Below are positions 1 to 52,458 of a DNA stretch of 52,458 nucleotides, piece after piece; position 1 is the first letter of the stretch, and each line of letters starts with the position of its first letter. Location: NCBI GenBank assembly GCA_009659925.1, contig PUXW01000020.1, forward strand, positions 1 through 52,458. Reading direction: 5' to 3'. The position numbers were made by a program, and so were the translations under genes. Source of the stretch: Nitratiruptor sp. (GTDB lineage Bacteria; Campylobacterota; Campylobacteria; Campylobacterales; Nitratiruptoraceae). The notes beneath the pieces are model-generated. The model was not told where the DNA came from and did no database searches. It was given only the letters and a program-made list of their open reading frames with translations.

Positions 1-13
1 CTCCAGTTCCTGG

Positions 14-106
14 TCAAACATCGACACCCTTCACTATTTCATACACCCACTGCCGACTCTTCCCATATTCTTCTGCCAGCCGCTGGACGGCGCTCGGTTG
101 GCTCAT
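14..106 (-). CDS. Possible 30-aa helix-turn-helix peptide (remnant or leader ORF)
   Basis: A short ORF starts at an ATG at 106, five bases after a good Shine-Dalgarno (GAGGAGGG), and stops at 14. The peptide reads MSQPSAVQRLAEEYG then KSRQWVYEIVKGVDV; the second half resembles the recognition helix of a small phage-type HTH regulator. A second ATG (position 21, minus) overlaps its stop and opens a frame (MFDQELE...) that leaves the window, so this may be the first of two overlapping genes or a gene broken by a frameshift. The strong ribosome binding site is the main support. No family can be assigned. Confidence 0.25.
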   Translation of the reverse strand: MSQPSAVQRLAEEYGKSRQWVYEIVKGVDV

Positions 107-294
107 TCCCACCCTCCTCATTTTTCGACTTTCAGCTAGGAGGGGCCGTAGCGAGGTGGGATGGAAACGCTACCTTGAGATTCACCTATCCACCCCCTTG
201 GAACTCCGCCCTATGGATGTCAATATCCCGCCTCAATTGGTAGAGTTTGTCTATTATGGCGGGAGGATATTGAGAATATTGCTGGAGGAAAAAA

Positions 295-589
295 GTGAAA
301 ACAAACATTATTCTTTTTGAATAAAAGCGAGTTTGGAAAGGTTCGTATATTCGTATATTCGTATAGTTTTCGTATAGTTGTGGATGAAAAGGGAGAACCT
401 TGGTTTCTAGCGAAGGATGTGTGTGATGTGCTGGGTTATAAAAACGCTAATGATGCTATCAAGAAACATTGCGATCCCGAGGATGTCACTAACCTTAAAG
501 AAATATTAAAAGGTAGCGATTTGCTACCCCATAAATGGAGGGAGGAACTGCAAAAGCTCAAAGAGTGGGTGGAGCGGCAAAATAAGTAA
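295..589 (+). pseudogene. Frameshifted BRO-N domain (phage antirepressor) remnant
   Basis: The frame from 317 contains a recognisable BRO-N core: VVDEKGEPWFLAKDVCDVLG and then YKNANDAIKKHC. BRO-N proteins are DNA-binding antirepressor-type proteins of prophages and mobile elements. The natural start is probably the GTG at 295, which has a strong GGAGGAAAA ribosome site and encodes VKTNIILFE, the usual sort of BRO N-terminus, before a stop at 322. One indel around 313-322 (near a T5 run) would join the two frames. Nine extra residues encoded by an octamer repeat interrupt the domain, and the C-terminal part (about 40 residues) is far shorter than a full BRO protein. The region is clearly richer in A/T than the rest of the window. 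I read it as a decayed prophage gene, although a short expressed product from the TTG at 317 cannot be excluded. Confidence 0.6.
342..376 (+). repeat. TTCGTATA octamer tandem repeat inside the BRO remnant
   Basis: Three perfect head-to-tail copies of TTCGTATA (342-349, 350-357, 358-365) are followed by GTT and a fourth copy (369-376). Relative to an ordinary BRO-N sequence the copies after the first add 27 nt, an in-frame insertion of nine residues. This looks like slipped-strand expansion. Confidence 0.7.
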
Positions 590-610
590 CAGAGTGCTGA
601 AAGCTTTGTT

Positions 611-694
611 ATGCTCACTGCTTTGCTTATAGTTGGCTTTGCCTTTTATGTGCACCTTGCAGCAGTAAAAAAGGCACCCTTGAAGGAGCTATGA
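611..694 (+). CDS. Possible 27-aa membrane peptide in the decayed region
   Basis: An ATG at 611 opens MLTALLIVGFAFYVHLAAVK then KAPLKEL, a single hydrophobic stretch followed by a basic tail. Its stop overlaps another ATG (691) in the ATGA arrangement common in phages, but that second frame is only 12 codons. There is no convincing Shine-Dalgarno. The rest of 590-846 holds nothing else I can name apart from the terminator hairpin at 819-838. Low confidence; it may be debris of the same mobile element as the BRO remnant. Confidence 0.15.
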   Translation: MLTALLIVGFAFYVHLAAVKKAPLKEL

Positions 695-818
695 ACATTC
701 TCATCACCATGACGCACTCTTTGCAATAGTTGGGGCATCACCTACGCCATTTATGAAACAATTACCCACGACAAGAGAACCGATGAGAGACTAGTTCGCT
801 GGAGGAAAAGAGGAAATG

Positions 819-838
819 CCTCCGGCAAGAGCCGGAGG
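819..838 (-). terminator. Hairpin downstream of the peroxiredoxin gene
   Basis: CCTCCGGC and GCCGGAGG form a perfect 8-bp stem with a 4-nt loop just past the peroxiredoxin stop. On the minus strand it is followed by a pyrimidine-rich stretch (CATTTCCTCTTTTCC), as expected of an intrinsic terminator closing the stress operon. Confidence 0.6.
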
Positions 839-846
839 AAGGGAGG

Positions 847-1671
847 TTAGTTGGACTCTTTGTAGCAGAACCACCAGTCGTAGCACTGGTACTCTTTGGG
901 CCGTTTGGCAGCTGTTTCGCAATCGGTTGCCGGGGGGATGATCACCTTGTCGCCGATAAGTTCGTTTTCGGGCCAGTTGGCCGGTGTCGCAACACCCTCG
1001 GCATCGCTCTTTTGCAAGGCTTTGACAGCTCGGATGATCTCTGGGATGTTGCGCCCAATCTCTTGGGGGTAGTAGAGGATGGTGCGCACCGTTCCCTCGG
1101 GATCGATGATGAAGACGGCACGAACCGTATTGGTCCCCTTCTTGGGATGGATCATCCCCAACTGGGCGGCGAGGGTATCGGTGGCGGCGATGATAGGAAA
1201 CTCAATCTCGACGTCGAGCTTCTCCTTGATCCATTCGATCCACTTGATATGGCTAAAAACCTGGTCGATAGAGAGACCAACTAGCTTGGTGTTGAGAGCG
1301 TCAAACTCTCCCTTGTGTTTTTGAAAGCTGACGAATTCGGTGGTACACACAGGGGTAAAATCGGCTGGGTGGCTAAAGAGAACGACCCAACTTCCAGCTA
1401 GATCCTCGGGAAAACGCATAGGACCATGGGTGGTTTGAACCTCGATGGATGGGAACTTCTCTCCAAGCAGTGGCATTGCCATAGCTTCCTCCTTTTCCTT
1501 TTTTTCTAAAGCGATCTCCATGATCTCTTCGATCACCTCTTCAAGAGTGCGTTTCTCCTCTAAAGCCTTGCGCTTGAGCTCTTCGATGCTCTCGCTAATG
1601 AGCAGAGCTGCCTTCTTGAGAACATCCTTTTGGGTCTCGATAATCTCCTTGAGACGCTGGTCAATAGCCAT
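847..1671 (-). CDS. Peroxiredoxin, archaeal-type (Prx6 group), with N-terminal helical extension
   Basis: This is a thiol peroxidase that reduces H2O2 and organic peroxides in the cytoplasm. The core (from about residue 67) carries the peroxidatic site [13 protein letters not shown] with Cys109, and the C-terminus carries Cys251 and the pair in CYDWWFC (263 and 269), a pattern typical of archaeal thioredoxin peroxidases. The ORF begins with about 63 charged, helix-forming residues not found in the usual 210-250-aa family member. There are two in-frame starts with strong ribosome sites: ATG at 1671 (AAGGAGGTTCC) and ATG at 1482 (AAGGAGG, 5-nt spacing), the latter giving a normal 211-aa enzyme. 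I annotate the longer frame, but both may be used. It is the last gene of the run starting with yfdX, 50 bp after the DUF505 gene, and is followed by a terminator hairpin. Confidence 0.88.
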
Positions 1672-1721
1672 TGGAACCTCCTTCGTCCTATTCTCGCCAC
1701 GAGGCCCCCCATGGGGAGAGG

Positions 1722-3584
1722 CTACTCGGCGTTGAGCAGCTCGACGGCTTTGAGCATCTTCAAGCCAGCCTCGTTGACACTATTTTGTCCCAGGTACTTG
1801 GCCTCCCTTGCCGCGATGTACGCCTTCTCGAAGCTCTCCTTGGACAAACCGCTGCGCTTGATGGCCTCTTTGAGGTTCTCAGGCAAGATGCGGATCTTTT
1901 GCTCCTTCACATACATACTCCCAGTCTCGGCAATCGCCTTGACAACCCGATAGATGGTTGGGTTAATGGGAGCCCCAAAACCACTGGGAACTCCACTCAT
2001 CGCCTCATCCATCAACTTGCCAAACTCGGTTTCGATAATATGGCCATCGGGCATGATCTCGACGAACCCTTTCGCCTCCAATTTGTCCAAGGCCTCGCTC
2101 CGGCGAATGCGCTCCTCTTCACTCAAAGACTCCTCAAGAACCTCTTCACACGAGATTCCTCGATCTGGGATGATCTTGAAGATATCGGCCTCGTACTTGG
2201 TCATGAAGGGGAGCTTCTTCCCGTAGGCGAGCTCTTCGTACAAGAGCCCCGACTTACTTGGCTCGTAGGTTCCCAAAATCCGCTCCCGCCGTGCCTCAAG
2301 AACCCACTCTCGGTTGGGAGAGCTGAAGATCTTGTTGGAGATGGTGAGGGTCTTGACCGACCAACTGTGGATGGAGCGCTCATCCCGCTGATCCTCGATC
2401 ACCTTATGGCCCGCTTCGGTGACATAGTAGACAGCTCGACCCTTCTGATCCTCTCCCTCGCTGATTAGTCCAAAGGCCTCCAAGGAGTAGAGGTACTCCC
2501 GCAGGTCGAAGTTCTCTTCGAACCATTTGACCATATCCTTGGCCTCGCCAAACTTCTTGGCAATCTCCTTTTTCTTGTAGGGCATCTCGTCGAGACGGCG
2601 CCCATACTTTTCGAGGATACGCTTGTACTCCCTGATCTTGCGATCCACCAACTCTCGCTTGATCTCGTCGAACGTCGCCGTCTCCTCGGGGTTGGAGGTA
2701 TATTTTTCCTCCCAGATCTTCTGGATGGTCTTGAGGGTCTCCACCTCTTCCTTCTCGATAGCAAAGGATTTGAGGGGGCGCTCCCGCTTGTCTTTGAAGA
2801 TACGGTAGACCTCCAGCGCCTTCTCACCCCCCTTGCTCAGGGTATCCACATCGTGGAGGTAGCCAAGGGCCTCGAGTTGGATCAAGGTATCGACATCTAC
2901 ATCCTCTCCATCGGCTACCCGGGCAATGGATTCGAGGATCGAAATGTCCAAAACCGCCCCCTCATTGGCCCATCCAGCCAGCGTCAAGGTCTCCTTGACC
3001 GCTTGACCCAGCTCGGTGAAGGTGAAATAGTCTCCATGGGGTACGCTGTAGGCAATGAGCCGCATCGCCTCCAAGAGGTCCTTGTTGTTCCCCTCGATCG
3101 GGAGGTAGTGGGCATCGGTGGGCCCCATTGGCGACTTACGGATATACTCGGCCAGCTGGGCATCGATGACCAATTCGGGCTCCCCCTTCATGTAGGCGTC
3201 GTAGAGATCCTTGGCCTCTTGGGTGATGAGCCCCTCTTCGCTGGCAAATCCTCGAATAGCCAAGGGCTCTTGGGAGATGGAGGTGGTGCGATCCTTGTTC
3301 TTGATGGCTCCATCGATCATGGCGATCACTTCCGAGCTCACCCACTTGAAGCTCTCCTTCCACTCGTCGATCTTTTCCATCTTCTCCACGACCCGGGACA
3401 AGACGTCAGCCACCAAACTTCCCATGTAGGTCAATTCGACTTTGGCTGGGATGGGGAAGCGGATGAGACCACTGAGATTGAGCTCTTCGATCGCCTCTTT
3501 GTTGAGTTTGGATACATCGATGGTCTTCTCATCGCTGCGATGGAGTGCGAGTAGGATCTTGGCACCCTCTTTTTTAATGACCAT
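1722..3584 (-). CDS. DUF505 family protein, function unknown
   Basis: A 620-aa, highly charged, largely helical soluble protein, with no signal peptide or membrane segment. From its overall sequence I assign it to DUF505, a family I recall mainly from thermophilic bacteria and archaea. No catalytic motif is visible. Several stretches resemble winged-helix units (for example around [18 protein letters not shown] and [15 protein letters not shown]), so nucleic-acid binding is conceivable, but that is inference. The start is set at ATG 3584 ([16 protein letters not shown]), with AAGGAG six bases upstream; the open frame extends 30 codons further up through a low-complexity proline stretch that is probably untranslated. 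It lies between the HdeD-like gene (96 bp upstream) and the peroxiredoxin (50 bp downstream), which suggests a stress role. Confidence 0.65.
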
Positions 3585-3670
3585 GCAGACTCCTTCGTTG
3601 AGAGAGAATTTTTGGTGCAATTGTAGTGGAAAGGGGGGAGGCGGGTCTGCAACGAAAGTAGCACAGCAAT

Positions 3671-3694
3671 CCACGGCCCCTTAGGAGGCCGTGG
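3671..3694 (-). terminator. Hairpin spanning the HdeD-like stop codon
   Basis: CCACGGCC pairs with GGCCGTGG across an 8-nt loop that contains the TAA stop of the HdeD-like gene. There is no U-run after it on the minus strand, so it may attenuate or stabilise the transcript rather than end it before the DUF505 gene. Confidence 0.4.
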
Positions 3695-4316
3695 AAGATC
3701 CAGCGCTTTGGGGATTTTGATTCTCTTGAGACTCCTCTCCTTGGGATTGGGAGGTTTCCCCTTTTTGGAGCTTGTCGATATAGCTGCCCATCGTCAAGAG
3801 GACAACCCCATCGAAGAACATGCTAATTCCAACAAAGAGCCCTACGAGGATGAGGGAGTTGAAGGGCCATCCAATGAGAAAGATCACACCCAGAATGATG
3901 GAGAGGATCCCATTGAGCAGGATCAGCCACCACCACTTCTGTCCCTTGAGCTGTCCAGCCAGAGCGAAACTGGCAAATCCGTCGAAGAAGAAGTAGACCG
4001 CAAGGATGATCCCCAGTGCCGCAACTCCTGGGATGGGGAAGATGGCTACGAGAATCCCCGTGAGGATGTAGATGAAGGCTTTGAGCCAACCAAGCCAATC
4101 CTTGCGGTCATTTTCCCACGTGTGAAAAGCGATGACGAACCCGCTAAAGAGAAAGAGCCAGGCCACAAAATAGGCGGTGGCCACCGACATGATGGTGGGA
4201 TAGAAGATCCCCACCAAACCCAAGAGCAAGAAGATCACTCCAGCAATCTTGGAGTGCTTTGCGAACTTCTCCATCACCTCCTTGTTGAGGTGCTGGATAT
4301 TTTGATAGCCAACCAT
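3681..4316 (-). CDS. HdeD/DUF308 family inner-membrane protein
   Basis: A 211-aa protein with about six hydrophobic helices packed as three hairpins, starting near IAGVIFLLLGLVGIFYPT, followed by a hydrophilic Ser/Gln/Glu-rich tail of about 35 residues. This is the architecture of HdeD (DUF308), an acid-resistance membrane protein in Escherichia coli; the molecular activity of the family is unknown. It starts 10 bp after the histone-like gene in the operon that begins with yfdX. YfdX and HdeD are both tied to acid stress in enteric bacteria, so their co-occurrence here supports a shared envelope-stress function. The polar cytoplasmic tail is longer than I expect for the family. Confidence 0.8.
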   Translation of the reverse strand: MVGYQNIQHLNKEVMEKFAKHSKIAGVIFLLLGLVGIFYPTIMSVATAYFVAWLFLFSGFVIAFHTWENDRKDWLGWLKAFIYILTGILVAIFPIPGVAALGIILAVYFFFDGFASFALAGQLKGQKWWWLILLNGILSIILGVIFLIGWPFNSLILVGLFVGISMFFDGVVLLTMGSYIDKLQKGETSQSQGEESQENQNPQSAGSSTAS

Positions 4317-4326
4317 GATCGATCCT

Positions 4327-4776
4327 TTAGAGCGTCAAGTCCATGATACCCTTGGCACGCTCGATCAGCTCGTGGGAGACCGCTCGGTTCTCCTCGTCGA
4401 TCTTCTTCATAATCCGTGCCAAAACGAGGGTAAGCCCACCAACCAACTCGGGCAAGAAGCGCTCCAACTCCACTTCCAACTCCATGAGGGGTGGATAGGT
4501 TGCCAATCGATCGAGGATCTCCTTGAGCTCCAGCTCTTGTTCGAGCTTTTTAAACTCGTTGATGGTCTCCTCAAGCCCCTTGGTGATGGGCAGATCGTAC
4601 TTCCAAATCACATCCCGTCCATTGTATTTGGCCGCCTTTTGTCCCATGAGGAGGAGGTCGTAGAGCTTCTGCTCTACGATATCGGTGACCTCCTTGGCGT
4701 GCCCCTTTTTGATGTCAAGCCCCGCTCCTCGGCGAAAGAGCTCCTCTAGATGGTGAAACCCAACAACTGCCATCAA
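4327..4776 (-). CDS. DUF1931 double-histone-fold protein (bacterial histone-like)
   Basis: A 149-aa, all-helical, charged protein matching the DUF1931 family, whose Aquifex aeolicus member (AQ_328) has a structure of two fused histone folds. Visible features are the opening GFHHLEELFRRGAGLDI (histone-like first helix), VTDIVEQKLYDLLLMGQKAA (long central helix) and WKYDLPITKGLEETINEF (the short strand and last helix of the first fold), followed by a second helical half. Whether DUF1931 proteins bind DNA as true histones do is not settled. It sits 6 bp after yfdX and 10 bp before the HdeD-like gene, so it is co-transcribed with envelope-stress genes rather than with replication or chromosome genes. 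Confidence 0.7.
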   Translation of the reverse strand: MMAVVGFHHLEELFRRGAGLDIKKGHAKEVTDIVEQKLYDLLLMGQKAAKYNGRDVIWKYDLPITKGLEETINEFKKLEQELELKEILDRLATYPPLMELEVELERFLPELVGGLTLVLARIMKKIDEENRAVSHELIERAKGIMDLTL

Positions 4777-4782
4777 AACTCC

Positions 4783-5658
4783 TTACTTGTTGATTGTCTG
4801 GATTGCCTTCTCTTTGAACTCTTTGAGCTTGTTGATCAGCTCTTCAAAGAGTTTCTCGGCTTTGTTTTTACCCTTCACCTCTTTTTCCACCTGCTCGATC
4901 ATCTCTTCCAGCTGCTCGTAGGTGGTATCACTATCGCTCACATAACCCAGGGCTTCAGCCTTTTTCAAAGCCATCTTTGCCTCAGCCAGGTATTCGAGAG
5001 CCTTTTGTTTATCCTCTTTGGCCACCTTCTTGGCCGCTTCGACCAGATGGATCGCCTGGACCAGTGGGATCGGTGTGATCACATCGATTTCGACGAAGGT
5101 AGAAAGGGCGGTATTGAGGACCGCTTTGGCATCTTCGATGCGATCTTCATGCAAGAATTTGGCGGCTAGTTTCAAAGCAGCCGGATAGCTGGCCAGCGGG
5201 AGGTTGACCACCTTCAAAACGATCTCGCTACGCAGGGTATCGAGGATACGGCGAGCCTCTTGAATCTTATTCTCCCGCAAGAGGGCCTTGGCTGTAATGA
5301 GGGCGGTCTTGATATCCTTCACGCTCCCTGGAAAGTCCACAACCTCGATGGCACTATCGATGGGAATGAGGGCAGGGGCGTTGGGAGCAGCAAGGACCAC
5401 CTCCAGCTTTCCGATCGCCTCTTTGAGGTACTTGAGGGCCTGCTCTTTGTTCCCCTTGTCCAATTCGATGAGAACCTTATGGGTCAAGGCGACAGCGTCC
5501 ACCGCCTCTTGAACGATCTTGACCTCTTTTTGCTCCTTTTGTACCTGGACCTTAGCCTCACTCAAGGCCTTTTTGGACTCAGCCTTACTCGCCTCGCTTG
5601 CAAAAACACCTGTGGCAACGAGGGAAGCAGCTACCAGTGAAAGGAGTACCCGTTTCAT
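4783..5658 (-). CDS. YfdX family periplasmic protein
   Basis: A 291-aa protein with a clear signal peptide (MKRVLLSLVAASLVATGVFA, cleavage after Ala-Ser-Ala-type sequence) followed by a helical, Lys/Glu/Ala-rich mature region. Family hallmarks are the repeated helical units around KALSEAKVQVQKEQ, IGKLEVVLAAPNAPALIPID, DFPGSVKDIKTA and VVNLPLASYPAALKLAAKF. YfdX in enteric bacteria is a periplasmic stress protein controlled by EvgAS and associated with acid tolerance. The start is ATG 5658, preceded by AGGAGG; an upstream TTG in frame is too close to that site. It is the first gene of the five-gene leftward run and is separated from the preceding CRP-family gene by 64 bp, where a promoter should lie. 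Confidence 0.82.
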   Translation of the reverse strand: MKRVLLSLVAASLVATGVFASEASKAESKKALSEAKVQVQKEQKEVKIVQEAVDAVALTHKVLIELDKGNKEQALKYLKEAIGKLEVVLAAPNAPALIPIDSAIEVVDFPGSVKDIKTALITAKALLRENKIQEARRILDTLRSEIVLKVVNLPLASYPAALKLAAKFLHEDRIEDAKAVLNTALSTFVEIDVITPIPLVQAIHLVEAAKKVAKEDKQKALEYLAEAKMALKKAEALGYVSDSDTTYEQLEEMIEQVEKEVKGKNKAEKLFEELINKLKEFKEKAIQTINK

Positions 5659-5722
5659 CCACAACCTCCTGATAAATTTTTTTGGATAAGATTATTTTAG
5701 TCTAGGCCTGCAAAATGTACCG

Positions 5723-6394
5723 CTACTTTAGTTGCAATCGCTCCACCAGTTTGCCGATATCGGCTAACCGCAACTTCCGCCGCTCCACCTGGAGGGAACC
5801 CTCCTTCTTGAGCTCTTGGATGTGGCGGTTGACCACATGGCGAACCGTGCCGATGAGGGAGGCGATCTCCTCATGGGGAAGATCGTGGATGAGGCGCAAT
5901 TTCGTGCTTTCGGGATCGAAGTGTTTGAGGAGGAGCTTGATGAAGCGGGTCGAAGTATCGTGTAGGCTCAAATCGGTGGCCAGCTCTTCTAGAGAGCGCA
6001 TCTCGGAAGCGATGTAGCGGAAGATGAGTTTGCGAAATTCGGCGTTGGAGTCGATCCACTCCCGGACCTTTTCGATAGGAACCCGGAGGGTCTTGGTATC
6101 TTCGTAGGCGTGGGTTACCACCTCGTGGGGACGATCGTCCAAGAGAACGATCACATCGAACATGTCCCCCCGGGTCAAGATCTTGATGGTTTGTTCCTTG
6201 TTCCCCTCGAAGTCGTATTGGTAGACCTTGATCCGCCCATCGATGATGAAATAGAAGTAGTGGATCGTATCTTCGTAGCTCATGGCGGGCATGTTCTTGT
6301 AGAAGGTGATGATCTTGCCGTAGTGGTTGATATCCTCGATGATCTTGGCGGGCACTGCGGAGAAGAGCTCGATATTGTAATCCTGGGGCTCCAT
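5723..6394 (-). CDS. CRP/FNR family transcriptional regulator
   Basis: A 223-aa regulator with an N-terminal cyclic-nucleotide-type beta-barrel (about residues 15-125, with YFIIDGRIKVYQYDFEG and the roll LTRGDMFDVIVLLDD), a dimerisation helix, and a C-terminal winged helix containing LPHEEIASLIGTVRHVVNRH as its helix-turn-helix. No cysteine cluster of the FNR type is present, so it does not sense oxygen through an FeS centre; the ligand is unknown. Its ATG (6394) overlaps the stop of the preceding iron-sulfur subunit gene by one base (TGATG), so it is translationally coupled to the fumarate reductase/succinate dehydrogenase pair. It may regulate that operon or the stress operon that begins 64 bp downstream. 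Both targets are inference. Confidence 0.85.
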   Translation of the reverse strand: MEPQDYNIELFSAVPAKIIEDINHYGKIITFYKNMPAMSYEDTIHYFYFIIDGRIKVYQYDFEGNKEQTIKILTRGDMFDVIVLLDDRPHEVVTHAYEDTKTLRVPIEKVREWIDSNAEFRKLIFRYIASEMRSLEELATDLSLHDTSTRFIKLLLKHFDPESTKLRLIHDLPHEEIASLIGTVRHVVNRHIQELKKEGSLQVERRKLRLADIGKLVERLQLK

Positions 6395-7092
6395 CAAAAC
6401 TCCAATCCAAAACTCCCAAAGCCACCCAGATTTGGATTGGAATAGCCAAAACGGGTGGCCCAACTTTGCAAAAGGAGGATATCCCCCTTGGGATCGATCC
6501 CCATGGGGCAGACTTGGGTGCAGTTGCCACACAGGGTACAACTCCAAATCCCATGGTCCACCACCGCCTCTATGTGCTCCCTCTTCTCCCCCTCCCGCCG
6601 ATCGACCAGGTAGCGGTAGGCCCGACTCAAGGCAAAGGGGCCCAAAAAGTCTGGATCCTCCTGGAAGACGGGACAGCTACTATAACAGCTCTGGCACAAG
6701 ATACACCCAGTTTGGACCTCAATTTGGCGAATCGCCTCCTCATCCACCGCCGCCTCTTGGGGTTTGAGCATCCAGGCTTTGGCCCGATCGAGAGACTCGA
6801 CGGCCGGGCGCACCACCAGATCCCGGATGGGCTCCAGACTGGTCAAGGGTTCGATCAGGTCCCCATCGGCCACTTTGGTGGTACAAGCGAGACGCTCCCG
6901 ACCATTGACCCGCACCCCACAGCTGCCACAAACCCCACTACGACATCCAAGGGGGAAGGTGAGGGTCGGGTCAACCCCCTCCTTGATGGCGATGAGGTTC
7001 TCCAACAGGGTCTTGTCGGGATCGACCTCGTAGACCTGAAGGAATCGGCCCTGAGCTGGATGGTAGCGTGCTATCTGGATCTTGACCTGCAT
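6394..7092 (-). CDS. Fumarate reductase/succinate dehydrogenase iron-sulfur subunit
   Basis: A 232-aa electron-transfer subunit passing electrons between quinone (or another carrier) and the flavoprotein encoded upstream. The N-terminal plant-ferredoxin domain has the [2Fe-2S] ligands C50, C55, C58 and C70. The C-terminal domain has CILCQSCYSSCP (C130-C140) and CTLCGNCTQVCP (C185-C195). In canonical enzymes the second of these motifs has a non-cysteine residue where Cys188 lies, giving a [3Fe-4S] centre; here all four cysteines are present, which predicts two [4Fe-4S] clusters. The start is 4 nt after the flavoprotein stop. No membrane-anchor gene (FrdC/D or SdhC/E type) is found next to it. 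Confidence 0.85.
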   Translation of the reverse strand: MQVKIQIARYHPAQGRFLQVYEVDPDKTLLENLIAIKEGVDPTLTFPLGCRSGVCGSCGVRVNGRERLACTTKVADGDLIEPLTSLEPIRDLVVRPAVESLDRAKAWMLKPQEAAVDEEAIRQIEVQTGCILCQSCYSSCPVFQEDPDFLGPFALSRAYRYLVDRREGEKREHIEAVVDHGIWSCTLCGNCTQVCPMGIDPKGDILLLQSWATRFGYSNPNLGGFGSFGLEF

Positions 7093-7096
7093 CTTT

Positions 7097-8686
7097 TCAC
7101 CATTCCCTTTGACGGAATTGGGTATGGAGAACCCCCTCCTCCTTCCATAAGAGCAGGTGGCCCTGGAACTCCTTCCTCGTTTCGGGATAGTCCTGGCGGT
7201 AGTGGGCTCCCCGACTCTCTTTGCGCTGCTCCATCGCCACCACCGCAGCTTCGGCTACTTCCAGCATGTTGCCATATTCGAGGAAGTGGAGCAAATCGGT
7301 ATTGTAGTGCCAGGAGCGGTCCCGAAGCCCCATGAGGGAGAGCTCCTGTTGGTGTTGACGTATCGTGGCCAGAACCCCTTTGAGGGCCTGCTCTTCCCGG
7401 ACGAGTCCCGCGTTGTGGTAGAGAACCCGTTCCAAGAAGGAGCGCCGCTGGAAGCGATCGATTGTGGCCGGTATATCAAAGAGCTTCTGGAGGAAGGCCC
7501 GATCCTTGACGGTCTGCTTGTACTCAATGGCAGGGGAAGCCTCCTGACATTGAGCCGCCTCATAGGCCACCTCCCATCCCGTCACGAGCCCTTCCAAAAG
7601 GGAGTTGCCTCCAAGCCGGTTGGCCCCGTGGAACTTGGGGTTGGCACACTCCCCGATGGCGAAGAGCCCCTCCAAGGAGGTGGTCCAATCCCTGGCCACA
7701 TCGATTCCCCCCATGGTGTAATGGGGGGCTGGACGAATGGGAAGGAGTTCGTGGACAGGATCAATCCCGGCATGAAGGAGAGCGAGCCGGCGCTCCTGGG
7801 GGAGATGGGTATCGATGAAATCCTCCCCGAGGTGGCGTATATCGAGATAGACCCTTTGACCCTCCTCCAACTGCTGGTAGATAGCCCGAGCCACCTGGTC
7901 CCGGGTCGCCAACTCATCGACAAACCGCTCTCCCTCTCCATTGACCAGCCACCCTCCAGCTCCCCTCGCCGCCTCGGAGATGAGGATGGCACTTCCGGCT
8001 AGAGCGGTCGGATGGAATTGGACAAACTCCAGATCACTCACCCGGGCTCCAGCCCGCAAAGCGGCTCCAAGCCCCTCCCCCACCACTCCATAGCGGTTGG
8101 TACTGGCATTTCCATAGATCCGGGCGAAGCCTCCCGTCGCCAGGATCGTAGCCTTGGCCAGCTGCTGTCTCACCGCTCCCCGCTCTAGATCGAGGAGGGT
8201 CCCTCCCAGGACCCGTCCCTCCTCGACAATGAGGTTGAGGAGATAGTGGTTTGGGAGGAAATGGACCCCCACGGAGCGGGCCCGATCGTAGAGGGTTTGG
8301 AGCAACTTGAGGCCCGTGTAGTCCTGGGCGTAACAGGCCCTGGGGCTGCTAGCTCCTCCCAGGCTGCGCTGGGCGATACGATCCTGGATGCGGCTAAAGG
8401 GCATACCGATGCGATCGAGCCAGGCTATGAGCTCTGGCCCCTTGGAGCAGATTCGCTCCACCATGACCGGATCGGCCAGTCCGCCTCCAGCCTTGAGGGT
8501 ATCGGCAACATGGCCCTCGATATCCCCATCGAGGGCGGCGTTGATTCCCCCTTGGGCCATGGTGGTCTGGGCTTGGGTGGGATACTCTTTGGAAACCACC
8601 AGGACCTTGCACCCTAGCTCTCGAGCCCTGATGGCGGCGGTCAATCCGGCAACCCCGCTGCCGACGATCAATAGATCGCTATCCAT
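7097..8686 (-). CDS. Fumarate reductase/succinate dehydrogenase flavoprotein subunit (atypical FAD site)
   Basis: A 529-aa flavoprotein interconverting fumarate and succinate, a step of the (reductive) TCA cycle. It has the dinucleotide-binding GSGVAGLTAA at residues 9-18, the substrate-site histidine in QFHPTAL, the conserved arginine in EAARGAGGW, HYTMGGI, and the C-terminal HGANRLGGNSLLEG. The histidine that carries covalently bound FAD in Escherichia coli SdhA/FrdA (motif RSHT) is replaced by Gln40 in PTQAQTTMAQGG, so FAD is probably bound non-covalently, as in thiol:fumarate reductase-like or L-aspartate oxidase-like members. L-aspartate oxidase itself is less likely because an iron-sulfur subunit follows directly and the motif is HGANRLGGN. 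There is no Tat signal, so the enzyme is cytoplasmic. The ATG overlaps the lipoprotein stop (TGATG). Confidence 0.85.
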   Translation of the reverse strand: MDSDLLIVGSGVAGLTAAIRARELGCKVLVVSKEYPTQAQTTMAQGGINAALDGDIEGHVADTLKAGGGLADPVMVERICSKGPELIAWLDRIGMPFSRIQDRIAQRSLGGASSPRACYAQDYTGLKLLQTLYDRARSVGVHFLPNHYLLNLIVEEGRVLGGTLLDLERGAVRQQLAKATILATGGFARIYGNASTNRYGVVGEGLGAALRAGARVSDLEFVQFHPTALAGSAILISEAARGAGGWLVNGEGERFVDELATRDQVARAIYQQLEEGQRVYLDIRHLGEDFIDTHLPQERRLALLHAGIDPVHELLPIRPAPHYTMGGIDVARDWTTSLEGLFAIGECANPKFHGANRLGGNSLLEGLVTGWEVAYEAAQCQEASPAIEYKQTVKDRAFLQKLFDIPATIDRFQRRSFLERVLYHNAGLVREEQALKGVLATIRQHQQELSLMGLRDRSWHYNTDLLHFLEYGNMLEVAEAAVVAMEQRKESRGAHYRQDYPETRKEFQGHLLLWKEEGVLHTQFRQREW

Positions 8687-9123
8687 CAGCGCAGCTCAAT
8701 CTCGACGATCTTGTTGCCATCCAGAACGAGGCGAACCCGATCTCCAGAGCGAAAGTAGTGGCGCTCGTCGACCTTGATCACCGTCGTAATGGTGGAGCCA
8801 TCTTGCAAGCGGATGGTCAGCTGCTGCCCTCTGGTGGAGGCCTGGGCTCCGAGGAGAGAACCCAGCAACCCTCCGCCAAGGGCCGCCGCCACGCTTCCCT
8901 TTCCCTTGCCAAATTGGGAGCCGATGATAAGGCCAACGATCCCTCCCAGGGTCGCCCCCTCTTCGCCCCCCTTGATCGTCACCTCCCGGGCCTCTAGAAC
9001 CACCCCTTCCACGCTGCGGAAGATCCGGTTGGTGTTGGCATGGGTGTAGCCCTTGGGTGCGCACCCTTGCACCAAGGGTACAAGCAGGAGGAGAGCCAGC
9101 AGAAACGAAGCAAACCTTCTCAT
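8686..9123 (-). CDS. Glycine-zipper outer-membrane lipoprotein (SlyB/Pcp-like)
   Basis: A 145-aa protein with a lipoprotein signal peptide ending in the lipobox LVQGC (Cys21) and a glycine-zipper segment (GATLGGIVGLIIGSQFGKGKG then a Gly/Ala-rich helix pair, about residues 56-95), as in SlyB/17-kDa antigens. The C-terminal 45 residues form a beta-rich domain (LTIRLQDGSTITTV...). Such proteins sit in the outer membrane and influence envelope integrity; no enzyme function is known. Its start overlaps the queF stop by four bases, and its stop overlaps the flavoprotein start by one, so it is embedded in the gyrB operon. Confidence 0.8.
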   Translation of the reverse strand: MRRFASFLLALLLLVPLVQGCAPKGYTHANTNRIFRSVEGVVLEAREVTIKGGEEGATLGGIVGLIIGSQFGKGKGSVAAALGGGLLGSLLGAQASTRGQQLTIRLQDGSTITTVIKVDERHYFRSGDRVRLVLDGNKIVEIELR

Positions 9124-9512
9124 GGAGACTCCTTTTCCATCGTCGCGCTATCGATCTCGATGGTGGTGTGGACATTCCCCCTCGGGTTGAAATCGGCCAC
9201 GAGGCGCATCCAGCGGGGTTGCAACTTGGCGTAGAGGGTGTCGAAGACCTCGTTGACACTATCCTCATGGGAGATGTAGCGGTTGCGAAAGGAGTTGATG
9301 TAGAGCTTGAGGGCCTTGAGCTCGACGACATAGCGATCGGGAATGTATTCGAGGGTGAAGGTGGCATAGTCAGGATAGCCACTCCTGGGACAAAGACAGC
9401 TGAACTCGGGTAGGGTAATGGTGATCTTGTACCGCTTGTCGTGGTTGTTGGGCCACACTTCTAGATCCCGCTCGGGATCGAAGTTGGCAATTTCCGCCTC
9501 TCCGTATCGCAT
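9120..9512 (-). CDS. queF: NADPH-dependent 7-cyano-7-deazaguanine reductase
   Basis: QueF reduces preQ0 to preQ1 in queuosine biosynthesis, using two NADPH. This is the short, unimodular type (130 aa). It shows the catalytic cysteine in FSCLCPRSGYPD and the QueF motif with its flanks, ELKALKLYINSFRN followed by SHE, as well as the late FNPRGNVHT segment. The gene overlaps the GGDEF-EAL gene at position 9512 and the lipoprotein gene by 4 nt, so translation is coupled. Proximity of queF to gyrB is common in Campylobacterota. Confidence 0.93.
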   Translation of the reverse strand: MRYGEAEIANFDPERDLEVWPNNHDKRYKITITLPEFSCLCPRSGYPDYATFTLEYIPDRYVVELKALKLYINSFRNRYISHEDSVNEVFDTLYAKLQPRWMRLVADFNPRGNVHTTIEIDSATMEKESP

Positions 9513-10953
9513 CAGTGCTCCTCGATGAACCGTTTGAAATTCATGGCATCCATCGGACGGGCGATGGCATACCCTTGCAAATAGTCGACACCAAAATCTT
9601 TAAACTCCCGCTCCTTCTCCTCATCGTCGATGAACTTCACCACACTCTTGATGCCAAGTTCCTTGAAGGTAGTAATCCATCCTTGCAAGATCGCCCGGTA
9701 CCGGGGATCGTCGCTGTGTTTGGTGAAGAACTTGTCGAAGTGGACGAAATCCACATCGATGAGTTTGATGTACTCGATGGAGGCGTTGCACGATCCGAAG
9801 TTGTCGAAGGCCAGCTTGAAGCCGTGGCTGCGGTACTCCTCCAAAATGGAGCGGTAGTAGCGCAGATCCTTGTAGATGCTGTTCTCATAGAGCTCGACCA
9901 CGAAGGAGCTCGTAGGCACTCCCGAGGTTTCAAAAAGGACGAAGAAACGCTCGCTAAAACTCTTGTTGCGCACCGAGTAGGGGGAGACGTTGAAGCTGTA
10001 GTGGATCTGGTGGGGGAGATCGTGCTCCTTGATGGTGGTGATAATCGTCTTGGCCAGGGCCAAATCGAAGTCGTTTTCCATCCCGAGCCTGTTGACGACG
10101 GGGACGAATTGGCTTGGATGGATGATATTCCCCTCGTCATCCAAGAGTTTCACAATGACCTCGGCCAGATCGAAGCGCCCCGTCGCCACATGGAGGGCCG
10201 GCTGGAAGTAGACCGAGATCTTGCCGTTCTTGATGATATCGGCGACGGTCCGTTCGAACTCGGTGGCGCTCCGTTTACGCTCCTTGGCGATATGCTCCCG
10301 TTTATTCTCCCGTTTGCATCGCCCCTTGCAGTAGTAGAGCTCTTCGTAGAGGTGGTCGATGAGTCCCTTGACCTCATCCTCTTCGATCCGCCCGTAGGTG
10401 GCGAAGAGCTTGATCTCAATATTGTCGATGAAGCTATTGTCGTAAAGCTTGAGGAAGGAGCTTACCAACCGCTTCACCTCCTCCTCATCGTCACTCTCGA
10501 CGATGACGAAGAAGTCCCCCCCTTTGAAGCGGCCAATGGGGACCTCCTTGCCCAGCTGCTCCATGAAGAAGAGGTCGATGAGGGCGGCGAACTTCCTCAA
10601 AATCCGGTCCCCATTCTCGATACCGTAACGCTCGTTGATCTCCTTGATGTTATCGATGGAGATGAGGACGAGGTAGTTCCCCTTGAATTTGGGGAGGAGT
10701 TTGAGGAAGTAGGTCCGGTTGAAGGCGCCGCTGATTTCATCGATCACCTTCTCCTGGGTGGTGGAGAAGAACATGTAGTAGAGGTAGTAGACCGAGGCGA
10801 GGAGGCCGAGGAAGAGGATGACGGCATTGTAGATGAAGGGCCGATTCTCCAGGAAGATCACCGCCGCCAGCAGGACGATGAGCAAGACGATAGGGGTAGC
10901 CGTTCGGAGGGTGAAGAGGAACTTGTTCCGCTTGTCTTGTTTAATCGAGTACA

Positions 10954-10954
<1 letters not shown>
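9512..10954 (-). CDS. Membrane protein with degenerate GGDEF and EAL domains
   Basis: A 480-aa protein with two membrane helices (about residues 17-33 and 38-61) and a short periplasmic loop, then a GGDEF-like domain (about 73-215) and an EAL-like domain (about 235-480). The diguanylate cyclase signature is GGDFF instead of GGDEF and there is no RxxD inhibitory site nearby. The phosphodiesterase signature is AEVIV instead of ExLxR, and the metal-binding DDFG is DNFG, although VELYEN and QGYAIARP are recognisable. Both activities are therefore probably lost, and the protein may act as a c-di-GMP or nucleotide receptor or as a scaffold. The start overlaps the gyrB stop by one base (TGATG), placing it under the control of a replication gene. 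Confidence 0.85.
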
Positions 10955-13299
<2,345 letters not shown>

Positions 13300-14367
13300 T
13301 TATAGCACAATCGGCATAACGATGGTGGTGAAGTTGCCACTTCGCAGCTGGAAGGGGATATCCGGTTCGTTGATCCCCATCTCGAAGTGCTCTTCGTCTA
13401 TTTGGGCGAGAAAGTCCAGGAGGTAGCGGCTGTTCATCCCCATGGTGAAAGGCTCCCGGAAGGGGGTTGCCACCTCGATTTCGGTCTGGGCTTCGATATT
13501 GTCGTCACTAAGGTTGGTGAAGTGGATCCGATCTGGGAGGAAGGTGAGTTTGATCTCGCTGGAGATGATGGTGATTTGTTTGATGGCGTCAACCATCGCC
13601 TGTTTGGGAAGGGTGAGCTTGTAACGGAGACTTTGGGGGATGATCCGTTCGTAGTCCGGGTAGCGCCCGTTGATGAGTTTGGTGAAGAGAGTGTAGTTGG
13701 GACTGGTGACGATGAGGTGGTTGGGATCGTAGCCTACCTCCATCTGGTTGAGGAAGATCTTCTGGATTTCGGTAATGGCCCTTTTGGGGATGATGAGTTG
13801 GAGTTCCTGGTCCAAGGTTTTAGGGATACTCACTAAGGCAAGACGGCGGGTATCGGTAGCAACGAAGTTGATCCGGTCTCCCTTGATGTCGATGAGGGCA
13901 CCATTGAGTTCGTATTTGGGGTTGTTGGTATCGATGGCCGGAGCGATCTTCTTGAAGGAGTCGATGAATTCCCGGGCCTGCATATCGATCCGGGGAAGGT
14001 TGCTCGTTTCAGGAAAGGGGGGAAATTGGGAGGGATCGAAGGAGGGGAGTTTGAACTTAGAACTCTTTTGGGTGATGCGCAGGGCATCTCCCTTGCCTTC
14101 CAGCGTGATGGTGCCCTCCTTGAGGATCCGGACGATGTCGAGGAGTTTTTTCCCGTTGGCCGTCACTGCCCCCGGTTCGTGGATGGTGGCCTCTTGGAGT
14201 TGGGTGGCTAGTCCCATCTCGTAGTCACTGGCTTTGAGTTCGAGACCCTGGTCGGTGGCATTGAGGTAGATGTGGGAGGTGATCTGGCTCATATCCCGCT
14301 TTTCCAGAAAGGGTTGCATCTGGCTGAGGATTTGTTCCAGCAAACTCTTGTCGATTTCGATCTTCAT
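13300..14367 (-). CDS. dnaN: DNA polymerase III beta subunit (sliding clamp)
   Basis: The ring-shaped processivity clamp of the replicative polymerase. The 355-aa protein has the expected three repeated clamp domains, with the first starting MKIEIDKSLLEQILSQM and the family motif SGNFTTIVMPIVL at the C-terminus, whose final residues form part of the partner-binding pocket. It lies downstream of dnaA, separated by the oriC2 region, and 24 bp upstream of gyrB. Confidence 0.97.
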   Translation of the reverse strand: MKIEIDKSLLEQILSQMQPFLEKRDMSQITSHIYLNATDQGLELKASDYEMGLATQLQEATIHEPGAVTANGKKLLDIVRILKEGTITLEGKGDALRITQKSSKFKLPSFDPSQFPPFPETSNLPRIDMQAREFIDSFKKIAPAIDTNNPKYELNGALIDIKGDRINFVATDTRRLALVSIPKTLDQELQLIIPKRAITEIQKIFLNQMEVGYDPNHLIVTSPNYTLFTKLINGRYPDYERIIPQSLRYKLTLPKQAMVDAIKQITIISSEIKLTFLPDRIHFTNLSDDNIEAQTEIEVATPFREPFTMGMNSRYLLDFLAQIDEEHFEMGINEPDIPFQLRSGNFTTIVMPIVL

Positions 14368-14390
14368 TGCGCACTCCCAACTAACTTTTC

Positions 14391-14546
14391 CTTATTCTAG
14401 TCTTTTTATGCTTTAATTTTTTTAAACTTAGATAGTAGTAGTAGTAGTTTGGTGTGAATTGTGTGAAAAAGTGATGGGAGCTCCCATCCCATCGGGACTT
14501 TGGATGTGAAAAAAGATGTGAATAACATGTGAACAAATGTGAATAA
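14391..14546 (-). other. oriC2: Replication origin part 2 (oriC2): AT-rich DUE, DnaA trios and DnaA boxes
   Basis: This dnaA-dnaN spacer holds the unwinding half of the origin. From left to right there is an AT-rich stretch (14391-14430), five tandem TAG trinucleotides (14433-14447; CTA repeats on the other strand), a 5-nt spacer, and DnaA boxes of the TGTGAAnnn type at 14453, 14462, 14505, 14517, 14528 and 14538. Those at 14517 and 14538 are the exact TGTGAATAA (TTATTCACA on the minus strand). Box, short spacer, trios, then AT-rich DNA is the arrangement of the Bacillus subtilis basal unwinding system. A perfect 16-bp palindrome, GATGGGAGCTCCCATC (14473-14488), lies between the box groups. 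A bipartite origin with unwinding beside the dnaA 3' side is known in Helicobacter pylori. Confidence 0.85.
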
Positions 14547-14576
14547 CTTTCCACCTCTTCCCACTCCCTCCGGCTC

Positions 14577-15893
14577 TCAAGGAGAAGAGAGGCGTTTGAT
14601 CTTGTGTTGGAGGGAGGCGATGAAGAGTTTGAATTCGGGATCCTTTTGGATTTGCTCCTGGATACGTCGCATGGCGTGGCTCACTGTGGAGTGGTCCCTC
14701 ATTCCGAAGAACTGGGCGAGGGCTGGCATCGAGTTGGGGGTGAGGGTTCGGGCCAGGTAGATGACAATCCGTCTAGCTAGGACAGTTCGTCGGCTCCGGC
14801 TCTTGCTCCGGATTTCGCTGGGTTTGATGTTGAGTTCGCTGGCTACGAGGGTGACGATATCTTGGAGTTGGATGCTCTGCTCTTGCTCCTTGCGCTGTTC
14901 GGAGAGCACACTTTGGGCCAGCTCGATGGTGATGGGCTGGTTGACGAGGGTGGAGTAGGCGTTGAGCTTGTTGATGACCCCTTCGATCTCCCGAATATTG
15001 CTGTCCATGTGGGTGGCGATGTAGTTGATGACCTCATCCTCCAGCTCGATCTTGTTGAGTTCGCACTTCTTCTTGATGATGGCGATTTTGGTCTCCAGTT
15101 CCGGGGGCTGGATATCGGCGATGAGTCCCCACTCGAACCGGCTTTTGAGGCGATCTTCCAGACCGACGATCTCCTTGGGGTGTTTGTCGCTGGTGAGGAC
15201 GATCTGTTTTGAGGCGGTATGAAGTTCGTTGAAGGTGTGAAAAAACTCCTCTTGGGTGCGCTCCTTGCCGCTGAGGAATTGGACATCATCAATGAGAAGG
15301 ATGTCGCATTTGCGGTATTTCTGACGGAAATGCTCGATACTCTGGTTGCGTAGGTGGTAGGTGAAATCGTTCATGAACTGCTCGATGGTCACATAGATGA
15401 CAATACGGCCCCGGGCTAGGTTGTAGTTGCCAATGGCATGGAGGAGGTGGGTTTTGCCAAGCCCCACCCCACCGTGGATGAAGAGGGGATTGTAGACCTT
15501 GCCTGGACGCTCTGCAACGCTCAAGGCGGCGGTATAGGCGAAGTGGTTGGAGCTTCCAACGACGAAGTTTTCGAAGATGTAGGTCGGATTGATCTTGGTG
15601 CTGGGAGGGGTCGGATTGGGCTCCCACTGGGGGTTGGTGCGCTGGATCGGAAGGGTGGTAGGGGTGGTAATTTCGACTTGGGTCTTCATTCCTGTGCGCA
15701 GTTGGAAGAGTTGGGCCATCTTCTTGGCATATTTGGCCCGAACCCAGTTGGCGATGAAGATGTTGGGGGCTTCGAAGACGATCCAATCGCTCTTGGAGCG
15801 CTCCTCGTCGAGTCGAAGTTGCTTAATGTAGCGCTCATATTCGCTTTGGGGAATCTCCTCTTCCAGACGCTGGAGTATCTCTTCGATGAACAC
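14577..15893 (-). CDS. dnaA: Chromosomal replication initiator protein
   Basis: DnaA binds DnaA boxes, oligomerises with ATP and melts the origin. The 438-aa protein has the N-terminal helical domain I, a short linker (about residues 78-100), the AAA+ domain with Walker A GGVGLGKTHLL and Walker B ILLIDDVQFL, and the C-terminal DNA-binding domain with the signature MRDHSTVSHAMRRI, a slightly divergent form of the usual GRDHTTV-type helix. The start is GTG at 15893, with AGGTGA upstream. The gene is flanked on both sides by DnaA-box clusters, so autoregulation is likely. Confidence 0.98.
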   Translation of the reverse strand: MFIEEILQRLEEEIPQSEYERYIKQLRLDEERSKSDWIVFEAPNIFIANWVRAKYAKKMAQLFQLRTGMKTQVEITTPTTLPIQRTNPQWEPNPTPPSTKINPTYIFENFVVGSSNHFAYTAALSVAERPGKVYNPLFIHGGVGLGKTHLLHAIGNYNLARGRIVIYVTIEQFMNDFTYHLRNQSIEHFRQKYRKCDILLIDDVQFLSGKERTQEEFFHTFNELHTASKQIVLTSDKHPKEIVGLEDRLKSRFEWGLIADIQPPELETKIAIIKKKCELNKIELEDEVINYIATHMDSNIREIEGVINKLNAYSTLVNQPITIELAQSVLSEQRKEQEQSIQLQDIVTLVASELNIKPSEIRSKSRSRRTVLARRIVIYLARTLTPNSMPALAQFFGMRDHSTVSHAMRRIQEQIQKDPEFKLFIASLQHKIKRLSSP

Positions 15894-15911
15894 GGGTCAC
15901 CTCGTTTGCGT

Positions 15912-16083
15912 TGTGAATATGTGAATATGTGTGAATATGTGAAAATCTACCTAAGGGATGTGAAAAACCTACCCTGTGAATATCTGCCCACAATTCTATC
16001 CTAAATCCCTTCCAATTGGCTACAATAGGGACTTTGTGAGATGGAAAGAGGGTGTGAATAACATGTGAATAATATGTGAATAA
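15912..16083 (+). other. oriC1: Replication origin part 1 (oriC1): DnaA-box cluster upstream of dnaA
   Basis: The dnaA-ruvC intergenic region carries at least nine TGTGAAnnn boxes, all in one orientation. TGTGAATAT occurs at 15912, 15920, 15930 and 15975, TGTGAAAAT at 15938, TGTGAAAAA at 15959, and the exact TGTGAATAA at 16053, 16064 and 16075. The last three are spaced exactly 11 bp, about one helical turn, placing DnaA molecules on one face of the DNA. The cluster must overlap the promoters of dnaA (leftward) and ruvC (rightward), the last box ending 15 bp before the ruvC start. It matches the upstream half of the bipartite origin described in Helicobacter. Confidence 0.85.
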
Positions 16084-16097
16084 CTGGAGGAGGCGTG

Positions 16098-16565
16098 ATG
16101 AAAATCCTTGGAATCGATCCTGGGAGTCGGCGATTAGGTTATGGGATCGTTGCTTTAGAGGGCAGGCGGCTTCGGTTGGTCGAAGCGGGGGTCGTCCATA
16201 TCCGTAGCGACCATTTTCAAAGCCAGCTCCTCGAAGTGGTGGAGGGGCTCGATCAAATTGGCCAGGACCAAAGTATCGACGCGGTAGCCCTGGAGGGGAT
16301 CTTCTACGCTTATAATCCTCAAAGCGTCCTCAAACTAGCCCAGTTTCGGGGAGCCATCGCCCTCCGCCTCCTGGAGCGTTATGGCAAGTTCCACGAGTAT
16401 ACCCCCCTCCAGGTGAAACGAGCCCTCACAGGCAATGGCAAGGCGACCAAGGAGCAGGTCGCCTTCATGGTCCGTCAATTTCTCGGAATCCGCAAGGAGC
16501 TGCGCCCCTTTGACATGAGTGACGCCCTGGCGGTGGCCATCACCCACGCCCAGCGGCTAAAATGA
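16098..16565 (+). CDS. ruvC: Holliday junction resolvase RuvC
   Basis: RuvC cuts four-way DNA junctions during recombinational repair, working with RuvAB. The 155-aa protein has the first catalytic Asp in [18 protein letters not shown], Glu in [19 protein letters not shown], and the terminal pair in [14 protein letters not shown]. The start is ATG 16098 after GGAGGAGG; a GTG one codon earlier is too close to that site. Its 3' end overlaps the convergent DUF481 gene by 9 bp. The DnaA boxes of oriC1 end just upstream, so its transcription may respond to DnaA. Confidence 0.95.
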
Positions 16566-17267
16566 GATGCCAAGGCGCACGATGCTCTTGGTGTCGGTCT
16601 TTTTAAAGCCGGCAGGGGGGAGGTTGTCGTAGATCACCTGCTCTTCGATGACGGCGTGGATCCCTTCGGCGATGTTGAATTTGAGGCCGAGGATCCCACT
16701 CACTTCGTAGTTGTTGGAAAAGTCGTCGAAGGCCTCGTTGGCTTTGAGGGTCCCATAGAGGAGGCTGAGCTGGTTGAGCTTGTTGGTATAGTCTACCTGT
16801 TGGAGGAGGGAGCCGAAAGTGTCGGTCTTGGTCTCATCGGCGAAGTCGAGGACATTGTAACCAACACCGAGTTTGAGTTTGAGGGAGCTTTGCCCGTCGT
16901 TATAGACCTCCTTCCCGGCTCCCAGACCGAAGGTGTACTTTCCGTCGTAGTTCTTGAAATCCGGGTTGCGCAGCCAGTCGAAGGTGAAGTAGCCAAGCCA
17001 CCCATCGGCGATAAACTGGTCGAGGCCAAGGGAGGCCGTGTACTCCTCGTTACTCTTGATGTCGTCGTTTTCAGCGTAAAAGGCGCTTATGGCGAAGGAG
17101 AGGTTCAAGGGTTGGGCGTTGAGGCCGGTCGTGGTATGGCGGAGGGCGTAGCGGGCGTTGAGGTTGGTGGTCTTGGTATTTCCAGTGGTGTTGGTAAAGC
17201 CCAAATCGATGCTCTGACCGCCGAAAAGGAGGGCGGTAGCTATGGAGAGGGTTGCTAGTTGTCGCAT
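16557..17267 (-). CDS. DUF481 (YdiY-like) outer-membrane beta-barrel protein
   Basis: A 236-aa protein with a short N-terminal hydrophobic export signal ([19 protein letters not shown]) and then alternating beta strands ending in the outer-membrane signature RLGISF with C-terminal Phe. Motifs of the DUF481 family (salt-induced OMPs) are seen: [18 protein letters not shown] near the N-terminus and repeated strands such as [12 protein letters not shown] and [14 protein letters not shown]. The function is unknown. Its start overlaps the thyX stop by 13 nt, which is odd because thyX is cytoplasmic, so co-expression may be a by-product of compaction. Confidence 0.78.
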
Positions 17268-17890
17268 GGCTGATCCTTTGGCGTGATGTAGGGTTCAAAG
17301 AGGTAGCGGTGATCTGCAGGGAGGGTCTCGAAGATGGCCCAACTGAGATGGCGCATCTCCCAGAGGGCCGTCTTGGCGCTGCGCAGTGAGAGGAAGTTTT
17401 GAAGGCTCCTGGCGTTGATGGTCCAGGTGAGTTCACTCTTGTAGCTTTCGGGCAGGCAGTACTTGGCCAGATCGTTGGAGACCCCCGAAGCGAGTAGGTG
17501 GCGGAGGCGTTCCAGGGCCTCGATGCTGGCCCGATCCACCTCGGGGTGGCCGGTGAAGACGAGGTAGCGGCTAGCCCGTTGGGGATCGTCCGGATCGAAG
17601 GGGGGCTCCTTCTTGAGCTCCTTGAGGGTGTAGCGTGTCGATTTGACGCTCAAGGAGGCGATCCTGTGGCGGGCCAGCTCTTGGAGGAGGGCCCGACTGA
17701 TTCCTTGGATGTAGAAGGTGTAGACCAGGTGTTCGAGGGTGGAGGCGTGGCGGTAGCGGTTGCCTACCCGATCGATAAGCTCCCGATCCTTAGGCCCCCC
17801 TCCATCCCCTTTCTCGAAGCTTTGCCAGCAGGTCCGGATGGCGTGGGCTGCCACATGGAGTGGAGTGTAGTGGAGCAGCGAGACCTTCAT
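17255..17890 (-). CDS. thyX: Flavin-dependent thymidylate synthase
   Basis: ThyX makes dTMP from dUMP using methylenetetrahydrofolate, FAD and NADPH, replacing ThyA. The 211-aa protein has the diagnostic RHRX7S motif: R74-H75-R76 and S84 in RHRIASLSVKSTRY. A leading GNRYRHASTLEHLVYTFYI segment matches the conserved HxSxxEHxxFTF-like region. The start is ATG 17890 after GGGGAGGG, with a -10 box TATAAT about 30 nt upstream. It is divergent from the dGTPase-like gene, so two nucleotide-pool genes share a promoter region. Confidence 0.95.
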   Translation of the reverse strand: MKVSLLHYTPLHVAAHAIRTCWQSFEKGDGGGPKDRELIDRVGNRYRHASTLEHLVYTFYIQGISRALLQELARHRIASLSVKSTRYTLKELKKEPPFDPDDPQRASRYLVFTGHPEVDRASIEALERLRHLLASGVSNDLAKYCLPESYKSELTWTINARSLQNFLSLRSAKTALWEMRHLSWAIFETLPADHRYLFEPYITPKDQPCDN

Positions 17891-17918
17891 CCCTCCCCTT
17901 GTGTTAGAATAGCTTTCG

Positions 17919-17924
17919 ATTATA
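17919..17924 (-). promoter_or_regulatory. -10 box of thyX
   Basis: A perfect TATAAT preceded by TGG (extended -10 type) lies about 30 nt before the thyX ATG. No clear -35 hexamer is visible, which is usual for the vegetative sigma factor of Campylobacterota. It lies within 20 bp of the divergent dgt-like start. Confidence 0.6.
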
Positions 17925-17940
17925 CCATAAAGGAGCCGTG

Positions 17941-19035
17941 ATGGAGTGCCACCAACGCTTCTACCAGGATGAGGAGGATTTTCGCTCCCCCTTTGCCAGG
18001 GATCGGGATCGAATCCTCCACTCCTTCGCCTTTCGTCGCCTCGAGTATAAGACCCAGGTCTTCATCAACCATGTGGGTGATTATTTCCGGACCCGTCTGA
18101 CCCATACCCTGGAGGTAGCCCAAATTGCCAGGACCATAGCCAACGCTCTGGGACTTGAAGAGAGCCTTACCGAGGCTATCGCCCTGGCCCACGATCTGGG
18201 CCATACCCCCTTTGGCCACAGCGGGGAGGAGGAGTTGGATCGACTCATTCGCCGCTCCCACAGTCCCCACGGTTTCGATCACAATTTTCAATCCTTTCGG
18301 ATCGTCCACCAGCTGGAGCGCCGCTTCAAGGAGTTTCCAGGGCTCAACCTCACCTTCGCCACCCTCGAAGGGATCCTCAAGCACACTCCCCCCTACCCCA
18401 AACCCTTCCTCGGTCAGTGGTACCACCACTACTTCAACCTCGATCGCCACCCCTGTCTGGAAGCGATGGTGGTGGATCGGGCCGACGAGATCGCCTATTT
18501 GAGCGCCGATATCGACGATGGGATTAAGTACGGCCTCATCCACTTTCACCAGATCGCTTCCAATCCCCTGGTCCAGGAGGTGATGGAGGAGGTCCAGGAA
18601 AGAGGGTACGATCCCCAGGAGAAGCTCTTCCGCCACCGCTTCACCTCCCGCCTCATCTCTAAGTTGGTGGCCTCCCTCATCGCCAACTCTATCAATCCAG
18701 CTCCAGGGAAGATCTTGTGCAAGAGCCTTGAAGCCACCACCCCGCCCCCAATCGCCCATGATTCCCAGATGGAGGGGGCCATCACCCATTTGAAGGGGCT
18801 CTTGCACCGCCACCTCTACCGCCATCCCAGTATCGTGCGCAAAATGTATGCCGGGAAGCGGTGTATCGCGGGGCTCTTCGATGCCCTCCTCCAGGAGCCC
18901 CGTCTCATGCCCGAGGAGTTCTACCGACAAAGTGGGCAAAGGCCCCTCCATCGGGTTGTAGCCGACTTCATTGCTGGCATGACAGACCGCTACGCCTTAC
19001 GACTTTACCGGGAGCTCTACGGGGTGGAGGCTTGA
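17941..19035 (+). CDS. dgt: dGTPase-like deoxyribonucleoside triphosphate triphosphohydrolase
   Basis: An HD-domain enzyme that splits dNTPs into deoxynucleoside and triphosphate, helping set dNTP pools. The 364-aa protein has the conserved opening FRSPFARDRDRILHSFAFRR, the first HD histidine in TRLTHTLEVAQIAR, the HD pair in AIALAHDLGHTPFGH and the later Asp in DRADEIAYLSADIDDG. The start is ATG 17941 after AAAGGAG, rather than the GTG just before it. Its 3' end overlaps the convergent HAD gene by 19 bp. It is divergent from thyX. Confidence 0.92.
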   Translation: MECHQRFYQDEEDFRSPFARDRDRILHSFAFRRLEYKTQVFINHVGDYFRTRLTHTLEVAQIARTIANALGLEESLTEAIALAHDLGHTPFGHSGEEELDRLIRRSHSPHGFDHNFQSFRIVHQLERRFKEFPGLNLTFATLEGILKHTPPYPKPFLGQWYHHYFNLDRHPCLEAMVVDRADEIAYLSADIDDGIKYGLIHFHQIASNPLVQEVMEEVQERGYDPQEKLFRHRFTSRLISKLVASLIANSINPAPGKILCKSLEATTPPPIAHDSQMEGAITHLKGLLHRHLYRHPSIVRKMYAGKRCIAGLFDALLQEPRLMPEEFYRQSGQRPLHRVVADFIAGMTDRYALRLYRELYGVEA

Positions 19036-19640
19036 AGCCGTTCCAGCAGTTCTTGAACGCTCTGAACCCCTTCCCCATCCTCTTCCCATCCCCAAGCGAC
19101 CTTGACGAAGGGGATTCCTGCCCTCTTGGCCGCCTCTTCATCGGTCTTCCCATCCCCGACCATGACCGCATCCTCCTTAGAGGTTTGGCTCTGGTGGAGG
19201 ATCTCTAGGAGCATTTGGGGGTGGGGTTTGGGGTTTGGAACCTCATCCCCGCAGCGAACCCAGCGAAAGTAGTGGCCAATACCTGTGTGTTCCAGGAGCT
19301 CTTGGGTCGATTGGCGGTAGGCGTTGGTGGCCAGTGCCAGGGTATGGTCTAGAGCGAGTTGGTTTAAAAGCTCCTTGATCCCTGGATAGAGGCGGCTTTG
19401 CTCCTTGTGATGGCTGGTGTAGTAGTCCCGAAACCAGGCGAGATGGTGGGGGCTATACTCTGGGACCCCATAGAAGAAAGAGGGGCGGTGGATGGTCGTG
19501 TCGTTGATGGCCTGGAGGATGGTTTGCCGATCCATTGGGGGGAGGCCGAGGCGATGGCGCACGTGGTTGATGGAGTTGACGATGAGGTCGGAACTGTCAA
19601 TGAGGGTTCCATCCATGTCGAAGATGATAGTCGCAGCCAT
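19017..19640 (-). CDS. HAD-superfamily phosphatase (phosphoglycolate phosphatase-like)
   Basis: A 207-aa hydrolase with the HAD motifs in order: DMDGTLIDS (nucleophile Asp8), ATNAY (motif II Thr), the Lys in [10 protein letters not shown] (motif III) and [14 protein letters not shown] (motif IV). A helical cap follows motif I, as in Gph-type phosphatases. Many members act on phosphoglycolate or other small phosphate esters, and the substrate cannot be read from the sequence. It is convergent with, and overlaps, the dGTPase-like gene, so a role in nucleotide metabolism is possible but unproven. Confidence 0.8.
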
Positions 19641-19667
19641 GGCAATCCTTTGTCACACAATTTCTGG

Positions 19668-19673
19668 TACAAT
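19668..19673 (+). promoter_or_regulatory. Probable -10 box of typA
   Basis: TACAAT preceded by TGG (extended -10) lies 30 bp before the typA ATG. It lies between the divergent HAD and typA starts. Confidence 0.45.
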
Positions 19674-19703
19674 AGCAAAAAAGCAAGGAAGAGGCGAGTC
19701 TGG

Positions 19704-21515
19704 ATGCAGAAGATCCGAAATATAGCGGTTATTGCCCATGTGGACCATGGCAAGACAACTCTCGTGGATGCCCTCTTGAAGCAGTCCGGAACCATCGAGG
19801 CCCACAAGGAGCTGATGGAACGGGCTATGGATAGCAACGAATTGGAGCGGGAGCGGGGGATCACCATCTTGGCCAAGAACACAGCCATCAGGTATGGAGA
19901 GTACAAGATCAACATCATCGATACGCCGGGCCACGCCGACTTTGGCGGGGAGGTGGAGCGGGTCTTGAAGATGGTGGATGGGGTCTTGCTGCTGGTGGAT
20001 GCCCAGGAGGGGGTGATGCCCCAGACCAAGTTCGTGGTGCGCAAGGCCATTGCCCTCGGCCTCAAGCCGATCCTCATCGTCAACAAGATCGACAAGCTGG
20101 GAGCCGATCCCGAGCGGGTGGTGGATGAGGTCTTCGATCTCTTCGTGGCGATGGATGCCAATGAGGAGCAGTTGGACTTTCCTATCCTCTACGCTTCAGC
20201 CAAGGAGGGCTATGCCAAGTGGAGCCTCGAAGAGCCTCCTAAGGATATTACCCCCATCTTGGATGCCATCATCGACCACATTCCCCCTCCCTCGGGAAGT
20301 CCCAATGAACCGGTCCAGCTCCAGGTCTTTACCCTCGATTACGACAACTACCTGGGGCGCATTGGGATCGCCCGGATCTTCAATGGCCAGGTCCGACGGG
20401 GGGCGGAGCTCCTCTTGGCCAAGGCCGATGGGGAGATGAAGCGGGGGCGGGTGAGCAAACTCATCGGCTTCTTGGGGCTCAACCGCCTGGAGATCGACGA
20501 GGCCCAGGCTGGGGATATCGTCGCCATCGCCGGTTTCGAGGAGATCGACGTGGGGGATAGTCTGGTGGATCCGGCCAATCCCCAGCCCCTCGATCCGCTG
20601 CACATCGAGGAGCCGACTTTGAGTGTCTTTTTTAGCGTCAACGACTCCCCCCTCGCCGGACAAGAGGGGGAGCATGTGACCGCCAACAAGCTCAAGGATC
20701 GCCTCTTCAAAGAGGTCCAGAGCAACATCGCGATGCGGGTCGAGGAGGTGGGGGAGGGCCGTTTCAAAGTGAGTGGACGGGGAGAGCTGCAGATTACCAT
20801 TCTGGCCGAGAAGATGCGCCGGGAAGGGTATGAGTTTAGCATCTCCCGTCCCGAAGTGATCCTCAAGGAGGAGGGGGGCCTCCTTTTAGAGCCCTTCGAA
20901 TACCTGGTGGTCGATACCCCCGAGGAGTACAGCGGGACCATCATCGACAAGTTGGGGCGTAGGAAGGCGATTATGCGCTCCATGACACCGATGGGAGAGG
21001 GCCATGTGCGTATCGAGTTTGAAATTCCAGCCCGCGGTCTCATCGGTTTCCGGAGCGAGTTTTTGACCGATACAAAGGGGGAGGGGGTGATGAACCACTC
21101 CTTCCTCGATTTTCGCCCCTTCGTCGGGGAGGTGGAGCATCGCAAACATGGGGCCCTGGTATCGATGGAACAGGGAAAAGCCCTTGCCTACGCCCTCTTC
21201 AACCTCCAGGAGCGGGGGGTCCTCTTCATCGAACCGGGCACCCAGGTCTATGTGGGGATGATCATTGGAGAGCATAGCCGTCCCAACGATCTGGAGGTCA
21301 ACCCCCTTAAGGGGAAGAAGCTTACCAACATCCGGGCGGCTGGCAGTGACGACGCCATTCAGCTCACCCCTCCCCGGAGGATGACTCTGGAGCGGGCGCT
21401 GGAGTGGATTGAGGAGGATGAACTGGTGGAGGTGACTCCCCGGAACATTCGGCTCCGCAAGCGCTACCTCGATCCCAACCAGCGTAAACGGATGGCAAAA
21501 CAGAAGAAAGGATAG
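19704..21515 (+). CDS. typA: Ribosome-associated GTPase TypA/BipA
   Basis: A translational GTPase related to EF-G/LepA that assists 50S assembly and stress adaptation. The 603-aa protein has G1 AHVDHGKT, G2 within RERGITI, G3 DTPGHADF and G4 NKID, domains II and III, and the C-terminal domain ending [16 protein letters not shown]. The start is the ATG of [12 protein letters not shown], as in the family; an open upstream extension has no family similarity and overlaps the divergent HAD gene. It heads a rightward run with three downstream genes, the next starting 3 nt after its stop. Confidence 0.96.
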
Positions 21516-21518
21516 GCC

Positions 21519-22463
21519 ATGAGTAAGATCGCTCAGGTACGAGAAATTCTGGAGCAGACCCGGGAGCTGGTGGATGAGGTCCAACGAGATGTGAGTGAGG
21601 CGATTGAGCGCTACAACCTCTCCCTGGAGGAGCATCGGGTGGCCAAGGAGAGTATCAAGCTGGCCACCCTCGACGAGCTTCAGGAGGCCCTGGAAGGAAT
21701 TGAGCATCTCCCTCAGGAGGAGTACGAGCCCCAGATCGTCCAGGAGGGTTACGCTCCCCTAGAGCCCTTGGATCCCCCAGAGCCCTTCGAGGTTGAAGAG
21801 CCTAGCGAGGGGCTCTTCAAGGCCAAGGTTTTGGGCTTTTTCACCTTCTTGGTGACCCTTGTTGGAATCGTAGCCGTTGGCGGATTCATGCGCCATATCG
21901 ATCCCCTCGCCATCGACGAGAGCAACTGGCGCCAGAGCCTGGAGGAGATCTTTGGCTTTTACAGCGCCCTCGTCACCCAGACCCCCTCGGCAGGTCCCGC
22001 CCTCGGGACGGCACTGGCCTTCGCCCTGGCTGGGCTCTTGGGCTATCTGGTCTATTGGATTGTGGCCAACAAGGCGGCAGCAAGGAATCTCGTCAAGGCC
22101 AGGGAGCTCTTCGAGGCGGCCAAGAGGTGGAGCCAGGAGCAACGGGAGCTCATTGAGAAGCTCCGCTCCATCCAGCGCTTCCTGGAAGAGGCCAATAGGA
22201 CCATCACGGGGACCAGACTCTTCGGGGATGAGTTTGCTGCCAGAGTCAAGCGGGCCAAATTCTTTGACGGTACCGATTACGAGGGGATGCATCCAGTAGC
22301 CCAGGAGGAGACTCGGGAGGCCCTCCAGCTGCAGAAGCGGCTGACCCTCTTGGCCCAAAGTGATCTGCTGGCTCAGGAGTTTTCCATCGCTCCGGCCATC
22401 CAGAAGCTCTATGAGGATGCCCGGACCCTGATGGAGCGGTTGAAGGCTAGGATCTATGGCTAG
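21519..22463 (+). CDS. Unknown membrane protein with coiled-coil flanks
   Basis: A 314-aa protein I do not recognise. It has an N-terminal Glu-rich helical region (about residues 1-75), an acidic Pro/Glu-rich linker (around PLEPLDPPEPFEVEEPSEG), two membrane helices (about 107-126 and 163-187) separated by a periplasmic-sized loop, and a C-terminal helical region rich in Arg/Glu with long amphipathic stretches (KARELFEAAKRWSQEQRELI). Both ends should face the same side of the membrane. It starts 3 nt after typA and its stop overlaps the nitroreductase start by 8 nt, so all are translated from one message. No enzyme motif is visible. Confidence 0.75.
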   Translation: MSKIAQVREILEQTRELVDEVQRDVSEAIERYNLSLEEHRVAKESIKLATLDELQEALEGIEHLPQEEYEPQIVQEGYAPLEPLDPPEPFEVEEPSEGLFKAKVLGFFTFLVTLVGIVAVGGFMRHIDPLAIDESNWRQSLEEIFGFYSALVTQTPSAGPALGTALAFALAGLLGYLVYWIVANKAAARNLVKARELFEAAKRWSQEQRELIEKLRSIQRFLEEANRTITGTRLFGDEFAARVKRAKFFDGTDYEGMHPVAQEETREALQLQKRLTLLAQSDLLAQEFSIAPAIQKLYEDARTLMERLKARIYG

Positions 22464-23058
22464 CATTCTGGAGCTCTTGCGTACCCGCTATGCGTGTAAG
22501 GAGTTTGACGGGCGTCCCATCGATGGGGAGCGGTTGGAAGCCATTCTCCAGGGGGCTCGGCTCTCTCCTAGCTCCTTTGGCATGGAGCCATGGCGCTTCC
22601 TCGTCGTTACCGACGAAGGCCTCAAAAGGGAACTGCGCCCCTTGTGCTGGAATCAGAAGCAAATAACCACCTGTAGCCACCTCATCGTCATTAAGAATCA
22701 GATCGCCCTGGTCCAGGACGAGGAGTACATCGAAGCCATCTTTCGTCGTCGAGGATTGGATCCAGAGGCCACCAAGGCCTATATCCAGCGCTATAAGGAC
22801 TTTATCGCCAACCAGGACCTCGATTGCTGGACCCAGAAGCAGTGTTACATTGCAATGGAGTCGATCCTCCTGGAGGCCCGGGCCCAGGGGGTCGATAGCT
22901 GTCCCATCGAGGGATTTGAGCGGGAGAGGGTGGAAGAGCTTCTCGGGCTCGATCCCGAGCGGGAGCGGGTTGCCCTTCTGGTTGCCCTTGGTTTTTGTGC
23001 CCATCCCAGGCCGCCGAAACACCGCCTCCCCCTCCACGAGTTGGTCACCTACCGCTAG
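22456..23058 (+). CDS. Nitroreductase-family NAD(P)H-dependent flavin oxidoreductase
   Basis: A 200-aa FMN enzyme of the nitroreductase fold. It has the FMN-binding start LLRTRYACKEFDGRPI (the R-x-S/C-x-R/K-x-F type motif), SPSSFGMEPWRFLVV for FMN and substrate contacts, the helix CYIAMESILLEARAQGVDSCPI and the C-terminal VALLVALGFC. NfsB-like enzymes reduce quinones and nitro compounds; the physiological substrate is unknown. It overlaps the preceding membrane-protein gene by 8 nt, and the next gene starts 75 bp later. Confidence 0.88.
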   Translation: MASILELLRTRYACKEFDGRPIDGERLEAILQGARLSPSSFGMEPWRFLVVTDEGLKRELRPLCWNQKQITTCSHLIVIKNQIALVQDEEYIEAIFRRRGLDPEATKAYIQRYKDFIANQDLDCWTQKQCYIAMESILLEARAQGVDSCPIEGFERERVEELLGLDPERERVALLVALGFCAHPRPPKHRLPLHELVTYR

Positions 23059-23133
23059 GAGGTCATGAAAGCCCCGAGCTGCGCGGTGCAGATATGGTAT
23101 CATACCTTTGGAATCCTTGAGGAAGGAGTGGCG

Positions 23134-23733
23134 ATGCGATTGGCGATCCTGCTCGTGCCCCTGGCTCTTCTTGCCCTGAACGAGAGTAATAAGAGCAGCT
23201 ATTTCCACATGCTCCAGGAGCGCAACGACCCCTACACTTTTGATGAGAAGGCGCGCTTCGAGCTTCAAAAACTCAGGATCGAGGCCCAAACCCAGAAGGA
23301 CCTAGCCAAGATCGAGTATCAAAAGGCCGTGGATACGAAGCGCATCGAGAAGGAGGCTATTGTGGAAGAGGCGGCCAAGGAGGTGGAAAAGGAGCAGGTT
23401 GCCGTCGCCCCTCAGACCCTCTGGGCCCAGGTGATGGAGCGTATCGCTTTGTATGGGCTGCTCTTCGGCCTGGCCCTCTTGATTTTGGCCTATCTCCTCT
23501 TCAAATGGTATCACCGCCACAAGCGGGAGCTCGAATTGCGTCGCCTCCAGGCGGAGCGGGAGGCCCATGAGCGAGAGCTTGCCTTGCGGGAGCGGGAGCT
23601 CCAGGCCCAAATGGCTGGCAAACTCATCGATGCCATTGCCAGTGGGAACCTCTCCCAAGAGCAGGAGGAAAAGCTCTTGGCCCTCACCTCCAAGGGAATC
23701 AATCTCCTCGAGTCGAAAGGACCCAAATCCTAG
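23134..23733 (+). CDS. Unknown single-pass protein with signal sequence and coiled coil
   Basis: A 199-aa protein I do not recognise. It starts with a hydrophobic export segment (MRLAILLVPLALLALNESNK), followed by a charged helical stretch, one membrane helix (about residues 105-125, LYGLLFGLALLILAYLLF) and a long Arg/Glu-rich coiled coil (KRELELRRLQAEREAHEREL...) likely in the cytoplasm. The start is ATG 23134 after GGAAGGAG; the frame is open further upstream without a ribosome site. A dyad GGTATCATACC (23096-23106) lies in the 75-bp spacer before it. With the similarly built protein three genes upstream it brackets the nitroreductase. It overlaps the convergent YeeE/YedE gene by 4 bp. Confidence 0.7.
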   Translation: MRLAILLVPLALLALNESNKSSYFHMLQERNDPYTFDEKARFELQKLRIEAQTQKDLAKIEYQKAVDTKRIEKEAIVEEAAKEVEKEQVAVAPQTLWAQVMERIALYGLLFGLALLILAYLLFKWYHRHKRELELRRLQAEREAHERELALRERELQAQMAGKLIDAIASGNLSQEQEEKLLALTSKGINLLESKGPKS

Positions 23734-24332
23734 ACCTCTCCTACCTCCTCTTCAATCTCCCTGTTGGGGAGCAAGAAGGCGATGGCAACCATCGCCAATC
23801 CATAGAGGAAGATGAACCAGTCGGCATGTTCACCAAAGAGCTGGGTTAGGGTGAGCTTCCCATAGTCTGGCCCCATGATCTCCTTGAGGTCTGGATAGAG
23901 GTAGGTAAAGAGGGCCCCGGCGATGATCCCACCGATGAGGCCGGTCAAAACATCGATATTCCCCTCACTCACCGCCACTGGTCCAGTTCCAGGACACAAT
24001 CCTAAAATCGCCATCCCAATGGCGAAGATGATCCCTCCTAGGATAAGACCGCCTAGCATGATCGGCTTGATGTGGTAGTGGGCCCATCCCATCTTGATCA
24101 TGAAGAAGAGGCCGATGGAGGCGATCCCGATACTCAAAAAGAGCATCTTGGGAACCTTGAAGCCCTTGAGCATGGCAAACCCTGCGATCTTGTCGAAGGT
24201 ATCGACCCGGCTCCACTGGATAATGAGACCGAAGAGAAAGCCGATGGTGAGGATGAGGGGGATGGAACCGTGATCCTGCTTTTGGACGAGGTCGATGGTG
24301 GTGGAAAAGAAGTCGATGAGGTTGAAGTTCAT
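23730..24332 (-). CDS. YeeE/YedE family transporter subunit (second half)
   Basis: A 200-aa membrane protein with five or so hydrophobic helices. The signature GLCPGTGPVAVSEG, with its cysteine, is the conserved pore motif of the YeeE/YedE (sulfur transport, DUF395) family, whose full-length members such as TsuA import thiosulfate. Here the protein is only half-length and pairs with the half-sized gene immediately upstream (10 bp gap). The two together equal one full transporter, so a heterodimer is likely. The substrate (thiosulfate or another reduced sulfur species) is inference, though it fits a sulfur-oxidising or sulfur-reducing lifestyle. Confidence 0.82.
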   Translation of the reverse strand: MNFNLIDFFSTTIDLVQKQDHGSIPLILTIGFLFGLIIQWSRVDTFDKIAGFAMLKGFKVPKMLFLSIGIASIGLFFMIKMGWAHYHIKPIMLGGLILGGIIFAIGMAILGLCPGTGPVAVSEGNIDVLTGLIGGIIAGALFTYLYPDLKEIMGPDYGKLTLTQLFGEHADWFIFLYGLAMVAIAFLLPNREIEEEVGEV

Positions 24333-24342
24333 CGCCCCTCCT

Positions 24343-24843
24343 TTAGAGGTTTTTGTAAAAGAGTCGTCCGGTGAGGATCAAGACCACGATCGCCACACCG
24401 CCAAAGATAAGGCCACTTACAGCTGTCTGGGTGGCGCCGCTGAGGAAGTGGCCACTGGTGCACCCCCCTGCAAGGCGAGCCCCAAAGACGACGAGAAAGC
24501 CCCCGATGAAGCTCCAAAGGAGTCTGGAGAGGGGGGAGTTATTCTTGTGTTTCCTCCAGAGGGGCGGGATGATGCGAAACTTAAAGGTCTTGGTAATGAA
24601 GAGGGAGGTGAAGGCTCCCCCCATGAGGACTCCGATGAGAAAGATAACCTCCCAACTCCCACTCTTGGTGATCTGTTGGAAGTATTGGGTATCGGTGAGG
24701 CCGAAGAACCAAGCCCCCATGTAGGCGATACCTGTCGAGGCGCCAATGGGTCGATTGGCCCCCCACTGGCTAAATGTGAACCAGATAAGCAGAGCGAGGG
24801 CGATCCCCCCTGGGATCCAACCGAGACGGCGGGGTAATTGCAT
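24343..24843 (-). CDS. YeeE/YedE family transporter subunit (first half)
   Basis: A 166-aa membrane protein with four predicted helices and the family motif GARLAGGCTSGHFLSG, containing the conserved cysteine that binds sulfur substrate in related importers. It lies 10 bp upstream of the other half-transporter gene, which carries the GLCPGTG motif. The start ATG 24843 follows AAGGATG. A -10 box TATAAT lies 31-36 nt upstream of the ATG. Split two-gene YeeE/YedE systems are common in sulfur-metabolising bacteria. Confidence 0.85.
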   Translation of the reverse strand: MQLPRRLGWIPGGIALALLIWFTFSQWGANRPIGASTGIAYMGAWFFGLTDTQYFQQITKSGSWEVIFLIGVLMGGAFTSLFITKTFKFRIIPPLWRKHKNNSPLSRLLWSFIGGFLVVFGARLAGGCTSGHFLSGATQTAVSGLIFGGVAIVVLILTGRLFYKNL

Positions 24844-24873
24844 AAGCCATCCTTATTGGGAAGTTTGGATGCA

Positions 24874-24879
24874 ATTATA
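24874..24879 (-). promoter_or_regulatory. -10 box of the YeeE/YedE pair
   Basis: A perfect TATAAT within TGCATATAATTGCA, where TGCA flanks both sides of the hexamer as an imperfect dyad. A repressor could cover the -10 there, but this is inference. Confidence 0.5.
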
Positions 24880-24944
24880 TGCAAAGTAGGATGGATAAGT
24901 AAAATCAATGGATTAGATAGAAAAGATCACTCAATTGAATGGAT

Positions 24945-24961
24945 CCCCGAAGGGATCGGGG
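24945..24961 (-). terminator. Hairpin immediately after pckA
   Basis: CCCCGA and TCGGGG form a 6-bp GC-rich stem with a 5-nt loop, adjacent to the pckA stop codon. No clear U-run follows on the minus strand, so it may be a weak terminator or a 3'-end stabiliser. Confidence 0.4.
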
Positions 24962-26539
24962 CTAGAGTTGGGGCCCTGCGGCGGAGTAGTCGAAGTTGCC
25001 ATACCCCTCGTAACGTTTAAAGTTTTCGATGAAGAGCTCGGCAAGTTTACGGAGCTGGCGGTCATAGGCCTCTTTGTCAGCCCAGGTGTTGCGGGGATTG
25101 AGGAGGGTGCTGTCGACCCCTTTGATGGCCTTTGGGATGGCGAGGTTGAAGATGGGCAGGAGTTCAAACTCGGCCTCATTGATGGAGCCATCGAGAATAG
25201 CGTTGATACAAGCCCTCGTCGTGGCAAGGTCCATCCGTTTGCCGACCCCATAGGGCCCCCCCGTCCAGCCGGTGTTGACCAGGTAGACATTGACCTGATG
25301 TTTGTCGATCTTTTCTCCCAGGAGTTTGGCATAGACTGTGGGATGCAAGGGCAAGAAGGCCTCCCCGAAGCAGGCGCTGAAGGTAGCTACCGGTTCGGTG
25401 ATACCCCGCTCCGTTCCAGCTACCTTGGCGGTGTAACCGCTCAAGAAGTAGTACATCGCCTGCTCTTTGGTGAGCTTACTCACGGGGGGCAAGACTCCGA
25501 AAGCGTCGGCGCTGAGGAAGATGATATTCTTGGGATGAGGCCCTTTGAGGTCCTCCTTGTGTTTGCAGATGTGGTATATCGGATAGCTGACCCGGGTATT
25601 CTCGGTCTTGGAGGCGTCGCTAAAGTCGACGCGCCCCTGCTCGTCTACCACCACATTCTCCAAGAGGGCGTTGCGTTTGATGGCGGCGTAGATGTCGGGC
25701 TCTTTCTCCTTGTCCAGGTTGATCACCTTGGCGTAGCATCCCCCCTCGAAGTTGAAGATTCCTTCGTCGTCCCACCCATGTTCGTCGTCTCCAATGAGGC
25801 GTCGCTTCGGATCGGCACTTAGGGTCGTCTTCCCTGTACCGCTCAATCCGAAGAAGAGGGCTACATCGTCCTCCTCGCCAATATTGGCCGAGCAGTGCAT
25901 ACTGAGTTTCCCCTCCAGGGGGAGCCAGTAGTTCATCATCGAGAAGATCCCCTTCTTAATCTCCCCGCCATACCAGGTACCGCCGATGATGGCTACATTC
26001 TCCTCGATGTTGAAGACGATGAAGACGTCGGAGTTGAGCCCGTGCTCCTTGTAGCGGTCGTTCTTCAAGTTGGCGGCGACGTAGAGGGTGAAGTCGGGGT
26101 GGAAGTTGGCCAGCTCCTCCTGGGTCGGGCGGATGAACATATTCTTGACGAAGTGGGCCTGCCAAGCGATCTCGGTGACGACGCGGATCGCCTTCTTGCT
26201 CTCGTCGCTGGCCCCAGCAAAGGCGTCCATCACATAGAGCTCTTTCCCGCTCAAATACTCCTTGACCTTGGTGAAGAGCTCGTCAAAGATCTCTTTGGAG
26301 ATGGGTTGGTTGATCTCCCCCCAGGCGATATAGCGTTCGCTCGGGGGCTGTTTGACAAAGTATTTATCTTTGGGGCTGCGGCCGGTGAAGATCCCCGTAT
26401 CGACGGCCACGGCTCCCAACTCGGTCTCGACCCCCTCCTGCTGGGCGATTTCGTGGCGGAAGAGGGTCTCGTAATCCGGGTTGTAATAGACCTTTTTGAC
26501 ATTTTTTATGCCGAGTTTGTCAAAGTCGTTGATCTCCAT
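24962..26539 (-). CDS. pckA: Phosphoenolpyruvate carboxykinase (ATP)
   Basis: It interconverts oxaloacetate + ATP and phosphoenolpyruvate + CO2 + ADP, linking the (reductive) TCA cycle with gluconeogenesis. The 525-aa length is normal. Visible motifs are the substrate loop [12 protein letters not shown], the PEPCK signature [11 protein letters not shown] (kinase P-loop), [21 protein letters not shown] for metal binding, and [13 protein letters not shown] with the late [15 protein letters not shown]. It is preceded by its own promoter, and nothing overlaps it at either end, in contrast to most genes here. Confidence 0.97.
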
Positions 26540-26570
26540 TTCGACCTTCTTGTGAGTAAATTGTAATGCA

Positions 26571-26599
26571 ATTGTAACAATTCACCTGCCAATTTGCAA
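26571..26599 (-). promoter_or_regulatory. Promoter of pckA
   Basis: TTGCAA (26594-26599) and TACAAT (26571-26576) are separated by exactly 17 bp, ending 32 bp before the pckA ATG. A second TACAAT lies 11 bp further down (26560-26565) and could be an alternative -10. Confidence 0.6.
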
Positions 26600-26603
26600 C
26601 TAC

Positions 26604-26939
26604 TCACTCCTGATGTTTGGCGGCATACTCAGGGGTACAGAAGATCCCGCAATGGCACCTTCCCTCTTCGGGAATCTCCCGCTCAATGGCCGGTTTACAG
26701 GGGCAGATCCGGTCATCGGCGCTCTTGAACTTCCCATTCTCTTCCACTACCATGAAACAGGGACAAAAGCGCTTCCCGTAGAGAAGTTTGTTCCGGGCTA
26801 GCCCCATGATCACCCCTTCGTTGACCTCCTCGTTGGGGTTGTAGACCCAACCAAACTGGTCGCAGACCTTCTGGGTGAACTTCTTGGTCTTTTCCACTTC
26901 CTGGAGAAACTCGGGGGAGCTCATATCGATCTGGCGCAT
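26604..26939 (-). CDS. Ferredoxin:thioredoxin reductase catalytic chain-like protein
   Basis: A 111-aa protein with the cysteine pattern of the FTR catalytic subunit: Cys26, CPC at 59-61, CPC at 79-81 and CHC at 95-97, plus Cys101. In the family these bind a [4Fe-4S] cluster and form the adjacent redox disulfide that reduces thioredoxin with ferredoxin electrons. The start is ATG 26939 (MRQIDMSSPEF), preceded by AAGGAG; the open frame upstream overlaps the promoter region. No variable-chain or ferredoxin gene is adjacent, so the electron donor is unknown. It stands between pcm and pckA on the same strand. Confidence 0.88.
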   Translation of the reverse strand: MRQIDMSSPEFLQEVEKTKKFTQKVCDQFGWVYNPNEEVNEGVIMGLARNKLLYGKRFCPCFMVVEENGKFKSADDRICPCKPAIEREIPEEGRCHCGIFCTPEYAAKHQE

Positions 26940-26972
26940 GGAGACTCCTTTGCAAGCTTTTTTCAATGATAC

Positions 26973-26989
26973 CCTCAACTCTTTTGAGG
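26973..26989 (-). terminator. Hairpin after pcm
   Basis: CCTCAA-CTCTT-TTGAGG forms a 6-bp stem 16 bp after the pcm stop (minus strand), in the 65-bp spacer before the FTR-like gene. No proper U-run follows, so support is moderate to weak. Confidence 0.35.
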
Positions 26990-27004
26990 TTTGCTAAAGG
27001 GATT

Positions 27005-27649
27005 TCACTCCACTCCACTTTTAGAATGGATAAAGAGACAGCGCTCCAGTTCACTTTTGCGCAGGTAGCTCCCATGTTTCACATACTTGACGATGACCTG
27101 GTGGTTCCCTTTGATCTGGGGGGCGACGAGAATGCCCCCATCCTTGAGCTGTTCGATGATCCGTTCAGGGATGGTGTGGATGGCGGTGGAAAAGAGGATC
27201 CGATCGTAGGGGGCGAACTCCTTCCAGCCCAGCATCCCATCGGCGTAGCGGACGTTGACATTGGTGATTCCAAGGTGGCGGAACCGGTTCCTCGCCTCGA
27301 TGACGAGCCGTTCGATCCGTTCGATACTAAAAACCCGCCGTACGATATGGCTGAGGATAGCAGCCTGGTACCCGCTGCCACAGCCGATTTCCAGGACGCT
27401 ATCGGCGCCAATGGGCTCCAAGGCCTGGGTCATCTTGGCGACGGTCAGGGGGGAGCTGATCCACTGCTTCCCGGCGATTGGGAGGGCGTCGAGTTTGTAG
27501 GCGTGGTGTTTGAAGCCGGCGGGGACGAAGAGCTCCCGCCGGGTCTTGGCGAAGGCCTCTTTGATCTTGGGGTGGAGATGGAGGATGGCGTCGATCTCTT
27601 CCGCGAGTTTCCGGCATTTGTGCAGTTCGATTCGCTCTCGTAAACTCAT
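27005..27649 (-). CDS. pcm: Protein-L-isoaspartate O-methyltransferase
   Basis: It methylates isoaspartyl residues in damaged proteins using S-adenosylmethionine, starting their repair. The 214-aa protein has the substrate segment AGKQWISSPLTVAKMTQAL, SAM motif I VLEIGCGSGYQAAILS, the acidic VFSIERIERLV and post-II LKDGGILVAPQ. Its ATG overlaps the stop of the nitrilase-family gene by 4 nt, so it belongs to the operon starting at nrdB. Confidence 0.93.
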   Translation of the reverse strand: MSLRERIELHKCRKLAEEIDAILHLHPKIKEAFAKTRRELFVPAGFKHHAYKLDALPIAGKQWISSPLTVAKMTQALEPIGADSVLEIGCGSGYQAAILSHIVRRVFSIERIERLVIEARNRFRHLGITNVNVRYADGMLGWKEFAPYDRILFSTAIHTIPERIIEQLKDGGILVAPQIKGNHQVIVKYVKHGSYLRKSELERCLFIHSKSGVE

Positions 27650-28356
27650 TGTAGCCCTATGTTCATGTAGCGGCGCATCTTCTTGATCTCTCCCAGGTCC
27701 ACCTCTTGGGAGATCAGCCGTTTGCGATCGTCTTGAACCACATGGCCGAAGGGGGAGATGATGGCGCTGCTCTTGGCCATGTCGGCGTTGGCGCTGTCAC
27801 TGGCGACGACGAAACACTGGTTCATCACCGCCAGAGCCTGGGAGAGCTGTTCGAAGTGGCGTTTCCGCGGTCGCCCCCACATGGCCGGCAGGAGGATCAC
27901 ATCACTCCCTTTGAGACGCTGCCAGATTTCGAGGAAGCGAAGCTCGAAACAGATGAGCAGCCCCAAGCGCATCCCTTCGATGGAGAAGATTTGAATCTGC
28001 TCCATGGAGCCTGGAGTGAAGTAGTCACTCTCCCCACCAAAGGCGAAGAGCTTCACCTTGGGCTGGCTGTGGACAATGCGTTCCCGGTAGAGGACATGGG
28101 CCATGTTGAAAAAGGCCGAACCGTGCTTTTCAATCTGGGTGTAGGCGATGATCCGCTCTTTGGAGAGGGGGAGGAGGGTTTCAAGGGCCTTGGGAGCGAA
28201 GGCGGCCGCCTCGTCGAAGCGATCGTAGGCGAATCCCGTCAAGCAGACCTCGGGAGCGACCACGAGATCGCCACTTCGTTGGATGAGCCGGGTCAATCGG
28301 GCCAAATTGCCGTTGAAATCGGGGCCCGTTTCCATTTGGATGGCGCTAAAAGTCAT
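27646..28356 (-). CDS. Carbon-nitrogen hydrolase (nitrilase superfamily)
   Basis: A 236-aa amidase-type enzyme with the Glu-Lys-Cys triad of the superfamily: Glu in [13 protein letters not shown], Lys in [13 protein letters not shown] and Cys in [15 protein letters not shown]. Family members hydrolyse amides such as omega-amides or carbamoyl compounds; the exact substrate cannot be told. The start is ATG 28356 ([11 protein letters not shown]), which overlaps the nrdB 3' end by 11 nt; the open frame further upstream lies inside nrdB and is not used. Its stop overlaps pcm by 4 nt. Confidence 0.85.
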
Positions 28357-29371
28357 CAAAGTCCAAACTACCTTTGCTGTAATTGGTGACGTTCCCCTCG
28401 AAGAAGTTGGTCTTTTGGTCGTTGAACCGGGCGAAATCGTCGACCCACTTGATGGGGTGGTCCACATTGTACATCGGCTCGAGCCCTACCCGCTTGAGCC
28501 GATCGTCGGCGAGGTACTTGATGTACTGTTCGATGATCTCGTCGGTCAGGCCTAGGATCTGCCCCTGGGTGATGTATTTCCCCCAACTGCTCTCCAGTTC
28601 CACCGCCCCTTCGAACATCTTATAGACATCGTCGATCAGCTCTTTGGTAAAGAGTTCGGGGCGCTCCTTGCGTACGGTGTTGATCATGTTCTGGAAGATG
28701 AGCAGATGGGTTACCTCGTCGCGCTGGATGAACCGGATCATCTGGGCCGATCCCAACATCTTCCCGCTGCGGGCCAGGGTGTACATGTAGGTGAAGCCAC
28801 TATAAAAGTAGATCCCTTCCAGAATCTGGTTGGCGAACATCGCCTTGACAATGTTCTCGTCACTTGGATCGGCGGCCAGATCCTCGTAGACCTTGGCGAT
28901 ATAGTCGTTCTTCTGTTTCAAGCGCAGATCCTCGCGCCAGAGTTCATAGATCTCATCGGTGTTCTGGCTGATACTATCCACCATCACGGCGTAGCTTTGG
29001 GAGTGGAGGGCCTCTTCGAAGGCTTGGCGGACGAGGATAAGGTTGATTTCGGGCGCGGTGATATAGGGGTTGACATTGTCGATGAGGTTATTCGTTTGCA
29101 AAGAGTCCATGAAGATCAGCTGGGCCAGCACCTTGTCGTAGGCCAGCTTTTCGGCGTCGGTCAAGAGCTTGTAGTCCCTGGCGTCCTGGGTCATATCGAC
29201 CTCTTGGGGAAACCAGGTATTGGCCAACATCATCTCCCAGAGGTTGTAGGCCCACTGGTACTTGATCTTGTTGAGCTCGAAGATACCGGTGGGATTTCCC
29301 CCGAAGATCTGCCGTTCGTTAACGTGCTCGTGGGAGTCGGGGTTGTAGATCTTCTTCCTTTGGTGTCTCAT
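28346..29371 (-). CDS. nrdB: Ribonucleotide reductase class I, beta subunit
   Basis: The radical-generating subunit, which together with NrdA reduces ribonucleotides. The 341-aa protein has the iron ligands and radical tyrosine in [13 protein letters not shown] (Glu, His and Tyr in the spacing of class Ia) and later ligands in [11 protein letters not shown] and [12 protein letters not shown]. The C-terminus GSLDFDDF is the usual acidic tail that docks into NrdA. The start follows AAAGGAG. It is separated from nrdA by 2.3 kb carrying three other genes and part of the opposite strand, so the two subunits are not in one operon here. Confidence 0.96.
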
Positions 29372-29413
29372 GGTGGCTCCTTTGCGCCCTAACCCCTTTA
29401 AGAGGAACTATAC

Positions 29414-29419
29414 TATAAT
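29414..29419 (+). promoter_or_regulatory. -10 box of the LOG-family gene, overlapping the nrdB promoter region
   Basis: TATAAT lies 34 nt before the TTG start of the LOG gene. On the minus strand the same segment gives TATAGT, a likely nrdB -10, so divergent promoters overlap. Confidence 0.5.
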
Positions 29420-29452
29420 TTTGGGCAGATATTTTAACATAAAGGAGCCCTT

Positions 29453-29968
29453 TTGAAAATTGCCACCACATTCGGGGCCTCCAGGTGCGAGCCCAACTCT
29501 CCCCGCTATCGGGAGGGGGTTGCCCTGGGGGAGCTGTTGGCCCGCTTGGGGTATACAGTCCGCTGTGGCGGATACGGGGGATTGATGGAGGCGGTCAGCA
29601 AAGGGGTGGCCCAGGCTGGGGGGGTCTGTATTGGAATTGGGCTGGAGGCCTTCGATGAGCGGCGTCCTCCCAACCCCTACCTCACCCGTAAGATTGTGGC
29701 TAAGGATCTCTACCAACGGTTGCAGCTCCTCATCGAGGGGAGCCAGCTCTTCATCGCCCAGTATGGGAGTGTAGGAACCCTCAACGAGATCTTCATGGTC
29801 GCGGCCCTCAAGTATGGGGGGCTCAAGCCATCGATCCAGATCGTCCTTTTGGGGAAGGAGTACCGCTCCTTCCAGTGTTTCGATGCCAATTTCAAAAGGG
29901 TCGTCCACTTCTGCGACGACATCGACCAACTTGCTAAACTCATCCAAGGAGGTTTCCATGCGTCTTGA
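29453..29968 (+). CDS. LOG-family (lysine decarboxylase-like/Rossmann) protein
   Basis: A 171-aa Rossmann protein. It has CGGYGGLMEAVSKG and GSVGTLNEIFMV, corresponding to the LOG motifs GGxxGLM and PGGxGTxxE, with the second starting GSVGT instead of PGGxGT. LOG enzymes release bases from nucleoside monophosphates; with the altered loop, activity on nucleotides is uncertain. The start is TTG 29453, with AAAGGAG 5 nt upstream. Its 3' end overlaps the metalloprotease gene by 11 nt, so the pair is coupled. Confidence 0.75.
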   Translation: MKIATTFGASRCEPNSPRYREGVALGELLARLGYTVRCGGYGGLMEAVSKGVAQAGGVCIGIGLEAFDERRPPNPYLTRKIVAKDLYQRLQLLIEGSQLFIAQYGSVGTLNEIFMVAALKYGGLKPSIQIVLLGKEYRSFQCFDANFKRVVHFCDDIDQLAKLIQGGFHAS

Positions 29969-30833
29969 CGACGAGCGGGTCAGTAGCAATGTGGAGGATC
30001 GACGGGGGAGTGGACCTGTCGTAGGTGGTGGCGGTATGATGGGGAGCATTGGCCGTTTAGGACGGCTCTTGGCCTTCTTGCCCTTCTTGCGTCCCCTGTT
30101 GCGCTCGAAGATCGGATGGGTTCTGCTCATCGCTGGAGCTCTTCTCTACCTCAAGATGGGTACCCCTTCCACCACCTCTTCTGCTGGAAGCGATCCAAAG
30201 GACGAGCAGGCCATCTTCATCGGCAAGGTTCTCAAAACCACCGAGGATGTCTGGCACAAACTCCTGGCTCAGCACGGATATCGCTATGTCGAGCCTAAAC
30301 TCGTCCTCTATCGGGGAGCGACCCATAGCGGCTGTGGTTTCGCCCAGGCCCAAATGGGTCCCTTCTACTGCCCGGCCGATCAGAAGATCTACCTCGATCT
30401 CAACTTCTTCGACCAGCTGGAACGGGAGTTTGGAGCGAAGGGGGACTTTGCCCAGGCTTATGTCCTCGCCCATGAGGTGGGCCACCATGTCCAAAATCTC
30501 CTGGGAACCCTCCAGAAGGTGGAGCGGCTCCGTCAAATCGCTTTGAGCCGAGGGGACCGGGTCAAGGCCAACCACCTCCAGATCCCCCTGGAACTCCAGG
30601 CCGACTGCTATGCGGGAGTCTGGGCCCACTATGTCCGGGATCGCCTGGAGCCGGGGGATATCGAGGAGGCGATCCGAGCGGCGGCGGCCGTGGGGGATGA
30701 CATGATCCAGAAGCGCACCCAGGGCTACGTGATTCCCGATACCTTCACCCACGGGACCGCCAAACAGCGGGTGAGCTGGTTCGCCAAAGGGTATAAAAGC
30801 GGCGACTTGCGTAGTTGCGCTATCTTCCGCTAG
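29958..30833 (+). CDS. YpfJ-type neutral zinc metallopeptidase, membrane-anchored
   Basis: A 291-aa protein of the YpfJ/KPN_02809 family. The N-terminus is Asp/Arg/Gly-rich (MRLDDERVSSNVEDRRGSGP), followed by one membrane helix (about residues 50-66, KIGWVLLIAGALLYLKMG) and a periplasmic domain with the zinc-binding HEVGHH in VLAHEVGHHVQN and the third ligand region in ELQADCYAGVWAHY. The substrate is unknown. The start is ATG 29958 after GGAGG, overlapping the LOG gene. It ends 14 bp inside the convergent 128-aa gene. Confidence 0.85.
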   Translation: MRLDDERVSSNVEDRRGSGPVVGGGGMMGSIGRLGRLLAFLPFLRPLLRSKIGWVLLIAGALLYLKMGTPSTTSSAGSDPKDEQAIFIGKVLKTTEDVWHKLLAQHGYRYVEPKLVLYRGATHSGCGFAQAQMGPFYCPADQKIYLDLNFFDQLEREFGAKGDFAQAYVLAHEVGHHVQNLLGTLQKVERLRQIALSRGDRVKANHLQIPLELQADCYAGVWAHYVRDRLEPGDIEEAIRAAAAVGDDMIQKRTQGYVIPDTFTHGTAKQRVSWFAKGYKSGDLRSCAIFR

Positions 30834-31206
30834 CCAGGGATTCCACCCAACCCTGCATGGTCTCGTTGGCCTGGGGGTTGGGGGCCTCCATGAAGCTGAT
30901 GACGAAACCCTCCTCCTCTTCTACGATCCCAATGCTCCGGGGCCGAACAGCCACAACCAGAGGATCTTGGAGCTCCTTGCCAAAGCAAAAGAGGATATTG
31001 ATAGCTCCTTGGATCGATGGAGCGATATGGCCTTCGGGGAGCCCTTTGGTGTGGGCGTAGTGGTCGAAGGTGGTGATGAAGGTTGCCACCGGATGGGCTT
31101 GGATCTTGGCGATGAGGGCCTGGACCAGGCTCTCAAGGCTCCAACCTTCCTTTGGGATGGTGGTGGTGTAAAGGGGGTAGCGATCTTGGAAGAAGATTTG
31201 CTCCAT
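30820..31206 (-). CDS. Conserved-looking unknown soluble protein (128 aa)
   Basis: I do not recognise it. It starts with MEQIFFQDRYPLYTTTIPKE and has an alpha/beta pattern with short strands (VATFITTFDHYAHT, INILFCFGK, PLVVAVRPRSIGIVEEE) and no signal, membrane segment or cysteine motif. The start ATG 31206 overlaps the msrB stop (TAATG) and has AAAGGAG upstream, so it is translated with msrB. A link to repair or redox chemistry is only suggested by that neighbour. Its end overlaps the convergent metalloprotease gene by 14 bp. Confidence 0.7.
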   Translation of the reverse strand: MEQIFFQDRYPLYTTTIPKEGWSLESLVQALIAKIQAHPVATFITTFDHYAHTKGLPEGHIAPSIQGAINILFCFGKELQDPLVVAVRPRSIGIVEEEEGFVISFMEAPNPQANETMQGWVESLASGR

Positions 31207-31580
31207 TACTGCTCCTTTGGAATGAAATCGAGGGCGATCCCGTTGATACAATAGCGTAATCCAGTGGGGGGTGGCCCATCTGGGAAGAGATGGCCCAAAT
31301 GGGCCTTGCACCTTTTGCAGTGGACCTCGGTACGTACCATCCCATGGCTCGTGTCGAGCTCTTCTTCGACGGCCTCGGGATCGATGGGTTCATAGAAGCT
31401 GGGCCATCCGGTCCCCGAGTCAAATTTGGCACGGGCATCGAAGAGGGGCTGTTTGCAGCACTTGCACCGGAAATAGCCTGGCCGCTTCTCGTCGTTGAGG
31501 GGGCTGGAGAAGGGGGGTTCGGTCCCCCGCTCAAAGAGGACATGGTACTCGAAAGGCGTCAATTGTTCCCTGCAGCGCAT
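31206..31580 (-). CDS. msrB: Peptide-methionine (R)-S-oxide reductase
   Basis: MsrB repairs methionine-R-sulfoxide in proteins. The 124-aa single-domain protein has two zinc-binding CxxC pairs (CKCC and CKRC), the sequence KFDSGTGWPSFYEP and the active-site cysteine in LRYCINGIAL. The start is ATG 31580 with GGGAGAT upstream; the resulting N-terminus (MRCREQLTPFEYHVLFERG) fits the family. It lies 107 bp after nrdA, beyond a hairpin, and overlaps the 128-aa gene. Confidence 0.93.
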   Translation of the reverse strand: MRCREQLTPFEYHVLFERGTEPPFSSPLNDEKRPGYFRCKCCKQPLFDARAKFDSGTGWPSFYEPIDPEAVEEELDTSHGMVRTEVHCKRCKAHLGHLFPDGPPPTGLRYCINGIALDFIPKEQ

Positions 31581-31627
31581 ACTCGATCTCCCACTTAAAT
31601 TGCAGATTCTCCCGATAGAGGAGTGCC

Positions 31628-31654
31628 CAGGCGACCTCCTCCAGAGGAGGCCTG
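31628..31654 (-). terminator. Hairpin after nrdA
   Basis: CCTCCT-CCAG-AGGAGG forms a 6-bp stem, extended by outer CAGG/CCTG pairs with a small bulge. It lies in the 107-bp spacer between nrdA and msrB. On the minus strand it is followed by a mixed GC-rich sequence, not a U-run. Confidence 0.4.
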
Positions 31655-31687
31655 CTCCTGGAAGGGCCCGTCACTTGGGCAGACCAT

Positions 31688-34057
31688 CTACTGACACCCC
31701 TCACACTCCATACTCCGATCGGCCACGTCTTGGATGATCTCTGGGGATTGACTGCGAAGGTAGTAGGTCGACTTGAGCCCCAGTTTCCAGGCAAGGGTAT
31801 AGATCTCGTGGAGATATTTGCCACTGGCCTTGTCGAGGCGGATGAAGATATTGACGCTTTGCCCCTGGTCGATCCACTTCTGGCGTACCGCCGCCGCTTG
31901 GATCAAGAGGCGCTGGTCCAGTTCATAGGCCGGGGTGTAATACTCCCAGGTTTCGGGGTTGAGGTTGGGGACGACCACGGGAATGAGTCCCGAGAGGTTC
32001 TCTTCCAGCCACTTGCGTTTGTAGACCGGTTCGATGGTTTGGGTCGTGCCTGTGAGGATGGAGATGGAGCTGGTGGGTGCAATGGCCATGAGGTAACCGT
32101 TGCGCATCCCATCCCGCTTCACCTTCTCCCGCAACTCGTTCCAATCGTAGATGTAGCCGAAAAGGCCGCCCCGCTCGGGGGTGAGCTTCTTGGCCTCCTC
32201 GTTGGCGGTGTCGATGGGCATGATCCCCTTGCTCCACTTGGAGCCTTCAAATTCGGGATAGCGTCCCTTTTCCACCGCTAGGTTGGAGCTGGCCCGGATG
32301 GCGTTGTAGCTGATCATCTCCATGATCTCGTCGATCTTGTGAAAGTGCTCGTCGCTTCCCCACTTGATCTTGGCCTCGGCCAACATCTGGGCCTCCCCCA
32401 TGACGCCAAGTCCAATGGAGCGGGAGCGTAAGTTGGTGGTCTTGACCTTTTTGAGGGGGTAGAAGTTGAGGTCGATCACATTGTCCAACATCCGTACAGC
32501 GATGGGGACGACCCGCTCGATCTCCTCCTTGGTGTTGACCTTGGAGAGGTTGATGCTGGCCAGGTTGCATACCGCCGTCGCCCCATCCTCGCCTACCTTT
32601 TCCACGATGAAGACCTGTTTGCCCCCAATGCTATCCAAACTGGTGATCTTCTTGGCCTTCTTGCGAATCCCTGCGTCGGTGGTGACCTCCTCTTCCTCCT
32701 CGAAGAGGAGATGGCTTCCATCTTCAAACTCCACCCGGATGCGGTAGTGGTTGGGGTGGGTGTTCTGGTAGATCTCGGTGCACAGGTTGGAGCTGCGGAT
32801 GATACCGTAGTGGTCGTTGGGGTTGCACCGGTTGGCGCTGTCTTTGAAGCAGAGGAAGGGATTGCCCGTTTCAAAATAGCTGCGCAGGATCATCTTCCAG
32901 AGCTCTTTGGCCCGGATCCGCTCCTTGGCGATGGAGGGATCCTGCTCATAGGCGATGTAGCGCCGCTCGAACTCCTCCCCCCAGACTTCGGTGAGATCCT
33001 TGGTGTCGTGGGGGTCGAAGAGGGTCCAGATCCCATCTTCGGCAACCCGCTTCATGAAGAGATCGTTGATCCACAGAGCGGGGAAGAGATCGTGGGCCCG
33101 ACGCCGCTCCTCCCCGCTATTCTTCTTCAAGTCGATGAAGTCCCGGATATCCATGTGCCAGGGCTCGATATAGACGGCGATCGCCCCCTTGCGGGTTCCC
33201 AGCTGGTCCACGGCGATGGCGATGTCGTTGGTGATCTTGAGGAAAGGGATGATCCCTCCGGCCGCATTCTTGTGACCATCGATATAGCTGCCTAGTGCCC
33301 GTACCTGGCTCCAATCCCAGCCGATCCCGCCACCGAACTTGGACAAGAGGGCCATCTCTTTGTAAGCGTCGAAGATTCCCTCGATGTTATCCGGTGTCGA
33401 TCCGATGTAGCAGGAGCTCAACTGGTGGCGGGTGGTTCGAGCGTTGGAGAGGGTCGGGGTGGCCACCATCACTTCGAACTTGCTCATCACATCGTAGAAG
33501 CGCTTTGCCCAGCTTTGGCAATCCAGCTCATTTTGAGCCAGGAACATAGCCACCGCCATGAAGAGCTGTTGGGGGAGTTCGATGGGTTGGTTGTTGCGAT
33601 CCTTCAAGAGGTAGCGGTCGTAGAGGGTCCGGATGCCGAGGTAGGTGAATTGGAGATCCCGTTCCGGTTTGATGTAGTCGTTGAGGTCGTCCAGGTCGTA
33701 CTTGTCCTTGAGGCCTGGGAGGATGCGCCCCTCCCGTTCGCCCCGTTCGAAGTAGTCCCGCAGGTGGGTATACCCTGTAAAACCGCTGACCTTGTGGTAG
33801 AGGTCGTAGAGGAAGAGTCGGGCGGCGACGAAGGTCCAGTTGGGGCGGTCCACATCGATCTTGTCTACCGCAGTGCGGATGAGGGTCTGTTGGATCTCCT
33901 CGGTGGTGATTCCGTCGCGAAACTGGATTCTTGCATCGACCTCCAGCTCGCTCTGGCTCACACCTTCTAGCCCTTCGCAAGCCGCCTTGGTGTACTTCTG
34001 GATTTTGGAGATATCCAATGGCTCCATACGGCCGTTGCGTTTGATGACTCGTATCAT
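31688..34057 (-). CDS. nrdA: Ribonucleotide reductase class I, alpha subunit
   Basis: The catalytic subunit producing deoxyribonucleotides. The 789-aa protein has an N-terminal ATP-cone (MIRVIKRNGRMEPLDISKIQKY) for allosteric activity control, the active-site cysteine in RTTRHQLSSCYIG, the radical-site NLCTEI, a later VCNLASINLS, and the C-terminal redox pair in SMECEGCQ. Between NLCTEI and VCNLAS lies an insertion of about 70 residues with an acidic run (LLFEEEEEV). The ATG overlaps the purB stop by 4 nt, so nrdA is coupled to purine synthesis rather than to nrdB. Confidence 0.97.
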   Translation of the reverse strand: MIRVIKRNGRMEPLDISKIQKYTKAACEGLEGVSQSELEVDARIQFRDGITTEEIQQTLIRTAVDKIDVDRPNWTFVAARLFLYDLYHKVSGFTGYTHLRDYFERGEREGRILPGLKDKYDLDDLNDYIKPERDLQFTYLGIRTLYDRYLLKDRNNQPIELPQQLFMAVAMFLAQNELDCQSWAKRFYDVMSKFEVMVATPTLSNARTTRHQLSSCYIGSTPDNIEGIFDAYKEMALLSKFGGGIGWDWSQVRALGSYIDGHKNAAGGIIPFLKITNDIAIAVDQLGTRKGAIAVYIEPWHMDIRDFIDLKKNSGEERRRAHDLFPALWINDLFMKRVAEDGIWTLFDPHDTKDLTEVWGEEFERRYIAYEQDPSIAKERIRAKELWKMILRSYFETGNPFLCFKDSANRCNPNDHYGIIRSSNLCTEIYQNTHPNHYRIRVEFEDGSHLLFEEEEEVTTDAGIRKKAKKITSLDSIGGKQVFIVEKVGEDGATAVCNLASINLSKVNTKEEIERVVPIAVRMLDNVIDLNFYPLKKVKTTNLRSRSIGLGVMGEAQMLAEAKIKWGSDEHFHKIDEIMEMISYNAIRASSNLAVEKGRYPEFEGSKWSKGIMPIDTANEEAKKLTPERGGLFGYIYDWNELREKVKRDGMRNGYLMAIAPTSSISILTGTTQTIEPVYKRKWLEENLSGLIPVVVPNLNPETWEYYTPAYELDQRLLIQAAAVRQKWIDQGQSVNIFIRLDKASGKYLHEIYTLAWKLGLKSTYYLRSQSPEIIQDVADRSMECEGCQ

Positions 34058-35385
34058 TGCCCGTAAACCCTTTTGTAGATTTTGTCGACATTCTTGGTGT
34101 AGTAGCCATAGTCGAAGAAGCCCTCAATCTCATGGGGAGGGATCTTTTGGGTGAGCTCATTATCGGCCCGCAGGTATTGGAGGAAGAGGCTCTCCCCCTC
34201 CTCGTTGATCGGGGCTTTGCCCTCCTGGAGGCTCTCCCAGACCTGCATGGCGTTGCGCTGGACGATTCTGTAGGCCTCTTCCCGGCTCACCCCCCGTTTG
34301 GTCAGCTCCAGTAGAACCCGCTGGCTGAAGACCAACCCCCCAGTGAGGTTGAGGTTTTTCATCATGTTCTCCGGATAGACTACCAAATTGGCAATGACAT
34401 TGTTGAGGCGGTGGAGAGCAAAATCGAGGGTGATGAAGCTATCGGGGAGGATGAAGCGCTCTACCGAGGAGTGGCTAATATCCCGCTCGTGCCAGAGGGC
34501 CACGTTCTCCAAGGCGGGCATGACCATGGAGCGGATTTGGCGGGCAAGGCCGGTCAAATTCTCCGAGAGGACGGGATTGCGCTTGTGGGGCATGGCCGAA
34601 GAGCCCTTTTGCCCTTTGGAAAAATACTCCTCAGCCTCATAGACTTCGGTACGCTGGAAGTGGCGGATATTGGTGGCGATCTTCTCGATGGTGGAGGCGA
34701 TGAGGGCGAAGGTGGTCATGAGCCTGGCGTAGCGATCCCGTTGGATGATCTGGTTGGAGATAGGGGCCGGTTTGAGGCCAAGCTCCTGGCAGACCAGCTC
34801 TTCCAGTTCCATCGGGGCGTGGGCGAAATTTCCCATGGCACCACTCACCTTTCCGACGCTGATGACCTCCAGGGTCTCGTGGAGGTTCTTCAAGTGGCGG
34901 GCAAATTCGTCGTACCAGATGGTCAAGACCAGTCCGAAAGTGATGGGCTCCCCGTGGATACCATGGCTGCGTCCAACCATGAGGGTGTACTTGTGCTCCT
35001 GGGCCCGCTCCTTGATGCTCTCCATGACCATCTGGACATCTTCGATGATGAGGTGGAGGCTCTCACGCATTTGAAGGGCGGTGGCGGTGTCGATGGTATC
35101 GGAGCTGGTCATGGCGTAGTGGAGCCAGCGGGATTCGGGCCCTAGGGATTCGGCCACGCTGGTGAGGAAGGCGATCACATCGTGTTTGGTCTCCCGCTCG
35201 ATCTCGTTGATTCGGTCGATATCGAAACGGGCGTTGCTGATGATCTTCTCCATATCCTCTTTGGGGATGAGTCCCAACTTGTGCCACGCCTTCACGGCGG
35301 CCAGCTCTACATCGAGCCAGGCTTGGTATTTGGCCTGAAGGGTCCACCGTTTGGCCATCTCTTCTCGGGCGTATCGTGGTACCAT
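34054..35385 (-). CDS. purB: Adenylosuccinate lyase
   Basis: It cleaves SAICAR and adenylosuccinate, two steps of purine synthesis. The 443-aa protein begins MVPRYAREEMAKRW and has TSSDTIDTATALQ, RSHGIHGEPITFG and the superfamily signature GSSAMPHKRNPVLSE with its catalytic serine loop. The start is ATG 35385 after AAAGGAA; the frame is open for 86 more codons upstream, but that part overlaps the divergent pseudouridine synthase gene and has no family similarity. It is the first gene of purB-nrdA, joining de novo purine and deoxyribonucleotide synthesis. Confidence 0.96.
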   Translation of the reverse strand: MVPRYAREEMAKRWTLQAKYQAWLDVELAAVKAWHKLGLIPKEDMEKIISNARFDIDRINEIERETKHDVIAFLTSVAESLGPESRWLHYAMTSSDTIDTATALQMRESLHLIIEDVQMVMESIKERAQEHKYTLMVGRSHGIHGEPITFGLVLTIWYDEFARHLKNLHETLEVISVGKVSGAMGNFAHAPMELEELVCQELGLKPAPISNQIIQRDRYARLMTTFALIASTIEKIATNIRHFQRTEVYEAEEYFSKGQKGSSAMPHKRNPVLSENLTGLARQIRSMVMPALENVALWHERDISHSSVERFILPDSFITLDFALHRLNNVIANLVVYPENMMKNLNLTGGLVFSQRVLLELTKRGVSREEAYRIVQRNAMQVWESLQEGKAPINEEGESLFLQYLRADNELTQKIPPHEIEGFFDYGYYTKNVDKIYKRVYGQ

Positions 35386-35421
35386 TGGATTCCTTTTTCG
35401 GATTTTTGGAGTGGCTTGGAG

Positions 35422-35427
35422 TATAAT
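35422..35427 (+). promoter_or_regulatory. -10 box of the pseudouridine synthase gene
   Basis: A perfect TATAAT preceded by GAG lies 51 bp before the TTG start at 35479, in the divergent purB spacer. Confidence 0.5.
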
Positions 35428-35478
35428 TGCTGGGTATATTAGCACACCCAACCTTAGGCTACGATCAAAGGAAAAAAG

Positions 35479-36381
35479 TTGCCTTTTATAAGAAAAAATT
35501 ATTTTGTTCCCGAGCCGACCAAACTCTTTCGCTTCCTCATGGATCAACTCCACTGTTCGATCCACGAGGCCCAGCGGCTGATCGACACCCGAAAAGTCTT
35601 TCAAAACGGCACCCCCATCACCGATAAGGGAGCCATCGTCCAAGGGGCCCTGGAGCTCTTACTCTTTGAACCCCAGACCCAGGGGCTCGCCCCCATCTTC
35701 GAAACCCCCTTCTTCGCTCTCTACGACAAACCCAGTGGCCTCATGGTCCATCCCAAGAACCTCGCTCCCATCTACACCCTCGTGGATGAGGTCCGCTTTC
35801 GCTATGGCCGGGAGGCCAATATCGCCCACCGAATCGACAAGGAGACCAGCGGATTGGTCATGGTGAGCCGAAAAAAGGCCTTTGAGCCCTCCATCAAGGG
35901 GCTCTTCGAAGAGCGCAAGATCACCAAAGGATACTTGGCCCTCGTTCGGGGCCATTTGCAGGGGGAGCACCTCATCGATGCTCCGATCGCTAAGAATCGA
36001 ACCTTCACCGACCTCAAGGTCAAGGCCCGGATCGACCCTCGCGGCAAGAGGGCCCGGACCAAAGTTCGCCCGTTGAGGCGCTATGGCCCCTACACCCTCG
36101 TGGAGGCAATCCCATTGACGGGGCGCCAACACCAAATCCGCCTCCACCTCGCCTCCATCGGCCATCCCATTGTAGGAGATCCCCTCTACGGGGTGGGGAG
36201 GGAGGTGGCCGCTGCCTACTTGGAAGGGCTTTTGGATTCCTCCCAGCGTCGAGAATACACCGGAGCCCCGCGCCTCATGCTCCACGCTTTCAAACTAGAG
36301 TTCACCTACCAAGAGGTCCACTATATCCTCACCTCAAAACAGCCCTTCCTCCAATTGGTGGAGGAGCTGCTTAGCTCTTGA
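35479..36381 (+). CDS. RluA-family pseudouridine synthase
   Basis: A 300-aa RNA-modifying enzyme with the catalytic Asp in AHRIDKETSGLVMVSR, an N-terminal S4-like RNA-binding segment (FLMDQLHCSIHEAQRLIDTR) and the later TGRQHQIRLHLASIGHPIVGD. Members isomerise uridines in rRNA (RluC/RluD type) or tRNA; the specific site cannot be told. The start is TTG 35479, with AAAGGA upstream. Its 3' end overlaps the small membrane ORF at 36371-36463 on the other strand by 11 bp. Confidence 0.88.
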   Translation: MPFIRKNYFVPEPTKLFRFLMDQLHCSIHEAQRLIDTRKVFQNGTPITDKGAIVQGALELLLFEPQTQGLAPIFETPFFALYDKPSGLMVHPKNLAPIYTLVDEVRFRYGREANIAHRIDKETSGLVMVSRKKAFEPSIKGLFEERKITKGYLALVRGHLQGEHLIDAPIAKNRTFTDLKVKARIDPRGKRARTKVRPLRRYGPYTLVEAIPLTGRQHQIRLHLASIGHPIVGDPLYGVGREVAAAYLEGLLDSSQRREYTGAPRLMLHAFKLEFTYQEVHYILTSKQPFLQLVEELLSS

Positions 36382-36463
36382 AGGTGACGAGGATGAAACC
36401 GATGAGACCGACGATGACGGTCAAGGCGATGATGAGGACCATGGCGCCGTCAAGACCTGTCAT
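36371..36463 (-). CDS. 30-aa single-helix membrane microprotein B
   Basis: The sequence reads [20 protein letters not shown] then IGFILVTFKS: one transmembrane helix with a Lys-Ser C-terminus. The ATG at 36463 follows GAGGAGG-type Shine-Dalgarno sequence, and the frame overlaps the preceding microprotein by 14 nt, so the two are translated in tandem. It is comparable in size to CydX, CcoQ-like or KdpF-like accessory subunits, but I cannot assign a partner. Too short for ordinary ORF cut-offs, it would be missed by most annotation. Confidence 0.6.
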   Translation of the reverse strand: MTGLDGAMVLIIALTVIVGLIGFILVTFKS

Positions 36464-36578
36464 CTCGCTCCTCCTCGGCTTCGATGGTGATCTTGACGAA
36501 GGCGGTGATCATGAAGATTACGGCAATGAGCAGAACGAGGACCATGATGAGTTCGTAGTTTTTAAAGGGAATCTCCAA
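36450..36578 (-). CDS. 42-aa single-helix membrane microprotein A
   Basis: From the TTG at 36578 the product is [42 protein letters not shown]: a short amphipathic start, one transmembrane helix and an acidic tail. AAGGAG lies 7 nt before the TTG, inside the end of rlmN, so it overlaps rlmN by 17 nt; an internal ATG (36545) would give 31 residues but lacks a ribosome site. The tandem partner follows with a 14-nt overlap. The tight spacing, the ribosome sites and the lack of anything else in the stretch favour real genes. The function is unknown. Confidence 0.6.
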
Positions 36579-37629
36579 GGCTTCGCTCCTTGAGCTGACC
36601 GCAAGCGGCGCTGATATCGAGCCCTTTGGACTCGCGAATCGTGCACAAGATCCCCCGATCCAGCAGGTAGCGCTGGAAGGCCTTGGCCCGCTCCTCGTCG
36701 GGACGCTGGAAGGGGCTGCCGGGGTAGGGGTTGAAGTAGATCAGGTTGACCTTGGCTTTGATCCCCTGGAGGAGTTGGACCAGCCGTTTAGCCGATTTGA
36801 GGTCGTCGTTGAGGTCTTTGATGAGGAGGTACTCGAACATCACCCGTTTGCGCTGGTCTATGGGGAAGCCTTTAACTGCCTCGATGATCCGCTCGATGTT
36901 GTAGGCCTTGTTGATGGGCATGAGCTGTTCCCGCAGGCGATCATCCACGGCGTGGAGACTAATGGCCAAGAGGACTCCCAGACCCATCTGGCCCAATTTC
37001 TCGATCTTGGGGGCCAGACCGCTGGTGGAGATGGTCTGGCGGCGGGGGGCGATGGAGAGGCCATGCTCGTCGGAGAAGATCCGGATCGCTTTGGCTACGT
37101 TGTCCAGGTTGTCAAGGGGTTCTCCCATCCCCATGTAGACGATATTGACCCGCCGATTGGCTGGAATGGCGTGTTCCTTGCGAATGGCCAAAACCTGACC
37201 GACGATCTCCCCTGGGGTGAGGTTGCGTACAAATCCCCCCTTGGCGGTGAGGCAGAAGGCACACCCCACCTTACAGCCGACCTGGGAGGAGACGCAGATG
37301 GTGTAGCGGGCCTCTTTGACGATCTTGCCTGTTGAATCCCGCTCCTCTGGCTTCATGGGCAAAAGGACCGATTCGATGGTATGGCCGTCTTGGAGCTGGA
37401 GGAGGTACTTCTTGCTCCCATCTTGGCTGCCCTCGATCTGGAGGATTTTGGGAGGAGCGATGACAAATCGCTCTGCGAGCTCTTGGCGCAGGGCCTTTGG
37501 AAGGTTGGTCATCTCGTCGAAGCTTTCTACCCCCTTTTGGTAGATCCACTGGAAGATCTGTTGGGCTCGGAATTTGGGATCCACCTCTTGGGCGAGTTCC
37601 GCTTTGGTGTAGTCGAGAATATTCTTCAT
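36562..37629 (-). CDS. rlmN: Dual-specificity 23S rRNA/tRNA C2-adenine methyltransferase
   Basis: A radical-SAM enzyme methylating A2503 of 23S rRNA and A37 of some tRNAs. The 355-aa protein has the cluster motif CKVGCAFC (Cx3Cx2C), an N-terminal helical domain, MGMGEPLDN for SAM and the C-terminal catalytic cysteine in ISAACGQL. The ATG overlaps the upstream nucleosidase gene by 4 nt. The run from hisF through the nucleosidase and rlmN to the two microproteins is one compact operon. Confidence 0.95.
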
Positions 37630-38168
37630 GAGCCTCCTTTGAGAATGTGGCGCCTTACGTAGGCTTCCAAACGCTTCATCGCCTCTGGCAGGTTGGCTTC
37701 GTAGCTCTCATGGGCGGTGGCGTCGCAAAAGTTGGTAACGACGAAGATCCCCCCCGCTGGGACCTGGAAGGCCTGGGCAACCCGCAAGATGGCGAAGAAC
37801 TCCATATTCTCCAATCCAATCCCTGCCCGGTTGAACCTCTCCCAGTACCCCTTGCAGGTGGTGATGTAGTTGGAGGAGTTGACGATGGTCTTGTGCTCGA
37901 TATCGAGCCCTTCGCTGATGATGGCGTTGTCCAGGGGGGTATAGGCGCACCGATCCCAGAAGCTCCCCTCGATCTGGCTGGCTCCCCGGCTTGAAACGAT
38001 CTCGAACAAGTCGAACTGGCCATAACTCCCGGCACTCCCGACGAAAAGGAGGAAATCTGGGCGATCTAGAAGGAGGAGCCGGGTGACATTCATCGCCGCT
38101 TCCACGAGACCGACCCCAATGGGTAGAGCAAAGGGGAAGTGCTCCTTGGCTCCAGCACAAAGGATCAT
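37626..38168 (-). CDS. Nucleoside phosphorylase/nucleosidase superfamily protein
   Basis: A 180-aa protein related to MTA/SAH nucleosidases and futalosine hydrolase. It has [30 protein letters not shown] (the G-x-A-G site region), [15 protein letters not shown] (the ribose-binding Glu-Met-Glu segment) and [15 protein letters not shown] (the catalytic Asp region, variant). It is shorter than typical MtnN (about 230), with the N-terminal strand trimmed. The substrate is unclear: MTA/SAH, futalosine or another nucleoside. It overlaps hisF and rlmN by 4 nt on each side. Confidence 0.65.
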
Positions 38169-38929
38169 AGCCGCACCGCTATCCCCTCCCGATGGAGGTA
38201 CTCTTTGAGCTTTTGGATCTCGATCTCCCGATAGTGGAAGATACTTGCCGCCAGGGCTGCATCGGCTCCTCCATGGAGAAAGACCTCCTTGATATGCTCC
38301 ATCCTCCCAGCCCCACCGCTGGCGATGACGGGAATCTCCACCGCTTCACTGACTTGGCGGGTGAGCTCCAAGTCGTAGCCTGCCTTGGTTCCGTCGGCGT
38401 CCATGCTGGTGAGCAGAATCTCCCCGGCCCCCCGGTCGTAGGCCTCTTTGGCCCACTGGATCGCATCTTTGCCTGTGTCGATCCGCCCTCCGGCTACAAA
38501 GACCCGCCACTGCTGTCCTACCCGTTTGGCGTCGATGGCTACGACGATGCATTGGCTCCCGAAGCGCCGGGCCGCCTCGTCGATGAATTGGGGCCGTTTG
38601 ACGGCGGCGGAGTTGATGGAGACCTTGTCGCATCCGACGGCAAGGAGCCGATAAATATGGTCCAAGGTGGCGATGCCTCCCCCCACGGTCAGGGGGATGA
38701 AGACCTCCTTGGCCACCTCTTCGACGATGTGGACCATCGTCTCCCGATTTTCATAGGTTGCAGCGATGTCGAGGAAGGCGATCTCATCGGCCCCCTCCTG
38801 GTTGTACCGCTTGGCCACCTCTACGGGATCCCCGGCGTCTCGAAGGCCGACGAAGTTGACTCCCTTGACGACACGCCCATCTTTGACGTCGAGGCAAGGG
38901 ATGATCCGCTTGGCGAAACTCTCTTGCAT
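38165..38929 (-). CDS. hisF: Imidazole glycerol phosphate synthase, cyclase subunit
   Basis: HisF forms the imidazole ring of histidine and AICAR with ammonia from HisH (not in the window). The 254-aa TIM barrel begins with [21 protein letters not shown] (catalytic Asp), followed by [12 protein letters not shown] and [15 protein letters not shown], and later [20 protein letters not shown] (second catalytic Asp) and [11 protein letters not shown]. It is first in the operon with the nucleosidase and rlmN. A TATAAT box lies about 21 nt upstream of the ATG. HisH is not encoded nearby, so hisF is orphaned from the his genes. Confidence 0.96.
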
Positions 38930-38949
38930 CGTAACCCTTTTTGACTACA

Positions 38950-38955
38950 ATTATA
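38950..38955 (-). promoter_or_regulatory. -10 box of hisF
   Basis: TATAAT on the minus strand, 21 nt from the hisF ATG, in the 43-bp spacer between the divergent hisF and nth starts. The plus strand here reads TATACT, a possible -10 for nth but only 16 nt from its start. Confidence 0.5.
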
Positions 38956-38972
38956 CTCAAAAAGGAGCTCCC

Positions 38973-39611
38973 TTGGATCTGGCAAGGTTGGAGATGGTGG
39001 TGGCCATTTTGAGCCAGGAGATGGGGGGCTGGAAGGTGCCGGCGGCCCAGGGGTGTTTTCCGGGGAGTGATCCCTACCGGATCCTCGTTGGGGCCATCTT
39101 GAGCAGCCGTACCAAAGATACCATCGCTTGTCCCGCTGCCAGAAGGCTCTTCCAGCGGGTCGATGGGCTCCAAGAGATGGTGGCTCTCGGGGCTTTGGAG
39201 ATTGCCAAGACCATCTATCCCGTCGGCTTCTACCATCAAAAGGGACGCTGGATCGAGGCTGCCTCCAGGCAGTTGGTGGAGGAGCACGGAGGAAGAGTTC
39301 CCGATCGGCTTGAACAACTGCTCCAATTGGAAGGGGTTGGGGTCAAGGTGGCCAAGATCGTCCTGGAACGGGCCTTTGGCCAGGCGGTGGTCGCAGTCGA
39401 TACTCATGTCCATCGGATCCTCAACCGCTGGGGGTTCCTCACGACGGCAACGCCAAATCAAACGGATCGACTCCTCCAGGAGGTGCTCCCTGAGACCCTT
39501 GCCAGGGGACTCAATCGGACCCTCGTCGCCTTTGGGCAGGCCATTTGCCATCCAAGGGATCCCAAATGTTGGAGCTGTCCAGTCAGACAATATGTCAGAT
39601 GTTCCACGTGA
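38973..39611 (+). CDS. nth: Endonuclease III (DNA glycosylase/AP lyase)
   Basis: It removes oxidised pyrimidines and cleaves AP sites in base-excision repair. The 212-aa protein has the helix-hairpin-helix LLQLEGVGVKVAKIVLERAFG (catalytic Lys), the catalytic Asp in VVAVDTHVHRI and the C-terminal [4Fe-4S] loop C-x6-C-x2-C-x7-C (CHPRDPKCWSC...C), which is two residues longer than the standard C-x6-C-x2-C-x5-C. The start is TTG 38973, with AAAGGAG 5 nt upstream; the open frame upstream overlaps hisF and is not used. A promoter and ksgA follow. Confidence 0.92.
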   Translation: MDLARLEMVVAILSQEMGGWKVPAAQGCFPGSDPYRILVGAILSSRTKDTIACPAARRLFQRVDGLQEMVALGALEIAKTIYPVGFYHQKGRWIEAASRQLVEEHGGRVPDRLEQLLQLEGVGVKVAKIVLERAFGQAVVAVDTHVHRILNRWGFLTTATPNQTDRLLQEVLPETLARGLNRTLVAFGQAICHPRDPKCWSCPVRQYVRCST

Positions 39612-39628
39612 AACTGGTCCGGCCAGTT
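39612..39628 (+). terminator. Hairpin after nth
   Basis: AACTGG-TCCGG-CCAGTT forms a 6-bp stem directly after the nth stop, with its last bases inside the -35 box of the ksgA promoter. No U-run follows, so it may be a weak terminator or a regulatory dyad. Confidence 0.35.
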
Positions 39629-39655
39629 GACAAACAGCAAGAGAAAGATTATATT
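39627..39655 (+). promoter_or_regulatory. Promoter of the ksgA-rnj-kdsD-rluB operon
   Basis: A consensus TTGACA (39627-39632), exactly 17 bp, then TATATT (39650-39655), ending 31 bp before the GTG start of ksgA. It is the best sigma-70 promoter seen in the window. Confidence 0.75.
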
Positions 39656-39686
39656 AAGAGAAGTTTGGCTAGGATAAGGAGCTTGG

Positions 39687-40511
39687 GTGATCGTCGCGAA
39701 GAAGCGGTTTGGACAGAACTTCCTCAAGGATAGGGCGGTCCTGGATCGGATCATCCAATCGATGCCCAAGAGCGATCGGAAGATCGTAGAGATTGGGCCT
39801 GGATTAGGTGATTTGACCCAGAGGCTCTTAGAGCACAAGGATGTGATAGCTTTCGAGATCGATAGAGATCTGTGCGCCCATTTGCGTAGACGGTTTGCCC
39901 AAGAGATCGAATCGGGGCGATTGGAGCTTGTTTGTGGGGATGTACTGGAACAGTGGCATTCAGGTTCCCTCATCGATGAACCCTACGATCTCGTAGCCAA
40001 TTTACCCTACTATGTGGCGACCAACATCGTCCTCAAAGCCTTGGGCGATCCCAACTGCCACAATATACTCGTCATGCTCCAGAAGGAGGTGGCTCAAAAA
40101 TTCGCCGCCCACCCTGGGGAACGGGAGTTTTCTTCCCTGGGGGTCTTGGCCCAAAGTGTTGGGAAGGTAGCCAAACTCTTCATCGTCAAACCCACCTCCT
40201 TCCATCCGGCGCCGAAGGTGGATTCAGCGGTGCTCCTCATTGCCAAGGAGCGCAACCTCGACGATCCCGCCTTCATGGATTTCCTCAAAGTCGCCTTCGC
40301 CCAGCCGAGGAAGCGGTTGATGAAGAATCTGGCCGTTGGCTACGGGAAGGAGCGAATCCAGTCGATCTTCGCAGATCTCGGGCTCCAAGAGACTCTTCGA
40401 CCTCACGAAGCTACCACATCCATCTATCACCAAATCCACGCCCGATTAAAGGAGACGATAGATGGAGACCAAAGAGAGCAGGAGCACTCCGACCCAGACC
40501 CAAAATCCTAG
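39687..40511 (+). CDS. ksgA: 16S rRNA dimethyladenosine transferase
   Basis: RsmA/KsgA dimethylates A1518 and A1519 of 16S rRNA in late small-subunit assembly. The 274-aa protein has KKRFGQNFL at the start, the SAM motif IVEIGPGLGDLTQRLL, the catalytic VANLPYYVATN and the C-terminal PAPKVDSAVL and QPRKRLMKNL. The start is GTG 39687, with AAGGAG 5 nt upstream. It overlaps rnj by 50 nt, a strong coupling of two RNA-processing genes that I recall as conserved in Campylobacterota. Confidence 0.95.
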   Translation: MIVAKKRFGQNFLKDRAVLDRIIQSMPKSDRKIVEIGPGLGDLTQRLLEHKDVIAFEIDRDLCAHLRRRFAQEIESGRLELVCGDVLEQWHSGSLIDEPYDLVANLPYYVATNIVLKALGDPNCHNILVMLQKEVAQKFAAHPGEREFSSLGVLAQSVGKVAKLFIVKPTSFHPAPKVDSAVLLIAKERNLDDPAFMDFLKVAFAQPRKRLMKNLAVGYGKERIQSIFADLGLQETLRPHEATTSIYHQIHARLKETIDGDQREQEHSDPDPKS

Positions 40512-42282
40512 ACCGAATCGACCTCAACGACGGGGGGGCGGGCTCTACAAGGATATGCGCAAGGCCCTCAACGCCAACGAACGGATGCAGCACAATCGTC
40601 TCGCTTCCCGGATCAACCCCAAATCGACGGGAAAGATTCGCATCACCCCCCTGGGAGGTCTTGGGGAGATTGGGGGAAACATCACCGTCATCGAAACGGA
40701 GCGCAGTGCTATCGTGATCGATGTGGGGATGAGCTTTCCCAGTGAGGATATGCACGGCGTCGACATCCTCGTACCCGATTTTACCTATTTGCGCCAGATC
40801 AAGAACAAGATCAAAGGGATCGTCATCACCCACGGCCACGAAGACCACATCGGCGCCATTCCCTACCTCTTCAAGGAGATGCAATTTCCCATCTATGGGA
40901 CCCCACTGCCCCTTGGGATGATTGGGAACAAGTTTGACGAGCACAATATGCGCAGTTACAAGAGCTACTTCCGCTATGTCGAAAAACGAAAGCCCATCAA
41001 GATCGGAGATTTCGAAGTGGAGTGGATGCATATGACCCACTCCATCATCGACGCTTCGGCCCTGGCCATCACCACCGAAGCGGGGACCATCATCCATACT
41101 GGGGACTTCAAGATCGACCATACCCCTATCGACGGCTATCCTGCCGATTTGCACCGGCTCGCCTACTACGGGGAGCGGGGGGTCCTCCTCTTGATGAGCG
41201 ATTCTACCAACTCCCACAATCCGGGGATCACCAAGTCGGAGGCCAGCGTTGGGCCGACCTTCGATCTCCTCTTTTCCCGGGCCAAGGGGCGGGTGCTCAT
41301 GAGTACCTTCTCCTCCAACATCCATCGGGTCTATCAGGCCATCGAACATGGGATGAAGTATGGCCGCAAGGTCTGTGTCATTGGCCGTTCGATGGAGAAG
41401 AACCTCGATATTGCCATGGAGCTGGGCTACATCAAACTCCCCAAGGGGATCTTCATCGAGCCCCACGAACTGGGGAAGTATCCCGACAACGAGATCCTCA
41501 TCGTCACCACGGGAAGCCAGGGGGAGGCGATGAGCGCCTTGTATCGGATGGCTACCAACGAACACCGCCATGTCAAACTCAAACCCACCGACACCGTTAT
41601 CCTCTCGGCCAAGGCAATTCCAGGTAATGAGGCCAGTGTCTCAGCCCTCATCAACTTCATCCAGAAGTGTGGGGCGACAGTGGCCTACCAGGATTTCAGC
41701 GAGATCCATGTCTCGGGCCATGCGGCCCAGGAGGAGCAAAAGCTCATGATCCGGTTGACCAAGCCCAAATTCTTCCTCCCAGTCCATGGGGAGTACAACC
41801 ACCTGGTCAAACACAAGGAGACCGCCATGAAGTGTGGGATCCCCGAGCGCAACATCTTCCTCATGAGCGACGGGGATCAGATCGAGGTGACGCCCAAGTA
41901 CATGAAGAAGGTCAAGAGCGTCAAGACCGGCAAGACCTACATCGACAACCAGCTCAACGAAGAGATCGCCTCCGACGTCGTCGTCGATCGGCAGAAGATG
42001 GCGACTGAAGGAATTGTGGTCATCGTCGCCCAGATCGACAAAAGCCGCAAAAAGCTCATCACTCCGCCCAAGGTGAGTAGTTTCGGTCTCGTGGCCGACG
42101 CCAAGGACAAGGAGTTTGCCAAGGAGATCGCCCAACTGCTGGAGCAGTTCTTGGAGAACAAGCCGGAGCTGGTGGAGGCCCCCAAGAAGTTGGAAAACGA
42201 CTTCAAACAGCTGGTGCGCAAACATATCTTCCGCCGCTACAAGAAGTATCCCACCATCGTGCCCACCATCTTCATCATGTAG
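40462..42282 (+). CDS. rnj: Ribonuclease J
   Basis: A metallo-beta-lactamase/beta-CASP ribonuclease with endo- and 5'-exonuclease activity, the main mRNA-turnover enzyme in bacteria lacking RNase E. The 606-aa protein has a basic, Asn/Arg/Pro-rich N-terminal extension of about 55 residues, then ITPLGGLGEIGGN, the metal motif THGHEDHIGAIPYL, HTGDFKIDHTP, the beta-CASP region and a C-terminal domain ending in the usual RRYKKYPTIVPTIFIM. It overlaps the ksgA 3' end by 50 nt. Confidence 0.96.
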   Translation: METKESRSTPTQTQNPRPNRPQRRGGGLYKDMRKALNANERMQHNRLASRINPKSTGKIRITPLGGLGEIGGNITVIETERSAIVIDVGMSFPSEDMHGVDILVPDFTYLRQIKNKIKGIVITHGHEDHIGAIPYLFKEMQFPIYGTPLPLGMIGNKFDEHNMRSYKSYFRYVEKRKPIKIGDFEVEWMHMTHSIIDASALAITTEAGTIIHTGDFKIDHTPIDGYPADLHRLAYYGERGVLLLMSDSTNSHNPGITKSEASVGPTFDLLFSRAKGRVLMSTFSSNIHRVYQAIEHGMKYGRKVCVIGRSMEKNLDIAMELGYIKLPKGIFIEPHELGKYPDNEILIVTTGSQGEAMSALYRMATNEHRHVKLKPTDTVILSAKAIPGNEASVSALINFIQKCGATVAYQDFSEIHVSGHAAQEEQKLMIRLTKPKFFLPVHGEYNHLVKHKETAMKCGIPERNIFLMSDGDQIEVTPKYMKKVKSVKTGKTYIDNQLNEEIASDVVVDRQKMATEGIVVIVAQIDKSRKKLITPPKVSSFGLVADAKDKEFAKEIAQLLEQFLENKPELVEAPKKLENDFKQLVRKHIFRRYKKYPTIVPTIFIM

Positions 42283-42289
42283 GATTGCC

Positions 42290-43249
42290 ATGGTCTACCA
42301 TCAACGGGCTCGGGAAGTTTTGACTATCGAGATGGAGGCGCTCCGCCAGGCTCGAGAGCGGCTTGGGCCAGAGATCGACGAGGCGGTGGAGCTCATCTAC
42401 TCCTTGCCGGGAAAGCTCGTCGTGACCGGAGTGGGCAAGAGCGGTCTGGTCGGCTCCAAGATGGCAGCTACCTTCGCCTCCACGGGAACTCCGAGCTTCT
42501 TCATCCATCCCACCGAGGCCCTCCATGGCGATTTGGGGATGATTCAACCAGGGGACGGGGTGCTAGCCATTAGTTATAGCGGGGAGAGCGAGGAGCTGGT
42601 CAAGATCCTCCCCCATGTGAAGCGCTTCGAGATCCCCCTCATCGGGATGGGGGCCAAGGCCGATTCAACCCTGGGACGCTATAGCGACATCTTCATCTCC
42701 ATCGCTGTACCCCGGGAGGCTTGTCCCTTGCAGGCGGCTCCCACCGCCTCCACCACTTTGACCATGGCTTTAGGGGATGCCCTTGCAGTCTGTCTTATGG
42801 AAAAACGGGGCTTCAAACGGGAGGATTTTGCCTCTTTCCATCCGGGAGGGAGCCTAGGAAAGCGCCTCTTCGTCAAAGTAAAGGATCTCATGCGCACCAC
42901 GGATCTACCCATCATCGATGAGGAGACTCCCCTCAAGGAAGCGATCGTAGTCATGAGTGCCGGGAAGTTGGGGAATGTGCTCATTGTCGGAAAGGATGGG
43001 CGGCTCAAGGGGATCTTGAGCGATGGAGATTTGCGCCGGGCCCTTATGAGTGAAACCTTCGATTTGAAGCGGCCCGCCATCGACTTTGCCACCACCAATC
43101 CTAAGGTGATCGAGGATGAGAACATGTTGGCCAGTGAGGCCTTGCGGCGAATCGAGGAGCACAAGATCCAGCTCCTTATCGTCACCAAAGATGGAAAGGT
43201 GGAGGGGGTCCTCCACATCCACGATCTCGTAGAGGCAGGAATTCAATGA
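42290..43249 (+). CDS. kdsD: D-arabinose 5-phosphate isomerase
   Basis: It interconverts ribulose 5-phosphate and arabinose 5-phosphate, the first step to Kdo of lipopolysaccharide. The 319-aa protein has an N-terminal SIS domain (VTGVGKSGLVGSKMAATFASTG and SYSGESEELVKIL, with the catalytic HPTEALHGDLG) and two C-terminal CBS domains (about residues 200-319). The start is ATG 42290; the frame is open into rnj upstream, but no SIS similarity exists there. It is 7 bp after rnj and overlaps rluB by 4 nt. Confidence 0.94.
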   Translation: MVYHQRAREVLTIEMEALRQARERLGPEIDEAVELIYSLPGKLVVTGVGKSGLVGSKMAATFASTGTPSFFIHPTEALHGDLGMIQPGDGVLAISYSGESEELVKILPHVKRFEIPLIGMGAKADSTLGRYSDIFISIAVPREACPLQAAPTASTTLTMALGDALAVCLMEKRGFKREDFASFHPGGSLGKRLFVKVKDLMRTTDLPIIDEETPLKEAIVVMSAGKLGNVLIVGKDGRLKGILSDGDLRRALMSETFDLKRPAIDFATTNPKVIEDENMLASEALRRIEEHKIQLLIVTKDGKVEGVLHIHDLVEAGIQ

Positions 43250-44016
43250 GACTCAACAAGTTCATCGCCCACAACACCCCCTACTCCCGTCGGGAGGCGG
43301 ATCGGCTCATCCAGGAGGGCCATGTCAAGGTGGGGCGCAAGGTGGTCACCGAACCCTACTACGATGTCCAGCCTGGGGATCGCGTCTTCGTGAAGGGGCG
43401 TCCCGTCAAGCAGAAGCGGGGCTATAGTGTCATCGTCTACCACAAGCCGAAGGGGGAGCTGGTCACCAAACGAGACGACCGGGGACGGCGTACCATTTAC
43501 GATAGCCTCCCGGGAAAGTTTCGCCACTTCATCCCCGTGGGGCGCCTCGATTTTGCTAGCGAAGGGCTCTTGCTTTTGACCGACTCCCCCAAAGTGGCCC
43601 AGGCCCTCATGGAGAGCGATCTCCCCCGGATCTACAATGTGAAGATTAGGGGGGAGGTGACTCCAGAGATGGAGGCAGCTATGCGAGAGGGGCTCCATCT
43701 CGAGGATGCCCGGGCGGGAGGCCACCAGCAAAGCTCCATCCAGTCCATGGAATTCGCCCCCTTCTACGCCTATCGGATCGAGAAAAACAGCCCCACCTAT
43801 TCCAAACTCAAGGTGGCCCTCAGGGAGGGGAAGAATCGGGAAATCCGCCGTTTTTTCGCCCACTTCGGCAAAGATGTGGCCGATCTCAAACGGGTCGAAT
43901 ATGGCTGGATCAAGCTCAATGCCCTTCCCAAGGGGAAGGTGCGCTATTTGACCAGGAAGGAGTATGCCAAACTCCACGACTTTTTAAAGGAATGGGATGG
44001 AAAGAATCGAACTTAA
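43246..44016 (+). CDS. rluB: RsuA/RluB-family pseudouridine synthase
   Basis: A 256-aa enzyme that isomerises a uridine of rRNA (RluB: 23S; RsuA: 16S; RluF also possible). It has an N-terminal S4 RNA-binding domain (MRLNKFIAHNTPYSRREADRL), the catalytic GRLDFASEGLLLLT with Asp, and LREGKNREIRRFFAHFGKDV. The ATG overlaps the kdsD stop by 4 nt and its own stop overlaps the following gene by 20 nt. RluB rather than RsuA is favoured by gene order, not by residues. Confidence 0.88.
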   Translation: MRLNKFIAHNTPYSRREADRLIQEGHVKVGRKVVTEPYYDVQPGDRVFVKGRPVKQKRGYSVIVYHKPKGELVTKRDDRGRRTIYDSLPGKFRHFIPVGRLDFASEGLLLLTDSPKVAQALMESDLPRIYNVKIRGEVTPEMEAAMREGLHLEDARAGGHQQSSIQSMEFAPFYAYRIEKNSPTYSKLKVALREGKNREIRRFFAHFGKDVADLKRVEYGWIKLNALPKGKVRYLTRKEYAKLHDFLKEWDGKNRT

Positions 44017-44395
44017 AACCCACCACAAATCGGAACTCATCGAAATCACCGAGGTCGTCCAGGAGGCGGTTATCCGCAGTGGGATCAAGGATGGCATCTG
44101 CCTCGTCTATACCCCCCACACCACCACCAGTGTCATCCTCTTTGAGAATGTCGACCCCAATCTGCAACGGGACTTCCTGGCCCATATGAGCCGTTTGGTT
44201 CCCAAAAGCGAACGGTACGCTCATGGGGAAAATGCCGACGCCCATTTGAAGTCGGCCCTATGTGGAGCTTCGGTTTCCATTCCCTTTGAAGATGCCAGGT
44301 TGCACATTGGCCCCTGGCAGGGTATCTTCTTTTGCGAGTTCGATGGACCAAGGGAGCGGCGGGAAGTTTTCGTCAAGATCGTGGAGCAGGCTTGA
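43997..44395 (+). CDS. YjbQ family (UPF0047) secondary thiamine-phosphate synthase-like protein
   Basis: A 132-aa single-domain protein with YTPHTTTSVILFENVDP and NADAHLKSALCGASVSIPF, the conserved histidine-rich motifs of the YjbQ family. Members show weak thiamine-phosphate synthase activity, but their physiological role is unsettled. It overlaps the rluB 3' end by 20 nt and is the last gene of the rightward operon. A 45-bp gap separates it from the convergent PII gene, the only convergent pair in this window that does not overlap. Confidence 0.85.
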   Translation: MERIELKTHHKSELIEITEVVQEAVIRSGIKDGICLVYTPHTTTSVILFENVDPNLQRDFLAHMSRLVPKSERYAHGENADAHLKSALCGASVSIPFEDARLHIGPWQGIFFCEFDGPRERREVFVKIVEQA

Positions 44396-44435
44396 GAGTA
44401 GCAGGGGAAAGGAGATTTTAAAGGGAGTGGGCGAG

Positions 44436-44791
<356 letters not shown>

Positions 44792-44822
44792 TTACAAAGG
44801 TGGAGGGGGCTGGGCCCCACTC

Positions 44823-46106
44823 TTACTTGAGGTTGAATCCCCGCTCGCCGTGGACCGCCTCGTCCAGACCCATTACCTCGGTCTCTTCATCGACACGACC
44901 ACCTCCAGTTACAAGGGAGGAGATGAAGTAGACCACCGCTGTGGCTACGGCGGTATAGATCATTGTGACCGCCACCGATTCGAGCTGAACCAGCATCTGG
45001 GCCGCCCGATCCCCGTTGTCCTTGAGGGGGCTGCCATCCCAGGCCAGGTTTTGCAAGGCGAAAAGACCTGTGGCCAAAGCTCCCCAAAGCCCTGCCAGGA
45101 AGTGGACTCCAAAGGCGTCGAGGCTATCGTCGAACTTGAAGATCTTCTTGAGATAGGCCACCCCGATGAAGCCGACTACGCTTCCTCCAATACCGATGAT
45201 CAGCGCCCCCATCACATCGACGAACCCGGCGGCTGGGGTGATGGCAACCAATCCGGCGATAGCCCCAGTAGCGGCTCCCAGGAGGGTGGGCTTCTTGTAG
45301 ACGATCCACTCGATGATCACCCAAGTCAGGGCACCTACGGCGGCGGCGAAGTTGGTCATGAGGAGGGCGCTTCCAGCCACTCCGTCGGCGGCAAACTCAC
45401 TCCCTGCGTTGAATCCGAACCATCCAAACCACAAGATCGCGGCGCCAAGGGCCGTGAGGATGACGCTGGAAGGGTGCATCGCCTCTTTGGGATAGCCCCG
45501 TCGCTTTCCAAGCATCAAGGCCATGATCAATCCTGCCAGTCCTCCGTTCATATGGACCACCGTTCCCCCTGCAAAGTCCAGGGCTCCATCGTTGTAGAGG
45601 AAGCCGCCACCCCAGACCATATGGGCGATGGGTACATAGACGAAGGTAACCCACAAGACGACGAAGAGCATCCAGGTCGAGAATTTGAGGCGCTCAATGA
45701 CCGAACCGCTAGCGATGGCGACGGTAATGGCGGCAAAAGTCCCCTGGAAGGCGACGAAGACAAATTCGGGATAGGTACCGCTCAAGCTCTCGGTTGTAAT
45801 CCCTTTGAGGAAGATCTTGCTCAAATCCCCGATAATAGCTCCATCCCCGCTGAAGGCCAGGGAGTAGCCCCACATGACCCAGACGATGGAGCCGAGTACA
45901 TAGGCCATGAAGACCATCATGTAGGTGTTGAGGATGTTTTTGGCCCGGGTCATTCCTCCGTAGAAGAGGGCCAATCCGGCTGGGGTCATGAACATGACGA
46001 AGGCTGTGGCGACGATCATCCATGCGGTATCCCCACTATCGAGCTTCTCCTCTGCCATTGCCAGGGAGGGGAGAAGGAGGGGGATGCTCAAGAACCACCT
46101 CTTCAT
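44823..46106 (-). CDS. amtB: Ammonium transporter
   Basis: A 427-aa channel with an N-terminal signal (MKRWFLSIPLLLPSLAMAEE) and about 11 transmembrane helices. Visible family motifs are TAWMIVATAFVMFMTPAGLALFYGGM, GGTVVHMNGGLAGL with the first pore histidine, WFGWFGFNAGSE and AFGVHFLAGLWGALATGLF with the second pore histidine. The start is ATG 46106 after AAAGGAGGT; the upstream open frame overlaps the divergent promoter and gene and is not used. The next gene encodes PII. Confidence 0.96.
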   Translation of the reverse strand: MKRWFLSIPLLLPSLAMAEEKLDSGDTAWMIVATAFVMFMTPAGLALFYGGMTRAKNILNTYMMVFMAYVLGSIVWVMWGYSLAFSGDGAIIGDLSKIFLKGITTESLSGTYPEFVFVAFQGTFAAITVAIASGSVIERLKFSTWMLFVVLWVTFVYVPIAHMVWGGGFLYNDGALDFAGGTVVHMNGGLAGLIMALMLGKRRGYPKEAMHPSSVILTALGAAILWFGWFGFNAGSEFAADGVAGSALLMTNFAAAVGALTWVIIEWIVYKKPTLLGAATGAIAGLVAITPAAGFVDVMGALIIGIGGSVVGFIGVAYLKKIFKFDDSLDAFGVHFLAGLWGALATGLFALQNLAWDGSPLKDNGDRAAQMLVQLESVAVTMIYTAVATAVVYFISSLVTGGGRVDEETEVMGLDEAVHGERGFNLK

Positions 46107-46133
46107 GCTACCTCCTTTGAAGTTTATGGGACA

Positions 46134-46168
46134 ATTGTAGAATAAAGTGGCGCCGTTTGTTGTATAAT
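46134..46168. promoter_or_regulatory. Divergent promoter region of amtB and the NtrC-like gene
   Basis: The minus strand has TACAAT (46134-46139), 28 nt before the amtB ATG. The plus strand has a perfect TATAAT preceded by TG (46163-46168), 32 nt before the NtrC-like ATG at 46201. No clear sigma-54 -24/-12 pair was found, although the amtB-PII pair is often nitrogen-controlled. Confidence 0.5.
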
Positions 46169-46200
46169 TATTGAACAATACCTCTTCCAAAGGTGTGGCG

Positions 46201-46911
46201 ATGGAGTTCGTAGCCCGCTCGCCAAAGAGCCAAAAAGTGCTCAATACCCTCCGGGTGAGTGCCAACTTGCCAGTCAACATCCTCGTCTGGGGCGAAGAGG
46301 GGACCGGGAAGCGGACCCTGGTGGAGGAGGTCTTCAAGGATCTGGTTCCTGTGAGTGTCGATGAAGTGGATGGAGCTTTGGAGGGGGAGCTCTACCACAT
46401 CTACGATCTCCACCGCTGTGGCGATCCCAAACGGCTCTTGGAGCGGCTCAACGGGAAGCGAATCATCGCCACCGCCAATGACTATCGCGAAGTCTACGAA
46501 GAGCTCTTCCCCATCATCTTGCACCTTCCCCCTCTCAAGGAGCGCCCCGAGGATCTAGAAGAGCTGACCAGACGCTATGTCCAGGAGGCGAAGCGGGACT
46601 TTCAGTTGGAAGACTTCGTTTGGGAGATGGAGCCCGATCTCTCCAAGAATGCCATCTCCCTCAAGCGCTCCATCTTCACCCAGGCGGTCCTCTCCAGCCT
46701 CAAGGAAGAGGAGCTCATGCAGCTTTTGGAGCGGTTTTTAGGGGAGCGGTTGGAGGAGGGGTACAAGCAGTTGCTCTATCTCTTCGAAGTACCCCTCTTC
46801 CGGGCCGCCAAGCGGCGCTACCGCAGTACCCTCGCTATCTCCAAAGCCCTCCAGCTCAACCGGGCCACCGTGACCAATAGGCTCTTGCGCTACAAGGAGC
46901 TCATAGAATGA
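46201..46911 (+). CDS. Truncated NtrC-like (sigma-54 activator family) regulator with Fis-type HTH
   Basis: A 236-aa protein that looks like an AAA+ sigma-54 activator without its receiver domain. It has Walker A WGEEGTGKRTLVEEV, ILVWGE before it, a degenerate Walker B/sensor region (YDLHRCGDPKRLLERLNGKRIIAT), the LPPLKERPEDLEEL motif of the family and a C-terminal Fis-like HTH (RRYRSTLAISKALQLNRATVTNRLLRYKEL). The GAFTGA loop needed to contact sigma-54 is missing. It therefore probably acts as a DNA-binding modulator or an antagonist. The start is ATG 46201; it is divergent from amtB. Confidence 0.8.
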   Translation: MEFVARSPKSQKVLNTLRVSANLPVNILVWGEEGTGKRTLVEEVFKDLVPVSVDEVDGALEGELYHIYDLHRCGDPKRLLERLNGKRIIATANDYREVYEELFPIILHLPPLKERPEDLEELTRRYVQEAKRDFQLEDFVWEMEPDLSKNAISLKRSIFTQAVLSSLKEEELMQLLERFLGERLEEGYKQLLYLFEVPLFRAAKRRYRSTLAISKALQLNRATVTNRLLRYKELIE

Positions 46912-47569
46912 AGGGGAGTTCGATGTGGACCCCTCCCTCCTTGCGTGGGGAGTAGATGAACTCCTCTTCCCCCAGCTCGATCTCCCGATCGGCGACGATA
47001 TCGATGGCGACGATCTGGTAGCGCCGCTTCTCGATGAGCATCGTCTCCCCTGTTGCCATTTTGATGACGATCTTGATCTGGGGAAGACCTCGAAGCTGTT
47101 TGAAGATCTTGTTGAGGAACTGGAGGAAGCGGTTGATGTTGATCTTGAACTCGGGGATGGAGGCGTCATATTCCCGGAGGATCTTGGTCTCGTCCCCCAG
47201 ATTGGTGTTGATGGCGATGTCGACCAGGGTGAAGATGTTGGCCGGCTGGAGGTTGTGGGAGAGGTTCTTGTAGCGTTTGTTGCACAAACTCTTGTGGAGG
47301 ACGAGTCCGATCACGTCGCTGTTGATGTAGCCCACATTGAGGGCGCAAAAGGTGGAGTGACCAATGGTCAGCTCCAGGAGGGTCTGCTTGAAGCCAAAAG
47401 TCATGGAGGCATGGGAGACGGCGAGGTTGAAGAGCTCGCTCTTGTCGATTTTGGAGAGGATGTACTCCCCTTCGTCGTTGTACTCCAGGACATTGCCCTC
47501 GGAATCGAAGAGGATGAAGGGGTCGATGCTGTGTTCAAAGAAGAGGCGGTAGAGTTGGTGGTCGATCAT
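46901..47569 (-). CDS. PAS-like sensory protein of unknown function
   Basis: A 222-aa soluble protein with a PAS-like N-terminus (LFFEHSIDPFILFDSEGNVLEYNDEGEYIL), a middle alpha/beta region and a C-terminal part suggestive of an incomplete kinase-like domain (NPHINRFLQFLNKIF-type helix, MATGETMLIEKRRY). No phospho-acceptor histidine box, HATPase N-box or HTH is visible. The C-terminal 11 bp overlap the convergent NtrC-like gene, and a 4-nt overlap links its start to the preceding gene. A sensory role is inferred from the PAS pattern only. Confidence 0.6.
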   Translation of the reverse strand: MIDHQLYRLFFEHSIDPFILFDSEGNVLEYNDEGEYILSKIDKSELFNLAVSHASMTFGFKQTLLELTIGHSTFCALNVGYINSDVIGLVLHKSLCNKRYKNLSHNLQPANIFTLVDIAINTNLGDETKILREYDASIPEFKININRFLQFLNKIFKQLRGLPQIKIVIKMATGETMLIEKRRYQIVAIDIVADREIELGEEEFIYSPRKEGGVHIELPFIL

Positions 47570-48033
47570 ACCTTAGCCCATCCATGAAGCTTCTTGGCGG
47601 TGAGGTAGAGTTGGCCTTGGCTTTCGATGGGGTTGATGGCCACATAGTTCAGGTCCACCAGAAACTGGGTCATGGCGTCAAGCTCCTCGGGAGCGATCTG
47701 AAATACGATATCCCCAGCGTTTTTCGTCATCCGGTAGACCTTGCGGAAGAATTGCTCCATATCTTGGAGGCGGTGGATGTCGTAGTCGATGAAGATCGTA
47801 TCGAAGTGGAGGGAGCGTTGGTTGTAGCGCTCTTTGCTCTCTTCGATCCGGCGCACCTTGGCTGGGAGATCCTGGATCTGTTGGTAGATCGAATCGCTCA
47901 AGGCCGCGATTTCTAGATAGTGGCCAGCCTCCTTGCAGAAAGTTGCCAGCTCCTGGGAAGTGGGGCGATCCTTGGCAAACTGGTAGACTCTCACTCCGGG
48001 TAATTGGGGGATGATGGCGAAAAGTTCCCTCAT
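47566..48033 (-). CDS. Methyltransferase-like fragment (C-terminal half of a Rossmann fold), unknown
   Basis: A 155-aa protein. The C-terminal half reads like the second half of a class I methyltransferase (FDTIFIDYDIHRLQDMEQFF, VYRMTKNAGDIVFQI, YLTAKKLHGW), but the N-terminal SAM-binding glycine motif is absent. The start is ATG 48033 after GGAGGAG; an open frame upstream lies inside the laccase-domain gene. It overlaps both neighbours by 4 nt. It may be a non-catalytic partner; I cannot name a substrate. Confidence 0.5.
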   Translation of the reverse strand: MRELFAIIPQLPGVRVYQFAKDRPTSQELATFCKEAGHYLEIAALSDSIYQQIQDLPAKVRRIEESKERYNQRSLHFDTIFIDYDIHRLQDMEQFFRKVYRMTKNAGDIVFQIAPEELDAMTQFLVDLNYVAINPIESQGQLYLTAKKLHGWAKV

Positions 48034-48695
48034 GCACTCCTCCAGATCAAGGATGCGAACCGGCCCGTTCGCCCCTCTCGGCGGTATGAGTAGTAGTTGG
48101 GATTGCAGCAGGTGCAAATCCCATAGTCGTAGTATTGTACGCCAAAGTAGCTCAGTTGATCCTTGATCATCCCTTTAATGTCCAAAAATCGGTCCCGTTT
48201 AATGTATTTAGCTTCCACTTGGGCGAGGATTTCAGGGCCCACCTCGTAGCAACAGCTCCCAATCCCAGGGGCGATGATCCCCCGGATTTGATGGGCCTTG
48301 AAATCGTCGACAAGTCGTTGGAGGGCTTGGGCCACGATCTGGCCCATCGCTCCGGCCCGACCGGCGTGGAGGGCGGCGACAACTTTGCGCTTCTCGTCGA
48401 AGAGCAGGACGGGGTAGCAATCGGCACTCATGACGGCCAAGGGCAGGTTGGGGCGATCGGTGATGATCCCGTCGCACCGGGGGGGAGGGGTGGCAAGACT
48501 TTGGACATACTCGATTCTGGTGGAGTGGATCTGATCCATGAAGATGGCTCCTGGAACTTGAGCCATCTCGAAGAGGCGGCGCCGGTTCCTGGCAACCACC
48601 TCGGGATCGTCACCAACGTGGAAAGCGATGTTTAATTGGTGATAGGGGGAAGTGCTCCATCCACTCCATCGGTCGCTTATAAAATGGTGTACCAT
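48030..48695 (-). CDS. pgeF: Laccase-domain (YfiH/PgeF) multicopper-type purine nucleoside enzyme
   Basis: A 221-aa protein of the YfiH/PgeF family, which acts as purine nucleoside phosphorylase/deaminase or edits cell-wall amino acids. It has the family features SPYHQLNIAFHVGDDPEVVARNR, MDQIHSTRIEYV (His), SADCYPVLLFD, LHAGRAGAMGQIV and GIGSCCYEVG. The start is ATG 48695 (MVHHFISDRWSGWS), because the family requires the segment before HVGDD; this makes it overlap the GH114-like gene by 86 nt, an unusually long overlap. The ribosome site is weak. Confidence 0.85.
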   Translation of the reverse strand: MVHHFISDRWSGWSTSPYHQLNIAFHVGDDPEVVARNRRRLFEMAQVPGAIFMDQIHSTRIEYVQSLATPPPRCDGIITDRPNLPLAVMSADCYPVLLFDEKRKVVAALHAGRAGAMGQIVAQALQRLVDDFKAHQIRGIIAPGIGSCCYEVGPEILAQVEAKYIKRDRFLDIKGMIKDQLSYFGVQYYDYGICTCCNPNYYSYRREGRTGRFASLIWRSA

Positions 48696-49899
48696 GCTCT
48701 CGTTTCTCTTCTTGCTCCTCGTAGAGGAAGATACGCCCAATAGGGATATGGCTTTTGGCGATGCGATCGTAACCGCGCTTGATCTCATAAGGGCCAGGTC
48801 CAACCCACTCCTGCAAGAAGGTGTCGTAGACCCGTCGGTCTAGATCGAGGGTAAGATCCTCTTGGGAGACGAGGACGAAGCCCTTTTCGAACTCACGCCG
48901 ATAGCCCCAGTCAAACCGCTCGATCTCTCCCTTGGGCGCTCCCAGATCCTTGGTGAAGTAGATGGCGTCTTGTTCGAGGGAGCGGTCGAAGGGGACCTCG
49001 GTATAGCAGATCGCCTGGAAGAGTTTGGCGAAGGCGTAGTTGTAGTGGATCACCTCCCGTGGAGTCTTGGCCTCGTAACCAGATGGACTCTCCACCAGTT
49101 TGGGGGCGGCATAGTTGTTGTAGACCATCTGCTGGACTTTGTGCTCTTGGACCAGCTCGTCGAGCTCCTTGAGGTAGGTGTAGGTATCGTGGATCGAGGG
49201 ACCAAGGGGGAAGTAGACGGTATAGGGGGTCGTCTCGTAGCGTTGGCCCTCGATAGTGATGGGCTCTTGGCGTTCGTTGGCGGTGGAGATGTAGCTCTCA
49301 CTCATGTCTAGATCCACCGCATCCAGGAGGATCGGGTTACGAAAGGCCTGGTTGGAGACGATGAGCAACCCCTTTTGACGTAACTTCTCGTAGAAGTCCC
49401 GGATACACTCTTTGTAGGAGGTGTCGGGATGGATCAACTCGAAGTAGGCTTTGACCTCTTTGAACTCAGGTTCGTTGAGGAACTCTTCGTTCCCCCAGTC
49501 GAAGAAGATCCCCTTGAGTCCCCGTTGCTCACACTCTTGGACCAGGTAGTTGATCCGTCTTTCCCGGAGCTCCTCGTTGCACATGTCGTAGTAGTAGTCC
49601 CCTTCGTCAAGGATGTGGCCTTTGGGGTTGAGGATGTAGCCCTTTTCCAAGACCCAGCGGTCGAATTCTGAGGCCTGATCCTCATAAAAACCGGCAAGCC
49701 ACTGGTAGGTGATGGGAGTCTCATAGTCGCTGATATCGATCCGGTCGATATCCCCAAAAGAGCCAAGTTCGACGATGCGAAAATCCTTGGCCCATTGGAG
49801 CTGATCCGAATTCCAGGGATAGATACCGATATACTCGCCCTTTTGGGCAAAGGCCAACTGGACCAAAAGGGCAGCCGCTAACAATACTCTTCCGCGCAT
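48610..49899 (-). CDS. Secreted GH114-like glycoside hydrolase-type protein
   Basis: A 429-aa protein with a signal peptide (MRGRVLLAAALLVQLAFAQK) followed by a TIM-barrel-like domain: EYIGIYPWNSDQL, IDRIDISDYETPITYQWLAGF, RGLKGIFFDWGNEEF (putative acid/base Asp) and LLIVSNQAFRNPILLDAVDLDMSES. This resembles the GH114/TM1410 group (endo-alpha-1,4-polygalactosaminidase-like). The substrate is unknown and catalytic identity is not proven. The start is ATG 49899 after AAGGAG, overlapping the dtd stop. The 3' end overlaps pgeF by 86 nt. Confidence 0.6.
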   Translation of the reverse strand: MRGRVLLAAALLVQLAFAQKGEYIGIYPWNSDQLQWAKDFRIVELGSFGDIDRIDISDYETPITYQWLAGFYEDQASEFDRWVLEKGYILNPKGHILDEGDYYYDMCNEELRERRINYLVQECEQRGLKGIFFDWGNEEFLNEPEFKEVKAYFELIHPDTSYKECIRDFYEKLRQKGLLIVSNQAFRNPILLDAVDLDMSESYISTANERQEPITIEGQRYETTPYTVYFPLGPSIHDTYTYLKELDELVQEHKVQQMVYNNYAAPKLVESPSGYEAKTPREVIHYNYAFAKLFQAICYTEVPFDRSLEQDAIYFTKDLGAPKGEIERFDWGYRREFEKGFVLVSQEDLTLDLDRRVYDTFLQEWVGPGPYEIKRGYDRIAKSHIPIGRIFLYEEQEEKREHGTPFYKRPMEWMEHFPLSPIKHRFPRW

Positions 49900-50345
49900 C
49901 AAAACTCCTTCGTGTCGAGAATAATCGTCACGGGACCGTCGTTGACGATTCCAACCTCCATCATCCCCCCAAAAACGCCGGTTTGCACTGGAACTCCTAG
50001 GGATTGGAGGGCATCGATGAAGGCTTGGTAGAGCTCTTTGGCCCCAGAGGGGGCCATTGCTTTGTGAAAGTCGGGGCGGTTCCCACTCTTGATGGTTGCA
50101 GCCAGGGTGAACTGGCTAACCACGAGGGCCTCCCCCCCAATGTCGATCAGGGAACGGTCGAAGCGTCCCTGCTCGTTGGGAAAGATCCGTAGTTTTGCTA
50201 TCTTGGCCGCAAGCCGAGTGCTCTCCTCGCTGGTATCGCCCTCCATGACGCCGAGGAGGATGTTGATCCCCCGGCCGATCCGGGCGACCTCTCTATTATC
50301 GATCGAAACCCACGATTGTGTGACTCTCTGAACGATGGCCCGCAT
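49899..50345 (-). CDS. dtd: D-aminoacyl-tRNA deacylase
   Basis: It removes D-amino acids and glycine from mischarged tRNA. The 148-aa protein has MRAIVQRVTQSWVSID, the SQFTL motif with threonine and the cross-subunit GPVT motif in NDGPVTIIL. The start is ATG 50345 after AAAGGAGG. It is divergent from the phosphoribosyltransferase and shares its promoter region. The stop overlaps the GH114-like start by one base. Confidence 0.94.
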   Translation of the reverse strand: MRAIVQRVTQSWVSIDNREVARIGRGINILLGVMEGDTSEESTRLAAKIAKLRIFPNEQGRFDRSLIDIGGEALVVSQFTLAATIKSGNRPDFHKAMAPSGAKELYQAFIDALQSLGVPVQTGVFGGMMEVGIVNDGPVTIILDTKEF

Positions 50346-50370
50346 GCTCCTCCTTTGAGCGAGCTGTGTT

Positions 50371-50378
50371 ATTATAAT
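50371..50378. promoter_or_regulatory. Overlapping divergent -10 boxes of dtd and the phosphoribosyltransferase
   Basis: ATTATAAT contains TATAAT on the plus strand (50373-50378), 17 nt before the phosphoribosyltransferase ATG, and TATAAT on the minus strand (50371-50376), 25 nt before the dtd ATG. Only one of the two may be occupied at a time. Confidence 0.5.
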
Positions 50379-50395
50379 ACAAAAGGAGGTAACCT

Positions 50396-51043
50396 ATGGT
50401 TTTCCAAGATCGATTGGAAGCGGGCAAATTCCTAGCCCAGATGCTCCAGGAGTTCAAAGGGGATCCCGAGACCATCGTCGTCGCCCTGCCCCGGGGTGGG
50501 GTGCCGGTGGGCTATGTGATTGCAAAGGAGTTGGGGGTGCCTTTGGATATCTTCTTCGTCAAGAAGATCCCCTCCCCCTACAATCCTGAAGCGGCCATCG
50601 GGGCGGTGAGTGAGAGCGGTCAGGAGTATCTGAATGAGCGGGCGGTGATGATGCTCGGGGTCTCAAGGCCCTGGATCGAGGAGCAAATCGCCAAGATCAT
50701 GGAGCAAATCGCAAAGAAGCGGGCCCTCTATCGCAAACCCCGCCTGCCCGTAGCCGGTAAGCGGGTGATCCTGGTAGACGACGGGGTTGCGACGGGAGCC
50801 AGCATGTACCTGGCGGCCAAGGCCCTTAAAAACGAAGGGGCCAGGGAGGTAGTCATCGCGACCCCTGTGGCCCCTCCCGATGCCCTGGCCCTGTTGCGAG
50901 AGGCGGCAGATGAGGTGGTGGTAGCCCAAGTGCCCAGGGATTTCATGGCGGTTGGCCAGTACTATCGGGACTTCCACCAATTGGACGATCAGGAGGTCAT
51001 GGCCCTACTCGATGCCGCGCAGCGTGAGGCTGGCCAGCCCTAA
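50396..51043 (+). CDS. Phosphoribosyltransferase family protein
   Basis: A 215-aa protein of the type I PRT fold, with the PRPP-binding loop VILVDDGVATGAS (about residues 122-134), the start LEAGKFLAQMLQEFKGDP and ALPRGGVPVGYVIAKELGVPLD. Family members of this subtype are often unassigned; no nucleobase specificity is visible. The ATG follows AAAGGAGGT. It ends 39 bp inside the convergent DUF218 gene, the longest convergent overlap in the window. Confidence 0.85.
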   Translation: MVFQDRLEAGKFLAQMLQEFKGDPETIVVALPRGGVPVGYVIAKELGVPLDIFFVKKIPSPYNPEAAIGAVSESGQEYLNERAVMMLGVSRPWIEEQIAKIMEQIAKKRALYRKPRLPVAGKRVILVDDGVATGASMYLAAKALKNEGAREVVIATPVAPPDALALLREAADEVVVAQVPRDFMAVGQYYRDFHQLDDQEVMALLDAAQREAGQP

Positions 51044-51751
51044 ATACTCGTGCAACGCGAGGTAGCTGGTTTGCAAACTCCCCATGTTGGGCAAAAGGGC
51101 GATGGGGTTTGGCTCCTCGTCGATACGGTAATCGGTGGGGGAGGGGTGGATCGTGAAGCCAAAATGGCGAAAGAGCCGCCAGCTCCGGGGCATGTGGTAG
51201 GCGGAGGTGACGAGAACGATGGTGGGCTCGGCCTTGAGGCGCTCGAAGAGGGTCCGGGTATATTTGGCGTTTTCGTAGGTGTCCTTGCTGGCTCCCTCGA
51301 TGAGGTAGCAGCCAGGAGCCAGATGGTCGCAGGGGCGAAAGGGGAGGTTGAGGGCTTGGACGATCTGCTGGATGCTCGCCCTGGCCCACTCCCTCTCGCA
51401 ACCGCTGTATACCAGAGCCAAGCCGCGGCGGTTGGCCTCCATGAGGCCCCACAAGAGCCGTTTAGTGCCTGAGGGGGTTAGGGGAAGATTGGGAGCTCCA
51501 GCGATATCCCCTCCCCCCAGGACCACCACCGCTACGGGATCTTGGGAAGGTTTGGGATAATTCGCCCTTTCCAGGGGATCCATGAGGATTTTGGCCCCGA
51601 TGGAGCTGGCAAGCAGCCACAAGAGGAGGGCACTGGCAAGCAGGAGCCTCCTGGCCTGCGCGATCCAGAGGGCCAGAGCGAGCAGGAAGAGGATGATAAG
51701 GCCTGGCGGCAGGAAGAAGGCATTGACCAGCTTAGAAAGGAGGTAGATCAC
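51005..51751 (-). CDS. DUF218 family (ElyC/YdcF-like) membrane protein
   Basis: A 248-aa protein with two N-terminal membrane helices (about residues 12-32 and 35-55) and a periplasmic or cytoplasmic DUF218 domain carrying VAVVVLGGGDIAGAP, YSGCEREWA, SKDTYENAKYTRTLF and LVTSAYHMPRSWRLF. ElyC-like members contribute to envelope biogenesis, possibly lipid-carrier metabolism. The start is GTG 51751, overlapping the purM stop by 4 nt, and its 3' end overlaps the phosphoribosyltransferase. Confidence 0.85.
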   Translation of the reverse strand: MIYLLSKLVNAFFLPPGLIILFLLALALWIAQARRLLLASALLLWLLASSIGAKILMDPLERANYPKPSQDPVAVVVLGGGDIAGAPNLPLTPSGTKRLLWGLMEANRRGLALVYSGCEREWARASIQQIVQALNLPFRPCDHLAPGCYLIEGASKDTYENAKYTRTLFERLKAEPTIVLVTSAYHMPRSWRLFRHFGFTIHPSPTDYRIDEEPNPIALLPNMGSLQTSYLALHEYLGLASLTLRGIE

Positions 51752-52458
51752 GCCAGTTCGACTCCGGGGCTGCCTGGCACCAGCTCGCCGATGGGATAGC
51801 CATCGCTCCGTTGCAAAACCTCATCCACATCCTCGGGGGCAACCACCAGAACCATGCCGACCCCCATGTTGAAGGTGCGATACATCTCCTCCTCGGCTAC
51901 ATAGCGTGCGATGAACTCAAAAATTGGCAAGGTCTTGATGGCCCCTTTCTCCACCCTGGCCTTGAGGTTGTCCGGCAAGATCCGGGGGAGGTTCTCGACG
52001 ATGCCTCCTCCCGTAATGTGAGCGAGGCCTTTGATGTGGGGCTTGAGCCGTTTGTAGTCGCGCACATAGATTCGGGTCGGCTCCAGGAGCACCTCGATGA
52101 GGGGGCGCCCTTCAAACTCTTGGTCCAGCTTCATGCCAAGTTTTTCGAAGAAGAGCTTGCGCACCAGGCTATACCCATTGGAGTGGATGCCAGACGAAGG
52201 GAGGGCGATCAGCCGGTCCCCAGCTTGCAAGGATGGACGCTGTTCCAGCTCTTCCCCCTCGGCGATCCCAACGGCGAAGCCGGCCAGGTCGAAGTCTTGC
52301 TCCTGATACATTCCAGGCATTTCGGCGGTCTCGCCGCCAATGAGGGCACATTCGGCCTCCTGGCACCCCTTGGCGATCCCGGCGATCACCTGGGTGGCTT
52401 GCTCCACGTCGAGTTTGCCCGTGGCGTAGTAATCCAGGAAGAAGAGGGGTTCGGCAAA
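51748..52458 (-). CDS. purM: Phosphoribosylformylglycinamidine cyclo-ligase (AIR synthase), 3' part
   Basis: The C-terminal 236 residues of PurM, which closes the imidazole ring in purine synthesis; the 5' end is beyond the right edge. It has FFLDYYATGKLD, the Gly-rich IGGETAEMPGMYQ, LPSSGIHSNGYSLVR and ITGGGIVENLPRIL, all family hallmarks. It is the second purine gene in the window, besides purB. The stop overlaps the DUF218 start by 4 nt (GTGA). Confidence 0.95.
   Translation of the reverse strand, partial: FAEPLFFLDYYATGKLDVEQATQVIAGIAKGCQEAECALIGGETAEMPGMYQEQDFDLAGFAVGIAEGEELEQRPSLQAGDRLIALPSSGIHSNGYSLVRKLFFEKLGMKLDQEFEGRPLIEVLLEPTRIYVRDYKRLKPHIKGLAHITGGGIVENLPRILPDNLKARVEKGAIKTLPIFEFIARYVAEEEMYRTFNMGVGMVLVVAPEDVDEVLQRSDGYPIGELVPGSPGVELA

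Follow-up and report, generated by a model that had tools for sequence, protein, structure and literature searches.

The window analysed here is a 52,458-bp stretch of DNA from a Campylobacterota genome of 20 contigs and 1,440,596 bp (1.44 Mb). It carries dnaA and dnaN on the minus strand, with gyrB after dnaN and a divergent ruvC upstream of dnaA. The closest relatives of this dnaA are at most 77% identical and come from MAGs labelled Campylobacterales, Campylobacterota or Nitratiruptor sp. An Rfam scan of positions 13000-17000 returned no matches. The features of the locus are as follows.

13300..14367, minus strand: dnaN, DNA polymerase III beta clamp (TIGR00663, E 3.3e-76)
14368..14576, no strand: oriC2, the dnaA-dnaN intergenic region, 209 bp (gene calls; synteny)
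14391..14432, no strand: AT-rich part of the DNA unwinding element (DUE), 81% A+T (nearest-neighbour energy)
14433..14447, plus strand: DnaA-trio array TAGTAGTAGTAGTAG, five perfect 5'-TAG-3' (3'-GAT-5'), or 5'-CTA-3' five times on the minus strand (direct reading; alignment with relatives' trios)
14448..14452, no strand: spacer TTTGG / CCAAA, 5 bp, from the proximal box to trio 1 (direct reading)
14453..14461, minus strand: DUE-proximal DnaA box TGTGAATTG, minus strand CAATTCACA, 2 mismatches to TTATTCACA
14462..14470, minus strand: second, co-oriented DnaA box TGTGAAAAA, minus strand TTTTTCACA, 1 mismatch to TTATTCACA, abutting the proximal box
14505..14546, minus strand: distal oriC2 DnaA boxes TTTTTCACA (14505-14513), TTATTCACA (14517-14525) and TTATTCACA (14538-14546) (direct reading)
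14577..15893, minus strand: dnaA, initiator, 438 aa (TIGR00362, E 1.9e-157)
15894..16094, no strand: oriC1, the dnaA-ruvC intergenic region, with nine DnaA boxes at 15912-16083 in the same orientation (direct reading)

Read on the plus strand from dnaN towards dnaA, the element consists of AT-rich DNA, five TAG triplets, TTTGG and two abutting DnaA boxes. The initial annotation had reported five TAG repeats between a DnaA box and an AT-rich stretch, and direct reading confirmed them at 14433-14447; its single box is the first of the pair, and the second, at 14462-14470, was missing from it. The trios lie some 130 bp beyond the stop codon of dnaA and 65 bp short of the dnaN start. The earlier placement of the likely unwinding site in oriC2 stands; its description as next to the dnaA 3' end needs a small correction. 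A+T content reaches 82.5% at 14391-14430 in a window of about 55% G+C. Nearest-neighbour energies place the lowest-stability 50-mer of the whole window at 14391-14440.

Nine boxes lie upstream of dnaA and five downstream, all in one orientation, with DUE-like DNA in the dnaA-dnaN gap, as in a bipartite origin. The oriC1 boxes are of the TTCACA type, and three perfect copies of TTATTCACA stand at 11-bp pitch (16053, 16064 and 16075) just before ruvC. In relatives, DnaA bridging oriC1 and oriC2 by looping has been seen by electron microscopy (PMC5043019). dnaN lies downstream of dnaA in nearly all relatives fetched. At two loci (L131 and L134) the sequence downstream of dnaA holds no dnaN, so the synteny is broken there, and perhaps oriC2 too; the source genome of L131 has 8% contamination, and that case may be a binning artefact.

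The layout was compared with what is expected of a basal unwinding system (BUS). Such a system starts from a DnaA box with at most two mismatches, ideally in a co-oriented tandem pair, and CAATTCACA and TTTTTCACA form such a pair. The spacer to the first trio may measure 0-16 bp (PMC8287927) and is 5 bp here. Five perfect 3'-GAT-5' trios occupy the place of the at least three consecutive 3'-NAN-5' triplets, preferably 3'-GAT-5', and they have the correct polarity, lying on the complement of the strand that carries CACA in the boxes. The unstable AT-rich DNA follows the trios directly. The DnaA protein also carries the residues with which trio bases are captured: the alignment gives N175, R190 and E216 as identical to B. 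subtilis N187, R202 and E228, which contact the trio (PMC10721633). B. subtilis I193 is replaced by Leu, and I190, which flanks the third trio base (PMC10721633), by Thr (T178). According to the same paper, the trio-contacting residues are not universally conserved.

Searches of the whole genome found a single copy of (TAG)5 and no (CTA)4 elsewhere, and the array is the only trinucleotide repeat of at least four copies in the window. When the 209-bp gap was dinucleotide-shuffled 5000 times, no shuffled sequence scored as high for trios as the real one. Among 399 genomes of the order, 12 have five exact in-register CTA at 7 nt after TTCA (6-nt box spacing), and six of the 12 belong to this genus. 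The genus copies of (CTA)5 (6 of 16 genomes, one copy each) are all at oriC2, about 95-130 bp past the dnaA match. The looser pattern TTCAC-N6-CTACTA-N6-CTA was discarded as not diagnostic, with 16 genome matches at 2 mismatches versus 68 for the reversed control. An ordinary trinucleotide microsatellite, sitting in the gap by chance and with no part in unwinding, could have become perfect by slippage, and repeat perfection does vary among close relatives. Against this origin stand the singularity of the repeat in window and genome, the oriC2 position of six out of six genus arrays, and the imperfect arrays of relatives, which keep the same register beside the boxes. The comparative data contradict the microsatellite as the main explanation, and we consider it very improbable.

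dnaA-dnaN gaps were taken from loci of about 20 families (n=121). Automatic anchoring on the box pair and the first two triplets succeeded for 98 of the 121, and most of the others show a variant by eye. The anchored relatives have the tandem box pair. After the TCAN core of the box, the spacer is 6 nt long in 69 gaps and 5 nt long in 29, and A+T content averages 86% over the 25 nt that follow the trio. The twin boxes 14453-14470 abut at 9-bp pitch, whereas 95 of the 98 anchored gaps have 8-bp pitch, with a 1-bp overlap; the 9-bp pitch recurs in the closest relative (L003). Distance to dnaN bears on another reading, in which the TAG/AT segment serves chiefly as promoter or leader of dnaN and the DNA unwinds at another place. 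The segment is in the gap upstream of dnaN, 65 bp from the gene, and AT-rich upstream DNA is promoter-like. However, the trio-to-dnaN distance varies from 19 to 114 nt among the anchored gaps while the spacing to the boxes changes by at most 1 nt, and a search of the dnaA-dnaN gap for sigma-70-like promoters gave no match. On these two grounds a dnaN element was rejected as the main explanation and is given only a slim chance; the segment may nevertheless have a dual role, in unwinding and as promoter or leader of dnaN.

A sequence-only model was built from 23 diverse relatives with this locus left out. Its best match in the present genome was 14421-14470 (E 8.1e-6). The dnaA-adjacent oriC2 site was also the best match in 16 of 16 genomes of the genus; seven of the 23 training sequences come from the same genus, which leaves the test independent for the window, though not for each of the genomes. 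The predicted unwinding module is conserved across the order Campylobacterales. The model also speaks to whether the true unwinding site lies in oriC1, in the dnaA-ruvC gap, with oriC2 merely binding DnaA. In favour of this, oriC1 has the larger number of boxes (nine) and an AT-rich stretch, 15916-15965, that ranks within the eight least stable 50-mers. Yet oriC1 contains no trio array: the model matched the box part only, with E 0.0087 in the window search and 0.24 genome-wide, versus 8e-6 for oriC2. Unwinding was mapped exclusively to oriC2 in the three relatives tested, A. butzleri, S. denitrificans and W. succinogenes (PMC5043019). An oriC1 unwinding site is accordingly most improbable.

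Judged from its sequence, 14391-14470 is very probably (about 93%) the basal unwinding element of the chromosome origin, located in oriC2, one half of a bipartite oriC1-dnaA-oriC2 arrangement. Order, polarity, spacing, boxes, AT-rich flank, gene context and DnaA residues all fit the DnaA-trio reading first put forward in the initial annotation. Three points speak against an unwinding element: the two mismatches of the proximal box, the atypical 9-bp box pitch and the replacement of I190 by T178.

Trios have been reported in Arcobacter, Wolinella, Sulfurimonas and Campylobacter (PMC5043019, PMC6052347). With the oriC2 of Arcobacter, Sulfurimonas and Wolinella and the oriC of Campylobacter jejuni, the present site shares a DUE in the dnaA-dnaN gap, a DnaA-trio and a tandem or R1-type box. 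The trios of C. jejuni are degenerate, in contrast to those described here, and its twin boxes overlap by 1 bp, as in most fetched relatives, whereas here they abut without overlap. As in B. subtilis (PMC6669920, PMC10721633), the order and polarity are box pair, spacer, 3'-GAT-5' trios and AT-rich DNA, and the equivalents of N187, R202 and E228 are kept. Unlike B. subtilis, the boxes are TTCAC-type rather than TTATCCACA, the spacer is not GGCC, the trios are more uniform and the I190 equivalent is Thr. The Bacillus-like layout noted at first is real, although the nearest system with experimental proof is H. pylori oriC2, which makes the finding less surprising.

In the H. pylori study (PMC8235120), permanganate, P1 and DMS mapping placed opening at the oriC2 trios. 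Disruption or inversion of the trios inhibited opening, while a 21-bp deletion in the AT-rich part did not. The bipartite origin, the DUE between dnaA and dnaN, the tandem DUE-proximal boxes, the five trios and the AT-rich flank described there all recur here. By position, the proximal box 14453-14461 corresponds to H. pylori ts2 and B. subtilis box 7, and the second box 14462-14470 to ts1 and box 6. The differences are that all five trios are perfect CTA here, whereas those of H. pylori follow a looser YTR consensus with a third trio of 3'-GAC-5' on the bound strand, and that the spacer CCAAA is not GC-rich, unlike the GC-rich sequence beside ts1/ts2. Three trios added to the H. pylori array in vitro gave a longer filament and left the P1 susceptibility of the plasmid unchanged, so there is no ground for a special role of perfect repeats. 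The perfection emphasised at the outset is indeed uncommon in the order, but it recurs within the genus and has no demonstrated functional meaning. Trio-driven unwinding of oriC2 has already been demonstrated biochemically in H. pylori, and this site would be an unusually clean further case.

The same mechanism is the natural inference from the B. subtilis and H. pylori data, given that the base-contacting DnaA residues are kept. In B. subtilis, two DnaA molecules bound to tandem boxes nucleate an oligomer of ATP-DnaA, and this oligomer captures G and A from every 3'-GAT-5' trio (PMC10721633). By analogy with these relatives, two DnaA molecules would bind the tandem boxes 14453-14470, and ATP-DnaA would extend from them as a filament onto the plus strand, with each protomer taking up one TAG and capturing its G and A. 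Opening of the duplex would then start at the trio and spread through the AT-rich flank in the direction of dnaN, and the single strand so exposed could serve helicase loading.

The relatives' arrays were also compared triplet by triplet, with the slot count anchored on the boxes and triplets 1-2 only. CTA stands at slot 5 in 90 of 95 relatives, at slot 4 in 16 and at slot 6 in none (0/95), figures that may be affected by shared ancestry, dropped loci, a possible second function of the CTA-AT junction and lineages with a 1-nt shift. In these lineages (L119, L120 and L117, from two families) an apparent 1-nt insertion inside the array shifts the last triplets. Among 23 sequences of less than 72% identity, CTA occurs at slot 5 in 20 and at slot 4 in 5 (Fisher p 1.8e-5); with one hand-registered locus per family the counts are 14/18 versus 6/18 (p 0.018). 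The Campylobacterales array has five slots: 1, 2 and 5 are nearly always CTA, the fourth is loosely kept, and CTA never stands at slot 6. A conserved length of about five trios has already been published (PMC8235120). For the loose slot 4 beside a fixed slot 5, we found no earlier description in the published main-text passages, as distinct from the supplementary Epsilonproteobacteria trio alignments, and this comparative pattern is possibly the one new point. A tentative interpretation, which we hold to be rather unlikely, is that the array is a fixed five-slot ruler rather than simply three or more repeats in a row, one in which CTA is kept at slots 1, 2 and 5, slot 4 can lose even its central base and nothing trio-like comes after slot 5. 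This would imply a set DnaA filament length, with slot 5 read specifically by the last protomer or by a filament-end partner such as the helicase loader.

The locus adds a very clean trio example from a little-studied branch of the Campylobacterota, with the likely unwinding site marked to the base. Published work on B. subtilis assigns the essential role to trios 1-3, those nearest the box. Equal constraint on slot 5 and on slots 1 and 2 in Campylobacterales would be a testable refinement of this emphasis.
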